Translations under genes and position numbers: made by a program | Notes under the pieces: generated by a model | What the model saw: the letters and a program-made list of their open reading frames with translations, nothing else | Databases searched by the model: none | Told to the model about the DNA's origin: nothing | NCBI RefSeq assembly: GCF_947487515.1 | Contig: NZ_CANKWO010000002.1 | Coordinates: 248,001 to 312,000, forward strand | Length of the DNA: 64,000 nt | Direction of reading: 5' to 3' | From: an uncultured Litoreibacter sp. | Lineage (GTDB): Bacteria; Pseudomonadota; Alphaproteobacteria; Rhodobacterales; Rhodobacteraceae | In this document: positions 1 through 64,000 of the stretch, piece after piece | Layout: each line of letters starts with the position of its first letter | How positions within the stretch are numbered: position 1 is the stretch's first letter

Positions 1-1734
1 CATCAACCGCTGAATTTCATCCAGCATTTGTTGAAGCTGATCTTCGGTGATTGTTTGTGTCTTGCCTTGCGCTTGCTGCTGCTCGCCGCCCTCTTGGCCC
101 TCTTGCGCCAGTTGCTCCATATACTGCTGCATGGCGTCGTTGAGCTCTTGCATCAGCTCAGCGATCTCTTCGCTGGTGGCGCCTTCCTTCATCGCATCCG
201 ACAGCCGATCTTGCGCACGCTGTAGGCGCTCAAGCGCGTTGGATAGCCGCCCGTCCTCCAGCAAAATCGCGGCCCGCCAAAGCATGTCTGCGATTTCTTC
301 CTGCTTCTCATCAGAGATGCCAAACTCTGTGGCCAGTTCCAGCCGCGTGATCGCCATTCTGACCGTCAGATAGGCGACTTCGCTGGAAAAGAAACCTTCG
401 GGGTCATAGGTCACCGTGCGCAAAACCTGACTTATGCGCGGCGCATTCTCGCGGGACCAAAGCAGATCGCGACGTTGCTCGACCAGAGCCTTGGCAATGG
501 GCTGAAAGAACCGCCGAGTAGGTAACTCTGCCGACATCGGGGCTGGTTGGCTTTGTTGCTCGGACACATCCGTGACCGAAAGATCGATCACAACGGGCAA
601 TCCGGCCCATGGGTGCTCTGACAAGTTTTCGATCAGCGTCTCCGAAAACGCTGCCCGCCCGCCAGAGATGGGCATTGGCAAATCCAGCACGACATCCTCG
701 CGAGGCTCGGGGGCCACAACCAACCCATAGCGCCGATCCACAGCCGCCAAATCCAGCGACAACGTCGCCGTTCCTCCCATTACCCCGTAGTCATCCGAGG
801 CGGAGAACGGCAATTCCATTTCGCCGTTCAACTTGCGCGAAACTTCGCCCTCTACGTGAACCGTCGGAGGGGCATCGGCCAGCGCCGTCACCTGCCACTC
901 TGCGACATCATCGCCGCCGATCTGGATTGTCCCGTCATTATTTATGACACGGTTGAACGCCGTTTCAGGCTGCTCTCCTTCGGGGTGCGCTTCGCCCGAA
1001 ACCGTTTCTGTGAACGTCAAACTTCCGACTTGGCCGTAAAGTCGCACCGTTAGGTCGCTGCCTTTTGGAACAGTCAGTTCTGTCACTTTGACATCGTTCA
1101 AATACAAGCTCGGCTTACCGGTGTAGGCCGGTGGCTCGATCCAGATTTCCCATGCAGGGCCTGCGGCGACGGCTTGGCCCATTACGCCAGTTGTCAGATC
1201 GTCCAGTGAGCCGCTTCGCCAAAGACTGCCGAACCCCGCCGTCATGACAAACAAAAGCAACGCCACATAGCGAAGGGCGTATGGGTCGTGCTTTGACACC
1301 TGCAAATTCGGAGAAACGGCGGCAGCCTCATCAAGGCGGGCCTGCATGCGCGCCTTATGGGCCTGCCAGATCGCTAAGGACGAAGCATCCCCAGCCCCCA
1401 GCGCCTGCGTGTCCATTGCGGCGGTTACAGGTCGCCCCACCATTGTTTGGTCAATACGTGTCAGCGCGTCCTGCCAACGCGGCCGCTGAAACCGACGCCA
1501 CGCAAACAGCATCGCCCAGCCCAACCCGATGAAAAATGCAGCAGCCACCCCCCAAAGAACCGCAGGGGAGGAACCGGCCCCCGCCGCCAGCAACGCCACC
1601 GAAATGCCCGCGAATAAAACCGCCCAAAGCGGCCAGAAAGCATGTGTGATCCGCTCTGCCCAAAGCCCCGCCAGCGTCAGCCGCGCAGGCCAGATCAAAG
1701 CGGAAAGGTTCAGGTCAGTGTCAGGCTTGGTCAT
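1..1734 (-). CDS. DUF4175 (TIGR02302-type) membrane protein, 3' end outside window
   Basis: The minus-strand frame is open from an ATG at 1734 to the window edge, giving 578 visible residues with the C-terminus cut off. The N-terminus has two closely spaced hydrophobic segments at about residues 15-60, then another near residue 145. A long soluble part follows, and the last visible part is rich in Q and E (GQEGGEQQQAQGKTQ). This layout and the place directly downstream of lysA match the DUF4175/TIGR02302 proteins of Rhodobacterales, whose function is unknown; a cell-envelope role is only inferred. The gene starts about 30 bases after the lysA stop and is probably cotranscribed. The ORF track misses it because it has no stop inside the window. 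Confidence 0.8.
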   Translation of the reverse strand, partial: MTKPDTDLNLSALIWPARLTLAGLWAERITHAFWPLWAVLFAGISVALLAAGAGSSPAVLWGVAAAFFIGLGWAMLFAWRRFQRPRWQDALTRIDQTMVGRPVTAAMDTQALGAGDASSLAIWQAHKARMQARLDEAAAVSPNLQVSKHDPYALRYVALLLFVMTAGFGSLWRSGSLDDLTTGVMGQAVAAGPAWEIWIEPPAYTGKPSLYLNDVKVTELTVPKGSDLTVRLYGQVGSLTFTETVSGEAHPEGEQPETAFNRVINNDGTIQIGGDDVAEWQVTALADAPPTVHVEGEVSRKLNGEMELPFSASDDYGVMGGTATLSLDLAAVDRRYGLVVAPEPREDVVLDLPMPISGGRAAFSETLIENLSEHPWAGLPVVIDLSVTDVSEQQSQPAPMSAELPTRRFFQPIAKALVEQRRDLLWSRENAPRISQVLRTVTYDPEGFFSSEVAYLTVRMAITRLELATEFGISDEKQEEIADMLWRAAILLEDGRLSNALERLQRAQDRLSDAMKEGATSEEIAELMQELNDAMQQYMEQLAQEGQEGGEQQQAQGKTQTITEDQLQQMLDEIQRLM

Positions 1735-1767
1735 CCAGTCATCCCAAAGGGTTAACGCACCATAGCG

Positions 1768-3033
1768 TTATAGCCACGTGGGGATGGTATCGCGATTTAT
1801 CATTTCGTCAAAGGTCGGACGTTCCCGAATGACGGCGAATTGATCCTCATGCACCAAAACCTCGGGGATTAGCGGTCTGGAGTTGTACTCAGACGCCATC
1901 ACAGCCCCATACGCCCCCGCAGAGCGGAAAGCGACAAGGTCGCCAGCCCCCACAGGTGGCATGATACGTTGCTTGGCAAAAGTATCACCGCTTTCACAAA
2001 TTGGCCCCACGATGTCGTATTTGACCTGATCTACGCCCGCCGTCGGCTCTACGACCGGAATAATATCGTGATGCGCGCCATACATCGCGGGGCGAATCAA
2101 GTCATTCATCGCGGCGTCGATAATCATAAAATTGCGGTCTTCACCTTCTTTGATGTAGATTACCTCAGACACCAAAAGACCTGCGTTGCCCGCAATTAAA
2201 CGACCTGGCTCAATTTCGATCTCGCACCCAAGGTGGCCGACTTTCTCTTGCACCAGCTGACCGAATTCTTGCGGCAATGGCGGCGCATCGTTGGACCGCT
2301 CATAGGGAATGCCCAGCCCGCCCCCAAGATCGAGGCGGCGGATGTTGTGGCCTTCAGCACGCAGCAAAGTGGTCAGTTCTGCGACTTTGTCAAAGGCCTG
2401 CCCGAACGGCTCTAGCTGCGTCAACTGACTACCGATGTGCACATCGATGCCCACCACGTCCAGCCCGGGAAGGGCCGCGGCCTGCGCATAGACGTCTTTG
2501 GCCCGCGAAATCGGGATGCCGAATTTGTTTTCCGACTTTCCGGTGGCGATTTTCTCATGAGTTTTGGCATCAACATCCGGATTCACACGAATGGTAACCG
2601 GAGCAATCGCGCCCATAGACGCCGCCACCTCAGAGAGCACCAACATCTCGGGCTCGCTTTCGATGTTGAACTGGCGAATCCCGCCTTCTAGCGCCAACCG
2701 CATCTCGGCACGGGTTTTGCCCACGCCAGAGAAAACGATCCGCTCGCCGGGGATGCCGGCCGCCTTGGCCCGCAGGTATTCCCCACCTGACACGACATCC
2801 ATGCCTGCGCCCAGATCACCCAGCAGCTTCAAAACTGCTTGGTTCGAATTGGCCTTCATGGCGTAGCACACAAGGTGCTCGGTCCAATCCAACGCGTCGT
2901 CGAACAAGCGAAAATGACGGCTGAGCGTCGCGGTTGAATACACATAGAACGGCGCGCCAACCTGTGCGGCGATATCGGCGATAGCTACGTTTTCGGCGTG
3001 CAGAATGCCGTCGCGGTAAAGAAAGTGATCCAT
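1768..3033 (-). CDS. lysA: Diaminopimelate decarboxylase
   Basis: This 421-residue protein performs the last step of lysine synthesis, the PLP-dependent decarboxylation of meso-diaminopimelate to L-lysine, in the cytosol. The PLP lysine sits in CYAMKAN. HIGSQ, EIEPGR and CESGD are the expected phosphate-binding, dimer-interface and active-site motifs of the alanine-racemase-fold decarboxylases. The ORF can be extended to 3081, but the internal ATG at 3033 is preferred: it is preceded by an AGAAGG-type site and gives the family N-terminus (MDHFLYRDG). DUF4175 follows on the same strand. The divergent neighbour is a PAP2 gene, whereas in many relatives argH lies upstream. Confidence 0.95.
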   Translation of the reverse strand: MDHFLYRDGILHAENVAIADIAAQVGAPFYVYSTATLSRHFRLFDDALDWTEHLVCYAMKANSNQAVLKLLGDLGAGMDVVSGGEYLRAKAAGIPGERIVFSGVGKTRAEMRLALEGGIRQFNIESEPEMLVLSEVAASMGAIAPVTIRVNPDVDAKTHEKIATGKSENKFGIPISRAKDVYAQAAALPGLDVVGIDVHIGSQLTQLEPFGQAFDKVAELTTLLRAEGHNIRRLDLGGGLGIPYERSNDAPPLPQEFGQLVQEKVGHLGCEIEIEPGRLIAGNAGLLVSEVIYIKEGEDRNFMIIDAAMNDLIRPAMYGAHHDIIPVVEPTAGVDQVKYDIVGPICESGDTFAKQRIMPPVGAGDLVAFRSAGAYGAVMASEYNSRPLIPEVLVHEDQFAVIRERPTFDEMINRDTIPTWL

Positions 3034-3268
3034 CAGTCGAGAGGCCTTCTGCGCAAGAATAAGTAAGGCGGCAAGCCGCATGAAACACCGATACAGAATG
3101 TGGCAGAGATCGCAACATGCGCCAGCCTTTCCTATATCGGTTAGGCCGCGATGTAGCCCATTCCCCTATCGCGTGAAAAGGCCGCAATCATACCGATACC
3201 CCGTATTTTCCTTATTTTTGCCCAGAAACTTCGGCAAATTCCACGCACGGGCTTAGGGGGCCGATCGA

Positions 3269-4237
3269 ATGATGAGATATTACTTCCTGTTTTCCTTGGC
3301 ATATCTGGCCTTTGCGGTCGGATTGATATTTGCCGTTCGCGAGCAGCCAGCCGCCCTGTTGATGGGGGCCGTTTTGACCTCTTTGTATTTGGCGAAGTCC
3401 TTTGCCGCTTGGGTCCCTGTCGTGGGGGTCGCTCTGGGCGCGTCTTTGTATCTGACACGCAAATACAGCGTCAAAGAGCGCATCATTCCAGCGATCTACG
3501 CAGTTATGGGCTGTTTGGTTTTCGCGACAGCTTTCTCCTTGGTGAAGACGTCTATCCCCTTCGTGCAACCCTTCTACGCTGACCCGTTTTTCGCCGATCT
3601 CGATGCGGCGTTGCACATGGGCGTGGACCCATGGGTGATCACCCATGCAATTTCGGCGTATATCCCCACCAGCTTGGTGGTGATTGTTTACTTTATGGTC
3701 TGGTCCTTTCCGGCCGTCTTCCTTCCCGTGTTTATCGCTTTGACAGATTCGGACACGGAACGTTCCAAGCGGTTTATTATCCTTCACGTCGCGGTGTGGA
3801 TTGGCTTGGGGAATATAATGGCGGCAATCGGCAGCTCGGTTGGGCCGGTTTATTATGACCGCCTTTTGGGGGGCTCCCGCTTTAGTGACCTTTCAAACGC
3901 CCTTGAAACAAGCGGTATTGCGGCCTCCCCGCTTGGTGGCGTGCAGGAAAACTTGTGGGTGCTTTATTCCGAATCCGGCCAAAGTCTTGGGTCAGGCATC
4001 TCGGCGTTTCCGTCGGTTCATGTCGGCATTGCAGCCGTCACATTCCTATACGTCTGGGAGCGGTCGCGAATCTTGGCCCCCCTTGGTGCGCTGTTTGCCG
4101 CGATGATCATGTTCTTCTCGGTCTATCACGGATGGCATTACGCAATAGACGGATATGTCTCGATTGTTGCAGTAACAGCCCTCTGGGCGGCACTTCGGCG
4201 ACGTAACGTTGCGATTGCCACTTACATTCCTGCTTGA
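3269..4237 (+). CDS. PAP2 superfamily membrane phosphatase/transferase (AUR1-like)
   Basis: The protein has 322 residues and is almost entirely hydrophobic, with about eight predicted membrane segments. The C-terminal half carries the PAP2 catalytic signature in the form found in AUR1/Ipt1-like proteins: GISAFPSVHVG at about residue 245, then YHGWHYAIDGY about 45 residues later, supplying the two histidines and the aspartate. Such enzymes move or remove phosphate groups on lipid head groups or inositol phosphates in the membrane; the substrate here cannot be told. The start is the first of two adjacent ATG codons, preceded by AGGGGG. It is divergent from lysA. Confidence 0.75.
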   Translation: MMRYYFLFSLAYLAFAVGLIFAVREQPAALLMGAVLTSLYLAKSFAAWVPVVGVALGASLYLTRKYSVKERIIPAIYAVMGCLVFATAFSLVKTSIPFVQPFYADPFFADLDAALHMGVDPWVITHAISAYIPTSLVVIVYFMVWSFPAVFLPVFIALTDSDTERSKRFIILHVAVWIGLGNIMAAIGSSVGPVYYDRLLGGSRFSDLSNALETSGIAASPLGGVQENLWVLYSESGQSLGSGISAFPSVHVGIAAVTFLYVWERSRILAPLGALFAAMIMFFSVYHGWHYAIDGYVSIVAVTALWAALRRRNVAIATYIPA

Positions 4238-4303
4238 TTGAAGGCTAAAAGCTAACAATGTTGCTGACCCACCCTTACAGGGTGATGCGAGAGGAAGTGA
4301 GAT

Positions 4304-5938
4304 ATGGCCGAGATTGAACGCGAAAGCATGGAATACGACGTAGTCATCGTAGGGGCAGGCCCAGCCGGCCTTAGCGCCGCTATTCGTCTGAAACAGCTGG
4401 ATGCAGACCTCAACGTTGTAGTGTTGGAAAAAGGCTCTGAAGTTGGAGCACATATTCTGTCAGGCGCGGTGCTTGATCCTTGTGGTCTTGATGCCCTGTT
4501 GCCGGACTGGCGCACTATGGGTGCCCCAATCAAAACCGAGGTCAAAACCGACAACTTTTACATGCTTGGGGAGGCCGGTCAGGTCCGCATACCGAATATG
4601 GTAATGCCCCCTTTGATGAACAACCACGGCAATTACATCGTCTCCATGGCCAATGTCTGCCGCTGGATGGCTGAGCAAGCCGAAGGCATGGGCGTCGAAA
4701 TCTTCCCCGGCATGGCATGCTCCGACATCGTTTATGGCGACAACGGCGAGGTCAAAGGTGTGATCGCAGGGGTATTCGGTCTGGAAGCAGACGGATCTTA
4801 CGGCGAAAACACAGAGCCAGGCATGGAGCTGCACGGCAAATACGTGTTCCTGTCTGAAGGCGTGCGCGGCTCCCTGTCCAAGCAAGTTATCGAAAAATTC
4901 GATCTGGCCAAAGACTCCAGCCCGCAAAAATACGGCCTTGGCATGAAAGAAATCTGGGAAATCGATCCAGCCAAGCACAAGGAAGGCACCGTGACCCACA
5001 CAATGGGTTGGCCTTTGGGCGGCAACGCGGGCGGCGGGTCGTTTATCTACCACCTTGAGAACAACCAAGTGTACGTAGGGTTTGTGGTTCACCTGAACTA
5101 CGAAAACCCGCATCTGTTCCCCTACATGGAATTCCAACGCTTCAAGCATCACCCCATGGTTGCCGACCTGTTGGAAGGCGGAAAACGCGTGGCCTACGGC
5201 GCACGTGCGATCACCGAAGGCGGCTGGCAGTCCTTGCCAAAAACCGCTTTCCCAGGGGGCGCATTGCTGGGCTGTTCCGCGGGTATGGTCAATGTGCCGC
5301 GCATCAAGGGCAACCACAACGCCATGCTGTCGGGCAAAGCCGCCGCAGAAGCCGCGTTCGAGGCCATTGGCGCGGGCCGCTCCGGTGACACATTGGACGG
5401 CTACGACACAGAAGTCCGCACAGGTGTCATCGCGAAAGACCTCAAGCGCGTGCGCAACGTTAAGCCTTTGTGGTCCAACTACGGCCTCACCGCATCCCTC
5501 GTCGTGGGCGGAGCCGACATGTGGTGTAACAACATCTTCGGCACGTCGCCGTTGAACCTCAAACACGGCAAATCTGATGCCGACGCCACAGGAAAGGCCG
5601 CGGACTTCAAGGTCATCGACTACCCCAAGCCAGACGGCAAGTTGTCTTTCGACCGGTTGACCAATGTGGCCTTCGCCGCCACCAACCACGAGGAAAGCCA
5701 ACCCTCGCATCTTCAACTGAAGGATGCGAGCATTCCGATGTCAGTGAACGTGCCCGAATACGCGGAGCCCGCGCAGCGCTACTGCCCTGCGGGGGTGTAC
5801 GAGGTGGTCGATGACGCCTTCGTGATAAACTTTCAAAACTGCGTACACTGCAAGACCTGCGACATCAAAGATCCGTCGCAAAACATTGTATGGACGACGC
5901 CTCAGGGCGGTGACGGGCCAAACTACCCAAACATGTAA
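4304..5938 (+). CDS. Electron transfer flavoprotein-ubiquinone oxidoreductase
   Basis: The 544-residue protein passes electrons from reduced ETF, fed by acyl-CoA and other dehydrogenases, to ubiquinone at the inner membrane. An N-terminal FAD dinucleotide-binding loop, VIVGAGPAGLSAAIRLK, begins near residue 14. The C-terminal 4Fe-4S domain is complete: CPAGVYE, then NCVHCKTCDIKDP. Length and ending (GGDGPNYPNM) match the family. The ATG at 4304 has a GAGAGGAAG site 8 to 9 bases upstream. The etfAB genes are not in this window. A strong hairpin with a pyrimidine tail follows the stop codon. Confidence 0.95.
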   Translation: MAEIERESMEYDVVIVGAGPAGLSAAIRLKQLDADLNVVVLEKGSEVGAHILSGAVLDPCGLDALLPDWRTMGAPIKTEVKTDNFYMLGEAGQVRIPNMVMPPLMNNHGNYIVSMANVCRWMAEQAEGMGVEIFPGMACSDIVYGDNGEVKGVIAGVFGLEADGSYGENTEPGMELHGKYVFLSEGVRGSLSKQVIEKFDLAKDSSPQKYGLGMKEIWEIDPAKHKEGTVTHTMGWPLGGNAGGGSFIYHLENNQVYVGFVVHLNYENPHLFPYMEFQRFKHHPMVADLLEGGKRVAYGARAITEGGWQSLPKTAFPGGALLGCSAGMVNVPRIKGNHNAMLSGKAAAEAAFEAIGAGRSGDTLDGYDTEVRTGVIAKDLKRVRNVKPLWSNYGLTASLVVGGADMWCNNIFGTSPLNLKHGKSDADATGKAADFKVIDYPKPDGKLSFDRLTNVAFAATNHEESQPSHLQLKDASIPMSVNVPEYAEPAQRYCPAGVYEVVDDAFVINFQNCVHCKTCDIKDPSQNIVWTTPQGGDGPNYPNM

Positions 5939-5947
5939 GTGTGAAAT

Positions 5948-5981
5948 GGCGCGGTGGGGAACATCCCATCGCGCCCTTCTT
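5948..5981 (+). terminator. Rho-independent terminator after ETF-QO
   Basis: GGCGCGGTGGG, a 6-base loop, then CCCATCGCGCC form an almost perfect 11-bp stem followed by CTTCTTCC. It begins ten bases after the ETF-QO stop. The tail is only partly T-rich. Confidence 0.65.
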
Positions 5982-6058
5982 CCAATCGGGTCATGGACAA
6001 CCTGTCAGCGCGCACCTACCTTCATTAGGGAACGCAAGATGAATTGGGCCGAACTGTA

Positions 6059-7768
6059 ATGATCAAGACTAAAATTCAACACCGCGTCGCATTGTTGATG
6101 TTGTCGCTCGCCACCAGTGCCGCACCGGTATTCGCCGCTGAGCAAGGGCTTGCAGGGCCATATCTTGCGGCACGGCAGGCCACGTTTTCGTCCGACTATA
6201 CAGAAGCTACCCACTACTACCGCAAGGCCATCGCCGCCGAGCCACAAAACCTTCTTCTTCAGGAGAACGCAATTATTGCGATGATCGGTCAGGGCGACAT
6301 TTTGGGCGCTGCCGAGATCGCCACTGAATATGAGGCCGCAGGCGGGCGCAACCAAATCGTTGATCTGGTACTCGACACCATCGCGGTGGCCAATGGCAGC
6401 TTTGATCGCACGGCCCTTGAAAGCCCGGAGAAGGACGGCCTTGCGCCGCTGTTGAACGGGCTAACCCGTGCATGGGCGTTGCTTGGCCAAGGTCAGATGT
6501 CCGATGCGACTGACGCCTTCGCATCCGTTGCAAAGATCGAAGACTTCGCCTCCTTTTCTCATTATCACAACGCTTTGGCCTTGGCCTCCGTTGGCGATTT
6601 CGAAGGGGCTGACGCGATCTTGAGCGGGGAACGATTTGGTCCCCTCGTGCTTAGCGTGCGCGGGATCGAAGCACATGCACAAGTTCTGGCCCAACTGGAC
6701 CGCAAAGAGGCCGCGCTAGAGCTTCTTGATGCCGCTCTCGTCAATGGGTTTAGCGCCGAGTTGGAAGACCTGAAGGCCCGTCTGAAGTCCGGAACGCCGT
6801 TGGAATACAATTTCGTCACCGACGCCCGTGCAGGTGTGGCGGAAGTCTACTTCAATCTGTCTGCGGTATTGAATGGCCGCGCCGCGCCAGAGCATGTTTT
6901 GCTCTATGTTCGCATGGCCCAACATATCCGACCGACCCATGCAGCTGCTGTTTTGATGACCGCCGAGATCCTTGAAGATATGCGCCAGTTTGATCTCGCG
7001 ACTGAGGCCTATGCGACGCTTCCCCCTGAAGACCCAGCCTATGTTCTGGCAGAAATTGGCCGCGCCAATGCATTGTATTCAGATGACCGCAAGGACGCAT
7101 CTGTTGAGGTGTTGACCGCGCTGTCAAAATCGCACGAGGCGGTGTCCATGGTCCATTCGACCTTGGGGGACATGCTAAGCCGCACTGATAAGAACGACCA
7201 AGCCATCGCCGCTTATACCCGCGCGTTGGAAATCAACGGCATCGGCAACAGAAACAACTGGCGAATTTACTATGCCCGCGGGATCGTAAAGGAACGTCAA
7301 GATGACTTGATCGGGATGGAGTTCGATTTCCGCAAGGCGCTAGAATTGTCTCCAAACCATCCTGATGTCCTGAACTACCTTGGCTATTCCTTGGTGGAGC
7401 AACGCATCAAACTGGATGAAGCCCTGGGCATGATTCAAACCGCTGTGAAGGAAAGCCCCGATAGCGGCTACATCACTGACAGCCTTGGCTGGATTTTTTA
7501 CCGCCTTGGCCGTTTTGAAGAGGCCGTCGCCCCAATGGAGCGCGCCGTGGAGCTGCTACCGGTTGATCCCATCGTGAACGACCATCTTGGCGATGTGTAT
7601 TGGAAAGTCGGACGCGAACGCGAGGCAGAATTCCAATGGAAACGCGCCCTGTCCTTTGAACCCGAAGAAGCAGATGCGGACCGTATTCGCAGCAAATTGG
7701 CGCGCGGGCTGACCGCAGTTTTGGAAGACGAGGCCAATGCAGGGGCCACGCAAACCGCCAACGACTGA
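6059..7768 (+). CDS. Secreted TPR-repeat protein
   Basis: This 569-residue protein starts with a typical Sec signal peptide (KIQHRVALLMLSLATSAAPVFA, cleavage likely after VFA) and is then made of helical repeats. Clear TPR units lie in the C-terminal half, for example the stretches around HPDVLNYLGYSLVEQ, SGYITDSLGWIFYRLGRFEEA and DPIVNDHLGDVYWKVGRE. It is therefore a periplasmic or lipid-side scaffold; no enzymatic motif is visible. The ORF track begins at a TTG (6044), but the ATG at 6059 gives the better signal peptide. That ATG overlaps the stop of a six-codon ORF (6039-6059). The 3' end overlaps the ispE start by one base, so the two are cotranscribed. Confidence 0.8.
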   Translation: MIKTKIQHRVALLMLSLATSAAPVFAAEQGLAGPYLAARQATFSSDYTEATHYYRKAIAAEPQNLLLQENAIIAMIGQGDILGAAEIATEYEAAGGRNQIVDLVLDTIAVANGSFDRTALESPEKDGLAPLLNGLTRAWALLGQGQMSDATDAFASVAKIEDFASFSHYHNALALASVGDFEGADAILSGERFGPLVLSVRGIEAHAQVLAQLDRKEAALELLDAALVNGFSAELEDLKARLKSGTPLEYNFVTDARAGVAEVYFNLSAVLNGRAAPEHVLLYVRMAQHIRPTHAAAVLMTAEILEDMRQFDLATEAYATLPPEDPAYVLAEIGRANALYSDDRKDASVEVLTALSKSHEAVSMVHSTLGDMLSRTDKNDQAIAAYTRALEINGIGNRNNWRIYYARGIVKERQDDLIGMEFDFRKALELSPNHPDVLNYLGYSLVEQRIKLDEALGMIQTAVKESPDSGYITDSLGWIFYRLGRFEEAVAPMERAVELLPVDPIVNDHLGDVYWKVGREREAEFQWKRALSFEPEEADADRIRSKLARGLTAVLEDEANAGATQTAND

Positions 7769-8622
7769 TGACGGAAGAATTTGCGCCCGCGAAGGTCAAT
7801 CTTGCCTTACATCTTACGGGACTACGCGCTGACGGCTACCATTTGCTAGACAGCTTTGTGATGTTTGCCTCTGTTGGTGACACGCTCAGGTTCAGCCCTG
7901 CGCAAAGCCTATCGCTGTCCGTCGATGGTCCCGAAGCGGGAACCGTTCCGACAGATAAAAACTCTGTGCTTTCGGCGGCTCAACTGCTCAGCCCCAACCA
8001 AGGCGCCCATATTCATCTTACAAAGCGGCTGCCCGTGGCGGCAGGTATCGGTGGCGGGACTGCCGACGCCGCTGCCGCCTACCGCGGGTTGTCACGGGTC
8101 TGGGGAATCGCCCCCTTTGAGCCAACACCGCAGACCTTTGCCCATGTGGCGCAGCTGGGCGCGGACGTCCCTGTATGCCTTGCGTCAAGAACCGCGCGAA
8201 TGTCGGGTATTGGCGAAAAAATCGAATTGCTGCCGGATGTCCCCAGTTTAGATGCTGTTCTGGTCAACCCCCGCGTCGAGGTTTCAACGCCAAAAGTGTT
8301 CAAAACTATTGCGCAGAAGAACAACGCGCCAATGACGTCGCCTCCCGCAAGTTTTGCGTCCTCACGCGATGTCATCTCTTGGTTGAGCCAACAGCGAAAC
8401 GACATGCAGCCTGCCGCCCAAACAATCGAGCCGGTGATCACCGATGTGCTGTCTCAGATTGCCGCAACAAACAGGTGCGACCTTGCCAGAATGTCAGGAT
8501 CCGGCGCCACATGCTTTGGCCTGTATTCAGACCCCGAAGCCGCGCAACATGCAGCCACGGTCATTGCGAAACGGCATCCAAACTGGTGGGTTCACGCCTG
8601 CACTTTGGGGGACGCGCGCTAG
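7768..8622 (+). CDS. ispE: 4-diphosphocytidyl-2-C-methyl-D-erythritol kinase
   Basis: This 284-residue GHMP kinase phosphorylates CDP-methylerythritol in the MEP pathway to isoprenoid precursors. The N-terminus EFAPAKVNLALHLTGLRADGYH is diagnostic for IspE. The GHMP phosphate-binding loop is PVAAGIGGGTADAAA near residue 90, and the C-terminal glycine motif is ARMSGSGATCFGL. It overlaps the TPR gene by one base (TGATG) and is convergent with the polyprenyl diphosphate synthase gene, with a 4-base overlap at the stops. Two isoprenoid genes thus meet tail to tail. Confidence 0.95.
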   Translation: MTEEFAPAKVNLALHLTGLRADGYHLLDSFVMFASVGDTLRFSPAQSLSLSVDGPEAGTVPTDKNSVLSAAQLLSPNQGAHIHLTKRLPVAAGIGGGTADAAAAYRGLSRVWGIAPFEPTPQTFAHVAQLGADVPVCLASRTARMSGIGEKIELLPDVPSLDAVLVNPRVEVSTPKVFKTIAQKNNAPMTSPPASFASSRDVISWLSQQRNDMQPAAQTIEPVITDVLSQIAATNRCDLARMSGSGATCFGLYSDPEAAQHAATVIAKRHPNWWVHACTLGDAR

Positions 8623-9620
8623 TTCAGCCGCGACACCACATAGTCAGCCAAGTCGCTCAGCATATCCGTTAATGCCCCCTGAGGCACCGCATCCAGCGCC
8701 TTTTTAGCTGTCTCGGACCACGCCAAAGCGTCTTGGCGCGATTGCTCCAAGGCCTCGTGTTTCGCCAGTAACTGAAGCGCGTGATCCAGATCGCCGTCCT
8801 CCTGCTTACCCTTCTCAATGGTCCGCACCCAGAAGTCGCGATCGGCATCGCCTCCGGCGGCAATCGCTTTGATCAATGGCAAAGTCAGTTTGCGTTCGCG
8901 AAAGTCGTCGCCTACGTTTTTGCCCGTCTTGGCAGTGTCGCCCGCAAAATCAAGGATATCATCCGCGATCTGGAAACTGACGCCCAAGGCATCCCCATAG
9001 CTGTAGAAGGCCTGAACGACTGCATCAGGCGCATCGGCGATCATCCCGCCCACTTGCGTCGCGGCAGAAAACAATGCGGCCGTTTTTCCGCGTACAACTT
9101 GCAAATAAATGTCTTCAGATGTTGTCAGGTCTTGCGCGGCAGTCAGTTGCAGAACTTCGCCTTCCGCAATCACCGCAGATGCGTTCGAGAGCACCTTCAA
9201 CACATCCAAACGCCCCGCGTCCGTCATCAACTGGAAAGATCGCGCAAACAGATAATCCCCGACCAAGACCGAAGATTTATTGTCCCAAAGAAGGTTGGCC
9301 GCTGGTCGCCCTCGGCGTTGCGCACTCTCGTCAACCACATCGTCATGCAACAATGTCGCTGTGTGAATGAATTCTACCGTTGCGGCCAAATGCACATGAT
9401 ATGGGCCCTCATAGCCGCAAATCCGCGCGGCCGCCAAGGTCAACATCGGGCGGACCCGTTTGCCGCCAGCTTCGACAAGATGCGCCGTGACCTCTGGGAT
9501 GCGCGGGGCATGCTCCGACGCCATGCGTTCACGGATAAGCGCCCCCACAGAGGCAAGATCATCAGACAATGCTGTTTGAAGTCGTTCGTGTGGTTTCACA
9601 GGTTGGGTATCCAAACTCAT
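8619..9620 (-). CDS. ispB: All-trans polyprenyl (octa/decaprenyl) diphosphate synthase
   Basis: The 333-residue protein belongs to the trans-prenyltransferase family that makes the side chain of ubiquinone. The first Asp-rich motif is LLHDDVVDESAQRRGRPA at about residue 92 and the second is QIADDILDFAGD at about residue 217. GGKRVRPML near the N-terminus binds the allylic diphosphate. Chain length (C40 or C50) cannot be read safely; Rhodobacterales usually make ubiquinone-10. Convergent with ispE. A DUF2007 gene is divergent 57 bases away. Confidence 0.92.
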   Translation of the reverse strand: MSLDTQPVKPHERLQTALSDDLASVGALIRERMASEHAPRIPEVTAHLVEAGGKRVRPMLTLAAARICGYEGPYHVHLAATVEFIHTATLLHDDVVDESAQRRGRPAANLLWDNKSSVLVGDYLFARSFQLMTDAGRLDVLKVLSNASAVIAEGEVLQLTAAQDLTTSEDIYLQVVRGKTAALFSAATQVGGMIADAPDAVVQAFYSYGDALGVSFQIADDILDFAGDTAKTGKNVGDDFRERKLTLPLIKAIAAGGDADRDFWVRTIEKGKQEDGDLDHALQLLAKHEALEQSRQDALAWSETAKKALDAVPQGALTDMLSDLADYVVSRLN

Positions 9621-9677
9621 CTTTATGCGCCGCCTCGTGTCTCGACAATCCCGTCAAACTGACGTTAACTCAATCAC

Positions 9678-9893
9678 ATGAAAGAGCTTTTACGCAGCAA
9701 CGATCCTACAGTCATCGCCTTCTCTAAGGCCCTTTTGTCAGGGGAAGATATAGGCGTGTTCGAAATGGACGTCCATATGAGTGTGCTCGAAGGGTCCGTT
9801 GGCATATTGCCGCGCCGGTTGATGGTGCGCGAGGAGGATTTGTTCATGGCACGCGCAATTCTGCGTGATAACGACATTCACATTGATGGCTAA
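9678..9893 (+). CDS. DUF2007 small protein
   Basis: A 71-residue protein whose sequence (MKELLRSNDPTVIAFSKALL, then RRLMVREEDLFMARAILRDN) fits DUF2007, sometimes called putative signal-transducing proteins and resembling PII-like small folds. The family function is not established. It ends seven bases before the start of the methyltransferase gene, with which it is probably cotranscribed; this pairing recurs in Rhodobacterales. Confidence 0.8.
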   Translation: MKELLRSNDPTVIAFSKALLSGEDIGVFEMDVHMSVLEGSVGILPRRLMVREEDLFMARAILRDNDIHIDG

Positions 9894-9899
9894 CCGGTC

Positions 9900-10649
9900 A
9901 TGAGTTTCGATGCCGAGCAACTTACCCATGACGCATTTCTTGGCGGTAAGCTGCATCTTTGGCAACCTCAAGACGGCTATCGCGCGGCGACCGATCCCGT
10001 TCTCTTGGCTGCCGCCTGCCCCGCGACCTCTGGTCAATCTGTTCTGGAGTTGGGCTGCGGTGTCGGCACGGCGTCCCTGTGCCTGCGCACACGGGTTGAT
10101 GTTGATCTCAACGGCGTCGAGCTGCAGCCCGCTTATGCCAGTCTGGCCCGCCGAAACGCGGCTGATGCGGGGTACAAAATGGACGTGGTGGACGCCGATC
10201 TGTCCGACCTGCCGATGACCGTTCGCGCCCGCAGCTTTGACCATGTCATATTCAACCCGCCTTACTACGGGCCAGGAACCTCGTCGCCAAACAAAGGTCG
10301 TGACAAGGCCTTGCGCGAACAAACCTCGCTGGCCATTTGGGTGGATACGGCCCTGCGTCGCGCCGGACCCAAGGGCATCGTGACAGTCATCCATTTGGCA
10401 GAAAGAGTCGGGGATCTTATCGAATTGCTTAATCCACGGGCGGGATTGATCGAAATTAAGCCGATTTCCGCCAGAGCAGGAAAAACTGCAGGGCGTGTTT
10501 TGCTGCGCGCGCATAAGGGACGAGCTTCCCGCAGCATATTGCATAACCCGTTGGTCCTGCACGATGGACCGAGACACTTGCGCGACGGGGATGACTTCAC
10601 GCAGGCAGCGACAGACATCCTGAGGCATGGAAATCCGGTAGATTTTTAA
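9900..10649 (+). CDS. TrmN6/YfiC-like tRNA1(Val) adenine-N6 methyltransferase
   Basis: The 249-residue class I SAM-dependent methyltransferase has the SAM-binding loop VLELGCGVGTASLCL near residue 47 and the N6-adenine catalytic motif FNPPYYGPG at about residue 117. The early GGKLHLWQPQDGYRAATDPVLLAAA is typical of the YfiC family, which methylates A37 of tRNA1(Val). The NPPY motif shows that the target is an exocyclic amine; assignment to this tRNA rather than another nucleic acid rests on family resemblance only. It lies seven bases downstream of the DUF2007 gene. Confidence 0.8.
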   Translation: MSFDAEQLTHDAFLGGKLHLWQPQDGYRAATDPVLLAAACPATSGQSVLELGCGVGTASLCLRTRVDVDLNGVELQPAYASLARRNAADAGYKMDVVDADLSDLPMTVRARSFDHVIFNPPYYGPGTSSPNKGRDKALREQTSLAIWVDTALRRAGPKGIVTVIHLAERVGDLIELLNPRAGLIEIKPISARAGKTAGRVLLRAHKGRASRSILHNPLVLHDGPRHLRDGDDFTQAATDILRHGNPVDF

Positions 10650-10744
10650 GAACTATCGCCGCACCGCCGCGATACATTTCCGTGACATGATTCCCCATAT
10701 GTGCTGCAATGTATGCCTAAACCACACCATAAGGAGTTATGCCC

Positions 10745-10909
10745 ATGACGATCAGTTCTCACCTGTCTGAACTGAAACGCAAACACGATGCATTGTCTCA
10801 ACGAGTGGAAGAGGCTCAAAAAAGCCCAAGTACTGATGGCCTAGAAGTGGTCGATCTCAAAAAGCAAAAACTGCGACTTAAAGAAGAGATCACCAAATAC
10901 ACGAATTAA
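10745..10909 (+). CDS. DUF465 (YdcH-like) small coiled-coil protein
   Basis: A 54-residue ORF too short for the track: MTISSHLSELKRKHDALSQ, then VVDLKKQKLRLKEEI. It matches the YdcH/DUF465 family of small helical proteins with the pattern L-x(2)-L-K-x(2)-H-x(2)-L followed by a second KKQKLRLKEEI helix. Function is unknown. AAGGAG lies 8 bases before this ATG; another in-frame ATG at 10739 is too close to that site. It overlaps the stop of the convergent EamA gene by 4 bases. Confidence 0.85.
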   Translation: MTISSHLSELKRKHDALSQRVEEAQKSPSTDGLEVVDLKKQKLRLKEEITKYTN

Positions 10910-11871
10910 CCTTTACGCGACCCAAGCGCCGCAAGTCCGGCCCCCGCTGTGATTAACCCTGCAGCGACAAGCAAGACGGTGGTCGCTTGGGCAAATCCGG
11001 CCACGATCAGAACACAGGTCGAAAGCAATGGTGCTGCGTATGAGGCGGTTCCTAACAGCTGAATATCCCCGTGCTTCACCCCGATATCCCACAGATAGAA
11101 CGCCAATCCCACGGGCCCAAGCCCGAGGCCCATTACTGAAAGCCAGCTCACAGTGCTGTCAGGGATCACGGTTTGCTCAAAGGCAAAATGGGTGAGCGCC
11201 GATAGCCCCGCCGCTGACATACAAAAGAAGGTCACCACTTGGGTCGGCACGTCGCTGAAGCGCCGCGACAAAACGGAATACCCAGACCACGTCAACGCGC
11301 AGAGCATCGCAAGGGCATAGCCAGCAGCATAGTCCCACTGAAATCCGGCGCCGCCCCACGCAACGATTAAGGCGGCCCCAGCAAACGAAACGACAGCGCC
11401 AATCACATGCAGTGGCCTGAGCGTTTCACTGGGCAACATTCCGGACAGCAAAACGATCAGCAACGGCCAAAGATATGCGATCAAGCCCGCCTCTGCTGCC
11501 GGTGCCATGCGCAATGCTGAAAAATACAATGCGTGGTATCCAAACAGCCCGCCAATGCCCAGCACCCAAACCGCTGTTGGTGTCGTTTGCAAAACCAAAC
11601 GCAAGCCCCCCTGCCGCAGCGAGAACAAGCCCCCAACCACGCCGCCAAGCGCAAAGGTCATTGCGCTGAGTTGAAACGGGGGAATGGGGTCAGATCCGAC
11701 GGTCAAAAGCGCCAATAACGCCCAAAGCAAAACGGCGCCAAAGCCGACGCCCGTTGCAACAGGTTTGCGCGGAAACACGTGAGGGTGGTTTTTCGGCACC
11801 GCTTTTGGACCCTGATTTTGAGTTCTTATCAGCCGGTAGCCTGTATCAAAACTCTGGTTTCCGCTAGGCAC
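10906..11871 (-). CDS. EamA/DMT-superfamily exporter (YddG-like)
   Basis: An integral membrane protein with about ten hydrophobic segments in two EamA repeats, which is the drug/metabolite transporter layout. The N-terminal membrane segment GFGAVLLWALLALLTV and the repeat ALTWSGYSVLSRRF resemble aromatic amino-acid exporters of the YddG type; the substrate is not certain. The listed start is a GTG at 11871 that would give 321 residues with a 40-residue polar extension. A GTG at 11799 would give a more usual length. The upstream edge abuts the phaB terminator. Confidence 0.75.
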   Translation of the reverse strand: MPSGNQSFDTGYRLIRTQNQGPKAVPKNHPHVFPRKPVATGVGFGAVLLWALLALLTVGSDPIPPFQLSAMTFALGGVVGGLFSLRQGGLRLVLQTTPTAVWVLGIGGLFGYHALYFSALRMAPAAEAGLIAYLWPLLIVLLSGMLPSETLRPLHVIGAVVSFAGAALIVAWGGAGFQWDYAAGYALAMLCALTWSGYSVLSRRFSDVPTQVVTFFCMSAAGLSALTHFAFEQTVIPDSTVSWLSVMGLGLGPVGLAFYLWDIGVKHGDIQLLGTASYAAPLLSTCVLIVAGFAQATTVLLVAAGLITAGAGLAALGSRKG

Positions 11872-11901
11872 AAAAAAGGCCGGCGCATCACTGCACCGGC
11901 C
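11872..11901 (-). terminator. Rho-independent terminator of phaAB
   Basis: Read on the minus strand, GGCCGG, a 12-base loop and CCGGCC are followed by six T. It lies 24 bases beyond the phaB stop and just before the EamA start, so it insulates the two genes. Confidence 0.85.
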
Positions 11902-11924
11902 CCGTCTGGGAAATTTTCTTCGGC

Positions 11925-12650
11925 CTAAGCCATGTATTGCCCACCATTTGCAGAAATGGTCGATCCGGTAACGAAGCCTGCGTCATCCGAAGCCAAGAAC
12001 ACTACCGCGCGGGCAATCTCTTCGGGTTCGCCCAAACGCCCTACCGGAATTTGGGGAAGGATTACGTCGTTCATCACCTTTTCGGGAATTGTGCTCATCA
12101 TCTCCGTGTTGATGTACCCTGGGCAGATGACATTTACGGTGATACCCGCACGTGCCCCTTCTTGCGCCAAGGCCTTTGTGAACCCAATGTCACCGGCTTT
12201 CGCGGCGGCATAGTTGGTCTGGGCGAATTGCCCCTTTTGACCGTTGATCGAACTGATGGTGATAACCCGACCAAATTTACGTTCGCGCATGCCCGGCCAA
12301 ATTGGGTGGGTCATGTTGAACACGCCGGAAAGATTGGTGTTCATCACCTCCGACCATTGCTGCGGTGTCATTTTGTGGAATGGAGCATCCCGCGTGATGC
12401 CTGCGTTGTTAACCAAAACTTCAACCGGTCCCAGATCGGCTTCGACCTGCGCAATACCGGCTGCACAGGCCTCATAATCTGCGACATCCCACTTATAAGT
12501 CTTGATCCCAGTTTCCGCGGTAAACGCCGCGGCTTTCTCGTCGTTCCCAGCATAAGTTGCAGCAACGGAATACCCGGCGGCTTGCAGCGCCTTTGAAATA
12601 GCAGCGCCAATTCCGCGCGATCCGCCGGTAACAAGTGCAACACGAGACAT
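11925..12650 (-). CDS. phaB: Acetoacetyl-CoA reductase
   Basis: This 241-residue short-chain dehydrogenase reduces acetoacetyl-CoA to (R)-3-hydroxybutyryl-CoA for polyhydroxybutyrate. The NAD(P)-binding loop is VTGGSRGIGAA, NNAGITRDAPFHKM follows, and the catalytic tetrad includes TISSINGQKGQFAQTNYAAAKAG. The ORF track extends to 12785 but the ATG at 12650 is preceded by AGGAGG at ideal spacing. It is downstream of the thiolase phaA on the same strand and followed by a strong terminator. The polymer synthase gene is elsewhere. Confidence 0.95.
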   Translation of the reverse strand: MSRVALVTGGSRGIGAAISKALQAAGYSVAATYAGNDEKAAAFTAETGIKTYKWDVADYEACAAGIAQVEADLGPVEVLVNNAGITRDAPFHKMTPQQWSEVMNTNLSGVFNMTHPIWPGMRERKFGRVITISSINGQKGQFAQTNYAAAKAGDIGFTKALAQEGARAGITVNVICPGYINTEMMSTIPEKVMNDVILPQIPVGRLGEPEEIARAVVFLASDDAGFVTGSTISANGGQYMA

Positions 12651-12736
12651 GGTGATTCCTCCTGAATCGGTAAAATAATTATCTGTCAAATTTTGTATAG
12701 GTTGCGCAACTTTCGTGCGCAACCCTATTCGATCTA

Positions 12737-13912
12737 TCAGTCGCGCTCTACGCAAACAGCGACACCCATGCCGCCGCCAATGCACAAAGTCGCAAGGCCT
12801 TTCTTCGCGTCACGACGCTGCATTTCAAACAACAACGTGTTCAGCACTCGGCAACCTGAAGCACCAATCGGGTGACCAATCGCGATCGCGCCCCCGTTGA
12901 CGTTTACAATTTCAGGATCCCAGCCCATGTCCTTGTTTACAGCGCAAGCTTGGGCGGCAAATGCCTCATTGGCTTCCACCAAATCCAGATCGGACGCCTT
13001 CCAGCCCGCCTTTTCCAAGGCCTTGCGAGACGCGTAGATTGGACCCACACCCATAATGGTCGGGTCCAAACCGGCGGTTGCGTAGCTCACAATCCGCGCC
13101 AAGGGCTGCAGGCCACGTTTCTCGGCGTTCTCCGCGCTCATCAGCAGTGTCGCCGCCGCGCCATCGTTCAAACCGGAGGCATTCGCAGCCGTGACGGATC
13201 CCTCTTTGGTGAACGCCGGACGCAACTTCGCCATCGCTTCCATCGTCGCGCCGTGACGGATGTATTCATCGCTGTCCATCGTCACGTCACCCTTACGGGT
13301 TTTAATGGTGAAGGCCGCGATTTCATCAGCGAATTTTCCCGCCTTTTGGGCCGCCTCTGCTTTGTTCTGCGATGCAACTGCAAACTCGTCCTGCATCTCA
13401 CGGCTAATTTGCCATTGGTCCGCGACGTTTTCTGCGGTTTGCCCCATGTGGTATCCGTTGAAGGCATCCCACAAACCATCGCGGATCATGCTGTCGATAT
13501 ACTTCATGTCGCCCATTTTCTGGCCTTGGCGCAGATTGGCGACATGGGTGCTCATGGACATGTTTTCCTGACCGCCAGCGACAACAATCGAGGCATCCCC
13601 AAGCATGATATGCTGGGCCCCAAGAGCGACAGCGCGAAGCCCCGAACCACACACTTGGTTTATTCCCCAAGCGGAGGCTTCTTTCGGCAAGCCTGCGTTG
13701 ATATGTGCTTGGCGCGCAGGGTTTTGGCCCTGCCCCGCAGTCAGAACTTGTCCCATGATGGTTTCTGACACATCAGTTTTGTCGACGCCCGCACGCTCGA
13801 CAACAGCTTCGATCACGGCGGCGCCCAGATCGTGAGCAGGAGTATTGGCAAAAGAGCCGAGAAAGCTACCGACACCTGTACGTGCAGCGGAAGCTATTAC
13901 AACATTGGTCAT
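12737..13912 (-). CDS. phaA: Acetyl-CoA acetyltransferase (beta-ketothiolase)
   Basis: The 391-residue thiolase condenses two acetyl-CoA to acetoacetyl-CoA. The acyl-accepting cysteine lies in [11 protein letters not shown], the second cysteine in [10 protein letters not shown], and the histidine in [10 protein letters not shown]. The ORF begins at 13918 (ATGTCCATG), but the second ATG, 13912, has AAAGGA at proper distance, whereas the first abuts it. Together with phaB, 86 bases downstream, it forms the start of PHB synthesis. Confidence 0.95.
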
Positions 13913-14090
13913 GGACATTCCTTTCTTGCGATCAGCGTGTCTCTGCGGCCCAGAGCACTGGATTTCACCGACCGTGTATATCGAAGCCTTTATCTGGCTT
14001 ACGATGGGCTTACGATTGGACAGGGTGTCTCACATTGGAAAAGATGACAATAGGGCAGCCTAGAAATCGATGGGCCGCAGGTAAACTTTA

Positions 14091-14915
14091 TCAGCCACCA
14101 GACTTTTGTCGGCCAGCAATCGGTAAATCCCAAGGTTTCGATACGGATGGCACGCCAAACAGGTACCCTTGAAGGCAATCAATACCAATTTCTGACAGGT
14201 AGTCTGCCTCTTGTGGGCGTTCGACACCCTCTGCCACGGTGAACATGTCGAATTGCTGCGCGATAGAAACCAGCGCCTGCATCAGCACCTGATTGTCAGT
14301 GTCCACATCGATGTTTTGCGTAAAACTGGTGTCGATTTTCACAATATCGAAGTACAGATCCTTGAAATGTCGGAAGGCGGTATATCCGGCGCCGAAGTCA
14401 TCAAGGGCAAACGAAATTCCCTTGCGCTGCATACGTGTCATGAAATCCGCTACGACATCCGGCATGAGCAAAGCTGACGATTCGGTAATCTCGATAATCA
14501 AGCGTTCTGCAATTGTTGGGTCGTGAAGCAAGCCCCGCTCCATCGCCAATTCCCACTGAGGGTTGCCAATGGATCGGGGCGACATGTTGATAGACAGCCG
14601 CAGGCTTGGCGATTGCGCAAGGCTGGCCAAGCCCAATTCAACCGCCAACACATCGATCATTCGACCTTCTTCTCGGGCCTCGATGGTTTCGATGAACTCT
14701 TTTGCGGGGATGATCCGTCCGGTTTCATCCAACACACGTATAAGCCCTTCATAGAAGGCCGCACGACCGGCATTTTTGGCTTGCACAATTGGCTGATACG
14801 CCAACAGAACATCCTTTTTTCTCAAGGCCATTCGCACCATTTCCAGCACGTGAACGTCCCGTTGTGCTATTGCGGCGGACAGCGGGCTGCCGGAGGCATT
14901 TTGGCTATATGGCAT
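14091..14915 (-). CDS. Stand-alone EAL-domain cyclic-di-GMP phosphodiesterase
   Basis: A 274-residue protein made of one EAL domain with about 35 leading residues and no membrane segment or sensor domain. The signature is YEGL rather than EAL, which keeps the glutamate. The other catalytic residues are present: NMS, EITES, LDDFGAGY, KID, AEGVE and LQGYLFG. It is therefore probably active in hydrolysing c-di-GMP to pGpG. The ATG at 14915 is preferred to a GTG one codon upstream. It is followed by the phaA promoter region and is divergent from tag. Confidence 0.85.
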   Translation of the reverse strand: MPYSQNASGSPLSAAIAQRDVHVLEMVRMALRKKDVLLAYQPIVQAKNAGRAAFYEGLIRVLDETGRIIPAKEFIETIEAREEGRMIDVLAVELGLASLAQSPSLRLSINMSPRSIGNPQWELAMERGLLHDPTIAERLIIEITESSALLMPDVVADFMTRMQRKGISFALDDFGAGYTAFRHFKDLYFDIVKIDTSFTQNIDVDTDNQVLMQALVSIAQQFDMFTVAEGVERPQEADYLSEIGIDCLQGYLFGVPSVSKPWDLPIAGRQKSGG

Positions 14916-15050
14916 CACAAATCTACTTCGGTTTAGGTCTCCTGAAACCTAGAGGAATGCGCCTTAAACGCGAGTTAACGTTCCAATTTTGTTCCAATTA
15001 GGGTAAACAAAGATTCAACACTTCAAACTATTGAAATATAGGTAAAATTC

Positions 15051-15623
15051 ATGAACGAACGTTGTGACTGGTGCGGATCGGAAGAAATTTATGTCAATTA
15101 TCACGACACAGAATGGGGCGTGCCAGAATATGACAGCAGGGCGCTTTGGGAGAAACTCATATTGGACGGTTTTCAAGCCGGTCTCAGCTGGATCACAATT
15201 CTAAAAAAGCGCGACGCATTTCGCGAAGCTTTTGCCGACTTTGACCCAAATATTATTGCTGGTTGGGGCGAAACAGAGGTGGATCGATTGTTGCAAAATG
15301 CAGGTATCGTACGCCACCGCGGCAAGATCGAGGCGACGATTGGAAACGCGCGTGCATGGCAACGTATTGAACAACGCGAAGGCTTTGACACCTATCTTTG
15401 GAATTACTTCGACGGCAAGCCGCTACAAAACGAATTTACCTCCCTCAAAGAGATACCTGGATTCACTCCGTTGAGCACCCAAATCTCCAAAGATCTGAAG
15501 AAGGAAGGGTTCCGTTTTTGTGGCCCGACGATCGTCTACGCCTTTGCACAGGCCTGCGGGATGGTGAACGATCATCTCGTCACCTGCCCGCGCCACAGTG
15601 AAGTCAAAAAACTGGCGCGCTAG
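15051..15623 (+). CDS. tag: DNA-3-methyladenine glycosylase I
   Basis: The 190-residue protein excises 3-methyladenine from alkylated DNA. The N-terminal CDWCGS and late cysteine/histidine residues (HLVTCPRH) form the zinc site of the Tag family. YHDTEWGVP, LILDGFQAGLSW and the glycosylase fold region GFRFCGPTIVYAFAQACGMVNDH are all characteristic. It is convergent with gnd, overlapping by 4 bases at the stop codons. Confidence 0.95.
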   Translation: MNERCDWCGSEEIYVNYHDTEWGVPEYDSRALWEKLILDGFQAGLSWITILKKRDAFREAFADFDPNIIAGWGETEVDRLLQNAGIVRHRGKIEATIGNARAWQRIEQREGFDTYLWNYFDGKPLQNEFTSLKEIPGFTPLSTQISKDLKKEGFRFCGPTIVYAFAQACGMVNDHLVTCPRHSEVKKLAR

Positions 15624-17026
15624 GCCCCCCAAGGCCCGTGATGCGCGCCGTCTTTATCGGTGCGTTCAAAGCTGTGCGCGCCGAAAAAGTCCCGCTGCGC
15701 TTGGATCATGTTGGCGGTGGAGCGCCCAGTGCGCATCGCGTCATAATACCCAAGGCCCGCTGCCAATGCAGGCACCTGCAATCCGTGCGAAATCGCCGTG
15801 GCGACAACCTTGCGCAATGCGGGCATGTTGTCCTCAACAAGCTTGGCGAAGAACGGCGCGAACATCAGATTGTCTTGCGGGGCAGCGGTCAGCGCCTCGG
15901 CCATGTCATTGAGCATGGTTGATCGGATGATGCAGCCCTCCCGCCAAACGCGTGCGACCTCTGGCATTGGCAAATCCCAGCCAAATTCGGTGCTGGCAGC
16001 GTTCAGCAAATGGAAGCCCTGCGCGTAGCACATGATTTTGCCCGCGATCAAAGCTTGTTCCAGCTCCCCAACACTAAGCGCATCGGATTTCAAAGCCACC
16101 GGAGCCGCGCCGAAGGTGGCTTCGCCGCGCTCGCGTTCGGTCTTCATCGCGGAAAGATTGCGCGCAGCAACCGCCGCCTCGATCACAGGAATTGGTGCGC
16201 CTAAATGTTGCGCCTCGATTACTGTCCAGCGCCCTGTTCCCTTCTGGCCCGCGCGATCCAAAATGATGTCCAATACCGCGCTGCCCGTGTCGGCATCAGT
16301 GGCTGCTGAAACCTCGCCGGAAATCTCCACAAGGTAGGATTTAAGTGGTCCGGCATTCCACGCCTTGAACGTCTCGGCGCAAGTCGCAGCATCGGCGCCC
16401 TGACCGTCACGCATGATACCGTAGACCTCCGCGATCATTTGCATATCGGCGTATTCGATCCCGTTGTGAACCGCCTTTACGAAGTGGCCAGAGCCCCCTT
16501 GCCCCATCCAAGTGGTACAAGATGTTCCTTCATAATCCGCCGAAATTGCTGTCAGGATATGGCCAACTTGGTCCCATGCCTGCTTGCGTCCGCCGCCCAT
16601 GATGGATGGACCATGACGCGCCCCTTCTTCGCCCCCCGAAACACCAATCCCCAAGAAAGGCACCCCGTCAGCTTCGGCCTTGGCCGCACGCGTTTCGGTA
16701 TCGCGAAAATTCGCGTTTCCTGCATCAATGATAAGATCGTCCTTCCCCAAAAGAGGACGCAAAGCCGCAATTTGTTCATCCACCGGAGCACCGGCAGGAA
16801 CCATCAAAATGATGGCTCGTGGTTCTGCGATAGAGGCCACAAGGGCTTCAAGGCTGTCACAAGGTGTGATGCGATCCGCCAACACACCCGCCTGCGCATG
16901 AAACTCCGACGTGCGCGAGGAAGTGCGATTGAATACCGAAATCGCAAAGCCTTTCTCCGCAATATTGAGAGAGAGCATCGCCCCCATCGTTCCAAGTCCG
17001 ATTAGGCCAATTTCTGATTTCGACAT
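15620..17026 (-). CDS. gnd: 6-phosphogluconate dehydrogenase (decarboxylating)
   Basis: The 468-residue enzyme oxidises 6-phosphogluconate to ribulose 5-phosphate with NADP. The N-terminal Rossmann loop is IGLIGLGTMGAMLSLNIAEKG; the substrate and catalytic segments GVSGGEEGARHGPSIMGGG and GHFVKAVHNGIEYADMQ are complete, and the C-terminus carries the HSFERTDKDG tail. Its ATG has GGAGGAG upstream. A perfect 12-bp palindrome lies 30 bases before the start codon and probably controls it. Confidence 0.96.
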   Translation of the reverse strand: MSKSEIGLIGLGTMGAMLSLNIAEKGFAISVFNRTSSRTSEFHAQAGVLADRITPCDSLEALVASIAEPRAIILMVPAGAPVDEQIAALRPLLGKDDLIIDAGNANFRDTETRAAKAEADGVPFLGIGVSGGEEGARHGPSIMGGGRKQAWDQVGHILTAISADYEGTSCTTWMGQGGSGHFVKAVHNGIEYADMQMIAEVYGIMRDGQGADAATCAETFKAWNAGPLKSYLVEISGEVSAATDADTGSAVLDIILDRAGQKGTGRWTVIEAQHLGAPIPVIEAAVAARNLSAMKTERERGEATFGAAPVALKSDALSVGELEQALIAGKIMCYAQGFHLLNAASTEFGWDLPMPEVARVWREGCIIRSTMLNDMAEALTAAPQDNLMFAPFFAKLVEDNMPALRKVVATAISHGLQVPALAAGLGYYDAMRTGRSTANMIQAQRDFFGAHSFERTDKDGAHHGPWGA

Positions 17027-17055
17027 TGCAATTTCTCCTCCGTCTGGCCTCCTCT

Positions 17056-17067
17056 GTTATCGATAAC
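17056..17067. promoter_or_regulatory. Palindromic operator upstream of gnd
   Basis: GTTATCGATAAC is a perfect inverted repeat centred about 35 bases upstream of the gnd start codon. Its form, TTA-N-CG-N-TAA, is that of LacI/GalR-family operators such as gluconate-repressor sites. No LacI-family gene is visible in the window, so the regulator is inferred and must be elsewhere. Confidence 0.5.
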
Positions 17068-17198
17068 GGAACAGAGCGTCAAACACCTCGATGTGCGGCT
17101 GAAGCAAGATACAGAGATCAATTCTGTGCGACCAATATTTAACCAAGAGCTCAAGCGTTGGGCATTTCAAGATGCCGTATCTATCGATTGAGGAAGCG

Positions 17199-17351
17199 CT
17201 ACGACTTGGGCCCATCATCGTCGAACAAAATGCGTGCAGCATCGCCTTCAATGTCTTCGTATTGATTATGGCGCACGGTCCACAAGAACGCCGCGATCCC
17301 GCACCCGCCAAGGATCAAAGATACCGGAATTAGAACAACGAGAACATTCAT
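17199..17351 (-). CDS. ccoS: cbb3 oxidase assembly protein CcoS
   Basis: A 50-residue ORF below the track cutoff. It begins with one membrane segment (NVLVVLIPVSLILGGCGIAAFLWTV) followed by RHNQYEDIEGDAARILFDDD, the conserved FixS/CcoS pattern. Its ATG overlaps the ccoI stop (ATGA), so the two are translationally coupled. CcoS is needed for cofactor insertion into the cbb3 oxidase. It ends the ccoGHIS operon. Confidence 0.92.
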   Translation of the reverse strand: MNVLVVLIPVSLILGGCGIAAFLWTVRHNQYEDIEGDAARILFDDDGPKS

Positions 17352-19507
17352 ACCCGCACCCTTAGCGCGTTCAGGATCACAAGGATAGACGAGCTGGACA
17401 TCGCCAAAGCAGCCATCAACGGGCTGGCAAACCCCAAGACGGCCAATGGCACCGCAACCGCGTTATAGCAAACAGCAATTGCAAAGTTTTCGCGGATACG
17501 CGCACGCGCGCGGCGAGAGACTTTCAGCGCATCCTTGACCGGTGCCAAAGAGCGGCCCAGCAAAACAATATCAGACGATGCGCGTGTGGCGTCGACCCCC
17601 GACGCCGGAGAGATCGATACAAAAGCTTGCGCCATGGCCCCCATATCGTTCAATCCGTCACCGACCATCAAGACGTGCTTTCCTTGATCCTGAAGCTCCG
17701 CGAGTCGGGCAATTTTATCAGCCGGTGTCAGGCCGCCCCAAGCTTGTTCTACCCCTAGTCGCGCGCCGGTTTTGGCCGCCGCGAACTCTGTATCACCGGA
17801 CAACAACTCAACGCCCATTCCCTTGGACTGCAAAGCAGCCACCAGCTCCTGTGCCCCGCCACGCAAAGACTCGTCAATACGCAACGGTTGCTCGGCAAAG
17901 CCGTCTCGTTGAAACATCGTGCCGCCATTTGACGTGCTGGATTTGCCCAAGTGAACCCGCGTGACGCCGTCTTGGCCACATACACCTTTGCCCGCGATCT
18001 CACGGATGTCGCTTAGCACCGTCGGAACTACCTGCATCCCCTCCAGTGCTGAGGCCAACAAGCGCGAAACCGGATGATCGGAGGATTGGCTTAACGCAAG
18101 CACCACGCCGCGATCTTGTGGCGACAACGCTTGCAAATCTTGCAAGATGGGGGTGCCGTCAGTCAGCGTGCCGGTCTTGTCGAAAACCACGGTGTCGACT
18201 TCGGCCAAACGCTCCAAAGCCGTTGCCGACTTGATCAACAACCCTTTGCGAAACAAGTTGCCCGACGCAGCTGTCGTCACCGCTGGCACAGCCAAACCAA
18301 GTGCACAGGGGCAGGTGATAATCAGCGTCGCAATCGCAATATTAAGCGCGTATCGCACGTCCCCTGTTGCAGCAAACCAGCCAACAAATGCCAATGCCGC
18401 GACGCCGTGTACCAAAGGCGCGTATAGCTGCGCGGCCCTGTCAGCCACAGGTGTGTAATGTGACCGCCCGCTTTCCGCGGCTGCAACCATTTGCGCCATG
18501 CGGTGCAGCGTGGTGTCTTGCCCAACCGCAGTCGCACGCACCACCAGAGGGTTTGACAGGTTCACCTCGCCAGACACAACTTTGCTGCCAACCTGCGCGG
18601 CGATGGGCATGCTTTCCCCCGTCAATAAAGACCTGTCCAGCTGGGTACGCCCCGTGTCAATTACACCGTCAACCGGTATCCGCCCCCCCGCAGGTACCTG
18701 AACCAGATCACCCACAATGATGTCGGCAGCCTTCAGGCGAACAGGCGCACCTTCGCGGATACATGTGGCAGACGGCACTTCCAACGCGGCCAGCTCTTGC
18801 GCCGCAGATCGCGCAGCCGCGCGGGTTCGGTGATCCAGATATCGGCCAATCAGCAAGAAAAACGTCAACGATAGAGCCGCATCAAAATATGCGTTTTCGC
18901 CGCCCGCCATGGTTTCAAACAACGACAACCCGCTGGCCAAAAGGACCGCCAAGGAAATCGGCACCTCCATATTGACGCGCCCGACACGCAGCACCGAAAT
19001 GGCCGAAGCAAAGAACGGTCGCGCGGCAAAAGCCACAGCGGGCAAGGCGATGATCGCCGAAATCCAGTGAAACATCTGGCGCGTCGCATCGGCCGCCCCA
19101 GCCCAGATAGCCACCGACAGGATCATCACATTCATCATCGCAAAGCCGGCCACAGCCAGTCGCAACAAAAGCCCACGCCCGACGGCATCTCCTTCGCCCG
19201 CACGCAAAGTGGCCGCATCCAGCGGCAATGCCTCAAACCCCAAGCCCAGCAAAGCATTGATCAAGCCGTCTTCATCCGCGTCGCCTCGTGTTTTTATCGT
19301 GACGCGCTTGAGGCTGAGGTTCACACGGGCCTCCAGCACATCTGGCAACTTGGACAAACCACGCTCCACACCGGACACACATGTTGCACAGTGAATTTCG
19401 GGCAACGACACAGACACCGTATCCCCAGCGTAGGCCGCAGGAGTGTTGCGTGCAACTTCTTGCGCAAGGGGGGTTCCCGCGCAACCTGGACAACTCATCA
19501 CGCTCAT
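17348..19507 (-). CDS. ccoI: Copper-translocating P1B-type ATPase CcoI
   Basis: The 719-residue heavy-metal ATPase supplies copper to the cbb3 oxidase. It has an N-terminal CPGCAG, a heavy-metal-associated domain with HCATC at about residue 40, eight predicted membrane segments, the CPC ion-binding motif in TCPCALGLA, the phosphorylation site DKTGT, and the hinge GDGLNDMGAM. Its position between ccoH and ccoS distinguishes it from general copper exporters such as CopA. Start overlaps the ccoH stop by 4 bases. Confidence 0.95.
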   Translation of the reverse strand: MSVMSCPGCAGTPLAQEVARNTPAAYAGDTVSVSLPEIHCATCVSGVERGLSKLPDVLEARVNLSLKRVTIKTRGDADEDGLINALLGLGFEALPLDAATLRAGEGDAVGRGLLLRLAVAGFAMMNVMILSVAIWAGAADATRQMFHWISAIIALPAVAFAARPFFASAISVLRVGRVNMEVPISLAVLLASGLSLFETMAGGENAYFDAALSLTFFLLIGRYLDHRTRAAARSAAQELAALEVPSATCIREGAPVRLKAADIIVGDLVQVPAGGRIPVDGVIDTGRTQLDRSLLTGESMPIAAQVGSKVVSGEVNLSNPLVVRATAVGQDTTLHRMAQMVAAAESGRSHYTPVADRAAQLYAPLVHGVAALAFVGWFAATGDVRYALNIAIATLIITCPCALGLAVPAVTTAASGNLFRKGLLIKSATALERLAEVDTVVFDKTGTLTDGTPILQDLQALSPQDRGVVLALSQSSDHPVSRLLASALEGMQVVPTVLSDIREIAGKGVCGQDGVTRVHLGKSSTSNGGTMFQRDGFAEQPLRIDESLRGGAQELVAALQSKGMGVELLSGDTEFAAAKTGARLGVEQAWGGLTPADKIARLAELQDQGKHVLMVGDGLNDMGAMAQAFVSISPASGVDATRASSDIVLLGRSLAPVKDALKVSRRARARIRENFAIAVCYNAVAVPLAVLGFASPLMAALAMSSSSILVILNALRVRV

Positions 19508-19956
19508 CTTGCCACCACGAACGGGACCCGCTGTTCAAAAATTGTGCCGTCCTTCGCTATGGCTTTCAAACGCAGGTTCCAGTTTCCTGCCTCCAGATCG
19601 GCTGCTGCCACATGGGCTGTGCCATCAAATTTGAAATCAGGCGACTGATCTTGCCTGACATTGGTCGCGCGCCCAAGGGTGGAGGAGATCGACGTCGGCT
19701 CCACTGGGCCATCCGCGTCCGAGATGATCAACCGCAGGTGTCCACCTACATATTTCACCTTCACATCCCAGCCCAGCGCCAGTTGAGCGGCGCGCCGTGC
19801 ATCAAAACTTTGGCTCGCCACATATGAGTTCTTCACCTCCAGCCCCGGAAAGGTGCGCACGGCTTGGGTGGCCAGCGTAAGGTTCACACCGATTACAATG
19901 CTGAACCCAACGGCGAATATGGCGAAGACATGGATGCCTTTTAGCTCTTTGCTCAT
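19504..19956 (-). CDS. ccoH: FixH/CcoH family cbb3 assembly protein
   Basis: The 150-residue protein has one N-terminal membrane segment (HVFAIFAVGFSIVIGVNLTLA) and a periplasmic domain containing NSYVASQSFDARRAAQLALGW, the FixH signature. Family members are needed for stable assembly of cbb3 oxidase. It overlaps ccoG upstream and ccoI downstream by 4 bases each. Confidence 0.93.
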   Translation of the reverse strand: MSKELKGIHVFAIFAVGFSIVIGVNLTLATQAVRTFPGLEVKNSYVASQSFDARRAAQLALGWDVKVKYVGGHLRLIISDADGPVEPTSISSTLGRATNVRQDQSPDFKFDGTAHVAAADLEAGNWNLRLKAIAKDGTIFEQRVPFVVAR

Positions 19957-21374
19957 TGCGCGGCCTCCTTTCCGTTAAACACTGAGTTGGTGTAGGCCCG
20001 CTCACCAGTGACCACATCCTCAACCCAAAACCGCAAATCTGTACGCCCCGCCGAGGCACTTGGATCTTCGCGGCGGGCAGTCACATAGACCCGCTGCAAC
20101 TTGGTTTCATTTGCCGGAACCACCACACTGACAAGCTCCGTACCTTCGAGCCCAATTCGCAACACGTCCTCAGATGACAGCGACAAGTGGAATTCGCGGT
20201 CATCTCCATGCTTGTTGCGCAGCCGGATGTCATACGCATTGCGGATAGAGCCGTCAGACATCGTCACAAAAGTGGGGTTTCGAATAGGCGACACAGTCAT
20301 GTCGATCTCCGCACGGATAAACAGCGCAAAAATGAGCCCCAATCCGATGGTCGACCAAAGGAATGTATAAACCAGCGTCCGAGGGCGCAAAATATGTTTC
20401 CAGACCGGCTTGGCCGCGCCGCCTGCGCGCTCTATCGGTTCATCGGACAACGCGAGATAGTCGATCAAACCGCGTTCCTTGCCGACCTTCACCATGATGT
20501 CGTCACACGCATCAATGCACAGCGCGCAGGTGATGCATTCCATCTGCTGGCCATCACGGATGTCGATTCCCATCGGGCATACATTCACGCAAGCCATGCA
20601 ATCGATGCAGTCACCGGCTGTTCCGTCACGCTTTTTGCCGCGCGGCTCTCCTCGCCATTCGCGGTAGCCGACGGTGATCGTGTCCTCATCCATCATCGCA
20701 CCTTGGATGCGTGGCCATGGGCACATGTAGATGCAGACCTGCTCGCGCATGAAGCCGCCGAACACAAAGGTGGTCGCGGTCAACACCGCAATGGTGGCAT
20801 AGGCGACGGGGTGAGCATCGAAAGTCGCCAGATCAACGGCCAATTGCGGCGCATCGGTAAAGTAGAACACCCACGCCCCGCCGGTAGCGATCGCGATCAT
20901 CAGCCAAACCAACCATTTGGTGACCCGAAGTCGCCATTTGCGCATATCCCATTTGGCCCGCCACAGGCGCACGCGGGCATTGCGATCTCCCTCGATCCAG
21001 CGTTCCACCAAGATAAACAGGTCTGTCCACACGGTTTGTGGGCATGTGTATCCGCACCACACGCGCCCCAGCGCAGAGGTGAACAAGAACAAGCCCAATC
21101 CGGCCATGATCAGCAGCCCCGCAACAAAGTAGAACTCATGCGGCCAAATTTCGATCCAGAAAAAATAGAACCTACGCCCAGACAGATCGATCAGCACCGC
21201 TTGATCCGGCAGGTTCGGCCCACGGTCCCATCGGATCCATGGTGTCAGGTAATAAATCCCCAACGTGGCGGCCATAATCCACCATTTGAACGTGCGAAAA
21301 AAGCCTGTGACGCGGCGCGGAAAGATCGGTTCCTGCGCGGCATAAAGGGAGGGTGGGGTCTCTGAGTTGCTCAT
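19953..21374 (-). CDS. ccoG: cbb3 oxidase accessory protein CcoG (polyferredoxin-like)
   Basis: The 473-residue membrane protein has about five N-terminal membrane segments (KWWIMAATLGIYYLTPWIRW and others). CGYTCPQTVW and the double 4Fe-4S motif CIDCMACVNVCPMGIDIRDGQQMECITCALCIDACD follow, then an Ig-like C-terminal domain. CcoG takes part in copper delivery to cbb3 oxidase. The ATG at 21374 is preferred over the TTG two codons upstream listed in the track. It leads the ccoGHIS operon, and an FNR-type box lies 71-84 bases upstream. Confidence 0.94.
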   Translation of the reverse strand: MSNSETPPSLYAAQEPIFPRRVTGFFRTFKWWIMAATLGIYYLTPWIRWDRGPNLPDQAVLIDLSGRRFYFFWIEIWPHEFYFVAGLLIMAGLGLFLFTSALGRVWCGYTCPQTVWTDLFILVERWIEGDRNARVRLWRAKWDMRKWRLRVTKWLVWLMIAIATGGAWVFYFTDAPQLAVDLATFDAHPVAYATIAVLTATTFVFGGFMREQVCIYMCPWPRIQGAMMDEDTITVGYREWRGEPRGKKRDGTAGDCIDCMACVNVCPMGIDIRDGQQMECITCALCIDACDDIMVKVGKERGLIDYLALSDEPIERAGGAAKPVWKHILRPRTLVYTFLWSTIGLGLIFALFIRAEIDMTVSPIRNPTFVTMSDGSIRNAYDIRLRNKHGDDREFHLSLSSEDVLRIGLEGTELVSVVVPANETKLQRVYVTARREDPSASAGRTDLRFWVEDVVTGERAYTNSVFNGKEAAQ

Positions 21375-21688
21375 GGCCAAGAATCGTCCGGGATATTTTC
21401 ATCTGTTCGCAGCCGCAAATTGCCCCCAATCTGCCCTTGGGTCTTTGACCCAGATCAATCGCCGCAACGGCTTGCTGGAATGCTGCGCCGCGACGTGGTA
21501 CTATTCCTCGGTCAACATGGAGATTTTATGTCCCGCTAAAGTGGGGAGCACGCAAGCTCCCGCTGTAAAGCCAAGCTCTGAAGAACACCGCCAGTACATG
21601 GACGGTCATCACATGCTTGCGCCTTTTCGAAACACTCCAGATTTACCGCAGGGCCCTGCCCAAAGCCGGAACATGAAAGCAAACACCA
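21375..21688. other. Divergent ccoG/rsgA intergenic region
   Basis: This 314-base stretch has no convincing gene. It holds the FNR-type box described separately and a small hairpin, GGGAGC-ACGCAA-GCTCCC at 21544-21561, with no T-run. The hairpin lies 128 bases before the rsgA start and could be in its leader. The 147-residue plus-strand ORF here has no family features. Confidence 0.5.
21445..21458. promoter_or_regulatory. FNR/FixK-type box upstream of ccoG
   Basis: TTGACCCAGATCAA has one mismatch to TTGAT-N4-ATCAA. It lies 71-84 bases upstream of the ccoG start, a plausible class II or class I site for FnrL. Confidence 0.7.
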
Positions 21689-22765
21689 ATGACACGGGAC
21701 TATTCCAAATTCCTACCAACCAGCAGCAACGCGCCGGAAAAGACGCCAGAGCTGCCGCCATTGGCCGCCCTAGGATGGCAGCCGTTTTTCGCCCAACAGA
21801 TCAGTATTGAGCAGATGACAGAGACGCCCCCCCTGCGCGTCACCGAAGTTCACCGCAACGGGCTTCAGGCCCGCGGGGACGGGATCGATATGCATATCCC
21901 TCATGGTCCCGATGCCACAGTTGGCGACTGGATACTTTTGAACCGAGAGCTGCCATCCTCTAGCGCCGTGCTGGAACGCAAAAGCCTGATCAAGCGCCGC
22001 GCACCGGGTAAAACGCTGGGCATTCAAATGATCGCAGCCAATCTGGACACCGCCTTCATCGTGTCGTCGTGCAATGATGACTTCAACGTTGCGCGCATGG
22101 AGCGCTTTATTGCTCTGGCCTTTGAAGCAGATGTGTCGCCGGTGATCGTCCTCACCAAGACCGATAAATGCAACACCCCCGACACCTATATCGCGGCGGC
22201 CGAGGCCCTATCCCCATTGGTGCCCGTGGTGGCCCTGAACGCCAAGAGTGACGCCCCACAGGCAATGCTCGCGCCTTGGTGCAAACCAGGTCAAACCGTC
22301 GCCTTTCTTGGGATGTCTGGGGTGGGGAAATCTACGCTGACGAATGCGCTGGCAGGAAATACGGCAATCACCACACAGGCTGTACGCGAAGATGACGCAC
22401 GTGGCCGCCACACGACAACCAGACGTAATCTGTACTTCCTTGCGTCGGGCTGTGCGGTGCTGGACACCCCAGGAATGCGAGAGCTGCAACTGACCGACGC
22501 GGCCTCTGGTGTGGCCGAGATGTTCTCTGACTTGGACGAGTTGGGGACGCATTGCAAATTCAATGACTGTAAGCACACGGTAGAGCCCGGATGCGCAGTC
22601 ACCGCAGCGGTGGCGAACGGGGACATAGATCCTGCTCGTCTAGCGCGTTGGCAAAAGCTTGTGGCCGAAGATTTGCACAACTCCGCAACACTTGCAGAGC
22701 GACGCACCAAGGATAAGGCCCTCGGAAAGTTGATCCGCAGCGTACAAAAGAAAAAGAAGAAATAG
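21689..22765 (+). CDS. rsgA: Ribosome small-subunit-dependent GTPase RsgA
   Basis: The 358-residue circularly permuted GTPase helps mature the 30S subunit. The order of motifs is permuted as expected: VLTKTDKC (G4) comes before GMSGVGKSTLTNAL (G1) and DTPGMREL (G3). The C-terminal zinc module has HCKFNDCKHTVEPGCAV. An N-terminal OB-fold region precedes these. The protein ends in a lysine-rich tail (QKKKKK). It is divergent from ccoG and convergent with ccoP; its placement inside the cco locus splits ccoGHIS from ccoNOQP. Confidence 0.94.
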   Translation: MTRDYSKFLPTSSNAPEKTPELPPLAALGWQPFFAQQISIEQMTETPPLRVTEVHRNGLQARGDGIDMHIPHGPDATVGDWILLNRELPSSSAVLERKSLIKRRAPGKTLGIQMIAANLDTAFIVSSCNDDFNVARMERFIALAFEADVSPVIVLTKTDKCNTPDTYIAAAEALSPLVPVVALNAKSDAPQAMLAPWCKPGQTVAFLGMSGVGKSTLTNALAGNTAITTQAVREDDARGRHTTTRRNLYFLASGCAVLDTPGMRELQLTDAASGVAEMFSDLDELGTHCKFNDCKHTVEPGCAVTAAVANGDIDPARLARWQKLVAEDLHNSATLAERRTKDKALGKLIRSVQKKKKK

Positions 22766-22782
22766 CCTGCGGTAAATATGAA

Positions 22783-22826
22783 CCCGCCCCAAAGTCGATT
22801 GCGCGAACAGGAGACTTTGGGGCGGG
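22783..22826. terminator. Strong hairpin between rsgA and ccoP
   Basis: CCCGCCCCAAAGTC and GACTTTGGGGCGGG form a perfect 14-bp stem with a 16-base loop between two convergent genes. There is no T-run on either side, so this is probably a bidirectional transcription block or mRNA 3'-end protector rather than a textbook intrinsic terminator. Confidence 0.6.
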
Positions 22827-22885
22827 GATCACACGCTGCTTACAAAATTTCATGCAGCGGCGCGTGAATATCGAAGGGGGCCGGC

Positions 22886-23749
22886 CTACTCGCCGCCACC
22901 CTTTTGGTGCACATAAGCGGAAACCGCATTGATCTGCGCATCCGTCAGACGCGGTGACCACGGCGGCATCACCCCGAAACGTGCGTTGGTAATTGTATCG
23001 GTCAGCACCGCATCAGAGCCGCCATAAAGCCAGACAGAATCTGTCAAATTGGGCGCGCCTTGTGTACGGTCACCCATGCCGGTTTCACCGTGGCAAGCGC
23101 TACAGTTGTCCGCGAATAGCTCGCTGCCCTGTGCGACCAATTCCGCGTTGTGGTCCAAGCCGGACAGCGATTGCACATAGGCCACCACTGACGTGATCTC
23201 TTCGGCCTCAAGGATGTCACCGAAGGCTGGCATTTCGGAGTAGCGGGCATCCTCGTCCTGCTCATTACGGATACCGTGACGCACAGTAACCGCAATAGCA
23301 TCAATGTCGCCCCCCCAAAGCCAGTCGTCATCCAGCAAGTTCGGGTATCCGACGGCGCCGGCCGCACCGGACCCGTGGCACTGCGAGCAATTGTTCGCAA
23401 AGACCGAAGCACCCGCCGACACCGCAAACTGATGGAGCGGCTCATTGTCTTTCAACACGGTCAGATCAATATTCGCCAACAGCGTGTTCAACTCGGCGTT
23501 GGCCGCTTCCACACGGGCGATCTCTTGCGCAACTTCGCCGCGGGTGGAATACCCAAGAAAGCCCGCCGTGGCGGAGGACACCAAGGGCCACGCTGGGTAG
23601 GCGATAGAATATATCACCGCCCAAACGATCGTCATATACAAAGACCAAAGCCACCAACGCGGAAGCGGGGTGTTTAGCTCCTCGATCCCATCATAGGAGT
23701 GGCCGGTGGTGTAGGTTTTGGTGGCCTCATCATATCTTGGCTCATCCAT
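22886..23749 (-). CDS. ccoP: cbb3 cytochrome c oxidase subunit III (diheme)
   Basis: The 287-residue protein has one membrane segment near residue 35-60 (WWLWSLYMTIVWAVIYSIAYPAW) and two periplasmic c-type heme sites, CSQCHG and CSACHG, each with a downstream methionine ligand region. It relays electrons to the catalytic subunit. The start overlaps the ccoQ end by 8 bases. It is the last gene of ccoNOQP. Confidence 0.96.
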   Translation of the reverse strand: MDEPRYDEATKTYTTGHSYDGIEELNTPLPRWWLWSLYMTIVWAVIYSIAYPAWPLVSSATAGFLGYSTRGEVAQEIARVEAANAELNTLLANIDLTVLKDNEPLHQFAVSAGASVFANNCSQCHGSGAAGAVGYPNLLDDDWLWGGDIDAIAVTVRHGIRNEQDEDARYSEMPAFGDILEAEEITSVVAYVQSLSGLDHNAELVAQGSELFADNCSACHGETGMGDRTQGAPNLTDSVWLYGGSDAVLTDTITNARFGVMPPWSPRLTDAQINAVSAYVHQKGGGE

Positions 23750-23951
23750 TGTCTTGGCCTTTCAGTGGTGCGGCGTCTGGCGTGTCCGCGGCGGGACGTG
23801 CCTCGTTGCGAAACGGCGCTTGGCTGATGTCATCATGCATGGCGCGAGAACCGGGGCGAAACGCCCAGCAGACCACCCCAAAGAAGAACGCGAACATTGC
23901 AAGCAGCACCCAGCTGTCCGCCAATTGACGTAAAAAAGAATAGGTATCCAT
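23742..23951 (-). CDS. ccoQ: cbb3 oxidase small subunit CcoQ
   Basis: A 69-residue protein hidden inside a longer track ORF. The true start is the ATG at 23951, ten bases after the ccoO stop. A single membrane segment (WVLLAMFAFFFGVVCWAF) is followed by RPGSRAMHDDISQAPFRNE, the conserved CcoQ tail. It stabilises the oxidase complex. Confidence 0.93.
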   Translation of the reverse strand: MDTYSFLRQLADSWVLLAMFAFFFGVVCWAFRPGSRAMHDDISQAPFRNEARPAADTPDAAPLKGQDNG

Positions 23952-23961
23952 TGCTTTCCCC

Positions 23962-24720
23962 TTACCGCGATGCATCAGGCGTGAAGGTGGAGAAATCCAC
24001 CAACGTGCCAAGCATTTGCAAATAGGCCACCAAGGCATCCATCTCGGACACGCCTTCGGCCCCGTCGAAATTGCGCGTTTGCGCACCTGGATAGCGGTCC
24101 AGAAGGCCATCCCAATCCGCATCTGGGTCGGATTGCGCCAAGAAGTCCTTCTGCGCGGCTTCCACCATCTCCTCGGTGTAGGGCACGCCGACGAAACGAT
24201 GCGTCTCGACCAAGGCTTGAATGTGTTCGCCGTCAAGCTTCACATCATTGAGGAATGCATATTTTGGCATCACCGATTCAGGGACAACGGATTGCGGGTC
24301 ATTCAGGTGATCCACATGCCATTCGTCGGAATAGCGCCCCCCCACACGGGCCACATCAGGGCCAGTGCGCTTCGACCCCCATTGGTGTGGATGGTCATAT
24401 TGCGACTCTGCAGCCAAGGAGTAATGCCCGTACCGCTCCACTTCATCGCGCATCGGACGGATCATCTGGCTGTGGCACACGTAGCAGCCTTCCCGCACAT
24501 AAATGTCGCGGCCAGCAAGTTCCAACGGGGAGTAGGGGCGCATGCCCTCCACATCTTCAATTGTGTTCTCCAAGTAGAACAGCGGGGCAATCTCAACGAG
24601 CCCGCCCACGCTGACCACAAGCAGCGACGCGACCATCAGCAAAGTGCCGTTGCGCTCTAGGGCTGCGTGGCGTTCCAGAAAGCTGCGGCGTTTCTTCGGG
24701 TTTGTGTTTTCAGATGTCAT
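23962..24720 (-). CDS. ccoO: cbb3 cytochrome c oxidase subunit II (monoheme)
   Basis: The 252-residue protein has an N-terminal membrane anchor ([20 protein letters not shown]) and one c-type heme motif in [27 protein letters not shown] and the MPKYAFL methionine ligand region are typical of CcoO. It lies 11 bases downstream of ccoN. Confidence 0.97.
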
Positions 24721-24731
24721 TCATCCGCTCC

Positions 24732-26336
24732 TTATTCCGCAGGGACGCCGACGGGGACCTTCACAGAAGATCCACCGCGGATTGTCATCCACATATTCCA
24801 AACCATGATGAGCCCGCCGGTGAGGTACAAAATCCCCCCAATGCCGCGCACCACATTCATCGGGAACTTGGCCGTTACGGTGTCCGCAAAGCTGTTCACC
24901 AAGAAGCCTTGTGCGTCGACTTCACGCCACATCAGGCCTTCCATGATACCGCTGACCCACATCGACGACGCGTAAAGAACGATGCCAATTGTCGCCAACC
25001 AGAAGTGTGTGTTGATGGCCGAGACCGAATACATCTTCTCACGCCCCCACAGCTTTGGCGTCAGGAAGTACAATGCCGCAAAGGTGATCATACCGTTCCA
25101 CCCCAAAGCGCCGGAATGCACGTGGCCGATCGTCCAGTCGGTGTAGTGCGACAGGGAGTTCACCGCGCGGATCGACATCATCGGGCCTTCGAAGGTGGAC
25201 ATGCCGTAGAAGGCCAGCGAAGCCACCATCAACCGGATGATCGGATCGGTACGCAGCTTGTCCCAAGCGCCTTGCAGCGTCATCAGGCCGTTGATCATGC
25301 CCCCCCAAGACGGCATCCAAAGCACGATTGAAAACACCATCCCCAGCGTCGACGCCCAGTCTGGCAACGCGGTGTAATGCAGGTGGTGTGGCCCAGCCCA
25401 GATGTACAAGAAAATCAGCGCCCAAAAGTGAATGATCGACAGTTTGTAGGAATAAACCGGACGCCCCGCTTGCTTGGGCACGAAGTAGTACATCATCCCT
25501 AGGAAGCCCGCCGTCAGGAAGAAGCCCACCGCGTTGTGCCCGTACCACCACTGCGTCATGGCATCTTGCACACCAGAGAACACCTGAACCGATTTGGAAC
25601 CCCAAATGGAGACCGGGATCGACAGGTTGTTCACGAGGTGTAGCATCGCAATGGTCACGATGAACGATAGGAAGAACCAGTTCGCCACATAGATGTGACG
25701 TTCTTTGCGGGTCAGGATCGTGCCGAGAAACACGGCCAGATAAGCGACCCAAACGATGGTGAGCCAGATATCAACATACCACTCCGGCTCTGCGTATTCT
25801 TTGGACTGGGTCGCGCCCAAAAGGTAGCCCGTCGCCGCCAGAACGATAAACAGGTTGTACCCCCAAAACACGAACCACGCGAGGTTCCCGCCCCAAAGGC
25901 GCTGCGCCGAGGTGCGCTGAACAATATAGAACGAGGTCGCAATCAAACCATTGCCACCAAAGGCGAAGATCACTGCCGAGGTGTGCAAAGGCCGCAGGCG
26001 CCCAAAATTGCCAAAGGGCTGCGCCCATTCAAAGTTCAAAGCCGGAAACGCCAACTGAAAGGCGATGAACGTCCCAACCAAGAAGCCGACAACCCCCCAA
26101 AAAGCAGTGGCAATGACGCCAAGGCGAACCGGCCCATCCATGTAGCCCAATGGCCCATCCGTCGGCACCGCCTCAGGTTCATCGGTATGCCGAAGCACCC
26201 AAATGAACATCGCAACCCCAAGCACAAAGATCAAAAGTGCATGGACTTGATACGCTATGTCATGCGCCCAATTCGCTGCCATCGCGGCAAACAATATGAC
26301 GCCTCCAAGCAGTATAAGCTTGATATAATTAAGCAT
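24732..26336 (-). CDS. ccoN: cbb3 cytochrome c oxidase catalytic subunit I
   Basis: The 534-residue heme-copper oxidase subunit has about twelve membrane segments. Ligands are visible in [14 protein letters not shown] (low-spin heme), [27 protein letters not shown] (CuB and the cross-linked tyrosine region), [13 protein letters not shown] and [11 protein letters not shown]. It reduces oxygen with high affinity under microoxic conditions. An FNR-type box is about 95 bases upstream of its start. Confidence 0.97.
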
Positions 26337-26428
26337 TTTTCACCCGTTCCGTTCATTCCAGACCACAGGTGAAGGGAATCCCCCCGCCTCGGTTAGGCCC
26401 GAAATGCCCAAGTTTTCGAAGGTGAACC

Positions 26429-26442
26429 TTGATGTATGTCAA
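26429..26442. promoter_or_regulatory. FNR/FixK-type box upstream of ccoN
   Basis: TTGATGTATGTCAA has one mismatch to TTGAT-N4-ATCAA. It is 93-106 bases before the ccoN start and 66 bases beyond the fnrL stop, so it most likely drives ccoNOQP. Confidence 0.75.
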
Positions 26443-26507
26443 ATCGCAACGACACAGATACGCCGAACGCATTTATCTTGGCATTACGATGTCTGAAATT
26501 CGGACGC

Positions 26508-27236
26508 CTAGGCCAGCGTGACCCCATCGCTATCGTCGCCTGCCTCATCCAGTAGGCGGTTTAGATCGGGGATGGTGATCTTGCGCGTTCCTTCCAGAAC
26601 CAAAACCCCGTCGCGCTTCAGTGCTGCCATTTGGCGACTAACTGTTTCAATGGTCAAACCAAGGTAATCTGACATAGCATCACGGGTTAAGGGAAGCTCC
26701 AGCCGGAGCCCCTCCCCCTCGCGGCTGCCAAGACGCCTTGCGCAGATCAGCAGGAAACTTGCGATCTTTTCACGGGCAGTCTTACGCCCCAAAAGCAGCA
26801 TCCATTCCCGCGCGGCGTCTAATTCATCTAGCGCGATTTCGATCAGGCGTTCTTGCACATGCGAGGTCGTCTGAGTGACTTTTTCAAACGGCTTTTTGTG
26901 GAAGTGACACAGGGTCAGTTCCGATACAGCCGTCACATCAAAGGACGCAGTTTCGCGCCCTGGTCGCCCAATAAAATCGGACGGAAGCAACAGACCTACC
27001 ATTTGCATCCGCCCATCAGCCATGGACCGCGAAAGGGTGGCTACGCCAGCCACCACAGAGGCCACGAATGTCATGGGGTCGCCCATCAAAACCACCGAAG
27101 AACCAGCAGCGTAAGTCTTGTAATACTTAATTTTATCCAGCTCGTTCAGTTCCTCATCCGTGCACCGAGAGCAAATTGCTCGGGGTCGAATGGGGCAGTT
27201 GGAACAGCTTTTGGGTGCTAGGTCTACTTGGGTCAT
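26508..27236 (-). CDS. fnrL: FNR-family oxygen-responsive regulator FnrL
   Basis: The 242-residue Crp/Fnr protein has the N-terminal cysteine cluster expected to bind a 4Fe-4S cluster (SCSNCPIRPRAICSRC) plus a further cysteine in the core (LTLCHFHKKP). The dimer helix follows, then the helix-turn-helix LTRDAMSDYLGLTIETVSRQMAALKRDGVL, whose E-SR recognition residues fit TTGAT half-sites. It is placed between the cbb3 operon and hemN. A perfect FNR box only about 20 bases upstream of its own start suggests autoregulation. Confidence 0.94.
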   Translation of the reverse strand: MTQVDLAPKSCSNCPIRPRAICSRCTDEELNELDKIKYYKTYAAGSSVVLMGDPMTFVASVVAGVATLSRSMADGRMQMVGLLLPSDFIGRPGRETASFDVTAVSELTLCHFHKKPFEKVTQTTSHVQERLIEIALDELDAAREWMLLLGRKTAREKIASFLLICARRLGSREGEGLRLELPLTRDAMSDYLGLTIETVSRQMAALKRDGVLVLEGTRKITIPDLNRLLDEAGDDSDGVTLA

Positions 27237-27256
27237 GTCTAACCATGATCGAGAAC

Positions 27257-27270
27257 TTGATCAGGATCAA
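27257..27270. promoter_or_regulatory. Perfect FNR box between fnrL and hemN
   Basis: TTGATCAGGATCAA matches TTGAT-N4-ATCAA exactly. It sits 35 bases upstream of hemN and 20 bases upstream of fnrL, in the shared divergent promoter. Proximity to the fnrL start favours negative autoregulation there. Confidence 0.85.
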
Positions 27271-27305
27271 GGTTTCCACCACGGCATTGGCCCATCTAGG
27301 TCAGT

Positions 27306-28655
27306 ATGACACAGCATGACACCCTTCGCCGCTACGGCTTGTTTTCTTCTCGGGCGCCAAGATACACCAGCTATCCCACGGCCCCTCATTTCAACAAAAA
27401 TGTCGGGGCAGAGACCATGGCGAATTGGTTGGAACAGGTGCCAGAGCGGGCGAAGGTGTCGCTCTACATCCATATCCCTTTTTGCCGCAGACTGTGCTGG
27501 TTCTGCGCGTGCCGTACGCAAGGCACTCAAACCGACGCTCCTTTGCGCGGGTATTTGGACATGCTCAAGGCAGAATTGGCGATGGTAGCGAACAGCCTGC
27601 CGGCGAATGTGCAGCTCAGCCGCCTGCATTGGGGCGGAGGCACTCCGACCATCTTGCCGCCAGCGATGATCACTGAACTGGCCGAAGAAATTGATCACCA
27701 TTTCCCCCTGTCGACGGGATCGGAGTTTTCTGTAGAGGTTGACCCGACCATGGTTGATCCCGGCAAGGTGAAAGCTTTGGGGGCCGCTGGCTTGACCCGC
27801 GTCAGCCTCGGTGTTCAGGACTTTGATCCAAAGGTCCAAACAGCGATCGGTCGCATTCAAAGTTTTGACGAAACCAAATGGGCTGCCGATGCCTTGCGCG
27901 ATGTTGGCGCCCAAAATCTGAACCTCGACATTCTGTATGGGTTACCATTTCAAACGGCGACCAGCTTAACCGACACCGTGGCGAAAACGCTGGAGCTGTC
28001 ACCGGATCGCCTCGCCTTGTATGGGTATGCCCATGTTCCATGGGCCGCAAAACGTCAGGTCCTTATTCCCGAGGCAGAGCTACCCGACGGCCCCATGCGC
28101 TATGCCTTGTTTCATCTCGCGTCCCAGCTGTTTGGAAGTTTTGGCTATGATGCAATTGGCATTGATCACTTCGCACGGGCAGGTGACGGCTTGCTGAATG
28201 CGTCACTGAACGGGACATTGCGGCGCAATTTTCAAGGCTACACAGACGATCAGGCCGAAGTTCTTATCGGCATCGGGGCCTCGTCCATTTCCCGCTTCCC
28301 ACAAGGCTACGCACAAAATGCGCCAGGAACCGGCGAATACGCGACCGCGATCTCTTCGGGGAAGCTGGCCACCTCCAAGGGCCATATCCTGAGTGACGAT
28401 GACCGGTTGCGCGCCAAACTTATAGAAGACCTAATGTGTCGCTTTGCCGTCGATGCCTCAACGGTGGCTGAAACCACCGGGACAAAATCTGCGGAGGTCA
28501 ACGCCATTTTGGCCGATCTGCACAGCCGCTATAAGGACGTTACCACGATGACCACAGACACGTTCACCTTAACCGAACCCGCCCTATCGCGACTGTTGGC
28601 TATGGATCTGGACGCGTATCAAGCCGAAACCAACCGTCATTCGCTAGCGATTTAA
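27306..28655 (+). CDS. hemN: Oxygen-independent coproporphyrinogen III oxidase (radical SAM)
   Basis: The 449-residue radical SAM enzyme converts coproporphyrinogen III to protoporphyrinogen IX without oxygen. The cluster motif is HIPFCRRLCWFCACRTQ (CxxxCxxC), followed by HWGGGTPTIL. The N-terminal RYTSYPTAPHF is specific to HemN proper rather than HemW. A divergent fnrL and a perfect FNR box at the promoter indicate anaerobic induction. Confidence 0.95.
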   Translation: MTQHDTLRRYGLFSSRAPRYTSYPTAPHFNKNVGAETMANWLEQVPERAKVSLYIHIPFCRRLCWFCACRTQGTQTDAPLRGYLDMLKAELAMVANSLPANVQLSRLHWGGGTPTILPPAMITELAEEIDHHFPLSTGSEFSVEVDPTMVDPGKVKALGAAGLTRVSLGVQDFDPKVQTAIGRIQSFDETKWAADALRDVGAQNLNLDILYGLPFQTATSLTDTVAKTLELSPDRLALYGYAHVPWAAKRQVLIPEAELPDGPMRYALFHLASQLFGSFGYDAIGIDHFARAGDGLLNASLNGTLRRNFQGYTDDQAEVLIGIGASSISRFPQGYAQNAPGTGEYATAISSGKLATSKGHILSDDDRLRAKLIEDLMCRFAVDASTVAETTGTKSAEVNAILADLHSRYKDVTTMTTDTFTLTEPALSRLLAMDLDAYQAETNRHSLAI

Positions 28656-28659
28656 GTGG

Positions 28660-28896
28660 TTAGAACGCCTTGAAGGTCAGCGTGGTTAGCGTTCGCTCAA
28701 TTCCCGAGATCGTCAGCAGATTGTCATTGATAAACTTGCCGATGTCCTCGGCTTCGGGAACATAGATTTTCAGCAACAGGTCAAATGCGCCTGAGGTCGA
28801 ATAGAGCTCGGAGTGGAACTCCTTCAGGACGATATCTTCGGCGACCTTATAGCCTTGCCCCGGCTTGCATCTGATCTGAACAAATACGCAATTCAT
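28660..28896 (-). CDS. Lrp/AsnC ligand-binding (RAM) domain protein without DNA-binding domain
   Basis: The 78-residue protein (NCVFVQIRCKPGQGYKVAEDI, SGAFDLLLKIYVPEAEDIGKF, TLTTLTFKAF) is an isolated alpha-beta barrel domain of the Lrp/AsnC kind with no helix-turn-helix. The track start at 28974 is upstream; the ATG at 28896 is favoured because AGGGAG precedes it. Such stand-alone domains are common in Rhodobacterales and may tune Lrp proteins or bind amino acids; function is inferred. It is convergent with hemN, 4 bases apart. Confidence 0.8.
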   Translation of the reverse strand: MNCVFVQIRCKPGQGYKVAEDIVLKEFHSELYSTSGAFDLLLKIYVPEAEDIGKFINDNLLTISGIERTLTTLTFKAF

Positions 28897-29073
28897 CTGG
28901 GTCTCCCTAAGTGCATTTTTCGCACCTTGCCACGCCCGTGCCGCCGAGGAAAGAGACCTCGCCCCCCTGCTCACTTCGGCACATACCCCCTAAAACAACC
29001 CGTGGAGTTTCGCTAGATTTCACTTCTTCTATGTGGCATTAGCTGGAGCAGAACAGACATCAGGAATACTTTT

Positions 29074-29890
<817 letters not shown>

Positions 29891-30073
29891 TCGGGTAGAC
29901 CTTATCTCCTGCCGCAAGCTGGCCATTGCTCCGCGACCACAAGTCGGAGCGGTCGTGATCTGCGCGCTGCGACTGCCCGTCGCGCGGCACAGTGGTTGTC
30001 ATACTTGCAACAATTGGAATATGTTTTTCGCGCGTCACTTCCGTTTTCCGCTCTGAGGCCGCAAAAAGACCAC

Positions 30074-30505
30074 ATGGAAACAGAATTTACCCTTTGGCAA
30101 TCGTTGGGCGGCGGCGTTTTAATCGGTGCTGCCTCCGTTCTCTTGATGGCAACTCTTGGGCGCATTATGGGGGCGACCGGAATTCTCGCTGGCCTCCTGT
30201 CGCCTGAGGACGCACAGGATTTCAAATGGCGGGCGGCAGTGCTACTCGGCATGATATCCGGCCCCTTGGCCGTGATGTTCGTTACAGGCCGATTGCCAGA
30301 AATTCAGGTGCCCGTTTCCCCCCTGATGTTGATCATCGGTGGCTTCATTGTCGGCATGGGCGTTACCTTCGGGTCCGGCTGCACTTCGGGCCACGGAGTG
30401 TGCGGAATGGCGCGACTGTCCTCTCGTTCTATCGTGGCGACACTCACCTTTATGCTGTTCACTGGCGTAACTGTTTACGTGGTTCGCCACGTGTTGGGAG
30501 CCTAA
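30074..30505 (+). CDS. YeeE/YedE family sulfur transporter, N-terminal half protein
   Basis: A 143-residue membrane protein with about four hydrophobic segments. The motif FGSGCTSGHGVCGMARLSSRS is the hallmark of YeeE/YedE (DUF395) proteins, in which the cysteines line a thiosulfate or polysulfide pathway. The track ORF begins earlier; the ATG at 30074 gives the usual METEFT start. The TAA is followed after two bases by the start of the second half, so both are made together as a two-gene transporter. Confidence 0.85.
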   Translation: METEFTLWQSLGGGVLIGAASVLLMATLGRIMGATGILAGLLSPEDAQDFKWRAAVLLGMISGPLAVMFVTGRLPEIQVPVSPLMLIIGGFIVGMGVTFGSGCTSGHGVCGMARLSSRSIVATLTFMLFTGVTVYVVRHVLGA

Positions 30506-30507
30506 GC

Positions 30508-30942
30508 ATGCGCCTTTTGATAAGCTACGTCGTCGGGTTGATCTTCGGCATTGGTATTTCCATTTCGGGCATGGCGAACCCAGCGAAAGTGCTAAACTTC
30601 TTTGACATCGCTGGCACATGGGATCCCAGCCTCATCTTCGTCATGGGAGGCGCGTTGGTCACAGCATTTCTTGGCTACCGCTTTGTGCTGCGCCGCCCTG
30701 CCCCTGCATTTGAGGATAGCTTTAGGGTGCCGACGCGCCGCGACCTTGACCTTCCGCTGATTGGCGGATCCGCGTTATTCGGGATTGGCTGGGGCATTGC
30801 CGGCTTTTGCCCCGGCGGATCACTTCCCGCACTTGGCACCGGTCGATCAGAAGTCATCCTGTTTGTAGCCGCTTTACTTGTTGGCATTTTCGCAGCCAAG
30901 TTTTTGCAACGCTACTTCAAATCTGCTGCCACCAGAGCCTGA
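30508..30942 (+). CDS. YeeE/YedE family sulfur transporter, C-terminal half protein (DUF6691-type)
   Basis: A 144-residue membrane protein with about four hydrophobic segments. It contains GISISGMANPAKVLNFFDIAGTWDPSL and the second cysteine motif GIGWGIAGFCPGGSLPALGTG. It is the partner of the preceding gene. The ArsR regulator downstream suggests control by sulfide or persulfide. Confidence 0.85.
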   Translation: MRLLISYVVGLIFGIGISISGMANPAKVLNFFDIAGTWDPSLIFVMGGALVTAFLGYRFVLRRPAPAFEDSFRVPTRRDLDLPLIGGSALFGIGWGIAGFCPGGSLPALGTGRSEVILFVAALLVGIFAAKFLQRYFKSAATRA

Positions 30943-31113
30943 CACCTCCCCTCACCCGTCGGTGGGACTGGCCCGAGGGAAAGATAAGATCGCCGCCACT
31001 GCGTCATCTCGGGTTCCCCCAAAGCCGGAGGCTACGCAACTGGGTCACTTGGATTGCCAAACACCGCCTGCGCCTTGTACCAAAGTGCAAATGTGATCGA
31101 TAGAGATGGCCCG

Positions 31114-31449
31114 ATGAACCAGCCCGCCAGCCCCAAAGATATGTCCGATGAAGACATCAACCGGATGATGGAAAATGCGTGCAATGCCTCCAACTTCCTC
31201 AAGGCCATCAGCCACGAGGGCCGGCTCATGATCCTTTGCCACTTGGCCACCGGAGAAAAATCGGTCACCGAGTTGGAAAGGTTGCTCTCCGTCCGTCAGG
31301 CGGCTGTGTCCCAACAGCTTTCACGGTTGCGCAGCGAAGGGCTTGTGACCCCGCGGCGTGACGGCAAGGCCATCTACTACAGTTTGACAGATCAGCGCGC
31401 CATTCAGATACTCGATGTGCTGTACGACCTGTTTTGTCAGGCCAAGTAA
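31114..31449 (+). CDS. ArsR-family repressor, SqrR/BigR-like persulfide sensor
   Basis: The 111-residue winged-helix protein has LKAISHEGRLMILCHLATGEKSVTELERLLSVRQAAVSQQLSRLRSEGLV as its DNA-binding core. Cysteines occur at residues 23, 42 and 108 (MILCHL and DLFCQ). The last two coincide with the pair that forms a tetrasulfide link in SqrR and BigR, regulators of sulfide detoxification. It follows the YeeE/YedE pair on the same strand, which supports a role in sulfur-species response. Binding of metal instead is possible but the cysteine spacing does not suggest it. Convergent with dnaE2. Confidence 0.8.
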   Translation: MNQPASPKDMSDEDINRMMENACNASNFLKAISHEGRLMILCHLATGEKSVTELERLLSVRQAAVSQQLSRLRSEGLVTPRRDGKAIYYSLTDQRAIQILDVLYDLFCQAK

Positions 31450-31467
31450 GCCGCGCTACTGCTGAAC

Positions 31468-34400
31468 CTAGTGAAAATCACGGCTCGGGAAGAGCCGCTT
31501 GGCTTGCTCGCGTGGATGCCGCGCGCGCGCGGGTTGGTTCCGCCGCCGCGGGGCATCATCCGCCTGAGGCTGCGTCACGCCAACTGCGGCTTCCAAGGGG
31601 TGCCCTAGGTCTGTCAACCTGTGCGACATGTCTTCGATGTTTTGTGCAATCAAATGCACCACAATTCCCTCGCGCTGCAAATATCCCGTGACACGCAACA
31701 ATCGCCCCCCCATGACGACACGGCGAAATTGCTCATAGACCTTGGACCACACCACAACATTGGACACCCCGCTTTCGTCCTCTAGCGTCAGGAAGATCAC
31801 CCCCGATGCAGTACCCGGTCGCTGGCGGGTAATAACCAAGCCGCACACGCTGGTCCGCCCCAATGGGGCTGTCGCCAGCTTGTTATGCGGCGTCAGGCCG
31901 GACATCGAGGGGCGCAGCAGCTCCATTGGATGCGCCTTTAGCGTCAAGCGCATGGAGACGTAATCTTCCACCACCTCCTCGCCCAGATGCATGGCCGGCA
32001 GTTCCACCTTCGGCTCATATATGCTTTCCCCATCAACGGGGTCATTGAATAATGGCAGCGGGGTTTGGCTGCGCACCGCTTTCACTTTCCAAAGCGCATC
32101 GCGGCGCGTCAGCCCCATGTCGGAAAACGCATCCGCCTCTGCCAAACGCTCCAACACCGATGGGGCCACGCCAGCGCGTAGCCAAACGGCCTCGGGGTCG
32201 CGGTAGCCATTGCCGCGTGCGGATACAATCCACCCCGCGTCTTCTTCCTTGAAGCCCTTGATCTGGCGAAACCCCAATCGCAAGGCCAGCGCGCCATCGG
32301 CCCTGCGCTCCAACGTGTTGTCCCATGTGCTGGAGTTCACACAAATCGGGCGCACCTCCACCTGATGCTCTCGTGCATCGCGCACCAGTTGTGCGGGCGC
32401 GTAAAACCCCATTGGCTGCGAGTTGAGCAACGCACAGGCGAAGATCGCCGGATGGTGGCATTTGAGCCATGCCGACACATAGGCCAACATCGCAAAGGCC
32501 GCCGCATGGCTTTCGGGGAAGCCATAGTCCGCAAAGCCCTCGACCTGACCGAAACACCGCTGGGCCACGTCTTCGCTGTAGCCGTTCTTCAGCATGCCAT
32601 TGACGAATTTATCCCTGAATTTCCCAATCGTCCCCATTCGCCGGAACGACGCGATGGAGCGGCGCAAGTGATCCGCCTCCTCTGCCGTAAAGCCCGCGCC
32701 AACCACCGCGATTTGCATCGCTTGTTCTTGGAACAACGGCACCCCAAGCGTGCGCCTTGTCACCTCGGCCAAAGCTGGGCCAAAGGGCTCGGCTTCCTCC
32801 AAACCCTGCCTGCGCCTGATATATGGCTGCACCATCCCGCCTTGAATTGGCCCCGGGCGTACAATCGCCACCTCGATCACCAAGTCATAAAAGGTCGCGG
32901 GCTTCATCCGCGGCAGAAAATTCATCTGCGCGCGGCTCTCCACCTGAAACACCCCCACCGCATCCGCGTTTTGCAACATCTGGTAGGTGGTCTTATCCTC
33001 TTGGGGCACCGTCGCAATGCTCAGGCTTTTGCGCTCGTGCTCCTCCATCAGACCGAAGGCTTTGCGGATGCAACTGAGCATCCCCAACCCAAGGATATCG
33101 ACCTTCAGAATGCCAAGCGTGTCGATATCATCCTTATCCCACTCAATAATCGTGCGATCGTCCATCGCCGCATTTTCAATCGGGCACAGCTCGTCCAGCC
33201 GCCCCTTGGTGATCACAAAGCCCCCTACATGCTGGGACAAATGGCGTGGAAAGCCGATGATTTCACCAATCAACCGAATGGTCTGCGCAAGGCGGCGGTC
33301 GCTGGGGTCGAGGCCCAGCTCTTTGATGCGCTCAGGGTCCGCCCCCCCGTTCGACATACCCCATATCTGCCCCGACAGACCGGCCGTGACATCTTGAGAC
33401 AGGCCCATCACTTTGCCTACCTCGCGAATGGCCGCCCGCGACCGGAAGTGGATCACCGTCGCACAAAGCCCCGCGCGGTGGCGGCCGTATTTCTGGTAAA
33501 TCCATTGGATCACCTCTTCGCGGCGCTCATGCTCAAAGTCCACGTCGATATCCGGCGGCTCGCCACGGTGCTTGGAGACGAAACGCTCAAACACCATGGC
33601 GATCTGGTCGGGCGAGACATCGGTAACCCCCAGCAGGTAACACAAAATCGAGTTGGCCGCCGAGCCGCGCCCTTGGCACAGGATACCGGCGGATTTTGCG
33701 AATTGGACAATGTCGTGGACGGTAAGGAAATAGGCCGCAAAGCCAAGCTCCGCCACGACCCGCAATTCCTTCTCCATCAGATCACGGGCACGGGTCGTCT
33801 CGCCCTTGGGATAGCGGCGTTTCAATCCTTCTTCCGCCAAGCGTTGAAGGCGGTCTTGCGGCGCCTCTACGGTGGACACCTCATCGGGGTATTCATAGCT
33901 CAATTCGCTCAGACAAAAGCTGCACCGCGCGGTGATCTCTAGCGTTCGGCGCAGGGCGGCGGGATGGTTGCGGTATAGGCGCGCCATGTCATCATGCCCC
34001 TTCAAGCGTCGCTCCGAATTGGGCAAGGCACGGGTACCTATCTGGTCGATGGTGATATGTTCGCGCATGCAGGTCAGCACGTCGGCCAATTGCTTACGGC
34101 TGGCGTGGTGCATCAACGCGTCCCCCACCGCAACCATCGGGGCAGAGCACCCTAAGGCCAGCGTCGCGCAGGCATTAAAGTAGGCCTGATCCGTACCGTC
34201 ATATCGCGGCACCGCGCCAAGGAAAACATGCCCCGGAAACTGCCGGTGAACACGTTGAATATGCCCGCGCGCATGAGCCAATGCCTTTTGCGGCAAAGCG
34301 ATCAAGGTCATGCCCGCGCCCCCTTCCAGCAGGTCGTTTATATCAAGGTGGCATTCCCCTTTTTCGGCGCGACGTTTGCCCAAAGTTAGCAACCGTGTCA

Positions 34401-34707
34401 GACGTTGATAGGCCGCTTTATCACGTGGCAATGCCACCCAATCGACCGAGCTGTCACGCAACACAAGGCGGCACCCCACGATCAGCTTAGGCACCACCGC
34501 ACCGTCGGCTTCGCGCGCCAGCTCCTTCAAGGCAGAATACGCGCGCACCACGCCAGCCAAAGAATTCCTGTCCGTGATAGCTACCGCAGCAAGACCCAAT
34601 TCTGTAGCGCGGGCCACCATCTCTTCAGGGTGGGATGCGCCGCGCAAAAAGGTGAAGTTGGTAGTCACACACAGTTCTGCATATTTGTCATAAGCGGTCT
34701 CAATCAT
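31468..34707 (-). CDS. dnaE2: Error-prone DNA polymerase DnaE2 (ImuC)
   Basis: The 1079-residue C-family polymerase has an N-terminal PHP domain (AELCVTTNFTFLRGASHPEEM), the catalytic aspartates in PPDIDVDFEHERREEVIQWIY, a helix-hairpin-helix region, and an OB-fold near the C-terminus (SVCGLVITRQRPGTASGVIFLTLEDESG). DnaE2 differs from replicative DnaE in its shorter tail. It works with ImuA and ImuB in damage-induced mutagenesis. Start overlaps the imuB stop by 4 bases. Confidence 0.95.
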   Translation of the reverse strand: MIETAYDKYAELCVTTNFTFLRGASHPEEMVARATELGLAAVAITDRNSLAGVVRAYSALKELAREADGAVVPKLIVGCRLVLRDSSVDWVALPRDKAAYQRLTRLLTLGKRRAEKGECHLDINDLLEGGAGMTLIALPQKALAHARGHIQRVHRQFPGHVFLGAVPRYDGTDQAYFNACATLALGCSAPMVAVGDALMHHASRKQLADVLTCMREHITIDQIGTRALPNSERRLKGHDDMARLYRNHPAALRRTLEITARCSFCLSELSYEYPDEVSTVEAPQDRLQRLAEEGLKRRYPKGETTRARDLMEKELRVVAELGFAAYFLTVHDIVQFAKSAGILCQGRGSAANSILCYLLGVTDVSPDQIAMVFERFVSKHRGEPPDIDVDFEHERREEVIQWIYQKYGRHRAGLCATVIHFRSRAAIREVGKVMGLSQDVTAGLSGQIWGMSNGGADPERIKELGLDPSDRRLAQTIRLIGEIIGFPRHLSQHVGGFVITKGRLDELCPIENAAMDDRTIIEWDKDDIDTLGILKVDILGLGMLSCIRKAFGLMEEHERKSLSIATVPQEDKTTYQMLQNADAVGVFQVESRAQMNFLPRMKPATFYDLVIEVAIVRPGPIQGGMVQPYIRRRQGLEEAEPFGPALAEVTRRTLGVPLFQEQAMQIAVVGAGFTAEEADHLRRSIASFRRMGTIGKFRDKFVNGMLKNGYSEDVAQRCFGQVEGFADYGFPESHAAAFAMLAYVSAWLKCHHPAIFACALLNSQPMGFYAPAQLVRDAREHQVEVRPICVNSSTWDNTLERRADGALALRLGFRQIKGFKEEDAGWIVSARGNGYRDPEAVWLRAGVAPSVLERLAEADAFSDMGLTRRDALWKVKAVRSQTPLPLFNDPVDGESIYEPKVELPAMHLGEEVVEDYVSMRLTLKAHPMELLRPSMSGLTPHNKLATAPLGRTSVCGLVITRQRPGTASGVIFLTLEDESGVSNVVVWSKVYEQFRRVVMGGRLLRVTGYLQREGIVVHLIAQNIEDMSHRLTDLGHPLEAAVGVTQPQADDAPRRRNQPARARHPREQAKRLFPSRDFH

Positions 34708-36182
34708 GCGAATTCACCTTGCACAAACCAGCCTGGGTTCTGCGGCGTGAAGTACAACCACAGCCGCCGCCCCTGCCGTGTTTCCACATGCCAGTAATCG
34801 CGCACGCCGGACCGCCAGTTGTCATCCACCAGCCACCATTCAGGCGTGATCCGTTCCGGCCCTGTGGCCCGCGCCGTAGACAGCGACATGCGACGCCAGC
34901 GAAATTGCCTCGGGGGTTGGGATGCGGTCCCCGCAATCGGTTCCGGCGGGAACAGGTTCAACGGGCGCGGGCGCAGCGCGACCCATGGCCCCTCAGGCTC
35001 GGAATAGGCGGCGGGGGCTGTCAGGAAGCTTCGCTCTGGAATGTGACTGTCTGCGGGCAAGACGCGTTGGATATTTTCCAAGCCGATCCGCGTCCCAACC
35101 CGCGAAATCAAGTCGTCTAGCTGGTCCTTGCATGACAGGGTGACCGTGCTGATTTGCTGCGCAGGCAGGGGCAAGACCTGCACGGCCTCCAACCGCATTT
35201 GGTCAATGCCAAACCCCGCATCCACATCTGCCACGCCTCGTTCAAACAAGGGCAGTATACGCTGCGGATCCCGAAGAGGGCGGGCAAGGCGCAACTCAAC
35301 AGTTTGCGCCTCCTGATCAACACGTCGCAAGGTCAGGCATAAAACCCGCGCGCCCACGTCTTGCGCCTTAAGCTTGGCGCAAAGGGCCTTCAGCAATCGT
35401 GACGCGCCCGCCATCACGTCACCTTGCAAGCCAATCGGTTCAGGCAGGGTGATCCGCACACCGTAATGAGGCGGGTCAGCCAGTGGGGTAACCTGCTCCG
35501 GTTGGCGGCCAAGCGCTTGATCCAACCGCATCATCAGCTCCGGCCCAAACCGCCGCGCAAGTGGTGCACGAGGTGACCCAGCCAAATCAGAAACCGTGCG
35601 CAACCCAAGCCGCATCAATGCCGTCGCGGTTTTGTCCTCCAGCCGTAGCGCGGCGATAGGCAGAGCGCCCAGCGCTGCCAAAGCCTGCCCCGGCGCAGCC
35701 AACCCTTCCCCGAAATGCGCCAAGCCCCACGCCGCCCCTCGTGTGTCTGCCAAACCAATTTGCGCAGTAAGCCCCGCCCGACTTAGACGTTGGCGCATGT
35801 CCGACAACATCATCGCCTCCCCCCCGTAAAGATGGGCGGCACCTGTGATGTCCAATACAAGCCCGTCGTCGCCCTCCAGTCCGACCCACGGGCAATACCG
35901 CGTCGCCCAGCGGCGCAACACATGCAAAAAGCCCGCATCACCAACCCGATCAGCAGCTCGGCTTTGCAAGTCAGGACAATAGGCGCGGGCATCGGAATAA
36001 GGCATGCCTTTGCTTAGCCCCTGCCGCTCGGCTTCGGCATTCAGGCAGTAAACCCGCTCCGCGTTGCTTTCCTTCAGCGTTAAAACGAAGGGTCCGTCAA
36101 CAGGACGCAGACGTAGTGCTCGGTCACTCGGTAACCGAGGCAGCCACATGGACGCGACGCGCCGCTGCATTCCATCGAACAT
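34704..36182 (-). CDS. imuB: ImuB, catalytically inactive Y-family polymerase
   Basis: The 492-residue protein has the fold of a Y-family polymerase but begins ASMWLPRLPSDRALRL, where active members carry the DxDxF acidic motif, so it is expected to be inactive and to act as the clamp-binding hub of the mutasome. LRTVSDLAGSPRAPLARRFG and the little-finger region FVLTLRRVDQE-like segment are visible. Internal ATG codons at 36170 or 36149 could be the true start. It overlaps imuA by up to 59 bases. Confidence 0.9.
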   Translation of the reverse strand: MFDGMQRRVASMWLPRLPSDRALRLRPVDGPFVLTLKESNAERVYCLNAEAERQGLSKGMPYSDARAYCPDLQSRAADRVGDAGFLHVLRRWATRYCPWVGLEGDDGLVLDITGAAHLYGGEAMMLSDMRQRLSRAGLTAQIGLADTRGAAWGLAHFGEGLAAPGQALAALGALPIAALRLEDKTATALMRLGLRTVSDLAGSPRAPLARRFGPELMMRLDQALGRQPEQVTPLADPPHYGVRITLPEPIGLQGDVMAGASRLLKALCAKLKAQDVGARVLCLTLRRVDQEAQTVELRLARPLRDPQRILPLFERGVADVDAGFGIDQMRLEAVQVLPLPAQQISTVTLSCKDQLDDLISRVGTRIGLENIQRVLPADSHIPERSFLTAPAAYSEPEGPWVALRPRPLNLFPPEPIAGTASQPPRQFRWRRMSLSTARATGPERITPEWWLVDDNWRSGVRDYWHVETRQGRRLWLYFTPQNPGWFVQGEFA

Positions 36183-36678
36183 TCCAAGCCCTTAGTGTTC
36201 CTGATTTGTTCTTAATAAGTTCCCACCGCTGCAGAGTCGAGTCGTCCATGTCCAAAACCGGTGCGCAACGCCAACGCGTTTCTGCCGCGTTGCTGCCCAT
36301 GCCTTCGGAAATACGACAAAGCCCGATGGTTTTCCCCGCCTTTGCTGCAAGCTGCAACCGGCGCCCTTCGGTCAAACCGATTGCCTCACTGAGGTCGGTA
36401 ATTGCTATGGAAACACCACCGTCGCGCAAAACCTCTTCCATAACTGCGAGACCCTCAAGCTGATCCTTCACCTGCGCAATCAGCAGTTTGGACGGGTCAA
36501 TAAATTCGCTTAGCCCAACAGGGTTCAACCTTTCCGAACGCCATGCCTCGCGGATCCAAAATACCTCGCCGCCAGACTGCGCAGCCGCAGCCGCCGCAAA
36601 GCTCAAGGAGCTTGCGCCGCAAACCTCATGAACGCGACACTTAAGGAGCGGGAAATACGTGGCCAAATCAGATGTCAT
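36124..36678 (-). CDS. imuA: ImuA, RecA-like mutasome component
   Basis: A 184-residue RecA/SulA-like protein (VHEVCGASSLSFAAAAAAQSGGEVFWIREAW, then LLIAQVKDQLEGLAVMEEVL). It lacks a complete Walker A motif, as ImuA proteins often do. The track ORF begins at 36780, but the ATG at 36678 gives the usual family length. It is first in the imuA-imuB-dnaE2 operon. I searched the 200 bases upstream for the alphaproteobacterial LexA site GTTC-N7-GTTC and did not see one. Confidence 0.85.
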   Translation of the reverse strand: MTSDLATYFPLLKCRVHEVCGASSLSFAAAAAAQSGGEVFWIREAWRSERLNPVGLSEFIDPSKLLIAQVKDQLEGLAVMEEVLRDGGVSIAITDLSEAIGLTEGRRLQLAAKAGKTIGLCRISEGMGSNAAETRWRCAPVLDMDDSTLQRWELIKNKSGTLRAWNVRWNAAARRVHVAASVTE

Positions 36679-36877
36679 ACGACAAGGACTACACCAAACC
36701 GGTGACGCTCCGCACCCTTTTCTCGGAGCCGCAGCCGAAAACCAAGCCATGAGACATCTGGCCTTGGCTCGGGCGGTCATTTTATCACCCCGCCAGACAT
36801 CACATCCGGCAAACTGGTTGACTGTTTCACTCTACGCCGCGATGACTTCCTCTGGAAACAATGCGGACCGGACCAAG

Positions 36878-37840
36878 ATGACCCCAACAAACCAATTCCA
36901 GCTAGCGCAGCCCATTCTCGGGCAGCTCAAAACGTTTCTATCTATTGGGGAATGCATGGTGGAGATGGCCCCGATAGACCAAGCGGGTGACTTTCGCATG
37001 GGCTTCGCTGGGGATACGTTCAACACCTCTTGGTACATGCGGACCCTGCGTCCGGACGTTGAGACACGGTATTTCACGCAGGTCGGCACGGACGCGGTTT
37101 CGCACTCCATGCTGGATATGATGGTTGATGCGGGCGTCGACACAAGCTTTATCGCCCAAGACCCCGTCCGCTCGGTTGGTTTGTATCTGATTTCACTCAA
37201 AGACGGCGAACGCAGCTTTTCCTACTGGCGCGACCAGTCGGCTGCGCGCAAATTGGCACAAGACGCAGCCTCCCTGACGCGCGCGATGCAGGGGGCCGAC
37301 CTGATCTATTTCTCTGGCATCAGCCTCGCCATTCTGGACGCCCAAGGCCGCCAAACCCTGCTCGAGACCCTCAGCGAAGCCCGCGCCAACGGCAAGCGTA
37401 TCGCATTCGATTCCAACCTGCGCCCGCGTCTATGGGCCAGCAATGACGAGATGACCTCCACCGTTATGAAGGCCGCAGCGGTCAGCGATATTATCCTTCC
37501 CTCTTACGACGATGAGGCAGACTTTTTCGGCGATGCCAATATCGAAGCCACTGGCACCCGCTATCTGAATGCAGGGGCCAAAACAGTGGTGATCAAGAAT
37601 GGCGGGGGCGCGGTGCATTACCTGCATGACGGCATCAGCCATCACATCGACCCACCCCAGGTAGGGGAAATCATCGACACGACCTCAGCCGGTGACAGCT
37701 TCAACGCTGGTTTCTTCGCGGGACTGGATCGCGCCACGTCAATGGAGGACCTGATCCGCTCCGCCGCTAAGGTTGCTGGTCAAGTGATCGGGCGCAAGGG
37801 CGCTTTGGTGCCGCTGGATCTGTCCAAAATCACCCCCTAG
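36878..37840 (+). CDS. kdgK: PfkB-family 2-keto-3-deoxy-sugar-acid kinase
   Basis: The 320-residue ribokinase-fold enzyme phosphorylates 2-keto-3-deoxygluconate, or its galactonate epimer in this setting. N-terminal FAGDTFNTSWYM binds sugar; C-terminal DTTSAGDSFNAGFFAG holds the anion hole and catalytic aspartate. The track ORF starts 219 bases upstream; the ATG at 36878 is chosen because it begins the family-like sequence and clears the divergent imuA promoter. It is convergent with the GH42 gene (11-base overlap). The nearby dehydratase and aldolase suggest the substrate is 2-keto-3-deoxygalactonate. Confidence 0.88.
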   Translation: MTPTNQFQLAQPILGQLKTFLSIGECMVEMAPIDQAGDFRMGFAGDTFNTSWYMRTLRPDVETRYFTQVGTDAVSHSMLDMMVDAGVDTSFIAQDPVRSVGLYLISLKDGERSFSYWRDQSAARKLAQDAASLTRAMQGADLIYFSGISLAILDAQGRQTLLETLSEARANGKRIAFDSNLRPRLWASNDEMTSTVMKAAAVSDIILPSYDDEADFFGDANIEATGTRYLNAGAKTVVIKNGGGAVHYLHDGISHHIDPPQVGEIIDTTSAGDSFNAGFFAGLDRATSMEDLIRSAAKVAGQVIGRKGALVPLDLSKITP

Positions 37841-39749
37841 GGATGCGCTTCACCGAGGTCGGATCCAAAATCAGCCCTGCGACATCGACGACTTCCGTTG
37901 TGTGGTTAAACCAGAACAACTCGCGACCTGTACGTCGGCAGCGAATGCCCTCCGGCAACACTTGCGTCTCGACGCCAGCTTGATCGCAAACGCGGCGCAA
38001 CACGCGCTGCATGGCCTTGGCATCAAGCCACCCCGCGACATAGGTCATGCGGTCAGACATCAAAACAGCCGCTTGGCCATCCAGAGTATTCTCTACGACC
38101 TCAGCCCCGCCTTCCATGACATCACGGTAGCGCGTAATGGCCCCACCTTGTGACAAGGCGATCGGCATATCGGGGCGCAGGCTTTCTACACGCGACACAA
38201 CTGCGTCAAACCCCTCAAGAGCCGGAGGCAGAGGCACAGGAATGCGCATGTTTTCGTCCCGAGACGCACTACGTGGCCCCAAAATGACCTGCGCTTCACT
38301 GTTTGCCAACGCGGCCTTCTGCGCGGCGCTCATATGCATAAGGCCCGGTCCCGCGATGACCTTGTACCCCGAGACATCCGCGTCAGGACGCAAGATATCA
38401 ACCGACAGTCCAAGCCCACGCAGCCCGCGGTAGGTGTCAAACACCAAGTCAAAGTAGCTGGCGCCTGTGCCATGAGGCTGAATGCTCCAAGCCCAATCCG
38501 CCTCGTAGTCGAATATCAACGCGACCTCGGCCTGATAGGGCGTCACATCGGGCGCCTCTGCCAATTCGCGGAAAACCTGCTCTGCTTCACCAAGTGCCGG
38601 TGCGGGGGCACTGTCGGGACGCAGCATGCCAGCATGCATTTGTTCTTGTGCCATCGGGGCTTGGCGCCAGCGAAAATAGCACACTGCCTCCGCCCCATGC
38701 GCAAAGGCTTCCCATGTCCACAACCGCACCATTCCAGGCAAGGGTTCGGGGTTATAGGGCGCCCAATTCACCGGTCCGGGCTGTTGCTCCATCACCCACC
38801 AACGCTCTTTGCCAACGGCGCGGTACAGGTCGTGGTGGAAGGCTTGGAAATCCGGATCTCCTTGCCGTGCATAGGCCCGTTTGTAACCGGCATCCGCCTC
38901 GATCCGGTCCTCCAAGAAACCCAGCGGGTAGCTGTCCCAGCTGGCAATATCAAGATCGTCGCCCACGTCAAAATGGTCGAAATCTGTAATTCGCCCCATG
39001 TAGTTATGCGCAACCGGCGCGTCGGAATGGGCGCGGATGATGTCGACCTGTAGCTTGTTAAACGTCACCACCTGATCGGAGCTGAAGCGGCGAAAATCCA
39101 ATACATGTGACGGGTTCGGCTCTGTCACTGTGAGGTTCGGGAGGTCAATTTGATCGAAATCGCTGTAATCCATCGACCAAAACACATTGCCCCATGCCGC
39201 GTTCAGCGCATCAATGTCGCCATCATTTCCAAGCCCTGAGTATTTCGTCCGCAACCAGTTTTGAAACGCATGACGCGCCATGTCACTGTAGGAAAGGGTT
39301 GTGTCGTGGCAGCCATATTCATTGTCGGTTTGCCAAGCCGCCACATGCGGGTTGCGGCCATATCGCTCCGCCAGTTTGGTCACGATTTGTGCGCAGTCCT
39401 GCTTGTACCCTTCGTGGCTAAAGCAATAGTGACGCCGTGATCCAAATTTGCGGGGGTTGCCCTGCGCATCAACCGCCAACATGTCGAGGTGGCGATCAAT
39501 CATCCACCGTGGCGGCGTGGCGGTCGGGGTGCCAAGCACCACTTTCAAACCCGCCTCACCGAGTATCGCAATCGCCTCATCCAGCCATGCGAAGTCATAC
39601 GCCCCCTGCGCCGGTTCCAGACGTGACCAAGCGAACTCCCCGATCCGCACCCATGTCAGGCCCGCCTCAACCATGCGTTGCGCGTCGGATGCCCAGACGT
39701 CACGCGGCCAATGTTCAGGGTAATAGCAGGTACCAAGCGTGCGTTTCAT
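37830..39749 (-). CDS. Beta-galactosidase, glycoside hydrolase family 42
   Basis: The 639-residue enzyme starts with GTCYYPEHWPRDVWASDAQRMVEAGLTWVRIGEFAWSRLEP, the GH42 hallmark. The acid/base glutamate is in WQTDNEYGCH and the nucleophile glutamate in WWVMEQQPGPVNWAPYN. A trimerisation domain follows (IFDYEADWAWSIQP), then a small beta domain. There is no signal peptide, so it acts on imported galactosides. It is the last gene of the minus-strand galactoside operon. Confidence 0.95.
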   Translation of the reverse strand: MKRTLGTCYYPEHWPRDVWASDAQRMVEAGLTWVRIGEFAWSRLEPAQGAYDFAWLDEAIAILGEAGLKVVLGTPTATPPRWMIDRHLDMLAVDAQGNPRKFGSRRHYCFSHEGYKQDCAQIVTKLAERYGRNPHVAAWQTDNEYGCHDTTLSYSDMARHAFQNWLRTKYSGLGNDGDIDALNAAWGNVFWSMDYSDFDQIDLPNLTVTEPNPSHVLDFRRFSSDQVVTFNKLQVDIIRAHSDAPVAHNYMGRITDFDHFDVGDDLDIASWDSYPLGFLEDRIEADAGYKRAYARQGDPDFQAFHHDLYRAVGKERWWVMEQQPGPVNWAPYNPEPLPGMVRLWTWEAFAHGAEAVCYFRWRQAPMAQEQMHAGMLRPDSAPAPALGEAEQVFRELAEAPDVTPYQAEVALIFDYEADWAWSIQPHGTGASYFDLVFDTYRGLRGLGLSVDILRPDADVSGYKVIAGPGLMHMSAAQKAALANSEAQVILGPRSASRDENMRIPVPLPPALEGFDAVVSRVESLRPDMPIALSQGGAITRYRDVMEGGAEVVENTLDGQAAVLMSDRMTYVAGWLDAKAMQRVLRRVCDQAGVETQVLPEGIRCRRTGRELFWFNHTTEVVDVAGLILDPTSVKRIPRG

Positions 39750-39758
39750 TTGAGTTCT

Positions 39759-40367
39759 CTAGGCAGATTTACCGGCGTCATAAGCCGATACAATTTCTGA
39801 TGCCTTCGCCGCAACATCGGCGGCCGTGAACCCGACTTTGTAGATGCCAGACCCAATCCCGAAACCCGTGGCCCCAACGCGGAACCAATCGGCAAAGTTT
39901 GACGGATCGGCACCACCTACTGCATAGGTCTTCGTCCCCTTCGGCAGCACAGCCGAGATCGCAGCAAGGCCTGATGGGCCGATCAAAGAGGCGGGAAAGA
40001 ACTTCAACCCGTCTGCCCCATGACGCAATGCGGTAAAGCACTCGGTTGGCGTCGCGACGCCTGGATAGGACAACATGTTCAACTCTTTGGTTTTGTCGAT
40101 CACAGCGGGGTTGCAATCGGGCGATACGATCAAAGTGCCACCGGCATTCTTCACATCTGCAACTTGCGCCGGCTCCAAGACCGTGCCCGCCCCCAAAGTG
40201 GCTTGTCCGGCAAATTCATTGGCCAGCATTTCAATCGACCGCAGCGGATCCGGAGAATTCAACGGGACCTCAATGCGGTCAATTCCGGCGTCCACCAAAA
40301 CGCGGCCGATCTCCAAAACCTCATGTGGCTGAACCCCACGCAAAATCGCGATAATTTCTCGGCTCAT
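39759..40367 (-). CDS. dgoA: 2-dehydro-3-deoxy-6-phosphogalactonate (KDPGal) aldolase
   Basis: The 202-residue class I aldolase of the KDPG/KDPGal family has IDRIEVPLNSPDPLRSIEML (catalytic glutamate), LGAGTVLEPAQV, IVSPDCNP and the Schiff-base lysine in GADGLKFFPASLIGP. LNSPDPLRSIE and GGADPSNFADWF favour the DgoA subtype over Eda. It yields pyruvate and glyceraldehyde 3-phosphate, closing the De Ley-Doudoroff pathway. Confidence 0.9.
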   Translation of the reverse strand: MSREIIAILRGVQPHEVLEIGRVLVDAGIDRIEVPLNSPDPLRSIEMLANEFAGQATLGAGTVLEPAQVADVKNAGGTLIVSPDCNPAVIDKTKELNMLSYPGVATPTECFTALRHGADGLKFFPASLIGPSGLAAISAVLPKGTKTYAVGGADPSNFADWFRVGATGFGIGSGIYKVGFTAADVAAKASEIVSAYDAGKSA

Positions 40368-40406
40368 AAATATAGCTCCCTTAAGTGCAGGCGGGCAAAG
40401 ACAGGC

Positions 40407-41177
40407 TTACCCTGTCGTCACAACACCGCCATCGACGACCACCGCTTGACCGGTCATCATTCGGCTTGCGTTAGAAGCGAGGAACAGCGTGGTGTCAACG
40501 ACGTCACGCGGGCTGAGGTGATCCTTCAGGCACTGACGCTCTAGGTGATCCGCCAAGGCCTCCGGAGAGGCCCACATTTCCAACTGCTTTTCGGTCAACA
40601 CCCAACCTGGTGCCAGCGCATTGACGCGAATGCGGTCAGGGCCAAACTCACGCGCCAAGGAACGGGTCATCCCCGTGATCCCCGCATTCGCGGTTGTGTA
40701 GGACGGGTAGCCTGCATTGCCCATCATGTAACTCACGGATGAAAAATTGACGATCGAGCCACCGCCCGCCGCTGCCATTCCAGACATCACCGCCTGACAG
40801 GCAAAGAAATACGCCTTGAGATTGATCGCCTGCGACCAGTCCCAAAATTCTTCGGTGACTTCGGCTGTGGAGTGGCGTTTGTCATTGGCGGCGTTGTTGA
40901 TTAGCGCGGTCACGGCCCCATGGGCCTCGCTTGCTTGCGAAATGGCGGCTTGAAGCGCGGAAATTTCGGTGATGTCGCATTTGATAAACAGCGGGCGCTG
41001 GCCGTGCTTTGCTTCCATTTCGTCACAAAACGCCAATGAATCCGAGCGCTGCACAAAAGCCACCTTTGCCCCCTGTTCCATGAAGCCATCTGTCAAAGAC
41101 GCCCCGATACCAGCCCCCCCGCCGGTGATGAAAACACTCTTGCCTTCAAGGTCGTGAAAAGTTGCACTGCGTTCCAT
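40407..41177 (-). CDS. Short-chain dehydrogenase, probable galactose 1-dehydrogenase
   Basis: The 256-residue SDR has the NAD-binding loop FITGGGAGIGASL, NNAANDKRH, catalytic serine and YTTANAGITG (the usual YxxxK is YTTAN here, so the lysine position needs checking), and a C-terminal GQAVVVDGGVVTTG. The setting between dehydratase and aldolase points to oxidation of D-galactose to galactono-lactone. L-fucose or L-arabinose dehydrogenase activity cannot be excluded. Its ATG overlaps the dehydratase stop by one base. Confidence 0.75.
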   Translation of the reverse strand: MERSATFHDLEGKSVFITGGGAGIGASLTDGFMEQGAKVAFVQRSDSLAFCDEMEAKHGQRPLFIKCDITEISALQAAISQASEAHGAVTALINNAANDKRHSTAEVTEEFWDWSQAINLKAYFFACQAVMSGMAAAGGGSIVNFSSVSYMMGNAGYPSYTTANAGITGMTRSLAREFGPDRIRVNALAPGWVLTEKQLEMWASPEALADHLERQCLKDHLSPRDVVDTTLFLASNASRMMTGQAVVVDGGVVTTG

Positions 41178-42886
41178 TAGTGGCTCTCTCTTGTGACTGG
41201 TCGTGTGTCTTTTCCGACAAGGAAATCCAAGTCGGCCCCTTTGTCGGCCTGTAGCACATGGTCGACATACATTTTTGCGTAGCCGCGTGTGTAATGCGGT
41301 GGCTCTGGTGCCCATGCAACGCGGCGTTTCTCGATTTCGTCCTCGGACACAAGCAACTCCAACTGCCCTTGGCTGGCAGAGACCCGAATGCGGTCACCCG
41401 TTTTTACCAAAGCCAGAACACCGCCCGCGTTTGCTTCTGGGCTCACGTGCAATATCACCGTCCCAAAGGCCGTGCCAGACATGCGGGCATCAGACACGCG
41501 CACCATATCGCGCACACCTTCGCGCACCAATTTGGCAGGGATCGGCATATTTCCCACTTCTGGCATGCCCGGGTAGCCCTTTGGACCGCACCCCTTCAAC
41601 ACCAAGATCGTGTCAGCTGTCACCGGCAAATCGTCACGGTCAATATTGGCTTTCAGGTCTTCGATATTCTCAAACACAAAGGCTTCGGCCTCATGTTCCA
41701 GCAACGTGTCGGTGGCGGCCGAGGGCTTCACAATCGCGCCTTGCGGTGCAAGATTTCCGCGCAGCACCCGAAGACCGGCGGCTGGTTTCAACGGCTCGTC
41801 CATCGTTCGGATCACGTCGCGGTTGAAGCATTCGGCCCCATCTGCATAGACTTTGATATCCCCGCCCAGAACCGTCTTTGCAGGGCGAAGTCTGTCGGAC
41901 AATTCCTTCAGCACAACCGGCATACCGCCCGCATAGCAGAAGTCCTCCATCAGATATTTCCCCGAAGGCATGCAGTTCACCAATAGCGGCACATCACTGC
42001 CCAGCTCGAAATCTTCCAGCGTCAAATCAATGCCCACACGCCCTGCCAAAGCCAGCAAGTGAACAACCGCGTTGGTCGATCCGCCGACGGCGGCATTGGC
42101 CAGAATGCCGTTCTCGAAGGCCTCTTTGGTCAACACGTCTGACGGCTTCAAATCTTCGTCCACCATCTCCACGATCCGCTTGCCTGTGACATGCGCCAAG
42201 GCCATGCGGCGGGCATCCACGGCGGGAAGCGCTGCGTTTGTGGGCAGGCTCATCCCCATGGCCTCGACCAAAGACGCCATGGTGCTGGCGGTTCCCATGG
42301 TCATGCAAACGCCCTTGGAACGGCTCATGCCGGACTCGGCCGCCATGAAATCCTTCAAAGTCATCTCGCCCGCGCGCACGGCTTCTGAAAACTTCCAAAC
42401 ATCCGTGCCAGAGCCAATATCCTTGCCCTGCCATTTCCCGTTCAGCATGGGTCCGGAGCTGACAACAATCGTTGGCAAGTCAACCGAAGCCGCCCCCATC
42501 AACTGACCAGGCGTGGTCTTGTCGCAGCCCCCCAGCAGTACAACACCGTCGATGCCATAGGCGCGAATGGATTCCTCTACATCCATCGCCAACAGGTTGC
42601 GAAACAACATAGCCGTGGGCTTCATTTGCGTCTCGCCAACACTCATCACAGGGAATTCGACGGGGAAGCCACCCGCCTCCCAAACACCGCGCTTCACACC
42701 CTCGGCCAACTCGCGCAAGCCACTGTTGCACGGGGTCAATTCGGACCATGTGTTGCAAATTCCGATAACCGGTCGCCCGTCGAAAGCATGATCTGGAAAG
42801 CCCTGATTTTTCATCCACGAGCGATGAATAAACCCGTCGCGATCAAGTTTACCGTACCACGCGCGGTTGCGTCGATCTTTGGTCAT
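41177..42886 (-). CDS. IlvD/Edd-family sugar-acid dehydratase (galactonate/arabinonate type)
   Basis: The 569-residue protein has the iron-sulfur cysteines in TPCNSGLREL, LLGGCDKTTPGQLMG and SKGVCMTMGTASTM, and AVGGSTNAVVHLLAL. The start RRNRAWYGKLDRDGFIHRSWMKNQG is typical of the pentonate/hexonate branch rather than true IlvD. It should turn D-galactonate into 2-keto-3-deoxygalactonate here. The ATG at 42886 overlaps the GH36 stop by 4 bases. Confidence 0.88.
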   Translation of the reverse strand: MTKDRRNRAWYGKLDRDGFIHRSWMKNQGFPDHAFDGRPVIGICNTWSELTPCNSGLRELAEGVKRGVWEAGGFPVEFPVMSVGETQMKPTAMLFRNLLAMDVEESIRAYGIDGVVLLGGCDKTTPGQLMGAASVDLPTIVVSSGPMLNGKWQGKDIGSGTDVWKFSEAVRAGEMTLKDFMAAESGMSRSKGVCMTMGTASTMASLVEAMGMSLPTNAALPAVDARRMALAHVTGKRIVEMVDEDLKPSDVLTKEAFENGILANAAVGGSTNAVVHLLALAGRVGIDLTLEDFELGSDVPLLVNCMPSGKYLMEDFCYAGGMPVVLKELSDRLRPAKTVLGGDIKVYADGAECFNRDVIRTMDEPLKPAAGLRVLRGNLAPQGAIVKPSAATDTLLEHEAEAFVFENIEDLKANIDRDDLPVTADTILVLKGCGPKGYPGMPEVGNMPIPAKLVREGVRDMVRVSDARMSGTAFGTVILHVSPEANAGGVLALVKTGDRIRVSASQGQLELLVSEDEIEKRRVAWAPEPPHYTRGYAKMYVDHVLQADKGADLDFLVGKDTRPVTRESH

Positions 42887-44967
42887 GCCAATGTTCCTTT
42901 TACGACCCACATGGTTTCAGGGAAGCTCCACGGCAGCGTCAAACCATGTGACATCAGATAGGCTCCGCTGAGGGTCATTGTTTCTGTTTTGATGGCTTGA
43001 TCGCCGCGCGACAATGCCGGAGCATCCCCTCGGTTCAACAGCTCAATCGTGTAATTTTCATGCGGCGATAAACGCGTCAGGCGAAGCGGTCTGGGCGAGA
43101 TTTGCGACGAGGTTTCCGCTTTGCCGGCAAACACGACAAACTGGCCACCGGATTGGGCCAAATGTTGCTCGGCGATGACCGCCTCATCCGAAGAATCCAG
43201 TCGCAAAATATCTGCGCCCTGCATCCAGTCGCGGTTCTCTTTCCACCATGCGGTCACTTTGGCGAGAACCTGCACTTCGTCGTCAGATAACTCGCGCGGG
43301 TCCATCTCGAAGCCCATGTGCCGCTGCGCGGCTACCCACGCGCGGAACCTGATATCAATCGTGCGTCCCGACGTGTGACAAGTGCGCGGGCCGACATGCG
43401 AGCCGGTGACAACCATCGGCAAAAACAGCGCAGCATTGTGCTGCATTTTCAAACGCTCAACCGCGTCATTGCTGTCGGACAACCAGACGCGGTGCGTACG
43501 CTGCAAAATGCCAAAATCGATGCGTCCGCCTCCCGACGCGCAGCTTTCAATTTCTACGCTTGGATGTGCCTGACGCAAGCGGTCCAGCAATGCATATGAC
43601 CCGCGCGTTTGCGCCGAATCTGGCATCGGCAGCACGCGGTTATGATCCCATTTGACATAATCGATGTCGTGATCGCCCAACACATTGCTGATGCGTTCAA
43701 ACAAGAAGTCGCGCACCTCGGGCAAGGCCATGTTCATAGCCATTTGTTGACGCCCCAGAATTTGATCCTCACCGCCCAATGCCCAATCTGGATGCGCACG
43801 GAAAATATTGGAGTTCTCATTGATCATCTCGGGTTCGAACCAGATGCCGAAACTCATGCCTTCTGACTTCACGTGATCAATCAGCGGTGTCAGACCTTCG
43901 GGATACTTGCGCGGATCAACCTCCCAGTCAGACAGCGCTTGGGTGTCATCGTCGCGGTTACCGAACCAGCCGTCATCGAGCACGAAACGCTCTGCCCCAA
44001 GGGCGGCGGCGCGGCTGGCGATGTCTTTCAGCTCTGGCAGATTGTGGTCAAAGTAGACGGCTTCCCAGCAGTTGTAATGCACGGGGCGCGGGCGATCGGT
44101 GTCTGGGAATTGGACTATCCGGTCGCGCAGGTGCCGTTGAAAGCTGACACCACAGCCATTGAGCCCGTCGTCCGAGAACATGGCGTAAAGTGTTGCGGTC
44201 TCAAAATGCGTGCTGGCATCCGTTTCCGACCGCGAGGCGTGGCCGAATTGGACTTGGCGTCGACCGTCCGGCAACTCCTCGGCAATCATGCGGTGGCCGC
44301 CGGACCACCCGTAGTGGAAACCGTAAGCCTGCCCTTGGGCATTGGTGGCCCCTCGGCACGGAATGACAAGACCCGGAAAATGTTCATGCCCTGTGCGACC
44401 GGTCCGGTTTTCGCGGTACCGAATACCAGCGGACCATGCTGTGCGGTTCATCTGGAACTCGCCACACCAACGACCGGCGAAGTCGATCATCTCATCGCTG
44501 GCCTGCGGCGCGGGGAACACCGGAGTGCTGAGCCAGTGCAGATGCATAGGCTCACTGGCATCTATTTCGGCGCGCGCCTCGATGACATGGGTGACCGGAT
44601 CAATCGAGAAATGCGCGCGGTAAGTCAGGATGCCGGATTGATCGGCAAAGGTCAGCACCAATGCGTTGTCGGTTTCCGCAGCTTCGCTAAAGCAAAACTT
44701 CGGCAGGTAAGGCGCCCCACTGGCGTCACGCACCACCAAGCCGGGTTGCCCGGGAAAGGTCCGCGTGGCCTCGGGGCAGATCGACAGCTCTGGGTTGGCA
44801 TCCAGCATGCCCCCAGTGACGTCAATGGCATGCGCCTTTGATAAAACTTCCAAGTCTGCAGTATCGGGTAGTCTTGGCCCCCAATAGACCACCTCAGCGA
44901 GGTGGTCCTTGTTGGAAGCCAGTACAAGCGATTGCCGAGAATCCTCGAGCCGCCAGCATTTGATCAT
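42883..44967 (-). CDS. Alpha-galactosidase, glycoside hydrolase family 36
   Basis: The 694-residue enzyme has the GH36 core: FVLDDGWFGNRDDDTQALSDWEVD, FGIWFEPEMINENSN, the nucleophile in DIDYVKWDHNR, SCASGGGRIDFGIL and the acid/base in RVWLSDSNDAVERL. The long N-terminal beta-sandwich is present. No signal peptide, so it works on alpha-galactosides brought in by the ABC importer, for example raffinose-type sugars or algal galactosylglycerol. It follows the permease with a 4-base overlap. Confidence 0.95.
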   Translation of the reverse strand: MIKCWRLEDSRQSLVLASNKDHLAEVVYWGPRLPDTADLEVLSKAHAIDVTGGMLDANPELSICPEATRTFPGQPGLVVRDASGAPYLPKFCFSEAAETDNALVLTFADQSGILTYRAHFSIDPVTHVIEARAEIDASEPMHLHWLSTPVFPAPQASDEMIDFAGRWCGEFQMNRTAWSAGIRYRENRTGRTGHEHFPGLVIPCRGATNAQGQAYGFHYGWSGGHRMIAEELPDGRRQVQFGHASRSETDASTHFETATLYAMFSDDGLNGCGVSFQRHLRDRIVQFPDTDRPRPVHYNCWEAVYFDHNLPELKDIASRAAALGAERFVLDDGWFGNRDDDTQALSDWEVDPRKYPEGLTPLIDHVKSEGMSFGIWFEPEMINENSNIFRAHPDWALGGEDQILGRQQMAMNMALPEVRDFLFERISNVLGDHDIDYVKWDHNRVLPMPDSAQTRGSYALLDRLRQAHPSVEIESCASGGGRIDFGILQRTHRVWLSDSNDAVERLKMQHNAALFLPMVVTGSHVGPRTCHTSGRTIDIRFRAWVAAQRHMGFEMDPRELSDDEVQVLAKVTAWWKENRDWMQGADILRLDSSDEAVIAEQHLAQSGGQFVVFAGKAETSSQISPRPLRLTRLSPHENYTIELLNRGDAPALSRGDQAIKTETMTLSGAYLMSHGLTLPWSFPETMWVVKGTLA

Positions 44968-45812
44968 TTAACGGCCCCTAGTGTCAGACCTGCGATAAAG
45001 TGTTTTTGCATCAAGAAGAACATCAGCACCGGTGGCATCGCCGCCACGATGGAGCCCGCAGACACCAAGTGCCATGCCGCAACCCACTGCCCGTTCAACG
45101 AATAGAGTCCCGCCGTAATCGGCTGGGTATCCGCACCTTGGGTCAGCACTGTCGCCCAGAAATAGTCGTTCCAGATGAAGGTGAAGATCAGCACCGACAA
45201 CGCCGCAATCGCAGGCTTCATCAGTGGCATAACCACGTACCAGAAGATCTTGATCTCGCTGACACCTTCAACGCGTGCGGCCTCGATCAATGCATAGGGC
45301 ATTGCTTTGATAAAATTGCGCATGAACAATGTGCAAAACCCCGTCTGAAAGGCGATGTGGAACAGCGCCAAGCCGGTGGTCGTGTTGTAGACCCCCATGT
45401 TCAAAGACAGGTCGCGCACCGGAACCATCAGGATTTGGAAGGGCACGAAGTTGCCCGCCACAAACATAAAGAACACCAACAAGTTCGCCTTGAACTTGTA
45501 AACACCCAAGGCAAAGCCGGTCAGGCACGACAGTGCCACGGCACCAATCACCGTGGGGATCGTCACCTTGAAGCTGTTGAAGATATATTTGCCAATGGGC
45601 GTGTTCTCGAAGATCGCCGTGTAGTTTTCCAGCATGTTGAACGACGTGGGCCAGCCCCAGTAATTCCCTGCAGTGATGTCTCCAGCCGAGCGCACAGAGG
45701 TCAGCGCCACAGCAATCAGCGGCAGCAGCCAGAAGATCAGCGCAATGGGCAAGGCCACCTTGTATAGCAGCTGGCTCCCTTTGGAAGTTTTCTCAATAGG
45801 TGTTGGAAACAT
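44964..45812 (-). CDS. Carbohydrate ABC transporter permease (MalG type)
   Basis: The 282-residue inner-membrane protein has six predicted membrane segments. The EAA loop, IEAARVEGVSEIKIFWYVVMPLMKPAIAALSV, contacts the ATPase. It is the second permease of the sugar importer and is separated from the first by only one base. Confidence 0.93.
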   Translation of the reverse strand: MFPTPIEKTSKGSQLLYKVALPIALIFWLLPLIAVALTSVRSAGDITAGNYWGWPTSFNMLENYTAIFENTPIGKYIFNSFKVTIPTVIGAVALSCLTGFALGVYKFKANLLVFFMFVAGNFVPFQILMVPVRDLSLNMGVYNTTTGLALFHIAFQTGFCTLFMRNFIKAMPYALIEAARVEGVSEIKIFWYVVMPLMKPAIAALSVLIFTFIWNDYFWATVLTQGADTQPITAGLYSLNGQWVAAWHLVSAGSIVAAMPPVLMFFLMQKHFIAGLTLGAVK

Positions 45813-45813
45813 C

Positions 45814-46701
45814 TCAGAGCCCCCTCTCGTCGCGGTACATTTTGTAAAGGAAAGCAGTGATGTAGATCATCATGATCGCCAACAGCACCACGGCAATCGC
45901 CGCGCCATAGCCCATGCGGAAGCCGTATTCGCTGAACGCTTGTTCATACATGTAGAACGCCAGCACCCGTGAGGATCCATATGGGCCGCCGTCCGTCATG
46001 ATCGAAATCAGGTCGAACGATCGCAGCGCGCCGATAATCGTCACAACCATGGCGATAAAGGTCGCAGGTTTCAGCTGTGGTAACACCACATACCAAAGCA
46101 TCTTGAGGCCCTTAGCCTTGTCCAATCGCGCAGCTTCAATCTGCTCGGGATCCACCGCGTTCAGGCCGGTTAGATACAGGATCATGCAATAGGCTGTCTG
46201 GGGCCAAAGGCCCGCGGCAATAATCCCGTAGGTCACCCAATTTTCGTCCGCAAGGACGGCAATGGGCTCAAGGCCGATCGCCTGCAGGCCAATGTTCAAA
46301 AGGCCGAAATTTGGGTCGTAGAACCAAGAAAACACAAGACCCACAACGACTTGCGAAATCACAAATGGAAAGAAAAAGAGGGATTTGTAGATGCGGATGC
46401 CCCGCACGGTTTGGTTTAGAAACAACGCAACAAACAAACCCGCAGGAATCGCCAGCATATAGAGAACCAGCCAGATGACGTTGTTCTTTAGTGAGGTGTA
46501 GAAGGCGCGGTCGTCCATCAACTCGACATAGTTGGCAAGACCGACATATTCCTTCTCACCCAACCCGTCCCAAGCATACAAAGAGATGCTCAGCGATTGA
46601 AAAATCGGGATGATCACATACACCGCGAACATAAAAATGCCGGGCGCTAAGAATAGCCACGGCGCTAAGCGTTGCTGGTTTTGTTTCCAGTATGAGCGCA
46701 T
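45814..46701 (-). CDS. Carbohydrate ABC transporter permease (MalF type)
   Basis: The 295-residue protein has six membrane segments and the EAA loop IEAARLDKAKGLKMLWYVVLPQLKPATFIAMV. It pairs with the MalG-type permease. It lies 79 bases downstream of the solute-binding gene, with a hairpin between them. Confidence 0.93.
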   Translation of the reverse strand: MRSYWKQNQQRLAPWLFLAPGIFMFAVYVIIPIFQSLSISLYAWDGLGEKEYVGLANYVELMDDRAFYTSLKNNVIWLVLYMLAIPAGLFVALFLNQTVRGIRIYKSLFFFPFVISQVVVGLVFSWFYDPNFGLLNIGLQAIGLEPIAVLADENWVTYGIIAAGLWPQTAYCMILYLTGLNAVDPEQIEAARLDKAKGLKMLWYVVLPQLKPATFIAMVVTIIGALRSFDLISIMTDGGPYGSSRVLAFYMYEQAFSEYGFRMGYGAAIAVVLLAIMMIYITAFLYKMYRDERGL

Positions 46702-46735
46702 GACGTCCCCCCTCAGAACTTAAGCCAAAAATTGC

Positions 46736-46763
46736 GACGCTCCCGAGCAAAGCCGGAAGCGTC
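46736..46763 (-). terminator. Intercistronic hairpin after the solute-binding gene
   Basis: On the minus strand GACGCTTCCG and CGGGAGCGTC pair with one mismatch around an 8-base loop, followed by GCAATTTTT. Such a partial terminator commonly lowers permease expression relative to the binding protein and shields the upstream mRNA. Confidence 0.6.
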
Positions 46764-46780
46764 AATTTTGTTAGACAGGT

Positions 46781-48019
46781 TTACTTGTAGACCCGCTTAC
46801 GCACGCCCTCGAGGCGCTCGAGGATGTCGTCAAGACGTTCTGGCTTAACCATGAACTCTTGGAACCCTTCCATGCCAGCTTTCGCCATTTCTGCCGGAGC
46901 ATCACGGTCGAAGAACTGCGCAATGCCACCATCCGTTGAGGACAGCATTTTGTAGCCGGCTTGCAGGAACTTATCGTCACCCACGGTTGATTCGGAGTTA
47001 ATTGGCAACTGGCCCAAAGTCTCGTTGATCTGGGTTTGAACATCAGCCCGTGCGAGGTAAGCCAAGAATTTCTTGGCATCTTCTTTGTTTTTCGCGTTGG
47101 ACGGGATGTGCAGTGTATCTGTTGGCGCCTCTTCAGCCACTGGAACGTCAGGGTTGATAATCGGGAACTGGAAGAAGCCCAATTGATCGTCCGTCAGACC
47201 AGCTTCACGCAACGGCGCAACAGCGAAGTTGCCCATAACATACATGGCTGCGTCGCCCTGCACCATCGGCGCCAGCGCTTCTTGCCAAGAATATGCGGCG
47301 TGATTGTCGATCCAGAAGCCAGCATCAACCAGCTCTTTCCAGTTCGCCATTGTCGCGCGCACACGGTCATCTGTCCAAGATTCTTCGCCTTTGGTCAGGG
47401 CCATATGGAAGTCATAGCCATTCGTGCGCAGGTTCAGGTAGTCAAACACACCACCGGCAGTCCAAAGATATTTGGTGCCGATTGTTATCGGAGTAACACC
47501 CGCAGCTTTCAGCGTTTCACCGGCAGCTTTGAATTCGTCCCAGTTTGTAGGAACTGCGATGTTGTTCGCTTCAAAGATATCTTTGCGGTAGTAAACGCCC
47601 CATTGGTAGTAGGTATAAGGGACGCCCCAGATCTTGCCATCAATGGTCATGGAGCCTTCGGCAGATGCCAAGGATTCACGCAGGCCGTTTTCGTCCCAAA
47701 CGTCATCTACTGGCTCAAACAAGCCCGCGTTTACGTATGGCAGCATACGGTTGCCCGCATACCAGTTGGCCAAGTCAGGCGCGTCGGCTGTCAGGAAGTT
47801 GCGAATCGAAGTCTTGTAGCCTTCGTGATCGAACAGATTCCACGTCACCTTGATGTCGGGATTTTCTGCTTCAAAACCTTTGATCAGGACCTCAAACGCC
47901 TCTTTGGGTGCTGGATCCGAAGTATCTGTATTGATTACCAATTCGCCCGCAAAAGCAGTCGTGGCTAGCATGGTTGTTGCCGCAAGAATTGCGGTCAGCG
48001 ACTTAGCGCGTTGGAACAT
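46781..48019 (-). CDS. Extracellular sugar-binding protein of ABC transporter
   Basis: The 412-residue protein starts with a Sec signal peptide (AKSLTAILAATTMLATTAFA, cleaved before GELVIN). It then shows family-1 solute-binding features: FEVLIKGFEAENPDIKVTWN, GKIWGVPYTYYQWGVYYRKDIFE, GDAAMYVMGNF. GGAGG precedes the ATG. It is the first gene of the minus-strand operon and carries the substrate specificity, likely an alpha- or beta-galactoside. Confidence 0.93.
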   Translation of the reverse strand: MFQRAKSLTAILAATTMLATTAFAGELVINTDTSDPAPKEAFEVLIKGFEAENPDIKVTWNLFDHEGYKTSIRNFLTADAPDLANWYAGNRMLPYVNAGLFEPVDDVWDENGLRESLASAEGSMTIDGKIWGVPYTYYQWGVYYRKDIFEANNIAVPTNWDEFKAAGETLKAAGVTPITIGTKYLWTAGGVFDYLNLRTNGYDFHMALTKGEESWTDDRVRATMANWKELVDAGFWIDNHAAYSWQEALAPMVQGDAAMYVMGNFAVAPLREAGLTDDQLGFFQFPIINPDVPVAEEAPTDTLHIPSNAKNKEDAKKFLAYLARADVQTQINETLGQLPINSESTVGDDKFLQAGYKMLSSTDGGIAQFFDRDAPAEMAKAGMEGFQEFMVKPERLDDILERLEGVRKRVYK

Positions 48020-48052
48020 GATGTCCTCCCTGGTTGCTCCTCCCGAAATTTA

Positions 48053-48089
48053 GTTCCAAATAGTGAAACTCAATTCCGACTATTGAAAC
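48053..48089. promoter_or_regulatory. Two phased operator-like repeats between binding protein and iclR genes
   Basis: GTTCCAAATAGTGAAAC at 48053-48069 and ATTCCGACTATTGAAAC at 48073-48089 agree at 13 of 17 positions and are 20 bases apart, two helical turns. Each is an imperfect inverted repeat (TTCCA/TGAAAC and CAAT/ATTG arms). They lie 34-70 bases from the binding-protein start. The neighbouring IclR is the likely ligand. Confidence 0.65.
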
Positions 48090-48161
48090 TTGTGCCGGAA
48101 TGCCGTATCAGAGTCAACAGTTTCGTTCAGCGGGAGGCTGGCGAGCAGGGAGGAAAAACAG

Positions 48162-48941
48162 ATGAACAAGCAGGTCGCCGGAGACGGTACTGTCGGCAAA
48201 GCATTGGAAATTTTGGACTCCATTGCGGCGTTCGAACGCCCTGTCAGGTTTTCTGAATTGTTGGAAACGACTCAGTATCCAAAGGCGACCCTGTATCGCT
48301 TCATGCAGACTCTCACGAACCAGAACATGCTGTCCTACGACGAAGACGACGGGACCTACTCCTTGGGCATTCGCCTCGTGCGCCTTGCGCATGCAGCTTG
48401 GAAAAGCGCCTCTTTGGCGCCAATCGCCCGCCCCTACGCTGAATCGCTTGCCGCAAAAGTTGGTGAATCCGTGCACGTCGCACAATTCGACGAGGGCCAG
48501 GTTCTGTTCGTCGACAAGCTGCGCACAACAAACAGGTATGAAACACTGGCGCAGGCAGGCCAAGTGGTCCCCGCCTATTGCACCGGCGTTGGCAAGGCGA
48601 TGCTGGCCTTTCTCGCGCCCAAACGCCTTCAGCTCGCCCTGCAACAGCAGTCCTACTACCAGTATACAGCTTCCACTCATGCCTCGGCAGACAGCTTGAA
48701 CACGGAGTTGGAGCAAGTACGTCGCGATGGCGTCGCCTACGACCGTGAAGAGCATGAAGAAGGCATCATCTCGATCGCCACTCCCGTTCTGTCGAAGAAC
48801 GGACGTGTCATTGGCGCGATATCTGTCGCGACATCCACCAGACATCACACATTGGAAGGGCTGGAAGTATTCCGCGCAGACCTTCTGGAAACAGCAGAGC
48901 ACATCGGGGCGGAGGCCACATCGTGGCAGTTCCCCACATGA
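48162..48941 (+). CDS. IclR-family regulator of the galactoside cluster
   Basis: A 259-residue protein with the IclR winged helix at residues 12-75 (VGKALEILDSIAAFERPVRFSELLETTQYPKATLYRFMQTL) and an effector domain (VHVAQFDEGQVLFVDKL, PAYCTGVGKAMLAF, GVAYDREEHEEGIISIATPV). The ATG at 48162 is preceded by GGGAGG; the longer track ORF is not needed. It is divergent from the binding-protein gene and followed by the ATPase gene after 16 bases. It is the natural candidate for a galactose- or galactonate-responsive switch. Confidence 0.9.
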   Translation: MNKQVAGDGTVGKALEILDSIAAFERPVRFSELLETTQYPKATLYRFMQTLTNQNMLSYDEDDGTYSLGIRLVRLAHAAWKSASLAPIARPYAESLAAKVGESVHVAQFDEGQVLFVDKLRTTNRYETLAQAGQVVPAYCTGVGKAMLAFLAPKRLQLALQQQSYYQYTASTHASADSLNTELEQVRRDGVAYDREEHEEGIISIATPVLSKNGRVIGAISVATSTRHHTLEGLEVFRADLLETAEHIGAEATSWQFPT

Positions 48942-48957
48942 TTAAGGGAGAAGACAT

Positions 48958-50019
48958 ATGACGGGAGTTGTCCTGAATAAGGTCATCAAGAAGTATGGCG
49001 AAACGCAGGTCATCCATGGGGTCGACCTGCAGATCGAAGACGGCGAGTTTTGCGTCTTCGTCGGCCCGTCGGGCTGTGGCAAGTCTACCTTGCTGCGCAT
49101 GATTGCCGGCTTGGAAGACACCACGGGCGGCCAGATCGACATTGGCGCCCGCGATGTGACCAAGGCCGATCCCGCGGATCGCGGAGTTGCGATGGTGTTT
49201 CAGACCTACGCGCTTTACCCGCATATGACTGTCGAGGAAAACATGGGCTTCGGCTTGAAGATGAACGGCGTTGAGAAATCGGAAATCAAATCCAAGGTCT
49301 CCGAAGCCAGTCGCATTCTGCAACTTGATCCCTATCTGTCACGCAAGCCGAAAGCCCTGTCTGGCGGCCAACGCCAACGCGTCGCCATCGGTCGGGCCAT
49401 TGTTCGTGGCCCCGAGGTGTTCTTGTTCGATGAGCCGCTCTCCAATCTTGATGCAGAGCTGCGCGTCGACATGCGTGTAGAAATCGCGCGCCTGCACAAA
49501 GAAATCGGTGCGACGATGATTTATGTGACCCACGATCAGGTCGAGGCCATGACTTTGGCCGATAAGATCGTGGTTTTGCGCGCGGGCCATATCGAACAAG
49601 TCGGCAGCCCAATGCAGCTGTACCAAGATCCGGACAACAAGTTCGTCGCGGGCTTTATCGGCTCCCCCAGCATGAACTTCTTGGGCGGCAAGGTCGCGGG
49701 CGGCAAGGTTGTGGTCCCGGCCCTCGGCGACCTCGAAATCGAAACCAAAGTCGCGCTCCCTGCCGACGGCTCTGACATCACAGTGGGTTTGCGCCCTCAG
49801 AACCTGACCGTACGCGAGGCGGATTCCCCCCTGAAGGTGGATCTGCGCGAACGCCTCGGCGGGGTTGCCTACGACTATCTGACGGCCCCCACAGGAGAGC
49901 GGATCGTCGTGGAAACCAGAGGCGACGCGGCCATTCCTTCAGGCGCCGGAGTTGTTGTCGATTTTGATCACGCGACAGCGATGTTCTTCGACGCCCAATC
50001 CGAAGCGCGCCTACGTTGA
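48958..50019 (+). CDS. ABC transporter ATP-binding protein (UgpC/MsmX type)
   Basis: The 353-residue ATPase has Walker A GPSGCGKST, signature LSGGQRQRVAIGRAIV, Walker B VFLFDEPLSNLDAELR, switch histidine VTHDQ, and a C-terminal TOBE/MOP-type domain (GLRPQNLTVREADSP). It energises sugar importers of the CUT1 class and should serve the permeases across the divergent promoter. It shares a transcript with iclR. Confidence 0.93.
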   Translation: MTGVVLNKVIKKYGETQVIHGVDLQIEDGEFCVFVGPSGCGKSTLLRMIAGLEDTTGGQIDIGARDVTKADPADRGVAMVFQTYALYPHMTVEENMGFGLKMNGVEKSEIKSKVSEASRILQLDPYLSRKPKALSGGQRQRVAIGRAIVRGPEVFLFDEPLSNLDAELRVDMRVEIARLHKEIGATMIYVTHDQVEAMTLADKIVVLRAGHIEQVGSPMQLYQDPDNKFVAGFIGSPSMNFLGGKVAGGKVVVPALGDLEIETKVALPADGSDITVGLRPQNLTVREADSPLKVDLRERLGGVAYDYLTAPTGERIVVETRGDAAIPSGAGVVVDFDHATAMFFDAQSEARLR

Positions 50020-50033
50020 CCTGACGGAATCTA

Positions 50034-50058
50034 CCTCTCGCAAAAGTTTTGCGGGAGG
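50034..50058 (+). terminator. Hairpin after the ABC ATPase gene
   Basis: CCTCTCGCAAAA-G-TTTTGCGGGAGG is an almost perfect inverted repeat 14 bases after the stop codon. It lacks a following T-run; the internal A/T run could act in either direction. Confidence 0.5.
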
Positions 50059-50133
50059 TGGCTATAGCGAATGCAATGACCACTCCCTAAATCGGTACAA
50101 GAACAAGCATCCTCACCGACGGAGAACCGCGCT

Positions 50134-50592
50134 ATGAAACTGGTCGTGAACGGCACCTCACATGACATAGATGTCGAACCCGAGATGCCTCTGCTGTGGG
50201 TGTTGCGTGACGAGTTGGGCATAACCGGCCCGAAATACGGATGCGGCATTGCCCAATGCGGCGCATGCACAGTCCATATCGATGGGGAAGCCGTCAAATC
50301 CTGCCAAGTCGAAATCGGCGACCTCGAAGGGGAGGTCACCACCATCGAAGGCTTGGGCACCCCTGATGCCTTGCATGTCGTGCAGGAGGCGTGGATCGCC
50401 CATCAAGTCGCGCAATGCGGTTACTGCCAATCCGGTCAAATCATGGCCGCCGCCTCGTTTCTTGCAACCAATTCCACCCCAAGTGACGCGGAAATCGACG
50501 AGGCAATGTCTTCCAACCTGTGCCGCTGCGCAACCTACCCGCGCATCCGCGCGGCGGTCCAATCCGCCGCCACCAAGCTGAGCGAGGGCTAA
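50134..50592 (+). CDS. 2Fe-2S subunit of molybdenum hydroxylase (IorA-like)
   Basis: The 152-residue protein carries the two clusters of xanthine-oxidase-family small subunits. They are the plant-type site [24 protein letters not shown] near residues 40-62 and the second helical site [11 protein letters not shown] with [12 protein letters not shown]. Close to isoquinoline 1-oxidoreductase alpha subunits. Its stop is 2 bases before the large subunit start, so the two form a pair. Confidence 0.9.
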
Positions 50593-50594
50593 TC

Positions 50595-52847
50595 ATGGGG
50601 AAAGTCAAAACCATTGCACGCCGTAGTTTCTTGATAGGCTCCGCTGCGATCGTGGGCGGCGTGGCCTTCGGCACCTATCTGGCGAAACGCGCTATCCCCA
50701 ACCCGCTGCTACAGGGTTTGGCGGAAGGCGAGGCCGCTATCACGCCGTACGTAAAAATCGACGCGACAGGCATCACTCTGATCACCCCTCGCGCGGACAA
50801 GGGCCAAGGGGCGTATTCCATACAAGCCAGCCTGATCGCCGAAGAGCTGGACATTGATCCCGCCACCGCAACGATCACACCGGGCTTGCCGGATCCAGCC
50901 TATTTCAACGGCACTGTCTTGGCAGAAAGCGTTCCCTTTCCGGCCTATGACCAAGGAAAAATCGCCGAAACCATGCGCGATTTCATGTCGGTCCCTGCCA
51001 AGCTTTTGGAAGTGCAAATTACCGGCGGGTCTTCAACGGTTCCCGACGGCTATGTCACCTTGCGCATGGCAGGCGCAGTTGCGCGTGAAACCCTGAAGGA
51101 GGCCGCCGCACGCCAGATGGGGGTGTCGCGCGACCAGCTATCCACCAAAGACGGGCACGTCATTCTGCCCGACGGACGTAAGATACCCTATTCCGACCTC
51201 GCGCCTGCCGCGTCCAAACTTGATCCGATCACCGACATCGACCTGCGCGATCCAAAGGAATGGCGCATTTTGGGGAAAGCCGACACCAAGCGGCTGGACA
51301 TGGTCGCAAAATGCACCGGCACCGAAACTTACGGTCTGGATTTACAGGTTGAGGGCATGGTGCATGCCACCGTGCGCAGCAATCCATCTGTTGGCGGCGA
51401 AATGGTGGGGTTTGACGCCACCGAGGCACAAAGCATGCGCGGTGTATCGAAAATTGTTCCCGTCTCGGGCGGGGTCGGCGTCATCGCCGACAACACATGG
51501 CGTGCCATTCAGGCGGTCAACGCAATCGAATTCGAATGGGGCCCTGCCCCCTTCCCTGAAAGCTCCGAGCAAATGTTCGACATTCTTGAGGCGGCGGTGG
51601 GAGAGGACGATAAATACGATCACCGCCAACGCGATGAAGGCAATGTAGATGACGCCGTCACTCGCGGCGAAATCATCGAAGCCAGCTACCGCATCCCCTA
51701 TCTTGCCCACGCACCGCTTGAGCCGATGAACGCCATTGTGCGCGTCACTGATGACGCCTGTGAAATTTGGACCGGCACTCAAATCCCACTGTTTGTGCGC
51801 AACAAAGCCGCCGCACTCACCGGACTGAAGCCAGAGCAGGTGTTTGTCTATGGGCACCCCATGGGCGGCAGCTTTGGGCACCGTCTTGAGATGACCCACG
51901 TAGAGCAAACCTTCGAGCTGGCGATGGCCGTCAAAGGCACCCCAGTGAAAATGACATGGTCACGCGAAGAGGATATGGCCCACGAATATCCCCGCCCCGC
52001 CGCCGTGGCCAAGGCACGCGGTAAAGTGCTTGATGGGAAAGTCGACACCTTCGATATGTCGGTCGCGCAATCCGCAATTGTGTCAGGGTGGTTCGACCGG
52101 CTGATGGGGAGGCCCGTTCCCGGCCCTGACGCGACGATTACCACCGGATCATGGGACCAGCCTTTCGACATCCCCAATTACCGCGTCACAGGATACCGTG
52201 CGCCAGACATGGTGCCGGTGACGTCATGGCGCTCCGTTGGGGCCTCTGGCAACGGTTTCTTTCATGACTGCTTTCTCGACGAATTGATCCATGCCGCGGG
52301 TGCTGACCCTCTGGCAGAACGCATCCGGCTGTGTCTGCACGACACATCGCGCAAAGTGCTGGAGGCGGTCGGGGAGATGTCCGATTGGAACGGCCCGTCA
52401 CTAGGTCCAAACCGCGGTCGAGGTGTGTCCTTCTGCATGTCCTTTGGCGTGCCCGTCGCGCAGGTAATTGAGGTCACCAATACCGAAGATGGCATCAAGG
52501 TCGACAAATTGTATTGCGCTGTGGACAGCGGCCCCGTTCTGGACCCCACAAACTTCGAGGCGCAGGTTTCCGGTGGTGCGCTGTTCGGTCTTGGCCATGC
52601 CATGAGCTCCGAATTGACCTACGCCGACCACGCCACGGAGCAAACGAACTTCGACGGCTACGAGGCGCTGCGTCTGTATCAAACGCCCAGTGTTGAGGTG
52701 AAAGCCCTGTCCAATGCTCAAAAGATCAGAGGAATCGGCGAACCGGCGGTGCCGCCCGCTGCACCTGCACTGGCGAACGCTATTTTCGCCGCGACAGGGC
52801 AGCGCATTCGCGAGCTACCGCTCAGCAAGCACATCGACTTCGTGTAA
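50595..52847 (+). CDS. Molybdopterin-binding large subunit of molybdenum hydroxylase (IorB-like)
   Basis: A 750-residue protein with a twin-arginine signal ([20 protein letters not shown]), so the complex is expected in the periplasm. The molybdenum cofactor domain shows [13 protein letters not shown] and the late [21 protein letters not shown], where the IorB family places its catalytic glutamate. The track start at 50520 overlaps the small subunit; the ATG at 50595 fits the signal peptide. Substrate (N-heterocycle or aldehyde) is unknown; no cytochrome partner gene or XdhC chaperone is nearby. It ends 8 bases before the convergent speE-like gene. Confidence 0.88.
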
Positions 52848-52854
52848 TTGGGGC

Positions 52855-54399
52855 CTAATACCCTGACAAATCTTCTGAGTACCGCTCGTAAATTGTGGGG
52901 TTGAAGATGGAGTTCACGTCCAAGTCCCGACGCGGCTTGAGATCGTCGGTGAAACTGCGGGCGGCTGCGAATGTGTCGGGTGTCAGGGACCGCAGACCCG
53001 TTGGTAGCGGGCCCAGCTTTCCGTCAGGCAACTTGCTAGCCAAGTGAAACCCCCATATCCCAAAGGACGGGATCGGGGTGTTGTAGCTCACGATCTGCGG
53101 GAACAACTCTTCCAAGGTCACGGCAACGGTCCAATAGGAATGTGGCGCAAAAAACGGAGACGAACTCTGCGTCACAAGACTGCCATCCTGTGCCAAAATC
53201 TTGGACACCATGGCGTAGAATTCTATCGAATACAGCTTCGACAAGGCCTCGTTGTGGGGGTCGGGGAAGTCGATAATGATGCGGTCGTATGTCTGGGTTG
53301 CCTCTTTGACGAACAAAAACGCATCCTGATTATAGACGTTCAAAATCTCCGACGACATGCTGTCTTCGTTCAGACGCACCAACGGGGCAAACTGCGATCC
53401 CAATTGCGTCATCGCAGGATCAAGGTCCACCAAATCGATCCGCTTAACGCTGCTGTGCTTCAACACTTCACGCACCGCGAGACCGTCCCCGCCCCCTAAG
53501 ATCAACACGCTTTCCGGTGCGCTGCCCCACGACAAAACAGGATGCACCAAAGCCTCGTGGTAGCGGTATTCATCAGCTTGGGCGAACTGCAAATGACCAT
53601 CGATGAACAACCGAATATCGCCCTTCTTCCACGTATTCGTCACAACCAGATTTTGATACTGGGACTGGTCGCGGTAGACCACGCGGTCAAAATACAAATG
53701 GTCTTGCGCGAAGCTGGTGACTTTCGACGCCGACAAGGTCAGCACAAACAAAAGCACAATGACCCCGACCACATAGCCCAACATCCGAGTGAAATTGTCC
53801 AAGTGATCGCGCAGCCAAAACACATTCAGCAAAGCAACGACTGCATTGGTCAATCCAATGGCAAAAGACGAAGTGATTAGGCCAAGCGACGGCAACAACA
53901 AAATGGGAAAGGCAACCGAGCCGACCAAAGCCCCGATGTAATCCAGTGACAGCACGTCGGAGATGCTTTCCCGCGTGGTTGATCGCTCCGACAAGATGCG
54001 CGTCAGGATCGGTATCTCCAAGCCGACGAGCAAGCCGATGGCCGAGATGAAGGTAAACATGCCGACGGTGTAGAACCACGGGGCATAAGGAAACAGCATG
54101 AATAGCGAAATGCTGCACATGCCTCCGATCAGGGCCAGTATCAGCTCAATCTTAACGAAAGCCTGAACTAGGTTGCCCCCAATGAATCGAGAGACATAGG
54201 ACCCAACGCCCATCGCGAACATGAAAAATCCGATGGTTAAAGAGAACTGATAAACCGAATTCCCCAACAGATAGCTGGATACGGTCCCGATGATCAGCTC
54301 GTAGACAATCCCGCAAAGGGCGACCACAAGGATGGATCCCAAAAGAACCAACGCCTGCTTCTTCGGCAGATTTACGTAGCTAAACTCTTGATTAGACAA
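52855..54399 (-). CDS. speE: Membrane-embedded spermidine synthase-like protein
   Basis: The 514-residue protein has about seven membrane segments in residues 15-235, then a cytosolic aminopropyltransferase domain. That domain contains [33 protein letters not shown] (SAM-type loop), [35 protein letters not shown] (the DxPDP active site) and [16 protein letters not shown]. It should transfer aminopropyl from decarboxylated SAM to a diamine at the membrane face. It is the last gene of a cluster with speD; the usual soluble SpeE lacks the membrane part. Confidence 0.9.
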
Positions 54400-54424
54400 A
54401 ATTTCGCTCCTTCAAGAACGGCAC

Positions 54425-54459
54425 AAAAAAGGCCCAGCAGGGCGAACCGGTACTGGGCC
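54425..54459 (-). terminator. Rho-independent terminator after the 195-residue gene
   Basis: On the minus strand GGCCCAG, a 15-base loop and CTGGGCC are followed by six T. It lies 19 bases after the stop of the EF-hand-like gene and 26 bases before the membrane SpeE start. Some readthrough or a separate promoter must therefore feed speE. Confidence 0.85.
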
Positions 54460-54477
54460 TAAATAAGTGGAAAGGTC

Positions 54478-55065
54478 TTATTTACCCGAACGTGGACCGC
54501 CCGAACGCGCCGAGGATGGCGCACGGTAGTTGCCGCGTGGCGTCGTTTTACGGTTGTTGAAGCTGCCTTTCGACACGCCCGCTGCACGTTGACGGCCAAT
54601 CAAGCTGCCGATCAATGCGCCAGCCAAGAAACCTGTACCAGAGAAGCGCAAGCCAGAAGAGTTGCCCGAAGCATCCGTCGCAATCAGACGGTTGTTTTCT
54701 TCATCAATCTCAACGGTGAATACTTTGCCTTCGTTGGAATCTTGAATGCCATTCCCGTTGGCGTCAGCAAAGCCCAAGAATCTTGCGTCCTTTTGAACTT
54801 CCAGACCAAGCGTATTGTCGTAGAAGCGAGGATCAGAATTCAAAATGGAAGTATAGAACCGCGTAAATTCGGTCATTTGGTCTTCGGAAACTTCAGTCAC
54901 GCCCTGATTTCCAAGGTGGCCTTGATATTCCTGCAACGCATATTCAGTGCGATCAAGAACTTGCCCCAAATCTGCGGTTTGCTCTTTGCTATCGCCAAAA
55001 AACATCGAATATCCGACAAAGCCAACGACTGCGACGATGGCCAGTGTTTTAATGTTTCCAAACAT
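54478..55065 (-). CDS. Unknown membrane-anchored protein with EF-hand-like loop and glycine zipper
   Basis: A 195-residue protein not recognised as a named family. It has an N-terminal membrane segment (KTLAIVAVVGFVGYSMFFG), a helical stretch, and a calcium-binding-like loop DANGNGIQDSNEG near residue 100. A second hydrophobic glycine-zipper segment follows (GTGFLAGALIGSLIGRQ), then a basic low-complexity tail rich in R, S, G (RGNYRAPSSARSGGPRSGK). GAGGGA precedes the ATG. It lies between the rhomboid-GNAT gene and speE. The zipper suggests insertion or oligomerisation in a membrane; the rhomboid neighbour could be its protease. Function unknown. Confidence 0.7.
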   Translation of the reverse strand: MFGNIKTLAIVAVVGFVGYSMFFGDSKEQTADLGQVLDRTEYALQEYQGHLGNQGVTEVSEDQMTEFTRFYTSILNSDPRFYDNTLGLEVQKDARFLGFADANGNGIQDSNEGKVFTVEIDEENNRLIATDASGNSSGLRFSGTGFLAGALIGSLIGRQRAAGVSKGSFNNRKTTPRGNYRAPSSARSGGPRSGK

Positions 55066-55103
55066 AATTTTCCCTCAGAAACTGTTGTACGTATTAGCTC
55101 ACA

Positions 55104-56393
55104 TTATTGTGTTAATGAACACGACCACCACACCTGATGCAATGAAGGATTGTAATATCCTTCAAGTGATCCGCATTTTATGAACCCTTGCGCTTCTAGT
55201 GCCACGGCGTTTTCTTCAGAGATGTCGCTCGGGATGGCCAACACAACCATCCGAGCGGATTTTTTCGCTGCTTTCTCCAAGGCGTAATCCAATCCCGCCA
55301 TGCCGACGGGCCGCTCTTCCCACACCAGTCCCATGACGTTCTTGGTCTCGGGTTCAGGAGCGACGTCATTGATGGCCAACCCTGTGTTCGTCGAAACGGG
55401 TTCTTCACCTTCTGGTTCATACTCTGGGTTATTAAGCCCATACACGATCTTTGCCTCGGAAGGGTTATGGTAGTCTGGGACTTTCAGCTCCACGACGGCA
55501 CCGAAGTCCTCATACATCTTATGCGCACCTGCATAAATATCGCGCCCGAAGTCGCGGTAGTCGCTGGTGGCGATGAATATTTTGCGTATGCCGAAATCCT
55601 TCAGCTTCCCTAGTAAGTCGTTGAGCATTTGACTGCCCAGCCCAGTTCCAAGGTGGTCTTGATCCAGATAGGTCCACGACAGCCATGCAATGTCATGCAC
55701 TTGTTCATCCAGACTATAGCCGGTCACGCCAATGACCTCGCCCTTTTGCATCAGGACAAACATCTGCTCCAAGCCGCCGTCAAAGAATTCGTCTTCGGCT
55801 TCCTTTGCATCATCACTATCGGTCTGATCGATGATCGAAACCACCTTCGCAATATGGACGTGCTGCATAGGTTTCAGCGTCGGGGATTTACTGCCGAAAA
55901 GTTTTTCAAACATAACAAAGGATCCTCCAATTAGGGCTCCGGAAATATGGACATATACGGCGAAAGTTTGGGAAAGATAAAGCCACTCCGACACCAGCAA
56001 AACAAAAAGACATGCGCTGAACACGAAGAAAGACCCTCTGGTGCGATCCGCCAAAACTCCGTAACTCAAAAGCCCGTATGAAATCCCAGATGCCCCGACA
56101 AATTTCGGCCCAGAGATATAGAATTGCGCAATCGTTCCAAGCAGAACACAGGCCAGTATCAAGACAAGGGTGCGCCTTCGGCCCAAGCGCGGCTCGGCGA
56201 ACAGCCCGCCGAAAAAGATGACCAAAATGTTGCCGCCCAGATGTGACAGATCCCCATGCCGCAGAACTCCTGCGAAGGCATCCCCTAGCCCATCTTGATA
56301 CCGCAAAGAATGCGTGGCCCCCGTCATGGCATAGGCCCCAAGCAGCAGCACAATCACGCCGGTGGTTACGACAAAGTCGCGCAGCTCACTCAC
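55104..56393 (-). CDS. Rhomboid protease fused to GNAT acetyltransferase domain
   Basis: The 429-residue protein begins with six membrane segments that form a rhomboid: HLGGN, the catalytic serine in GASGISYGLL and the catalytic histidine in VHISGALIGGSF are all present. Residues 200-315 are a GNAT domain (KGEVIGVTGYSLDEQVHDIAWLSWTYLDQDHLGTGLGSQML, the acetyl-CoA loop). The last 90 residues look like a second GNAT C-terminal half (ALEAQGFIKCGSLEGYYNPSLHQVWW). The start is GTG at 56393 with GAGG at good spacing. It lies between speD and a membrane protein; acetylation of a polyamine is a reasonable guess. Confidence 0.85.
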   Translation of the reverse strand: MSELRDFVVTTGVIVLLLGAYAMTGATHSLRYQDGLGDAFAGVLRHGDLSHLGGNILVIFFGGLFAEPRLGRRRTLVLILACVLLGTIAQFYISGPKFVGASGISYGLLSYGVLADRTRGSFFVFSACLFVLLVSEWLYLSQTFAVYVHISGALIGGSFVMFEKLFGSKSPTLKPMQHVHIAKVVSIIDQTDSDDAKEAEDEFFDGGLEQMFVLMQKGEVIGVTGYSLDEQVHDIAWLSWTYLDQDHLGTGLGSQMLNDLLGKLKDFGIRKIFIATSDYRDFGRDIYAGAHKMYEDFGAVVELKVPDYHNPSEAKIVYGLNNPEYEPEGEEPVSTNTGLAINDVAPEPETKNVMGLVWEERPVGMAGLDYALEKAAKKSARMVVLAIPSDISEENAVALEAQGFIKCGSLEGYYNPSLHQVWWSCSLTQ

Positions 56394-56408
56394 GTGACTT
56401 TGCCTCGA

Positions 56409-56801
56409 TCAACGGGAATTTGTCAGCGCAGACATGGTGCCACGGTGAATCATTTGTACCTGCTCTTGCTGCGGGTCAAAGTAGTCTTTGAGCACGGCCA
56501 AACTCAGCCGCGCATCGACGTCCCCACACATGAAGATGTCGATCGCAGCATAGTTATTCTCGGGCCATGTATGGATTGAGATGTGAGATTCTGCCAACAA
56601 AGCAACCCCTGTGAACCCATAGCGGTCCCCAAAGTCATGAACATTCACGTCCAACACGGTTGCGCCTGCTGCCTCGGCCGCTGCACGTAAAACTGTGACC
56701 GCATCGGCGCCATCAAACAATCGAGATGCCCCATAAAAATCCGCGATCAGATGCTGCCCAAGTGCATTGGGGGACATTTCATTCGTCGGCACGTTATTCA
56801 T
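56409..56801 (-). CDS. speD: S-adenosylmethionine decarboxylase proenzyme
   Basis: The 130-residue pyruvoyl enzyme makes decarboxylated SAM, the aminopropyl donor. LLAESHISIHTWPENNYAAIDIFMCGD contains the self-cleavage Glu-Ser bond, the catalytic histidine and cysteine. It is the short prokaryotic class. The track ORF begins at 56948, but the ATG at 56801 gives the proper N-terminus. It is followed by the rhomboid-GNAT gene after 15 bases and works with the membrane SpeE further down. Confidence 0.93.
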   Translation of the reverse strand: MNNVPTNEMSPNALGQHLIADFYGASRLFDGADAVTVLRAAAEAAGATVLDVNVHDFGDRYGFTGVALLAESHISIHTWPENNYAAIDIFMCGDVDARLSLAVLKDYFDPQQEQVQMIHRGTMSALTNSR

Positions 56802-56964
56802 CGTAAATTTCTTCCCTCGTAATGCTCTAGACCTGACGTGCCAACCGCCGTCTGTCAATTCCTTAACAAGCGATGCGGATGACCACAGCTTTAGATCTAC
56901 TCCACATACTGGTGCATAAGGAGCAAACTGATAACATTCAGAATTCACGAAGAGAGAAGGTTAC

Positions 56965-56990
56965 CTAGCATTGGCGTGGCTTCTAATTTG
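56965..56990. repeat. 26-bp direct repeat, copy 1
   Basis: CTAGCATTGGCGTGGCTTCTAATTTG covers the stop codon and 3' flank of the unknown 286-residue gene. An identical copy lies 872 bases away around that gene's start codon. Confidence 0.95.
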
Positions 56991-57843
56991 CGCCCAAGAC
57001 AGGCACATCGTCCATCGTGCATTTCTCAAAGACATATTCGTCAATCAAGGGCCGCAGAACCTCGTCGCTTATGTCCTCGCGGGACCAGTCTTTGAGATGT
57101 TCCAGCAAAACGGGGTCGTCAGAGATACCACGACGACCAGGGCCAAAGTGGAAGTGATAATCAAGGTTCCTCAAGCACCTGTTCGAACCAGCCATCGTCC
57201 CCACGTGAAACCCAAATCCATAGGGCGTCTTCGGTCGGCGTTCGTCATATGTCATGTTGAGACTAAGACTATGAGCAAAGGCTTTGCCATTTTTCACGAA
57301 CACGACTTCGCTGCTCAAGAGGGTTAACTTACGCGATCCGTAGATGCCTTTGGGATGAAATCGACCCAGAGACACCATCATGCTGTCGTAGAGTTCTTCG
57401 TCGGTTCGGTCACCCAATCCACCGCTAACTTCTTCTACCACAGGCATCGCTTCGACCATTCTGGCGTATTCAATGTATTTGCGCGCCGCTTCTTCGCGCG
57501 TGTAACGTCCGCGGCGTTCTAAAGCGTTGATACTTTCAACATAGCCTTGGCTGGACCAATAACTGACACGCGCGTTCGGGAACTCGAGCACGTTATCCCC
57601 CAGCAACAGCGTCGCGCGGCCATTGAATGAAGGGGCATGACGCGTCCACATTGTTCCGTCGTCGTCAACCTTGTAAACAACAGGAGGGAATTCATAATTC
57701 TCGCTACGCGCTTCTAACTCTTGCGCGCTATGCATAACGCCCAAGGTAATGGCTTGATCCAGTCCGCCGAAAAGCAAATACGCAAAGATGCTAACGAAAA
57801 CCGCCGCGGTGGACGTCATGATGATGAAGTCTTTATCTAGCAT
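56983..57843 (-). CDS. Unknown membrane-anchored protein upstream of speD
   Basis: A 286-residue protein I do not recognise. One membrane segment near the N-terminus (IIMTSTAAVFVSIFAYLLF) is followed by a soluble domain with VVYKVDDDGTMWTRHAPSFNGRATLLLG, a helical RRGRYTREEAARKYIEYARMV and HFHFGPGRRGISDDPVLLEHLKDW. The ATG at 57843 is preferred to the track start at 57927. The start and the stop both lie inside copies of the same 26-bp repeat. It is 182 bases upstream of speD and same-strand, so a link to the polyamine cluster is possible but not shown. Confidence 0.65.
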   Translation of the reverse strand: MLDKDFIIMTSTAAVFVSIFAYLLFGGLDQAITLGVMHSAQELEARSENYEFPPVVYKVDDDGTMWTRHAPSFNGRATLLLGDNVLEFPNARVSYWSSQGYVESINALERRGRYTREEAARKYIEYARMVEAMPVVEEVSGGLGDRTDEELYDSMMVSLGRFHPKGIYGSRKLTLLSSEVVFVKNGKAFAHSLSLNMTYDERRPKTPYGFGFHVGTMAGSNRCLRNLDYHFHFGPGRRGISDDPVLLEHLKDWSREDISDEVLRPLIDEYVFEKCTMDDVPVLGAN

Positions 57844-58087
57844 TGGCGTGGCTTCTAATTTGTGCGTGTTCAGAATTAATATAGGCACTATCTTCTGCAT
57901 TAGCATAAAGGGTGTCGAAGGCTGCAATTACGCTCTCCGTGTACTTCATACGATCACTCTTTTCGGTGACATTGCCGGTGTTGAAGGGGAAGAGGTACTT
58001 ATTGTAAGGCGTTTCAGTAATCCGCAACCAACTATACAAAACCGCGCAATCGACGCACCACGCACCATACAGAGGCGAGAAATACAT
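57833..58087 (-). CDS. Possible small protein overlapping the unknown gene's start
   Basis: An 84-residue frame (MYFSPLYGAWCVDCAVLYSW, then MKYTESVIAAFDTLYANAEDSAYINSEHAQ) whose stop overlaps the start of the 286-residue gene by 11 bases. It has no clear ribosome site and no known family. Its C-terminal QIRSHANAR is encoded by the 26-bp repeat, and the second repeat copy would encode the same peptide in the matching frame. This may be the tail of a decayed gene. Confidence 0.3.
   Translation of the reverse strand: MYFSPLYGAWCVDCAVLYSWLRITETPYNKYLFPFNTGNVTEKSDRMKYTESVIAAFDTLYANAEDSAYINSEHAQIRSHANAR
57837..57862. repeat. 26-bp direct repeat, copy 2
   Basis: Identical to copy 1 (CTAGCATTGGCGTGGCTTCTAATTTG). 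It spans the start codon and leader of the 286-residue gene and the last codons of the small ORF upstream of it. Confidence 0.95.
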
Positions 58088-58200
58088 CGTTTTTTCAAGA
58101 AAATTCAGTGTTCTTGTAACGGGAGCGGTTTACTCAGTCGCTTAATTAGTAGCCTTTGCAAAAAATGCCCTTTGATGGGGCTAAAAACTAGGTCAACCAA

Positions 58201-58362
58201 TTGGATGAGAATTTTGAGGAAGTCCTAGGGGCCATCGCTGATGCCGAATGGGCCCGGTCACTCAGCCGCTGGAATAAACTTGGCCCCGACTTGTTGCTTC
58301 CAAACCAAGAAGAGAGGGATGAAATTGTTGTGGCCATTCGACGGCTGCTCAAATCAACATGA
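58201..58362 (+). pseudogene. Possible gene fragment (acidic helical peptide)
   Basis: A 53-codon open frame from a TTG: LDENFEEVLGAIADAEWARS, then LLLPNQEERDEIVVAIRRLL. The composition looks protein-like (amphipathic helices), but there is no ATG and a stop lies just upstream, so it is best read as a fragment of an unknown gene. Confidence 0.3.
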
Positions 58363-58688
58363 TCTTGGGTTATGGCGGAGTTGCATGATGATCAGAGGCA
58401 GAAACAGATCGCTAAGGAAGCTGTCAGCATAGATCCGACTTCTCGATCTTGACCAGACTATGTGATGAAAAGAGCATCAAGATGAGTGTCGTCGTTGCGG
58501 CACTTGAGGTGGAGGTCAAGTAGTCTTCAGGACGATCCTGCCCCGGGTATTTTCAAAACGAGCTAAGAATTTCAACTCGCAACCCGGTTTGGGCTGGTCC
58601 ATATGTTCGAATGAACCCGTAGGTTACCAATAGTAGTGACGCGGCTTACGGCTGGTTGACTATGTGAGGTTGCCAGGATCGCCGCCTT

Positions 58689-58898
58689 TCAGCAGTTCCA
58701 GCTCACGCTTCCGCTCTGTGCGCCGCGAAGGGCGCGTATGAAGAAGTTTGTCGAGCCAACGCGGCCAGTTTGGAGCCAGCGTACATCTTCAGCCGCAAGC
58801 TTGAGACGGCGCTCAAGTCCTTTGGTTGAATAGCCTTTGTTCCGGTCAGAAATGCGCGACCGTTTTCGTTTGTATTGGGCCATGTCGAGGCCTTTCAT
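58689..58898 (-). pseudogene. Possible frameshifted small basic protein
   Basis: The frame begins MAQYKRKRSRISDRNKGYSTKGLERRLKLAAEDV and then loses protein-like character. A different frame over the same bases reads APNWPRWLDKLLHTRPSRRT, then ELELLKGGDPGNLT before a stop, which looks like its continuation. I infer one frameshift. The family is unknown. Confidence 0.3.
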
Positions 58899-59202
58899 GC
58901 AGTTTCGTTACTACATGGCGTTCTCCAATTCTGTGGTTTTCGGGCTCACCGCTGGCCGTGCATCCGCCAGCCGCACTAAATATGGCTTGGTAAAAGTTCG
59001 CGCAAAAGAAATCTCGCAGCTGCAGGACTCTTCAGTTGTTCTTTGCACATTCCCGTGACGGATCCGCACTTCTTCATAACATCAGATGAAGGGAAACAGG
59101 TCGCATAAAACGGGCAATATGTTTCCGCCATGGCGTGATCCAAAAATGTCGTTCACGTCCTCCTTGCTGTCTATCGGGTTGGCAGCCTAGACCTTTCCAG
59201 TC

Positions 59203-60114
59203 ATGTTCCAAATTATGGCATTTGGCGTATTCATCCATCGTACAGACTCAATCTACGACGACGTACCGTCGGAGCGATATCAGTTCCCAAAGCAGTACCT
59301 GACGCGTGTTCAACGGTGTAAGGGTGATTGGATTGTCTATCTCGAACCCAGCAAGGTTAAGAACACCAAGGGCTACTTTGCGGTCGCCAAAGTTCAGGAC
59401 GCAATCCCCGACCTAAGGAATGCGGGCATGCACCTGGCTGTGATCGAACCGGGGACATATCTCGACTTCGGCGATCCTGTACCCTTTCGTGATGCAGATG
59501 ATGTTGTCGAGCAAGGCCTTCTCAATGACCTTGGTAAGATTTCAGGGCGTGCCCAGGCGGCTGTACGACCACTTTCATCAACAGACTTTGCCCGGATTGT
59601 TGAGCGTGGCCTTGGAACCGGCGACGACATTCTCCCTCGGATCGGTCAAGCTGGTGCAGAGGTTGGTTTCAAAGAGGATCAGACACCTTTTCAATTGCCG
59701 TCTGCACGGGAGCGCGTCAATCAATTGACGAGCAGAACTGTTCGCGACCGGAATTTTCGAAAGAACGTTCTCCGCGCATACGGCGAACGATGCGCTATCA
59801 CTGGATTGCGGCTGATCAACGGTGGTGGCCGTGCAGAGGTCGAAGCGGCGCACATTAGGCCAGTCGAACATGATGGCCCCGACATCGTTAGTAACGGAAT
59901 GGCACTATCTGGTACAGCACACTGGATGTTCGATAGGGGGCTGGTAGGGTTATCAGATGAATTAGAGATCCTGGTCTCAAGGCAAGCTAACGACCCTGAT
60001 GCTGTGAAATCCATGCTCAACAGTTCAGGCCACCTTTTGGTACCTGGACGGCCAGCGGAACGACCACGTGCAGAATTTGTGGCTTGGCATCGAGAACACT
60101 GTTTCAAACATTGA
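59203..60114 (+). CDS. HNH endonuclease with N-terminal reader-like domain
   Basis: The 303-residue protein has a C-terminal HNH_2-type nuclease fold: RNFRKNVLRAYGERCAITGL, VEAAHIRPVEHDGPDIVSNGMALSGTAHWMFDRGLVGL. The first 110 residues (FGVFIHRTDSIYDDVPSERYQFPKQYLTRV, WIVYLEPSKVKNTKGYFAVAKV) are an all-beta region resembling EVE/PUA-like domains that recognise modified bases; this is a resemblance only. Such a build would suit a modification-dependent restriction enzyme. No methyltransferase is adjacent. An alternative ATG is at 59215. Confidence 0.75.
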   Translation: MFQIMAFGVFIHRTDSIYDDVPSERYQFPKQYLTRVQRCKGDWIVYLEPSKVKNTKGYFAVAKVQDAIPDLRNAGMHLAVIEPGTYLDFGDPVPFRDADDVVEQGLLNDLGKISGRAQAAVRPLSSTDFARIVERGLGTGDDILPRIGQAGAEVGFKEDQTPFQLPSARERVNQLTSRTVRDRNFRKNVLRAYGERCAITGLRLINGGGRAEVEAAHIRPVEHDGPDIVSNGMALSGTAHWMFDRGLVGLSDELEILVSRQANDPDAVKSMLNSSGHLLVPGRPAERPRAEFVAWHREHCFKH

Positions 60115-60220
60115 GGTTTCGCGCGCCTAAGCCTGCGCTAGAAGGCAATCATAGGCATGGATTTGAATGCGTAAGTCAGAATGCGTGTTAGTGTGGCCTT
60201 GTCACGTGAGGGAGTAACAC

Positions 60221-60652
60221 ATGAGAGTTTGTGGATGTGAGATATCGGCACAGGAGGTTCGGCTTGCCGTTGTCTACCTGAATGATGAAGGCGACGTGGA
60301 AATGCTTCGCTTGAAGGCCACACGAATAGAGCTTGAGGATGACACGTCCGAGGCCGATCTTCGATCATTCTTAGCGGATCTTCAGGAATTTTGCCGAAAG
60401 CATGAAATCGATACCTTCGTTATCAAGACGCGCGCCAAGAAAGGCCGCATGGCAGGTGGAGCGGTATCCTTCAAAATCGAAACTCTGATTCAACTCATTG
60501 AGGGCTGCGAGACCAAGTTCGTAAGTCCGGTCGCGCTCGCGCACTTTGCCAAGAAAGATCTTGAAAAATATCCAGAGAAGCTTCCGGTTTATTTAAAGAA
60601 CGCCTTTCTTGCCGGCGCTTATGCTTTGACGAAGTCAGGGTTTTTAGCCTAG
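60221..60652 (+). CDS. DUF3010 family protein
   Basis: A 143-residue protein with MRVCGCEISAQEVRLAVVYL at the start and KTRAKKGRMAGGAVSFKIETLIQLIEGCETKFVSPVALA in the middle, the pattern of DUF3010. The fold looks RNase H/RuvC-like at the N-terminus (first strand with acidic residue) but catalytic residues are not certain. GAGGGAG lies 8 bases before the ATG. Upstream is the HNH gene, same strand, 106 bases away. Function unknown. Confidence 0.75.
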   Translation: MRVCGCEISAQEVRLAVVYLNDEGDVEMLRLKATRIELEDDTSEADLRSFLADLQEFCRKHEIDTFVIKTRAKKGRMAGGAVSFKIETLIQLIEGCETKFVSPVALAHFAKKDLEKYPEKLPVYLKNAFLAGAYALTKSGFLA

Positions 60653-60721
60653 CGAAGATCGTGAAATTCAGCACAATCAAGCTTATGCAGGCACATATTA
60701 CTCTTCAATGATGGGAACCCC

Positions 60722-60755
60722 AAAAGGGGCGCTACCTGCGCCCCTTCTTTTTCTT
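60722..60755. terminator. Bidirectional terminator between DUF3010 and rtcB
   Basis: GGGGCGC-TACCT-GCGCCCC is a perfect 7-bp stem with TTCTTTTTCTT on the plus side and TTTT on the minus side. It serves both convergent genes and overlaps the last codons of the RtcB fusion. Confidence 0.8.
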
Positions 60756-62729
60756 GTTCATCCAAAATGGAGGTACATCACCCGCCATCATGCAGCCGTA
60801 AGGGTCGATGTAATCGACAATATCAGCCAGACCAAAGCTGTCGATCTGACGCACGACATTGGCCGCATTTTTGTACGACGACGGCAGTTCCGACGCATCA
60901 ATGCCACCGGCGGGAAAGCGGATATCCAATCCCGCCGTTTCAGCCGCCAAAGCCTGCTCTGCCGTCATATCCCCCATCCGGCGCTTGTGCTCGGATCGGG
61001 AAAAGTTACGGCCCGCCCCATGCGGGGAAAAGCCCAAAGCATGATCGGCATCTGACCCACGCACGACCAAAACAGGCTCGGACATGTTCAGCGGGATCAG
61101 TGTCAGACCCGTCGCATCAGCGGCATAATCACCCCAAGCTGGCGTCGCCCCCTTGCCATGATAGAACAGATCACCGCGCTTAAAGACGAAGTTGTGCTCG
61201 TTCCAAAACCTCTCACCCGGTTGTGCGCTGGACCCTTCCACAGTCGCCTGATGGATGGCGTTGTGGTTGGCCTTAGTCCATTTGCGGATCAGTTGCAGAG
61301 CAGCCCAGTAGTCCTGACCATCCTGCGTATCCGCTGGAATCCAAGCATTCTGCTTCAGCGTGTTTGGCGATAGCTTCTTGCGGTACTTCTCCGCTACTTC
61401 CATTCCCAGCTTGTACAGAACGGCCCCTGGCCCACGCGACCCGTGGTGGGTCACGATGGCCGTGCGTCCGCTGTTGCGGGACTTGCCCACAAACAAGAAA
61501 TGGTTGCCATCGCCTTGCGTCCCCAAATGCTCCACTGCCATGCGGAGGATCTTAGGATTGCTCAAAAAGCGGTTCTCACGAAACCCGTCCATTAGGTTTT
61601 GCGACAAGGTAAAGCGTTTGCCGTTCTGCCGCCCGCCGGGACCAAAATGCGTGACCTTCTCTGCCGCATCCAGCACCGCTTTAGGTTCAATCTCACCCAA
61701 ATCGGTCATCATGACGGAACAACAGATATCAGCCGAGTGCATACCCGGATGGATCGCATTCTTAGCTGCAACAACCCCGCCCACTGGGATCGTGCCCATT
61801 GGACCAGCGGGGCACGCATCAGGCATCACCGCAGCAGACACAACAGTCGGTGTGCGCATAACAGCCATCATCGTGTCGCGCACATCGGCAAGGTTCTTTA
61901 CCTCATCCGCATCGTCAGACGCTTCGATGTTGAAATGAAACGGCACATCACCCGCCTTTTGCAAAGGGATCGTTGGGGGTGGCGGAGGGGGTTTCATCCC
62001 TTCCAGCTTGGCCCTGATCTGATCCTCACTATAGCCAGCGGCAAGTCCCGCTTGGGCAATTTCCAGAAGGCGACCGAACTCCTTGCTAGGAATATGGCCC
62101 CAAGCCTTAAGCGTTTCACCTGTAATTTCTATCTGTGTCATTGTTTTCTCTTCACCCGCTGAATAATCAACGCTTTTTTCAATTTTCAAATATGCCGTAG
62201 GCACGTGATCCGTCAGCCAGACACCATTGTCGGCCTGATAGAATGCGTACCCGGCTCGGTGCATTTCACCCGCAGCCACAATCAAGATCACCGGCGCACC
62301 ATGGCGCGCGCCAACCTTGAGAGCCGTTTGCGGGTCACCCGATAAATGCACCTGCTGGCGAGACATCGGGCGCAGCCCATCAGTCATGATCGCCGTGACG
62401 GTCACCTCTGCTGTACCATGGTAAAGCCGCGATGGCGGTTCAATCGCTTCCACACCGAGATCAACGGCAATCGAATGTCCTTGAGCGGCACGGATTTGGT
62501 CGCCCGTATCCGACAAGCTAAGCCGTTTTTTGTCATTGGTTTCCACAATTTCGACCAGTTGAGCTTGGCTTATGGGCAGGTCGTGGTCGGCCAATGCCGT
62601 CAGCAACACTTCCACCGCAACCCACCCCTCTGAATCGGGCGTTAGGTCAAGCTTCTCGGGCGTATGGCGCAAAACCTGCGCTAACAACCTGCTCACTTTT
62701 TGCAGGTGTTTTTTCTCTTTGTTTGTCAT
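60732..62729 (-). CDS. Fusion of RNA 2'-phosphotransferase (Tpt1/KptA) and RNA ligase RtcB
   Basis: A 665-residue single chain. Residues 1-185 are Tpt1/KptA: LLAQVLRHTPEKLDLTPDSEGWV (catalytic Arg-His), ETNDKKRLSL, AAQGHS, RQQVHLSGD and VGARHGAPVIL; this enzyme removes an internal 2'-phosphate using NAD. Residues 197-665 are RtcB, which joins 2',3'-cyclic phosphate to 5'-OH RNA ends with GTP. It has HSADICC, GTQGDGNHF, HHGSRGPG, and the guanylated histidine in FSPHGAGRNFSR. The ATG at 62729 follows the upstream stop by 5 bases. A second ATG at 62141, exactly where RtcB begins, has GGTGAAGAG upstream and could give free RtcB. Pairing these two activities in one protein is unusual. Confidence 0.92.
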   Translation of the reverse strand: MTNKEKKHLQKVSRLLAQVLRHTPEKLDLTPDSEGWVAVEVLLTALADHDLPISQAQLVEIVETNDKKRLSLSDTGDQIRAAQGHSIAVDLGVEAIEPPSRLYHGTAEVTVTAIMTDGLRPMSRQQVHLSGDPQTALKVGARHGAPVILIVAAGEMHRAGYAFYQADNGVWLTDHVPTAYLKIEKSVDYSAGEEKTMTQIEITGETLKAWGHIPSKEFGRLLEIAQAGLAAGYSEDQIRAKLEGMKPPPPPPTIPLQKAGDVPFHFNIEASDDADEVKNLADVRDTMMAVMRTPTVVSAAVMPDACPAGPMGTIPVGGVVAAKNAIHPGMHSADICCSVMMTDLGEIEPKAVLDAAEKVTHFGPGGRQNGKRFTLSQNLMDGFRENRFLSNPKILRMAVEHLGTQGDGNHFLFVGKSRNSGRTAIVTHHGSRGPGAVLYKLGMEVAEKYRKKLSPNTLKQNAWIPADTQDGQDYWAALQLIRKWTKANHNAIHQATVEGSSAQPGERFWNEHNFVFKRGDLFYHGKGATPAWGDYAADATGLTLIPLNMSEPVLVVRGSDADHALGFSPHGAGRNFSRSEHKRRMGDMTAEQALAAETAGLDIRFPAGGIDASELPSSYKNAANVVRQIDSFGLADIVDYIDPYGCMMAGDVPPFWMNKKKKGRR

Positions 62730-62734
62730 CTTCT

Positions 62735-63751
62735 TTAACTCTCTTGGGCGGACAGATTTCCGACCCATTTCTTGTGATAATACGTCATGCGCCATTGCAC
62801 GGATTTCGCTTTGTCATTGGTCAGCGACATGACCAAACCGTCGCCTTCAGGTGCCCCGACCGTGATCAGGTAATCAGCGGCCAGACTACGCAGTTTGGCG
62901 CTTTTGTCTTGACCGGCATGGCGCAGCACCATCGCACGGGTATCCGATGAGACCTCTACCGCGCGTTTTTCGCGACGCGGTACTTTCTGGCGCTGGTTGA
63001 AGACCTTGTCATGCCACACCCAATCAGAGCCTTCGGTCCAACGGGCATGGCCTGTCAGCAAAGTTTCGACTGCAACAGCGCGTACAAATACCGATTGTGC
63101 ACACAGCGCCAAATCGGGCAAAGCCCAATCATAGTCAGGACTGCGCAGAAGTTGCCGTAACGAACCTCCCAACGGCCCAGTTGCGGTTTCCATGAACGTC
63201 GCTTTGACGACCAACGGCCAATCACGATACGCCGCCAACATCTGCGCCACTACAGCACCACCGCGTTCCCAACGGGCAACACGGTCCAGCACAAAAAGGC
63301 AAAGCGGGACCAACTCCTCCTGGCTCAACTTTGGCAAAACAGCCTCAAGTCGAGAAAAAGCGGCTTTGCGAACTTTAGCTGCCCAATCGTTGCGCCGCAG
63401 CAAAAGTGCCGTTAGCGCGGCGGTATCCTCCATTGGTGCAACCCGCACAGCGCGCGCGCGGAGACGCCCATCAGCGGCATGTATTACAAGCAACCCTAAG
63501 GAAGGATTTCTGGAAAATTGCACCCCCCAATCAACAGGGCCTGATTTGGCAATCCACGACACCACCCTGGAAGCAGCTCGCACAGGCGCACGATACGCTT
63601 TGCTCCGAAACGGCTGATCAAGCTGGGCCACTTGTTGCGGGCTTAGTAACTTGCGACGCTCTTCAAACAATGACAGCGCAAACGGATCAAGCTTGCCATT
63701 TGCGGCCTGCCATGCGGCATCAAATCGAGATATGTCTTGGTTCAGTTTCAT
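62735..63751 (-). CDS. Helical-repeat-like protein of the RNA-repair operon, unknown function
   Basis: A 338-residue protein without membrane segments. The middle shows repeated paired helices (ALTALLLRRNDWAAKVRKAAFSRLEAVLPKL, ELVPLCLFVLDRVARWERGGAVVAQML, SAKLRSLAADYLITVG) suggestive of HEAT/ARM-type repeats. The ATG at 63751 has GAGAG upstream and begins MKLNQDISRFDAAWQ; the track start, a GTG at 63814, would run into the upstream RNA. It is 5 bases from the Tpt1-RtcB gene, so it is almost surely co-expressed. It may bind RNA or tether the ligase; function is inferred from context only. Confidence 0.75.
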   Translation of the reverse strand: MKLNQDISRFDAAWQAANGKLDPFALSLFEERRKLLSPQQVAQLDQPFRSKAYRAPVRAASRVVSWIAKSGPVDWGVQFSRNPSLGLLVIHAADGRLRARAVRVAPMEDTAALTALLLRRNDWAAKVRKAAFSRLEAVLPKLSQEELVPLCLFVLDRVARWERGGAVVAQMLAAYRDWPLVVKATFMETATGPLGGSLRQLLRSPDYDWALPDLALCAQSVFVRAVAVETLLTGHARWTEGSDWVWHDKVFNQRQKVPRREKRAVEVSSDTRAMVLRHAGQDKSAKLRSLAADYLITVGAPEGDGLVMSLTNDKAKSVQWRMTYYHKKWVGNLSAQES

Positions 63752-63813
63752 CTTCTTCACTCTCAAATCAAGCCACACGCAGAACAAGGCATTTGCAGGA
63801 TGAATTTCCGCCA

Positions 63814-63989
63814 CCAGATTGCTCTGGGCTGGGGTTGAACCAGCACGGGCCCGAGGGCCCTACCCATGAAGGGCTGCGTCTACCTGTAATCCTGCAGGCA
63901 TTTCTGACTATGGTCCCGGGGGACGAGGATGCGTGAGATGGGTTTCCCCGACCGTTTTGAGCGATGTAATCCCACGGGCATTCCCCCGG
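63814..63989 (-). ncRNA. Structured RNA with tRNA-like module, candidate Y-RNA (YrlA-like)
   Basis: On the minus strand, CCGGGGGA (63989-63982) pairs with TCCCCCGG (63923-63916). It is stacked on ATGC(CC)GTGGGAT with ATCTCACGCAT, giving a 19-bp helix with two bulges that encloses a GGG-GAAA-CCC hairpin. Next come a D-arm, CCTG-CAGGATTA-CAGG, a small hairpin GCCC-TTCAT-GGGT and a long variable-like stem GGGCC-CTCG-GGCCC. A canonical T-arm, GCTGG-TTCAACC-CCAGC, follows, and then CCAGA-GCAA-TCTGG. There is no 7-bp acceptor stem, so it is not a normal tRNA. A bulged helix plus tRNA mimic next to rtcB is how bacterial Y RNAs look. Ends are uncertain. Confidence 0.6.
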
Positions 63990-64000
63990 TTGCTTCCTTT

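Follow-up and report, generated by a model that had tools for sequence, protein, structure and literature searches.

A 26-bp direct repeat in an uncultured Litoreibacter sp. as the likely relic of a collapsed T6SS-type immunity array

How does a perfect 26-bp direct repeat come to cover both the start and the stop codon of a single gene? This arrangement was found in the window, the whole 64,000-nucleotide stretch of an uncultured Litoreibacter sp. genome analyzed here. The repeat, CTAGCATTGGCGTGGCTTCTAATTTG on the + strand, is present in two copies that start 872 bp apart (Table 1). A minus-strand gene of 286 residues has its ATG (57843-57841) in one copy and its stop codon, TAG (56985-56983), in the other. 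When extended without gaps, the repeat reached 33 nt with 2 mismatches (31/33; 56961-56993 and 57833-57865), and past this core the flanks of the two copies shared no similarity on either side. An exact repeat of at least 26 bp is expected by chance about 4e-7 times in 64 kb. No other direct repeat of comparable quality was found within the 64-kb window, and a scan of the 3.34-Mb genome with up to 3 mismatches allowed returned the two known copies only. A sequence-only reading of this DNA had described the repeat correctly. It had also noted, again correctly, that the C-terminus of a small minus-strand ORF (57833-58087; ...QIRSHANAR*) lies inside the upstream copy and that the downstream copy would encode the identical peptide. 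It had left both ORFs as unknowns and had proposed either tandem duplication and deletion or a cassette that could loop out. We consider it likely that the locus is the relic of a T6SS-type effector-immunity module, a collapsed immunity array.

Table 1. Features of the repeat locus, in window coordinates
Feature	Coordinates	Strand	Content or basis
286-aa immunity-like gene	56983..57843	-	ORF; full-length homologue in G308
Repeat copy 1	57837..57862	-	Last part of the putative effector tail, AGAAG as a weak Shine-Dalgarno-like motif, immunity-like gene start codon
Repeat copy 2	56965..56990	-	Second copy of the junction, where the immunity-like gene ends
Putative effector gene remnant	57833..58003	-	Last about 56 codons (NKYLFPF...IRSHANAR*)
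Degraded intergenic stretch	58004..59202		Where the rest of the effector gene and the DUF4123 adaptor gene would be expected

The two ORFs treated as unknowns match consecutive genes of one operon, and the sequence-only reading had missed a truncated putative effector and its candidate immunity partner. The operon was found in an uncultured Rhodobacteraceae bacterium of another genus of the same family (G308; L042, L062). There it is intact, with a DUF4123 adaptor (E 9e-23) followed by a 379-aa putative effector and, directly downstream, a homologue of the 286-aa gene. Within the 84-aa small ORF, the first 28 codons had no detected homology, and the remainder was 50% identical to residues 324-379 of the 379-aa protein (E 8e-15). 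In two genomes of the same genus, 365-aa proteins have C-termini that match this remnant weakly (33-34% identity). A reverse search with one of these 365-aa relatives recovered the remnant and also turned up further relatives in the family.

The G308 homologue of the 286-aa gene, 35% identical over its full length (E 2e-49), was reached solely via the small ORF. A single-sequence search with the 286-aa gene yielded no relatives in 100 related genomes, genome contigs, viral contigs, phages, or plasmids, and no sequence match in Pfam, NCBIfam, PHROG, or PDB. A profile run against 397 genomes of the family added one further relative only, an apparently truncated gene in G102 that adjoins insertion-sequence-like genes. 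The gene that had been called unknown does have a full-length relative, in third place of an intact DUF4123 operon. It represents a new immunity-like protein family, of which very few members are known.

In G308, the immunity-like gene begins before the effector gene ends, and AGGAG stands ahead of its ATG. By this comparison, the repeat in the window is the junction between an effector C-terminus and the translation start of an immunity-like gene, and it probably carries the translation start of that gene. The junction of the window reads AAATTAGAAGCCACGCCAATGCTAG, with an AGAAG that is weaker than the AGGAG of G308. Copy 2 supplies the last two residues and the stop codon of the immunity-like gene, in a frame that differs from the reading frame of the effector tail. 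Its own ATG opens an ORF of merely 8 codons (56971-56945). Scans for promoters and terminators gave numbers at chance level. Could both copies be kept as a conserved regulatory repeat, acting near the gene in translation coupling or in RNA processing? The overlap of copy 1 with the start codon and the Shine-Dalgarno-like motif would fit, as would the partial conservation of the junction in G308. However, the 8-codon ORF of copy 2 and the decay of the distal junction copy in G308 (see below) make this explanation very improbable.

The genes expected upstream of the effector tail appear to be gone from the window. A tblastn search of the window with the 365-aa relatives detected no effector homology in the degraded intergenic stretch. 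A truncated ORF in that stretch resembles an ORF of G004, and 385 bp (58625-59009) match G004. No DUF4123 adaptor was found beside the 286-aa gene. When the entire genome was searched with a 365-aa relative, the C-terminal remnant was the only hit and no intact homologous effector was found. With an intact cognate effector absent from locus and genome, the 286-aa gene would count as an orphan immunity gene.

DUF4123 proteins serve T6SS effectors as adaptors. The window genome encodes T6SS machinery (TssA, TssB, TssC, TssF, Hcp, FHA, and VgrG, with the TssC match on contig C5) and has 12 DUF4123 domain matches. No T6SS genes were found adjoining the 286-aa gene, and the link of the window locus to DUF4123 and T6SS rests on gene order in relatives. 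The gene downstream of the effector in G016 had no detectable relation to the 286-aa gene, though the effectors are related.

The putative effectors resemble DUF2515 (PF10720) weakly. At a cut-off of 24.3 bits, the window remnant (14.8 bits) and the G308 effector (17.4 bits) both fall below, while a DUF4123-linked protein of G447 passes with 40.2 bits. Judged by domain matches and gene order, a tie between weakly DUF2515-like proteins and DUF4123 adaptors in this bacterial family is new here. It makes these proteins candidate T6SS effectors, and DUF2515-like proteins may form an unrecognised T6SS effector family. In a separate locus (L044:3120-4475), a DUF2515 protein above the cut-off is encoded directly downstream of a DUF4123 adaptor, with a similar neighbour in G372 (L084).

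The 286-aa protein has an N-terminal hydrophobic segment (about residues 9-28), and its G308 homologue begins with a basic N-terminus followed by a hydrophobic stretch. According to the positive-inside rule, a basic N-terminus before a hydrophobic stretch places the remainder of a protein in the periplasm. On this basis, the 286-aa protein is probably membrane anchored with a periplasmic domain. An AlphaFold2 model built from two sequences reached a pLDDT of 42.6, too poor for use. The protein would most likely serve to shield the cell against an effector resembling the one in G308. The intact frame of the gene suggests selection until recently.

How could a junction of this kind come to stand both before and after one immunity-like gene? 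It would do so if at least two junction-immunity units had once stood in a row at the locus. With the adaptor gene and most of the effector gene lost, ~56 codons of effector tail would have stayed behind next to an intact, orphan immunity-like gene. The distal immunity gene would have been deleted just past its start codon. The second junction would then have remained, and the present gene would borrow its stop codon from it. Since merely 26-33 bp of the second unit are left, we infer its former immunity gene as well as the order of these events. At least two tandem immunity genes define an immunity array or polyimmunity locus, and the window now holds one gene and a bare second junction. No close strain with a fuller array or an empty site was found in the databases, and no genome of the same genus shares the 56.85-58.6 kb stretch.

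Duplicated junctions were also found elsewhere. In G308, the homologue is immediately followed by the same junction in decayed form and by the opening ~20 codons of a further immunity-like gene (103 bp, 73% identity, E 2e-13; alignment score 66, where 1000 shuffles reached no more than 36). The window's own genome has an intact DUF4123 module (L068; G000:C2:416000-430000, 2892-7426) that contains an effector-like gene bearing a HELGH motif. The genes are arranged in the order DUF4123, effector-like gene, imm1, effector tail, imm2, and a third tail fragment. The tail repeat between imm1 and imm2 spans 44 bp (84%), and imm1 and imm2, two immunity genes in tandem, are 32% identical (E 3e-39). In a second G308 module (L074), effector sequence occurs again after the downstream gene (84 bp, 92%). 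G003 carries an orphan unit of tail plus downstream gene that is 85% identical to an intact module in G010, and the similarity stops exactly at the stop of the downstream gene. This gene is frameshifted and belongs to a family other than that of the 286-aa gene. A 10-bp match between the tail and the gene end in G003 was judged possibly due to chance. Most other adaptor loci of the window's own genome had no such effector-tail repeat. Effector-tail and immunity units, whether duplicated or isolated, thus form a recurring pattern in these genomes, as seen in G308 (with L074), L068, and G003. The repeated occurrence of effector sequence beside immunity genes is new here.

Around further DUF4123 modules of the window's own genome lie direct repeats of 92 bp (96%; L067:6546-6637 and 10134-10225) and 131 bp (93%; L064:3199-3329 and 9535-9665). 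These repeats look intergenic and could play a part when whole modules are gained or lost. They do not lie at an effector-tail junction and were set aside as junction examples.

The loop-out cassette proposed by the sequence-only reading would have the 872-bp unit insert and excise at the 26-bp site. The sharp boundaries of the repeat agree with such a unit, as does the absence of the 286-aa gene from 20 of 20 same-genus relatives examined. An integrating or excisable cassette calls for a recombinase and a repeatedly used site. No recombinase was seen among the neighbouring genes examined, and the genome has no further copies of the site. Moreover, the position of the repeat is explained by its coding and translation-start content, with an effector C-terminus and an immunity start as its counterpart in G308, where a duplicated junction and a second immunity gene fragment occur rather than an empty site. 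We therefore hold a cassette to be extremely improbable. Homology-dependent loss between the two repeat copies is physically possible.

If the locus is a collapsed array, its second unit could have arisen by local tandem duplication or by displacement, in which an arriving effector-immunity pair took the place of an older effector whose tail stayed behind. Under the first route, illegitimate recombination would have copied the 872-bp unit of tail end and immunity gene on the spot, with later deletion of the second copy of the immunity gene. The 26 bp are identical, as in a recent duplicate, and the stop codon of the immunity gene was made by the joint. However, the tails in L068 are 84% alike while the immunity proteins are 32% identical, showing that similar tails do not require a recent duplication. 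For the arrays of Vibrio cholerae, duplication was rejected on phylogeny, and it was proposed that one effector-immunity pair had been displaced by another, with remnants of the old pair left in place (PMC5361080). Applied to the window, this second route would have an incoming pair displace the older effector, the older tail and immunity gene erode, and the newer effector be lost as well. Besides the published model, effector remnants downstream of immunity-like genes in L068 and in L074 of G308 favor displacement, and the alike tails and unlike immunity proteins of L068 show that it can leave similar tails. Against it, displacement needs two tails identical over 26 bp of DNA, whereas elsewhere the tails differ by 8-27%. 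Each route is credible while falling somewhat short of probable, and we rated the two about equal. The earlier proposal of tandem duplication and deletion comes close and is partly supported by the recurrence of duplicated junctions in G308 and in the window's own genome, but displacement as proposed for Vibrio would serve equally well.

More broadly, the window, G308, L068, and G003 raise the idea that the junction is a recurrent recombination handle through which tail-plus-immunity units are gained, lost, and relocated as self-contained modules. Such units would be translatable because the junction carries the ribosome-binding site and the start codon of the immunity gene. We regard this generalization as rather unlikely.

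The locus shares several traits with the T6SS arrays and orphan immunity genes of V. cholerae (PMC5361080, PMC8189183), in which immunity genes are kept after effector loss, truncated effectors are reported beside immunity genes, and units are repeated in a row. Orphan immunity genes give V. cholerae an advantage in pairwise competition (PMC8189183). Unlike those arrays, the window locus belongs to another bacterial family and encodes unrelated proteins; in addition, it has two copies of the junction itself and a single remaining immunity gene, and no T6SS genes were found adjoining. Homogeneous polyimmunity loci (PMC3482391) contain tandem paralogous immunity genes, as does L068, whereas the window locus would have collapsed to a single gene of a family not among the Pfam models. 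DUF4123-effector-immunity T6SS modules have the gene order seen in G308, from which the window differs in having neither the adaptor nor most of the weakly DUF2515-like effector. The repeat is thus real and unusual looking, yet it can be explained within a known phenomenon, as an uncommon relic rather than a mobile cassette. On this reading, a repeat that had lacked an explanation and two ORFs of unknown nature would turn into a legible fossil of bacterial warfare. With several independent cases of effector sequence repeated beside immunity genes, it becomes possible to test how orphan immunity genes build up.

Other genes of the window were of note in their own right. An HNH endonuclease gene (59203-60114) has a second copy, 71% identical, at G000:C2:810541. 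A single ORF at 60732-62795 matches both Pfam KptA/Tpt1 (RNA 2'-phosphotransferase) and RtcB (RNA ligase), an RNA-repair fusion. At 55104-56393, a rhomboid domain is fused to a GNAT acetyltransferase and adjoins an S-adenosylmethionine decarboxylase, a pairing retained in G008 (L011) and G003 (L012).

What the first reader, a model, noticed from the sequence alone, without database searches (positions are those of the whole stretch)
63814..63989. tRNA-mimic/Y-RNA-like structured RNA heading an RNA-repair operon
The minus strand just upstream of the repair operon folds by eye into a 19-bp bulged helix followed by a tRNA-like module. The module has a canonical 5-bp T-arm with loop TTCAACC, a D-arm with a GG-containing loop, a long variable-like stem and a GNRA hairpin, but no acceptor stem. 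Bacterial Y RNAs of the YrlA type combine a Ro60-binding helix with a tRNA-like module and sit beside rtcB in several lineages. Here the RNA adjoins a Tpt1-RtcB fusion. It could be a scaffold, a substrate, or a sensor of broken RNA.
Basis: partly seen in the sequence, partly recalled or inferred. Interest (0 to 1): 0.85.

Follow-up and report, generated by a model that had tools for sequence, protein, structure and literature searches.

The report
D-loop-opened tRNA-Leu-mimic bacterial Y RNA
Just before an RNA-repair gene, and downstream of a Ro60 gene lying beyond the window edge, sit two adjacent Ro60-type "Y RNA" genes, one of which carries a leucine-tRNA look-alike with the Ro60-binding stem inserted in its D-loop, an arrangement different from the known bacterial Y RNA and absent from Rfam.

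Summary
A divergent Ro60 (Rsr) gene lies 777 bp beyond the window end, followed by six Y-type RNAs interleaved with tRNA-Pro, -Asn and -Gln genes. The "tRNA-like module without acceptor stem" is the inside of Y RNA 6 (zeta, about 63913-63773), which has its own Ro60-type stem. Its D-arm is split: the Y stem is inserted in the D-loop of a class II, leucine-like tRNA whose anticodon loop is lost. Known YrlA instead replaces the anticodon arm with the Y stem. Zeta occurs in 25 Alphaproteobacterial Ro60 loci. RNAalifold, given no structure, recovers the Y, D, T and acceptor helices with compensatory changes in 16 of 24 pairs. A class I version of the same D-loop-opened topology exists in 26 sequences, with covariation in the split D-stem itself. 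Rfam does not recognise zeta. Likely role: a Ro60-tethered tRNA-elbow adapter or decoy (inferred). Side findings: the array tRNAs are spare copies, nearly all Asn/Gln/Lys/Pro across 84 loci, and RtcR has lost GAFTGA in a genome without detectable RpoN.

The parts
63916..63989 (-). Y RNA epsilon: plain Ro60-type stem (CCGGGGGA.AUGCCC.GUGGGAU / AUCUCAC..CUCG.UCCCCCGG) with two small hairpins (UCG/CGG; GGG-GAAA-CCC), no tRNA module.
   Evidence: Same element in 25 loci; consensus fold of 18 with 7 compensated pairs
63773..63913 (-). Y RNA zeta: Ro60-type stem with a class II (tRNA-Leu-like) module opened in the D-loop. Core 63906-63780; outer pairs CCAUA/UGUGG extend it to 63913-63773.
   Evidence: 25 distinct loci at >=90 bits with model R1; de novo RNAalifold structure with 16 compensated pairs
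63902..63906 (-). zeta lower Y stem, 5' strand CAGAA; AUGCC internal loop follows at 63901-63897
63889..63896 (-). zeta upper Y stem, 5' strand UGCAGGAU, followed by UACA
63876..63884 (-). 3' half of the split D-arm, GGUAGACGC (G18 G19 ... D-stem 3' strand)
   Evidence: invariant D-stem in 20 sequences; same letters as the genome's tRNA-Leu(tag) D-arm
   Evidence: hairpin at this place in 20 of 21 non-redundant zeta sequences by MFE folding, with many base-pair types
63847..63860 (-). long variable arm GGGCC-CUCG-GGCCC
63828..63844 (-). T-arm GCUGG-UUCAACC-CCAGC
   Evidence: paired in all aligned sequences, compensatory change U-A to C-G
63814..63827 (-). acceptor stem capped by a GNRA tetraloop, CCAGA-GCAA-UCUGG
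   Evidence: all 5 pairs have compensatory changes
63806..63813 (-). U8 G9 and 5' half of the split D-arm, UGGCGGAA
63780..63801 (-). zeta Y stem 3' strands: upper AUCCUGCA 63801-63794, CUUG 63788-63785, lower UUCUG 63784-63780
62735..63751 (-). uncharacterised 338-aa ORF between zeta and tpt1-rtcB; no Pfam family; no homologue in 60 related genomes
60732..62738 (-). Tpt1 (RNA 2'-phosphotransferase) - RtcB ligase fusion
   Evidence: PF01885 4.8e-43, PF01139 1.4e-35

Best explanation
The interval holds the last two genes of a six-member Y RNA array in an RtcR/Ro60/Tpt1-RtcB RNA-repair locus. Shown by comparison: zeta is a structured RNA with a Ro60-type stem inserted into the D-loop of a tRNA-Leu-like, class II domain whose acceptor stem is closed by a GNRA tetraloop and whose anticodon loop is gone. 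Inferred: Ro60 binds the stem, as in other bacterial Y RNAs, and the module presents a tRNA elbow and long variable arm next to Ro60 while being unable to be charged, to decode, or to be cut in the anticodon. It would recruit a tRNA-binding partner to Ro60 (the YrlA/RYPER type of tether) or titrate such an enzyme while tRNAs are being damaged and repaired. The insertion site corresponds to the D-loop region where natural tRNAs vary in length (my knowledge of tRNA structure), so the elbow contacts could be preserved.
For: Ro60 gene and YrlA-type RNAs in the same array. Zeta in 25 distinct loci at 90-141 bits. RNAalifold without a given structure finds the Y stems, split D-stem, T-arm and capped acceptor; 16 of 24 pairs compensated. 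Acceptor and T-arm always paired, 0 of 2000 shuffles as good. Class I D-loop-opened RNAs in 26 sequences; the split D-stem itself covaries (A-U 18, C-G 2; G-C 17, G-U 4) among 24 compensated pairs of 33. Un-permuting the module makes tRNA-Leu the best of 42 genomic tRNAs in 20 of 20 sequences and raises the best score in all 20. Zeta and epsilon occur without one another and zeta is not always next to rtcB. Role by analogy: YrlA carries D, T and acceptor arms, binds Rsr by its stem and PNPase by its module (PMC8394870); rsr-yrlBA-rtcBA is switched on by tRNA fragments (PMC7790460).
Against: No transcript, Ro60 binding or partner was measured. Zeta's D-stem is invariant, so its covariation support is borrowed from the class I relatives. 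This Ro60 is divergent from the Rsr family model (69 bits against a cut-off of 900). AC and V helices were taken from minimum-energy folds, so their full pairing is partly by construction. Folding energies alone are unremarkable.
Confidence: 0.78

Rival explanations
1. Decoy rather than tether: zeta sits on anticodon nucleases or tRNA-modifying enzymes that read the elbow or variable arm, and so shields tRNAs during damage. Ro60 only stabilises it.
For: All ends are closed and the anticodon loop is missing; several mimics plus spare tRNAs in one damage-response locus. A competitive-inhibitor role for YrlA has been suggested (PMC7790460).
Against: No target is known; most anticodon nucleases need the anticodon loop, which zeta lacks.
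Confidence: 0.25
2. Cis-acting leader of tpt1-rtcB (riboswitch, T-box-like or attenuator) sensing tRNA, rather than a trans-acting Y RNA.
For: It lies directly before the downstream coding genes in this genome and directly before rtcB in L019.
Against: In other loci zeta is followed by further Y RNAs and only then by genes (L026/L077, L044, L047, L065, L074, L091). It has the full Ro60-type stem shared with all array members. No terminator or anti-terminator alternative was seen.
Confidence: 0.07
3. Decayed tRNA-Leu pseudogene with an accidental insertion.
For: Leu-like D- and T-arm sequence.
Against: Conserved architecture with many compensatory changes in 25 loci; capped acceptor and Y stem in every copy.
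Confidence: 0.01
4. Zeta is an ordinary YrlA whose module was misread.
For: It shares the Y stem, and a T-arm followed by a closed acceptor, with YrlA.
Against: YrlA has the whole D-arm after the acceptor (alignment). In zeta the D-arm halves lie at opposite ends of the module, and anticodon and variable hairpins are present. Rfam YrlA does not hit zeta.
Confidence: 0.04

Closest known systems
YrlA bacterial Y RNA (Rfam RF02553; Salmonella structure PDB 6CU1, as cited in PMC8394870 and PMC11472068)
   Same: Ro60-type stem with AUGC / CUUG internal loop; tRNA-like module with T-arm and closed acceptor; circularly permuted relative to tRNA; lies beside rsr and rtcB
   Different: In YrlA the Y stem takes the place of the anticodon arm and the D-arm is intact. 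In zeta the Y stem is in the D-loop, anticodon-position and variable hairpins are kept, and the module is class II Leu-like.
YrlB (Rfam RF02565)
   Same: Short Y stem without a tRNA module; the array's first RNA matches it weakly (25 bits) and epsilon is of this plain kind
   Different: Epsilon has its own conserved pair of inner hairpins and no Rfam match
tRNA-Leu
   Same: D-arm UGGCGGAA..GGUAGACGC, long variable arm, GU spacer, T-arm; best match of 42 tRNAs in 20 of 20 after un-permuting
   Different: Ends closed, no CCA, no anticodon loop, D-loop interrupted by the Y stem
Salmonella rsr-yrlBA-rtcBA operon with RtcR (PMC7790460)
   Same: RtcR, Ro60, Y RNAs and RtcB in one locus
   Different: Here up to eight Y RNAs per locus, several classes, spare tRNA genes between them, Tpt1-RtcB in place of rtcA, and RtcR lacking GAFTGA

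Membership tests
Bacterial Y RNA (broad sense: Ro60-binding stem RNA) | Encoded beside a Ro60/Rsr gene | tested here: met
   vWA_Ro60 and TROVE gene at L002:6339-4777 (window-equivalent 66338-64776), same strand
Bacterial Y RNA (broad sense: Ro60-binding stem RNA) | Two-part stem with the conserved AUGC / CUUG internal loop | tested here: met
   Both epsilon and zeta; same motif as the YrlA matches in the array
Bacterial Y RNA (broad sense: Ro60-binding stem RNA) | Physical binding to Ro60 | not testable with these tools
   -
YrlA (Rfam RF02553) | Covariance-model score at or above the gathering cut-off (69 bits) | tested here: not met
   No hit at E<=5 for zeta or epsilon; no hit for zeta in L035, L060, L106 at E<=0.1
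YrlA (Rfam RF02553) | Module order T-arm, closed acceptor, intact D-arm; Y stem in place of the anticodon arm | tested here: not met
   Order in zeta is D 3' half, AC hairpin, V hairpin, T-arm, capped acceptor, D 5' half
tRNA | Recognised as tRNA by ARAGORN or Rfam RF00005 | tested here: not met
   ARAGORN finds none in the window; no RF00005 match at the zeta interval
tRNA-Leu mimic | Class II core with Leu-type D-arm, long variable arm and T-arm when un-permuted | tested here: met
   (20 of 20 best match is Leu)
tpt1-rtcB cis-regulatory leader | Always directly upstream of the coding gene | tested here: not met
   Other Y RNAs follow zeta in several loci

The most novel reading that the evidence does not exclude
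Alphaproteobacterial Ro60 loci contain a second, undescribed topology of tRNA mimicry (D-loop-opened, in class I and class II versions). The whole array is a tRNA-damage kit: different Y RNAs show different tRNA faces on Ro60, while spare Asn/Gln/Lys/Pro tRNAs replace isoacceptors lost to cleavage until RtcB and Tpt1 repair them.
Probability: 0.4. Interest if true: 0.88.

Novelty: new variant of a known kind. Interest (0 to 1): 0.74.

Why it matters
Bacterial Y RNA was known in one tRNA-mimic layout. A second layout that attaches Ro60 at the elbow instead of at the anticodon end, evolved on both tRNA classes, turns 'which face of tRNA does the Ro60 machine need?' into a testable question. The array also joins Ro60, several mimic classes, a restricted set of spare tRNAs, ligase and 2'-phosphotransferase in one locus, which suggests concrete substrates for this poorly understood repair system.

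Tried and rejected
Rfam search for a known family: no match. Unusual folding energy as evidence: not significant. Coding sequence: the GTG-started ORF frame begins at 63814 and so overlaps zeta's 3' part, but the ATG at 63751 lies beyond zeta and the ORF is absent from 60 related genomes, so zeta is not explained as coding. The unknown ORF as part of the system: not supported. Plasmid copies: none. D-loop-opened RNAs in five phage Ro60 contigs and one other proteobacterial class: those inspected are YrlA-type or plain stems (small sample). Sigma-54 promoter upstream of Ro60: no convincing site. One count of structure pairs failed on string length and was replaced by RNAalifold counts. The primary papers on bacterial Y RNAs (Chen 2014, Sim & Wolin 2018, Wang 2018) are not held, so priority over them is unchecked; a DOI tried from memory for a repair-systems review was a different paper.

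Full report
WHAT LIES BEYOND THE WINDOW. The window is G000:C2:248001-312000, so I fetched the neighbouring DNA as L002 (window coordinate = L002 + 59999). On the minus strand, upstream of the finding, lies a 521-aa protein with the vWA_Ro60 and TROVE domains, matched by solved Rsr and Ro60 structures (2nvo E=2.3e-19). Between it and the window end are a YrlB-like RNA (25 bits), three YrlA-like RNAs (66.9, 63.8, 42.6 bits; gathering cut-off 69) and the genes tRNA-Pro(TGG), tRNA-Asn(GTT) and tRNA-Gln(TTG). Divergently placed are RtcR (NCBIfam equivalog, 714 bits over a cut-off of 650), an RtcB paralogue and PrfH. Downstream, in the window, is a Tpt1-RtcB fusion.

THE OBSERVATION. Rfam finds nothing in 55000-64000 even at E<=5, and the folding energies are ordinary (z -0.99 to -1.63). 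Reading the array with the other Y RNAs as guide shows that the finding is two RNAs. It is found in 25 loci, and its consensus fold has 7 compensated pairs among 18 sequences. Zeta (core 63906-63780) has its own stem, CAGAA.AUGCC.UGCAGGAU pairing with AUCCUGCA...CUUG.UUCUG, and holds the tRNA-like module. The two are independent: each occurs without the other in related loci.

ARCHITECTURE OF ZETA. From 5' to 3' inside the Y stem: UACA-GGUAGACGC (G18, G19 and the 3' strand of the D-stem); a hairpin at the anticodon position with a 3-5 nt loop in most copies; a second hairpin at the variable-arm position; GU; the T-arm; a 5-bp hairpin mostly capped by GNRA, directly stacked on the T-arm as an acceptor would be; UGGCGGAA (U8, G9, 5' strand of the D-stem, A14, A15); then the Y stem 3' strand. 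In this reading the Y stem occupies the D-loop between A15 and G18, a place where natural tRNAs vary in length (my knowledge of tRNA structure). The five-way junction of a class II tRNA is kept, but the helix left open is the D-arm, where a tRNA leaves open the acceptor and YrlA the anticodon arm (alignment; PMC8394870; PMC11472068 calls the YrlA superposition a circular permutation).

IS IT MORE THAN CHANCE? Twenty sequences were found first by pattern and 25 distinct loci by covariance model at 90-141 bits (L077 duplicates L026). RNAalifold, given only the MAFFT alignment, predicts both Y stems, the split D-stem, the T-arm and the capped acceptor; 16 of its 24 pairs have compensatory changes, including all five acceptor pairs. 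In 21 non-redundant sequences the acceptor and T-arm pair in every cell, against shuffled means of 0.896 and 0.960, with 0 of 2000 shuffles reaching this. The anticodon-position and variable hairpins show 3-5 pair types per position, but their boundaries came from folding, so their full pairing is partly built in. When the module is un-permuted in silico, tRNA-Leu is the best match among the genome's 42 tRNAs for all 20 sequences, and un-permuting raises the best score in all 20.

A SECOND CLASS WITH THE SAME TOPOLOGY. Lower-scoring matches of the zeta model are class I versions: UACAGG(N)UAGAGC - hairpin - AGGUC - T-arm - capped acceptor - UAGCUCA, inside a Y stem. Twenty-six sequences come from Rhodobacterales, Mesorhizobium and other Rhizobiales, and Inquilinus. 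Their de novo consensus fold has 24 compensated pairs of 33, including the split D-stem (A-U to C-G, G-C to G-U), the strongest direct proof of D-loop opening. In eight further Ro60 loci from a phylum-wide sample and five phage contigs, I saw D-loop-opened RNAs only in Alphaproteobacteria (L185, L186). One other proteobacterial class (L184) and a phage contig (L174) had YrlA-type RNAs. This is a small sample.

DISTRIBUTION. Ro60 is sporadic: 14 of 397 genomes of the family. The loci share RtcR, Ro60, a Y RNA array and RtcB. Arrays hold up to 8 Y RNAs by my stem scanner, an undercounting heuristic that missed known zeta copies. A scan of 385 Alphaproteobacterial genomes with the zeta model gave strong hits only in the two genomes that had Ro60-locus copies.

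MECHANISM. Shown: sequence, comparative structure and gene neighbourhood. Inferred: Ro60 binds the stem; the module is a tRNA elbow that cannot be charged, cannot decode and cannot be cut in an anticodon. By analogy with YrlA, whose stem binds Rsr and whose module binds PNPase and is modified by DusA and TruB (PMC8394870), zeta most likely tethers a tRNA-binding enzyme to Ro60 (about 0.5 on its own). A decoy role is the main rival (0.25). The regulatory setting, RtcR sensing tRNA fragments in Salmonella (PMC7790460), fits either. I set the overall confidence at 0.78 mainly for identity and structure.

SPARE tRNAs. The genome's 42 typed tRNA genes are nearly all single-copy. The only elongator isoacceptors with two genes are Asn(GTT), Gln(TTG) and Pro(TGG), exactly those in the array, and the array copies are divergent. 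In six of eight Ro60-bearing genomes checked, a second tRNA-Asn with the array-type sequence was found; in the other two the array copy deviates from the search pattern. (My notebook entry says five; six is the count in the output.) Six of seven congeners, whose Ro60 status I did not check, have one. Across 84 loci, 64 of 66 array tRNA calls are Asn, Gln, Lys or Pro, with one Asp and one unresolved. The loci are related by descent, so this is not 66 independent events.

RtcR WITHOUT SIGMA-54. The GAFTGA loop is lost in 77 of 92 RtcR sequences (in this genome LFGHRKQAIPGAGADRRG), while 15 sequences, among them Mesorhizobium, Inquilinus and the non-alpha locus L184, keep it. The sigma-54 DNA-binding domain is not detected in this genome although the control works, and no -24/-12 site is evident. 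RtcR here probably activates without sigma-54, as has been described for Rhodobacter capsulatus NtrC (my memory, not checked).

LIMITS. No expression or binding data; the founding papers on bacterial Y RNAs could not be read, so novelty is stated relative to Rfam 15 and the papers held; the Ro60 is divergent; E-values from R1 and R2 are rough.

Noticed in passing
L002:4008-4365 (window-equivalent 64007-64364), and arrays of 84 related loci: tRNA genes inside Ro60/Y RNA arrays are spare, divergent copies and almost only Asn(GTT), Gln(TTG), Lys(TTT/CTT) or Pro(TGG/CGG); in this genome these are the only duplicated elongator isoacceptors.
   Followed up: partly
L002:6506-8080 (RtcR) and 76 related loci: RtcR has lost the sigma-54-contacting GAFTGA loop, and the genome has no detectable RpoN DNA-binding domain. 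The bEBP may work without sigma-54.
   Followed up: partly
e.g. L020 array (L020:7499-8830, minus strand; array positions about 109-263), L030 and L025 arrays: A further long Y RNA class (about 150-170 nt; GGCGAAUGCC[AG]AAGGAACUACAU..GGUUCAACUCCCCUCCUUGC..GGCGCCCAGACGG) with conserved inner sequence, widespread in the loci but absent from this genome; not solved.
   Followed up: no
L002:4172-4279 (window-equivalent 64171-64278): Y RNA delta: Y stem with a T-arm nested in a short helix plus one hairpin and no D-arm; conserved in L020, L023 and relatives.
   Followed up: no
L002:8334-11244: Divergent operon of RtcB paralogue, PrfH and a BCS1-like AAA ATPase next to the Ro60 locus; the same trio, inverted, in L027 and L030.
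   Followed up: no
window 62735-63751 (-): 338-aa ORF between zeta and tpt1-rtcB with no Pfam family and no homologue in 60 related genomes, apparently specific to this lineage.
   Followed up: partly
L176, L177, L178 (viral contigs): Phage-derived Ro60 genes lie among clusters of tRNA genes.
   Followed up: no
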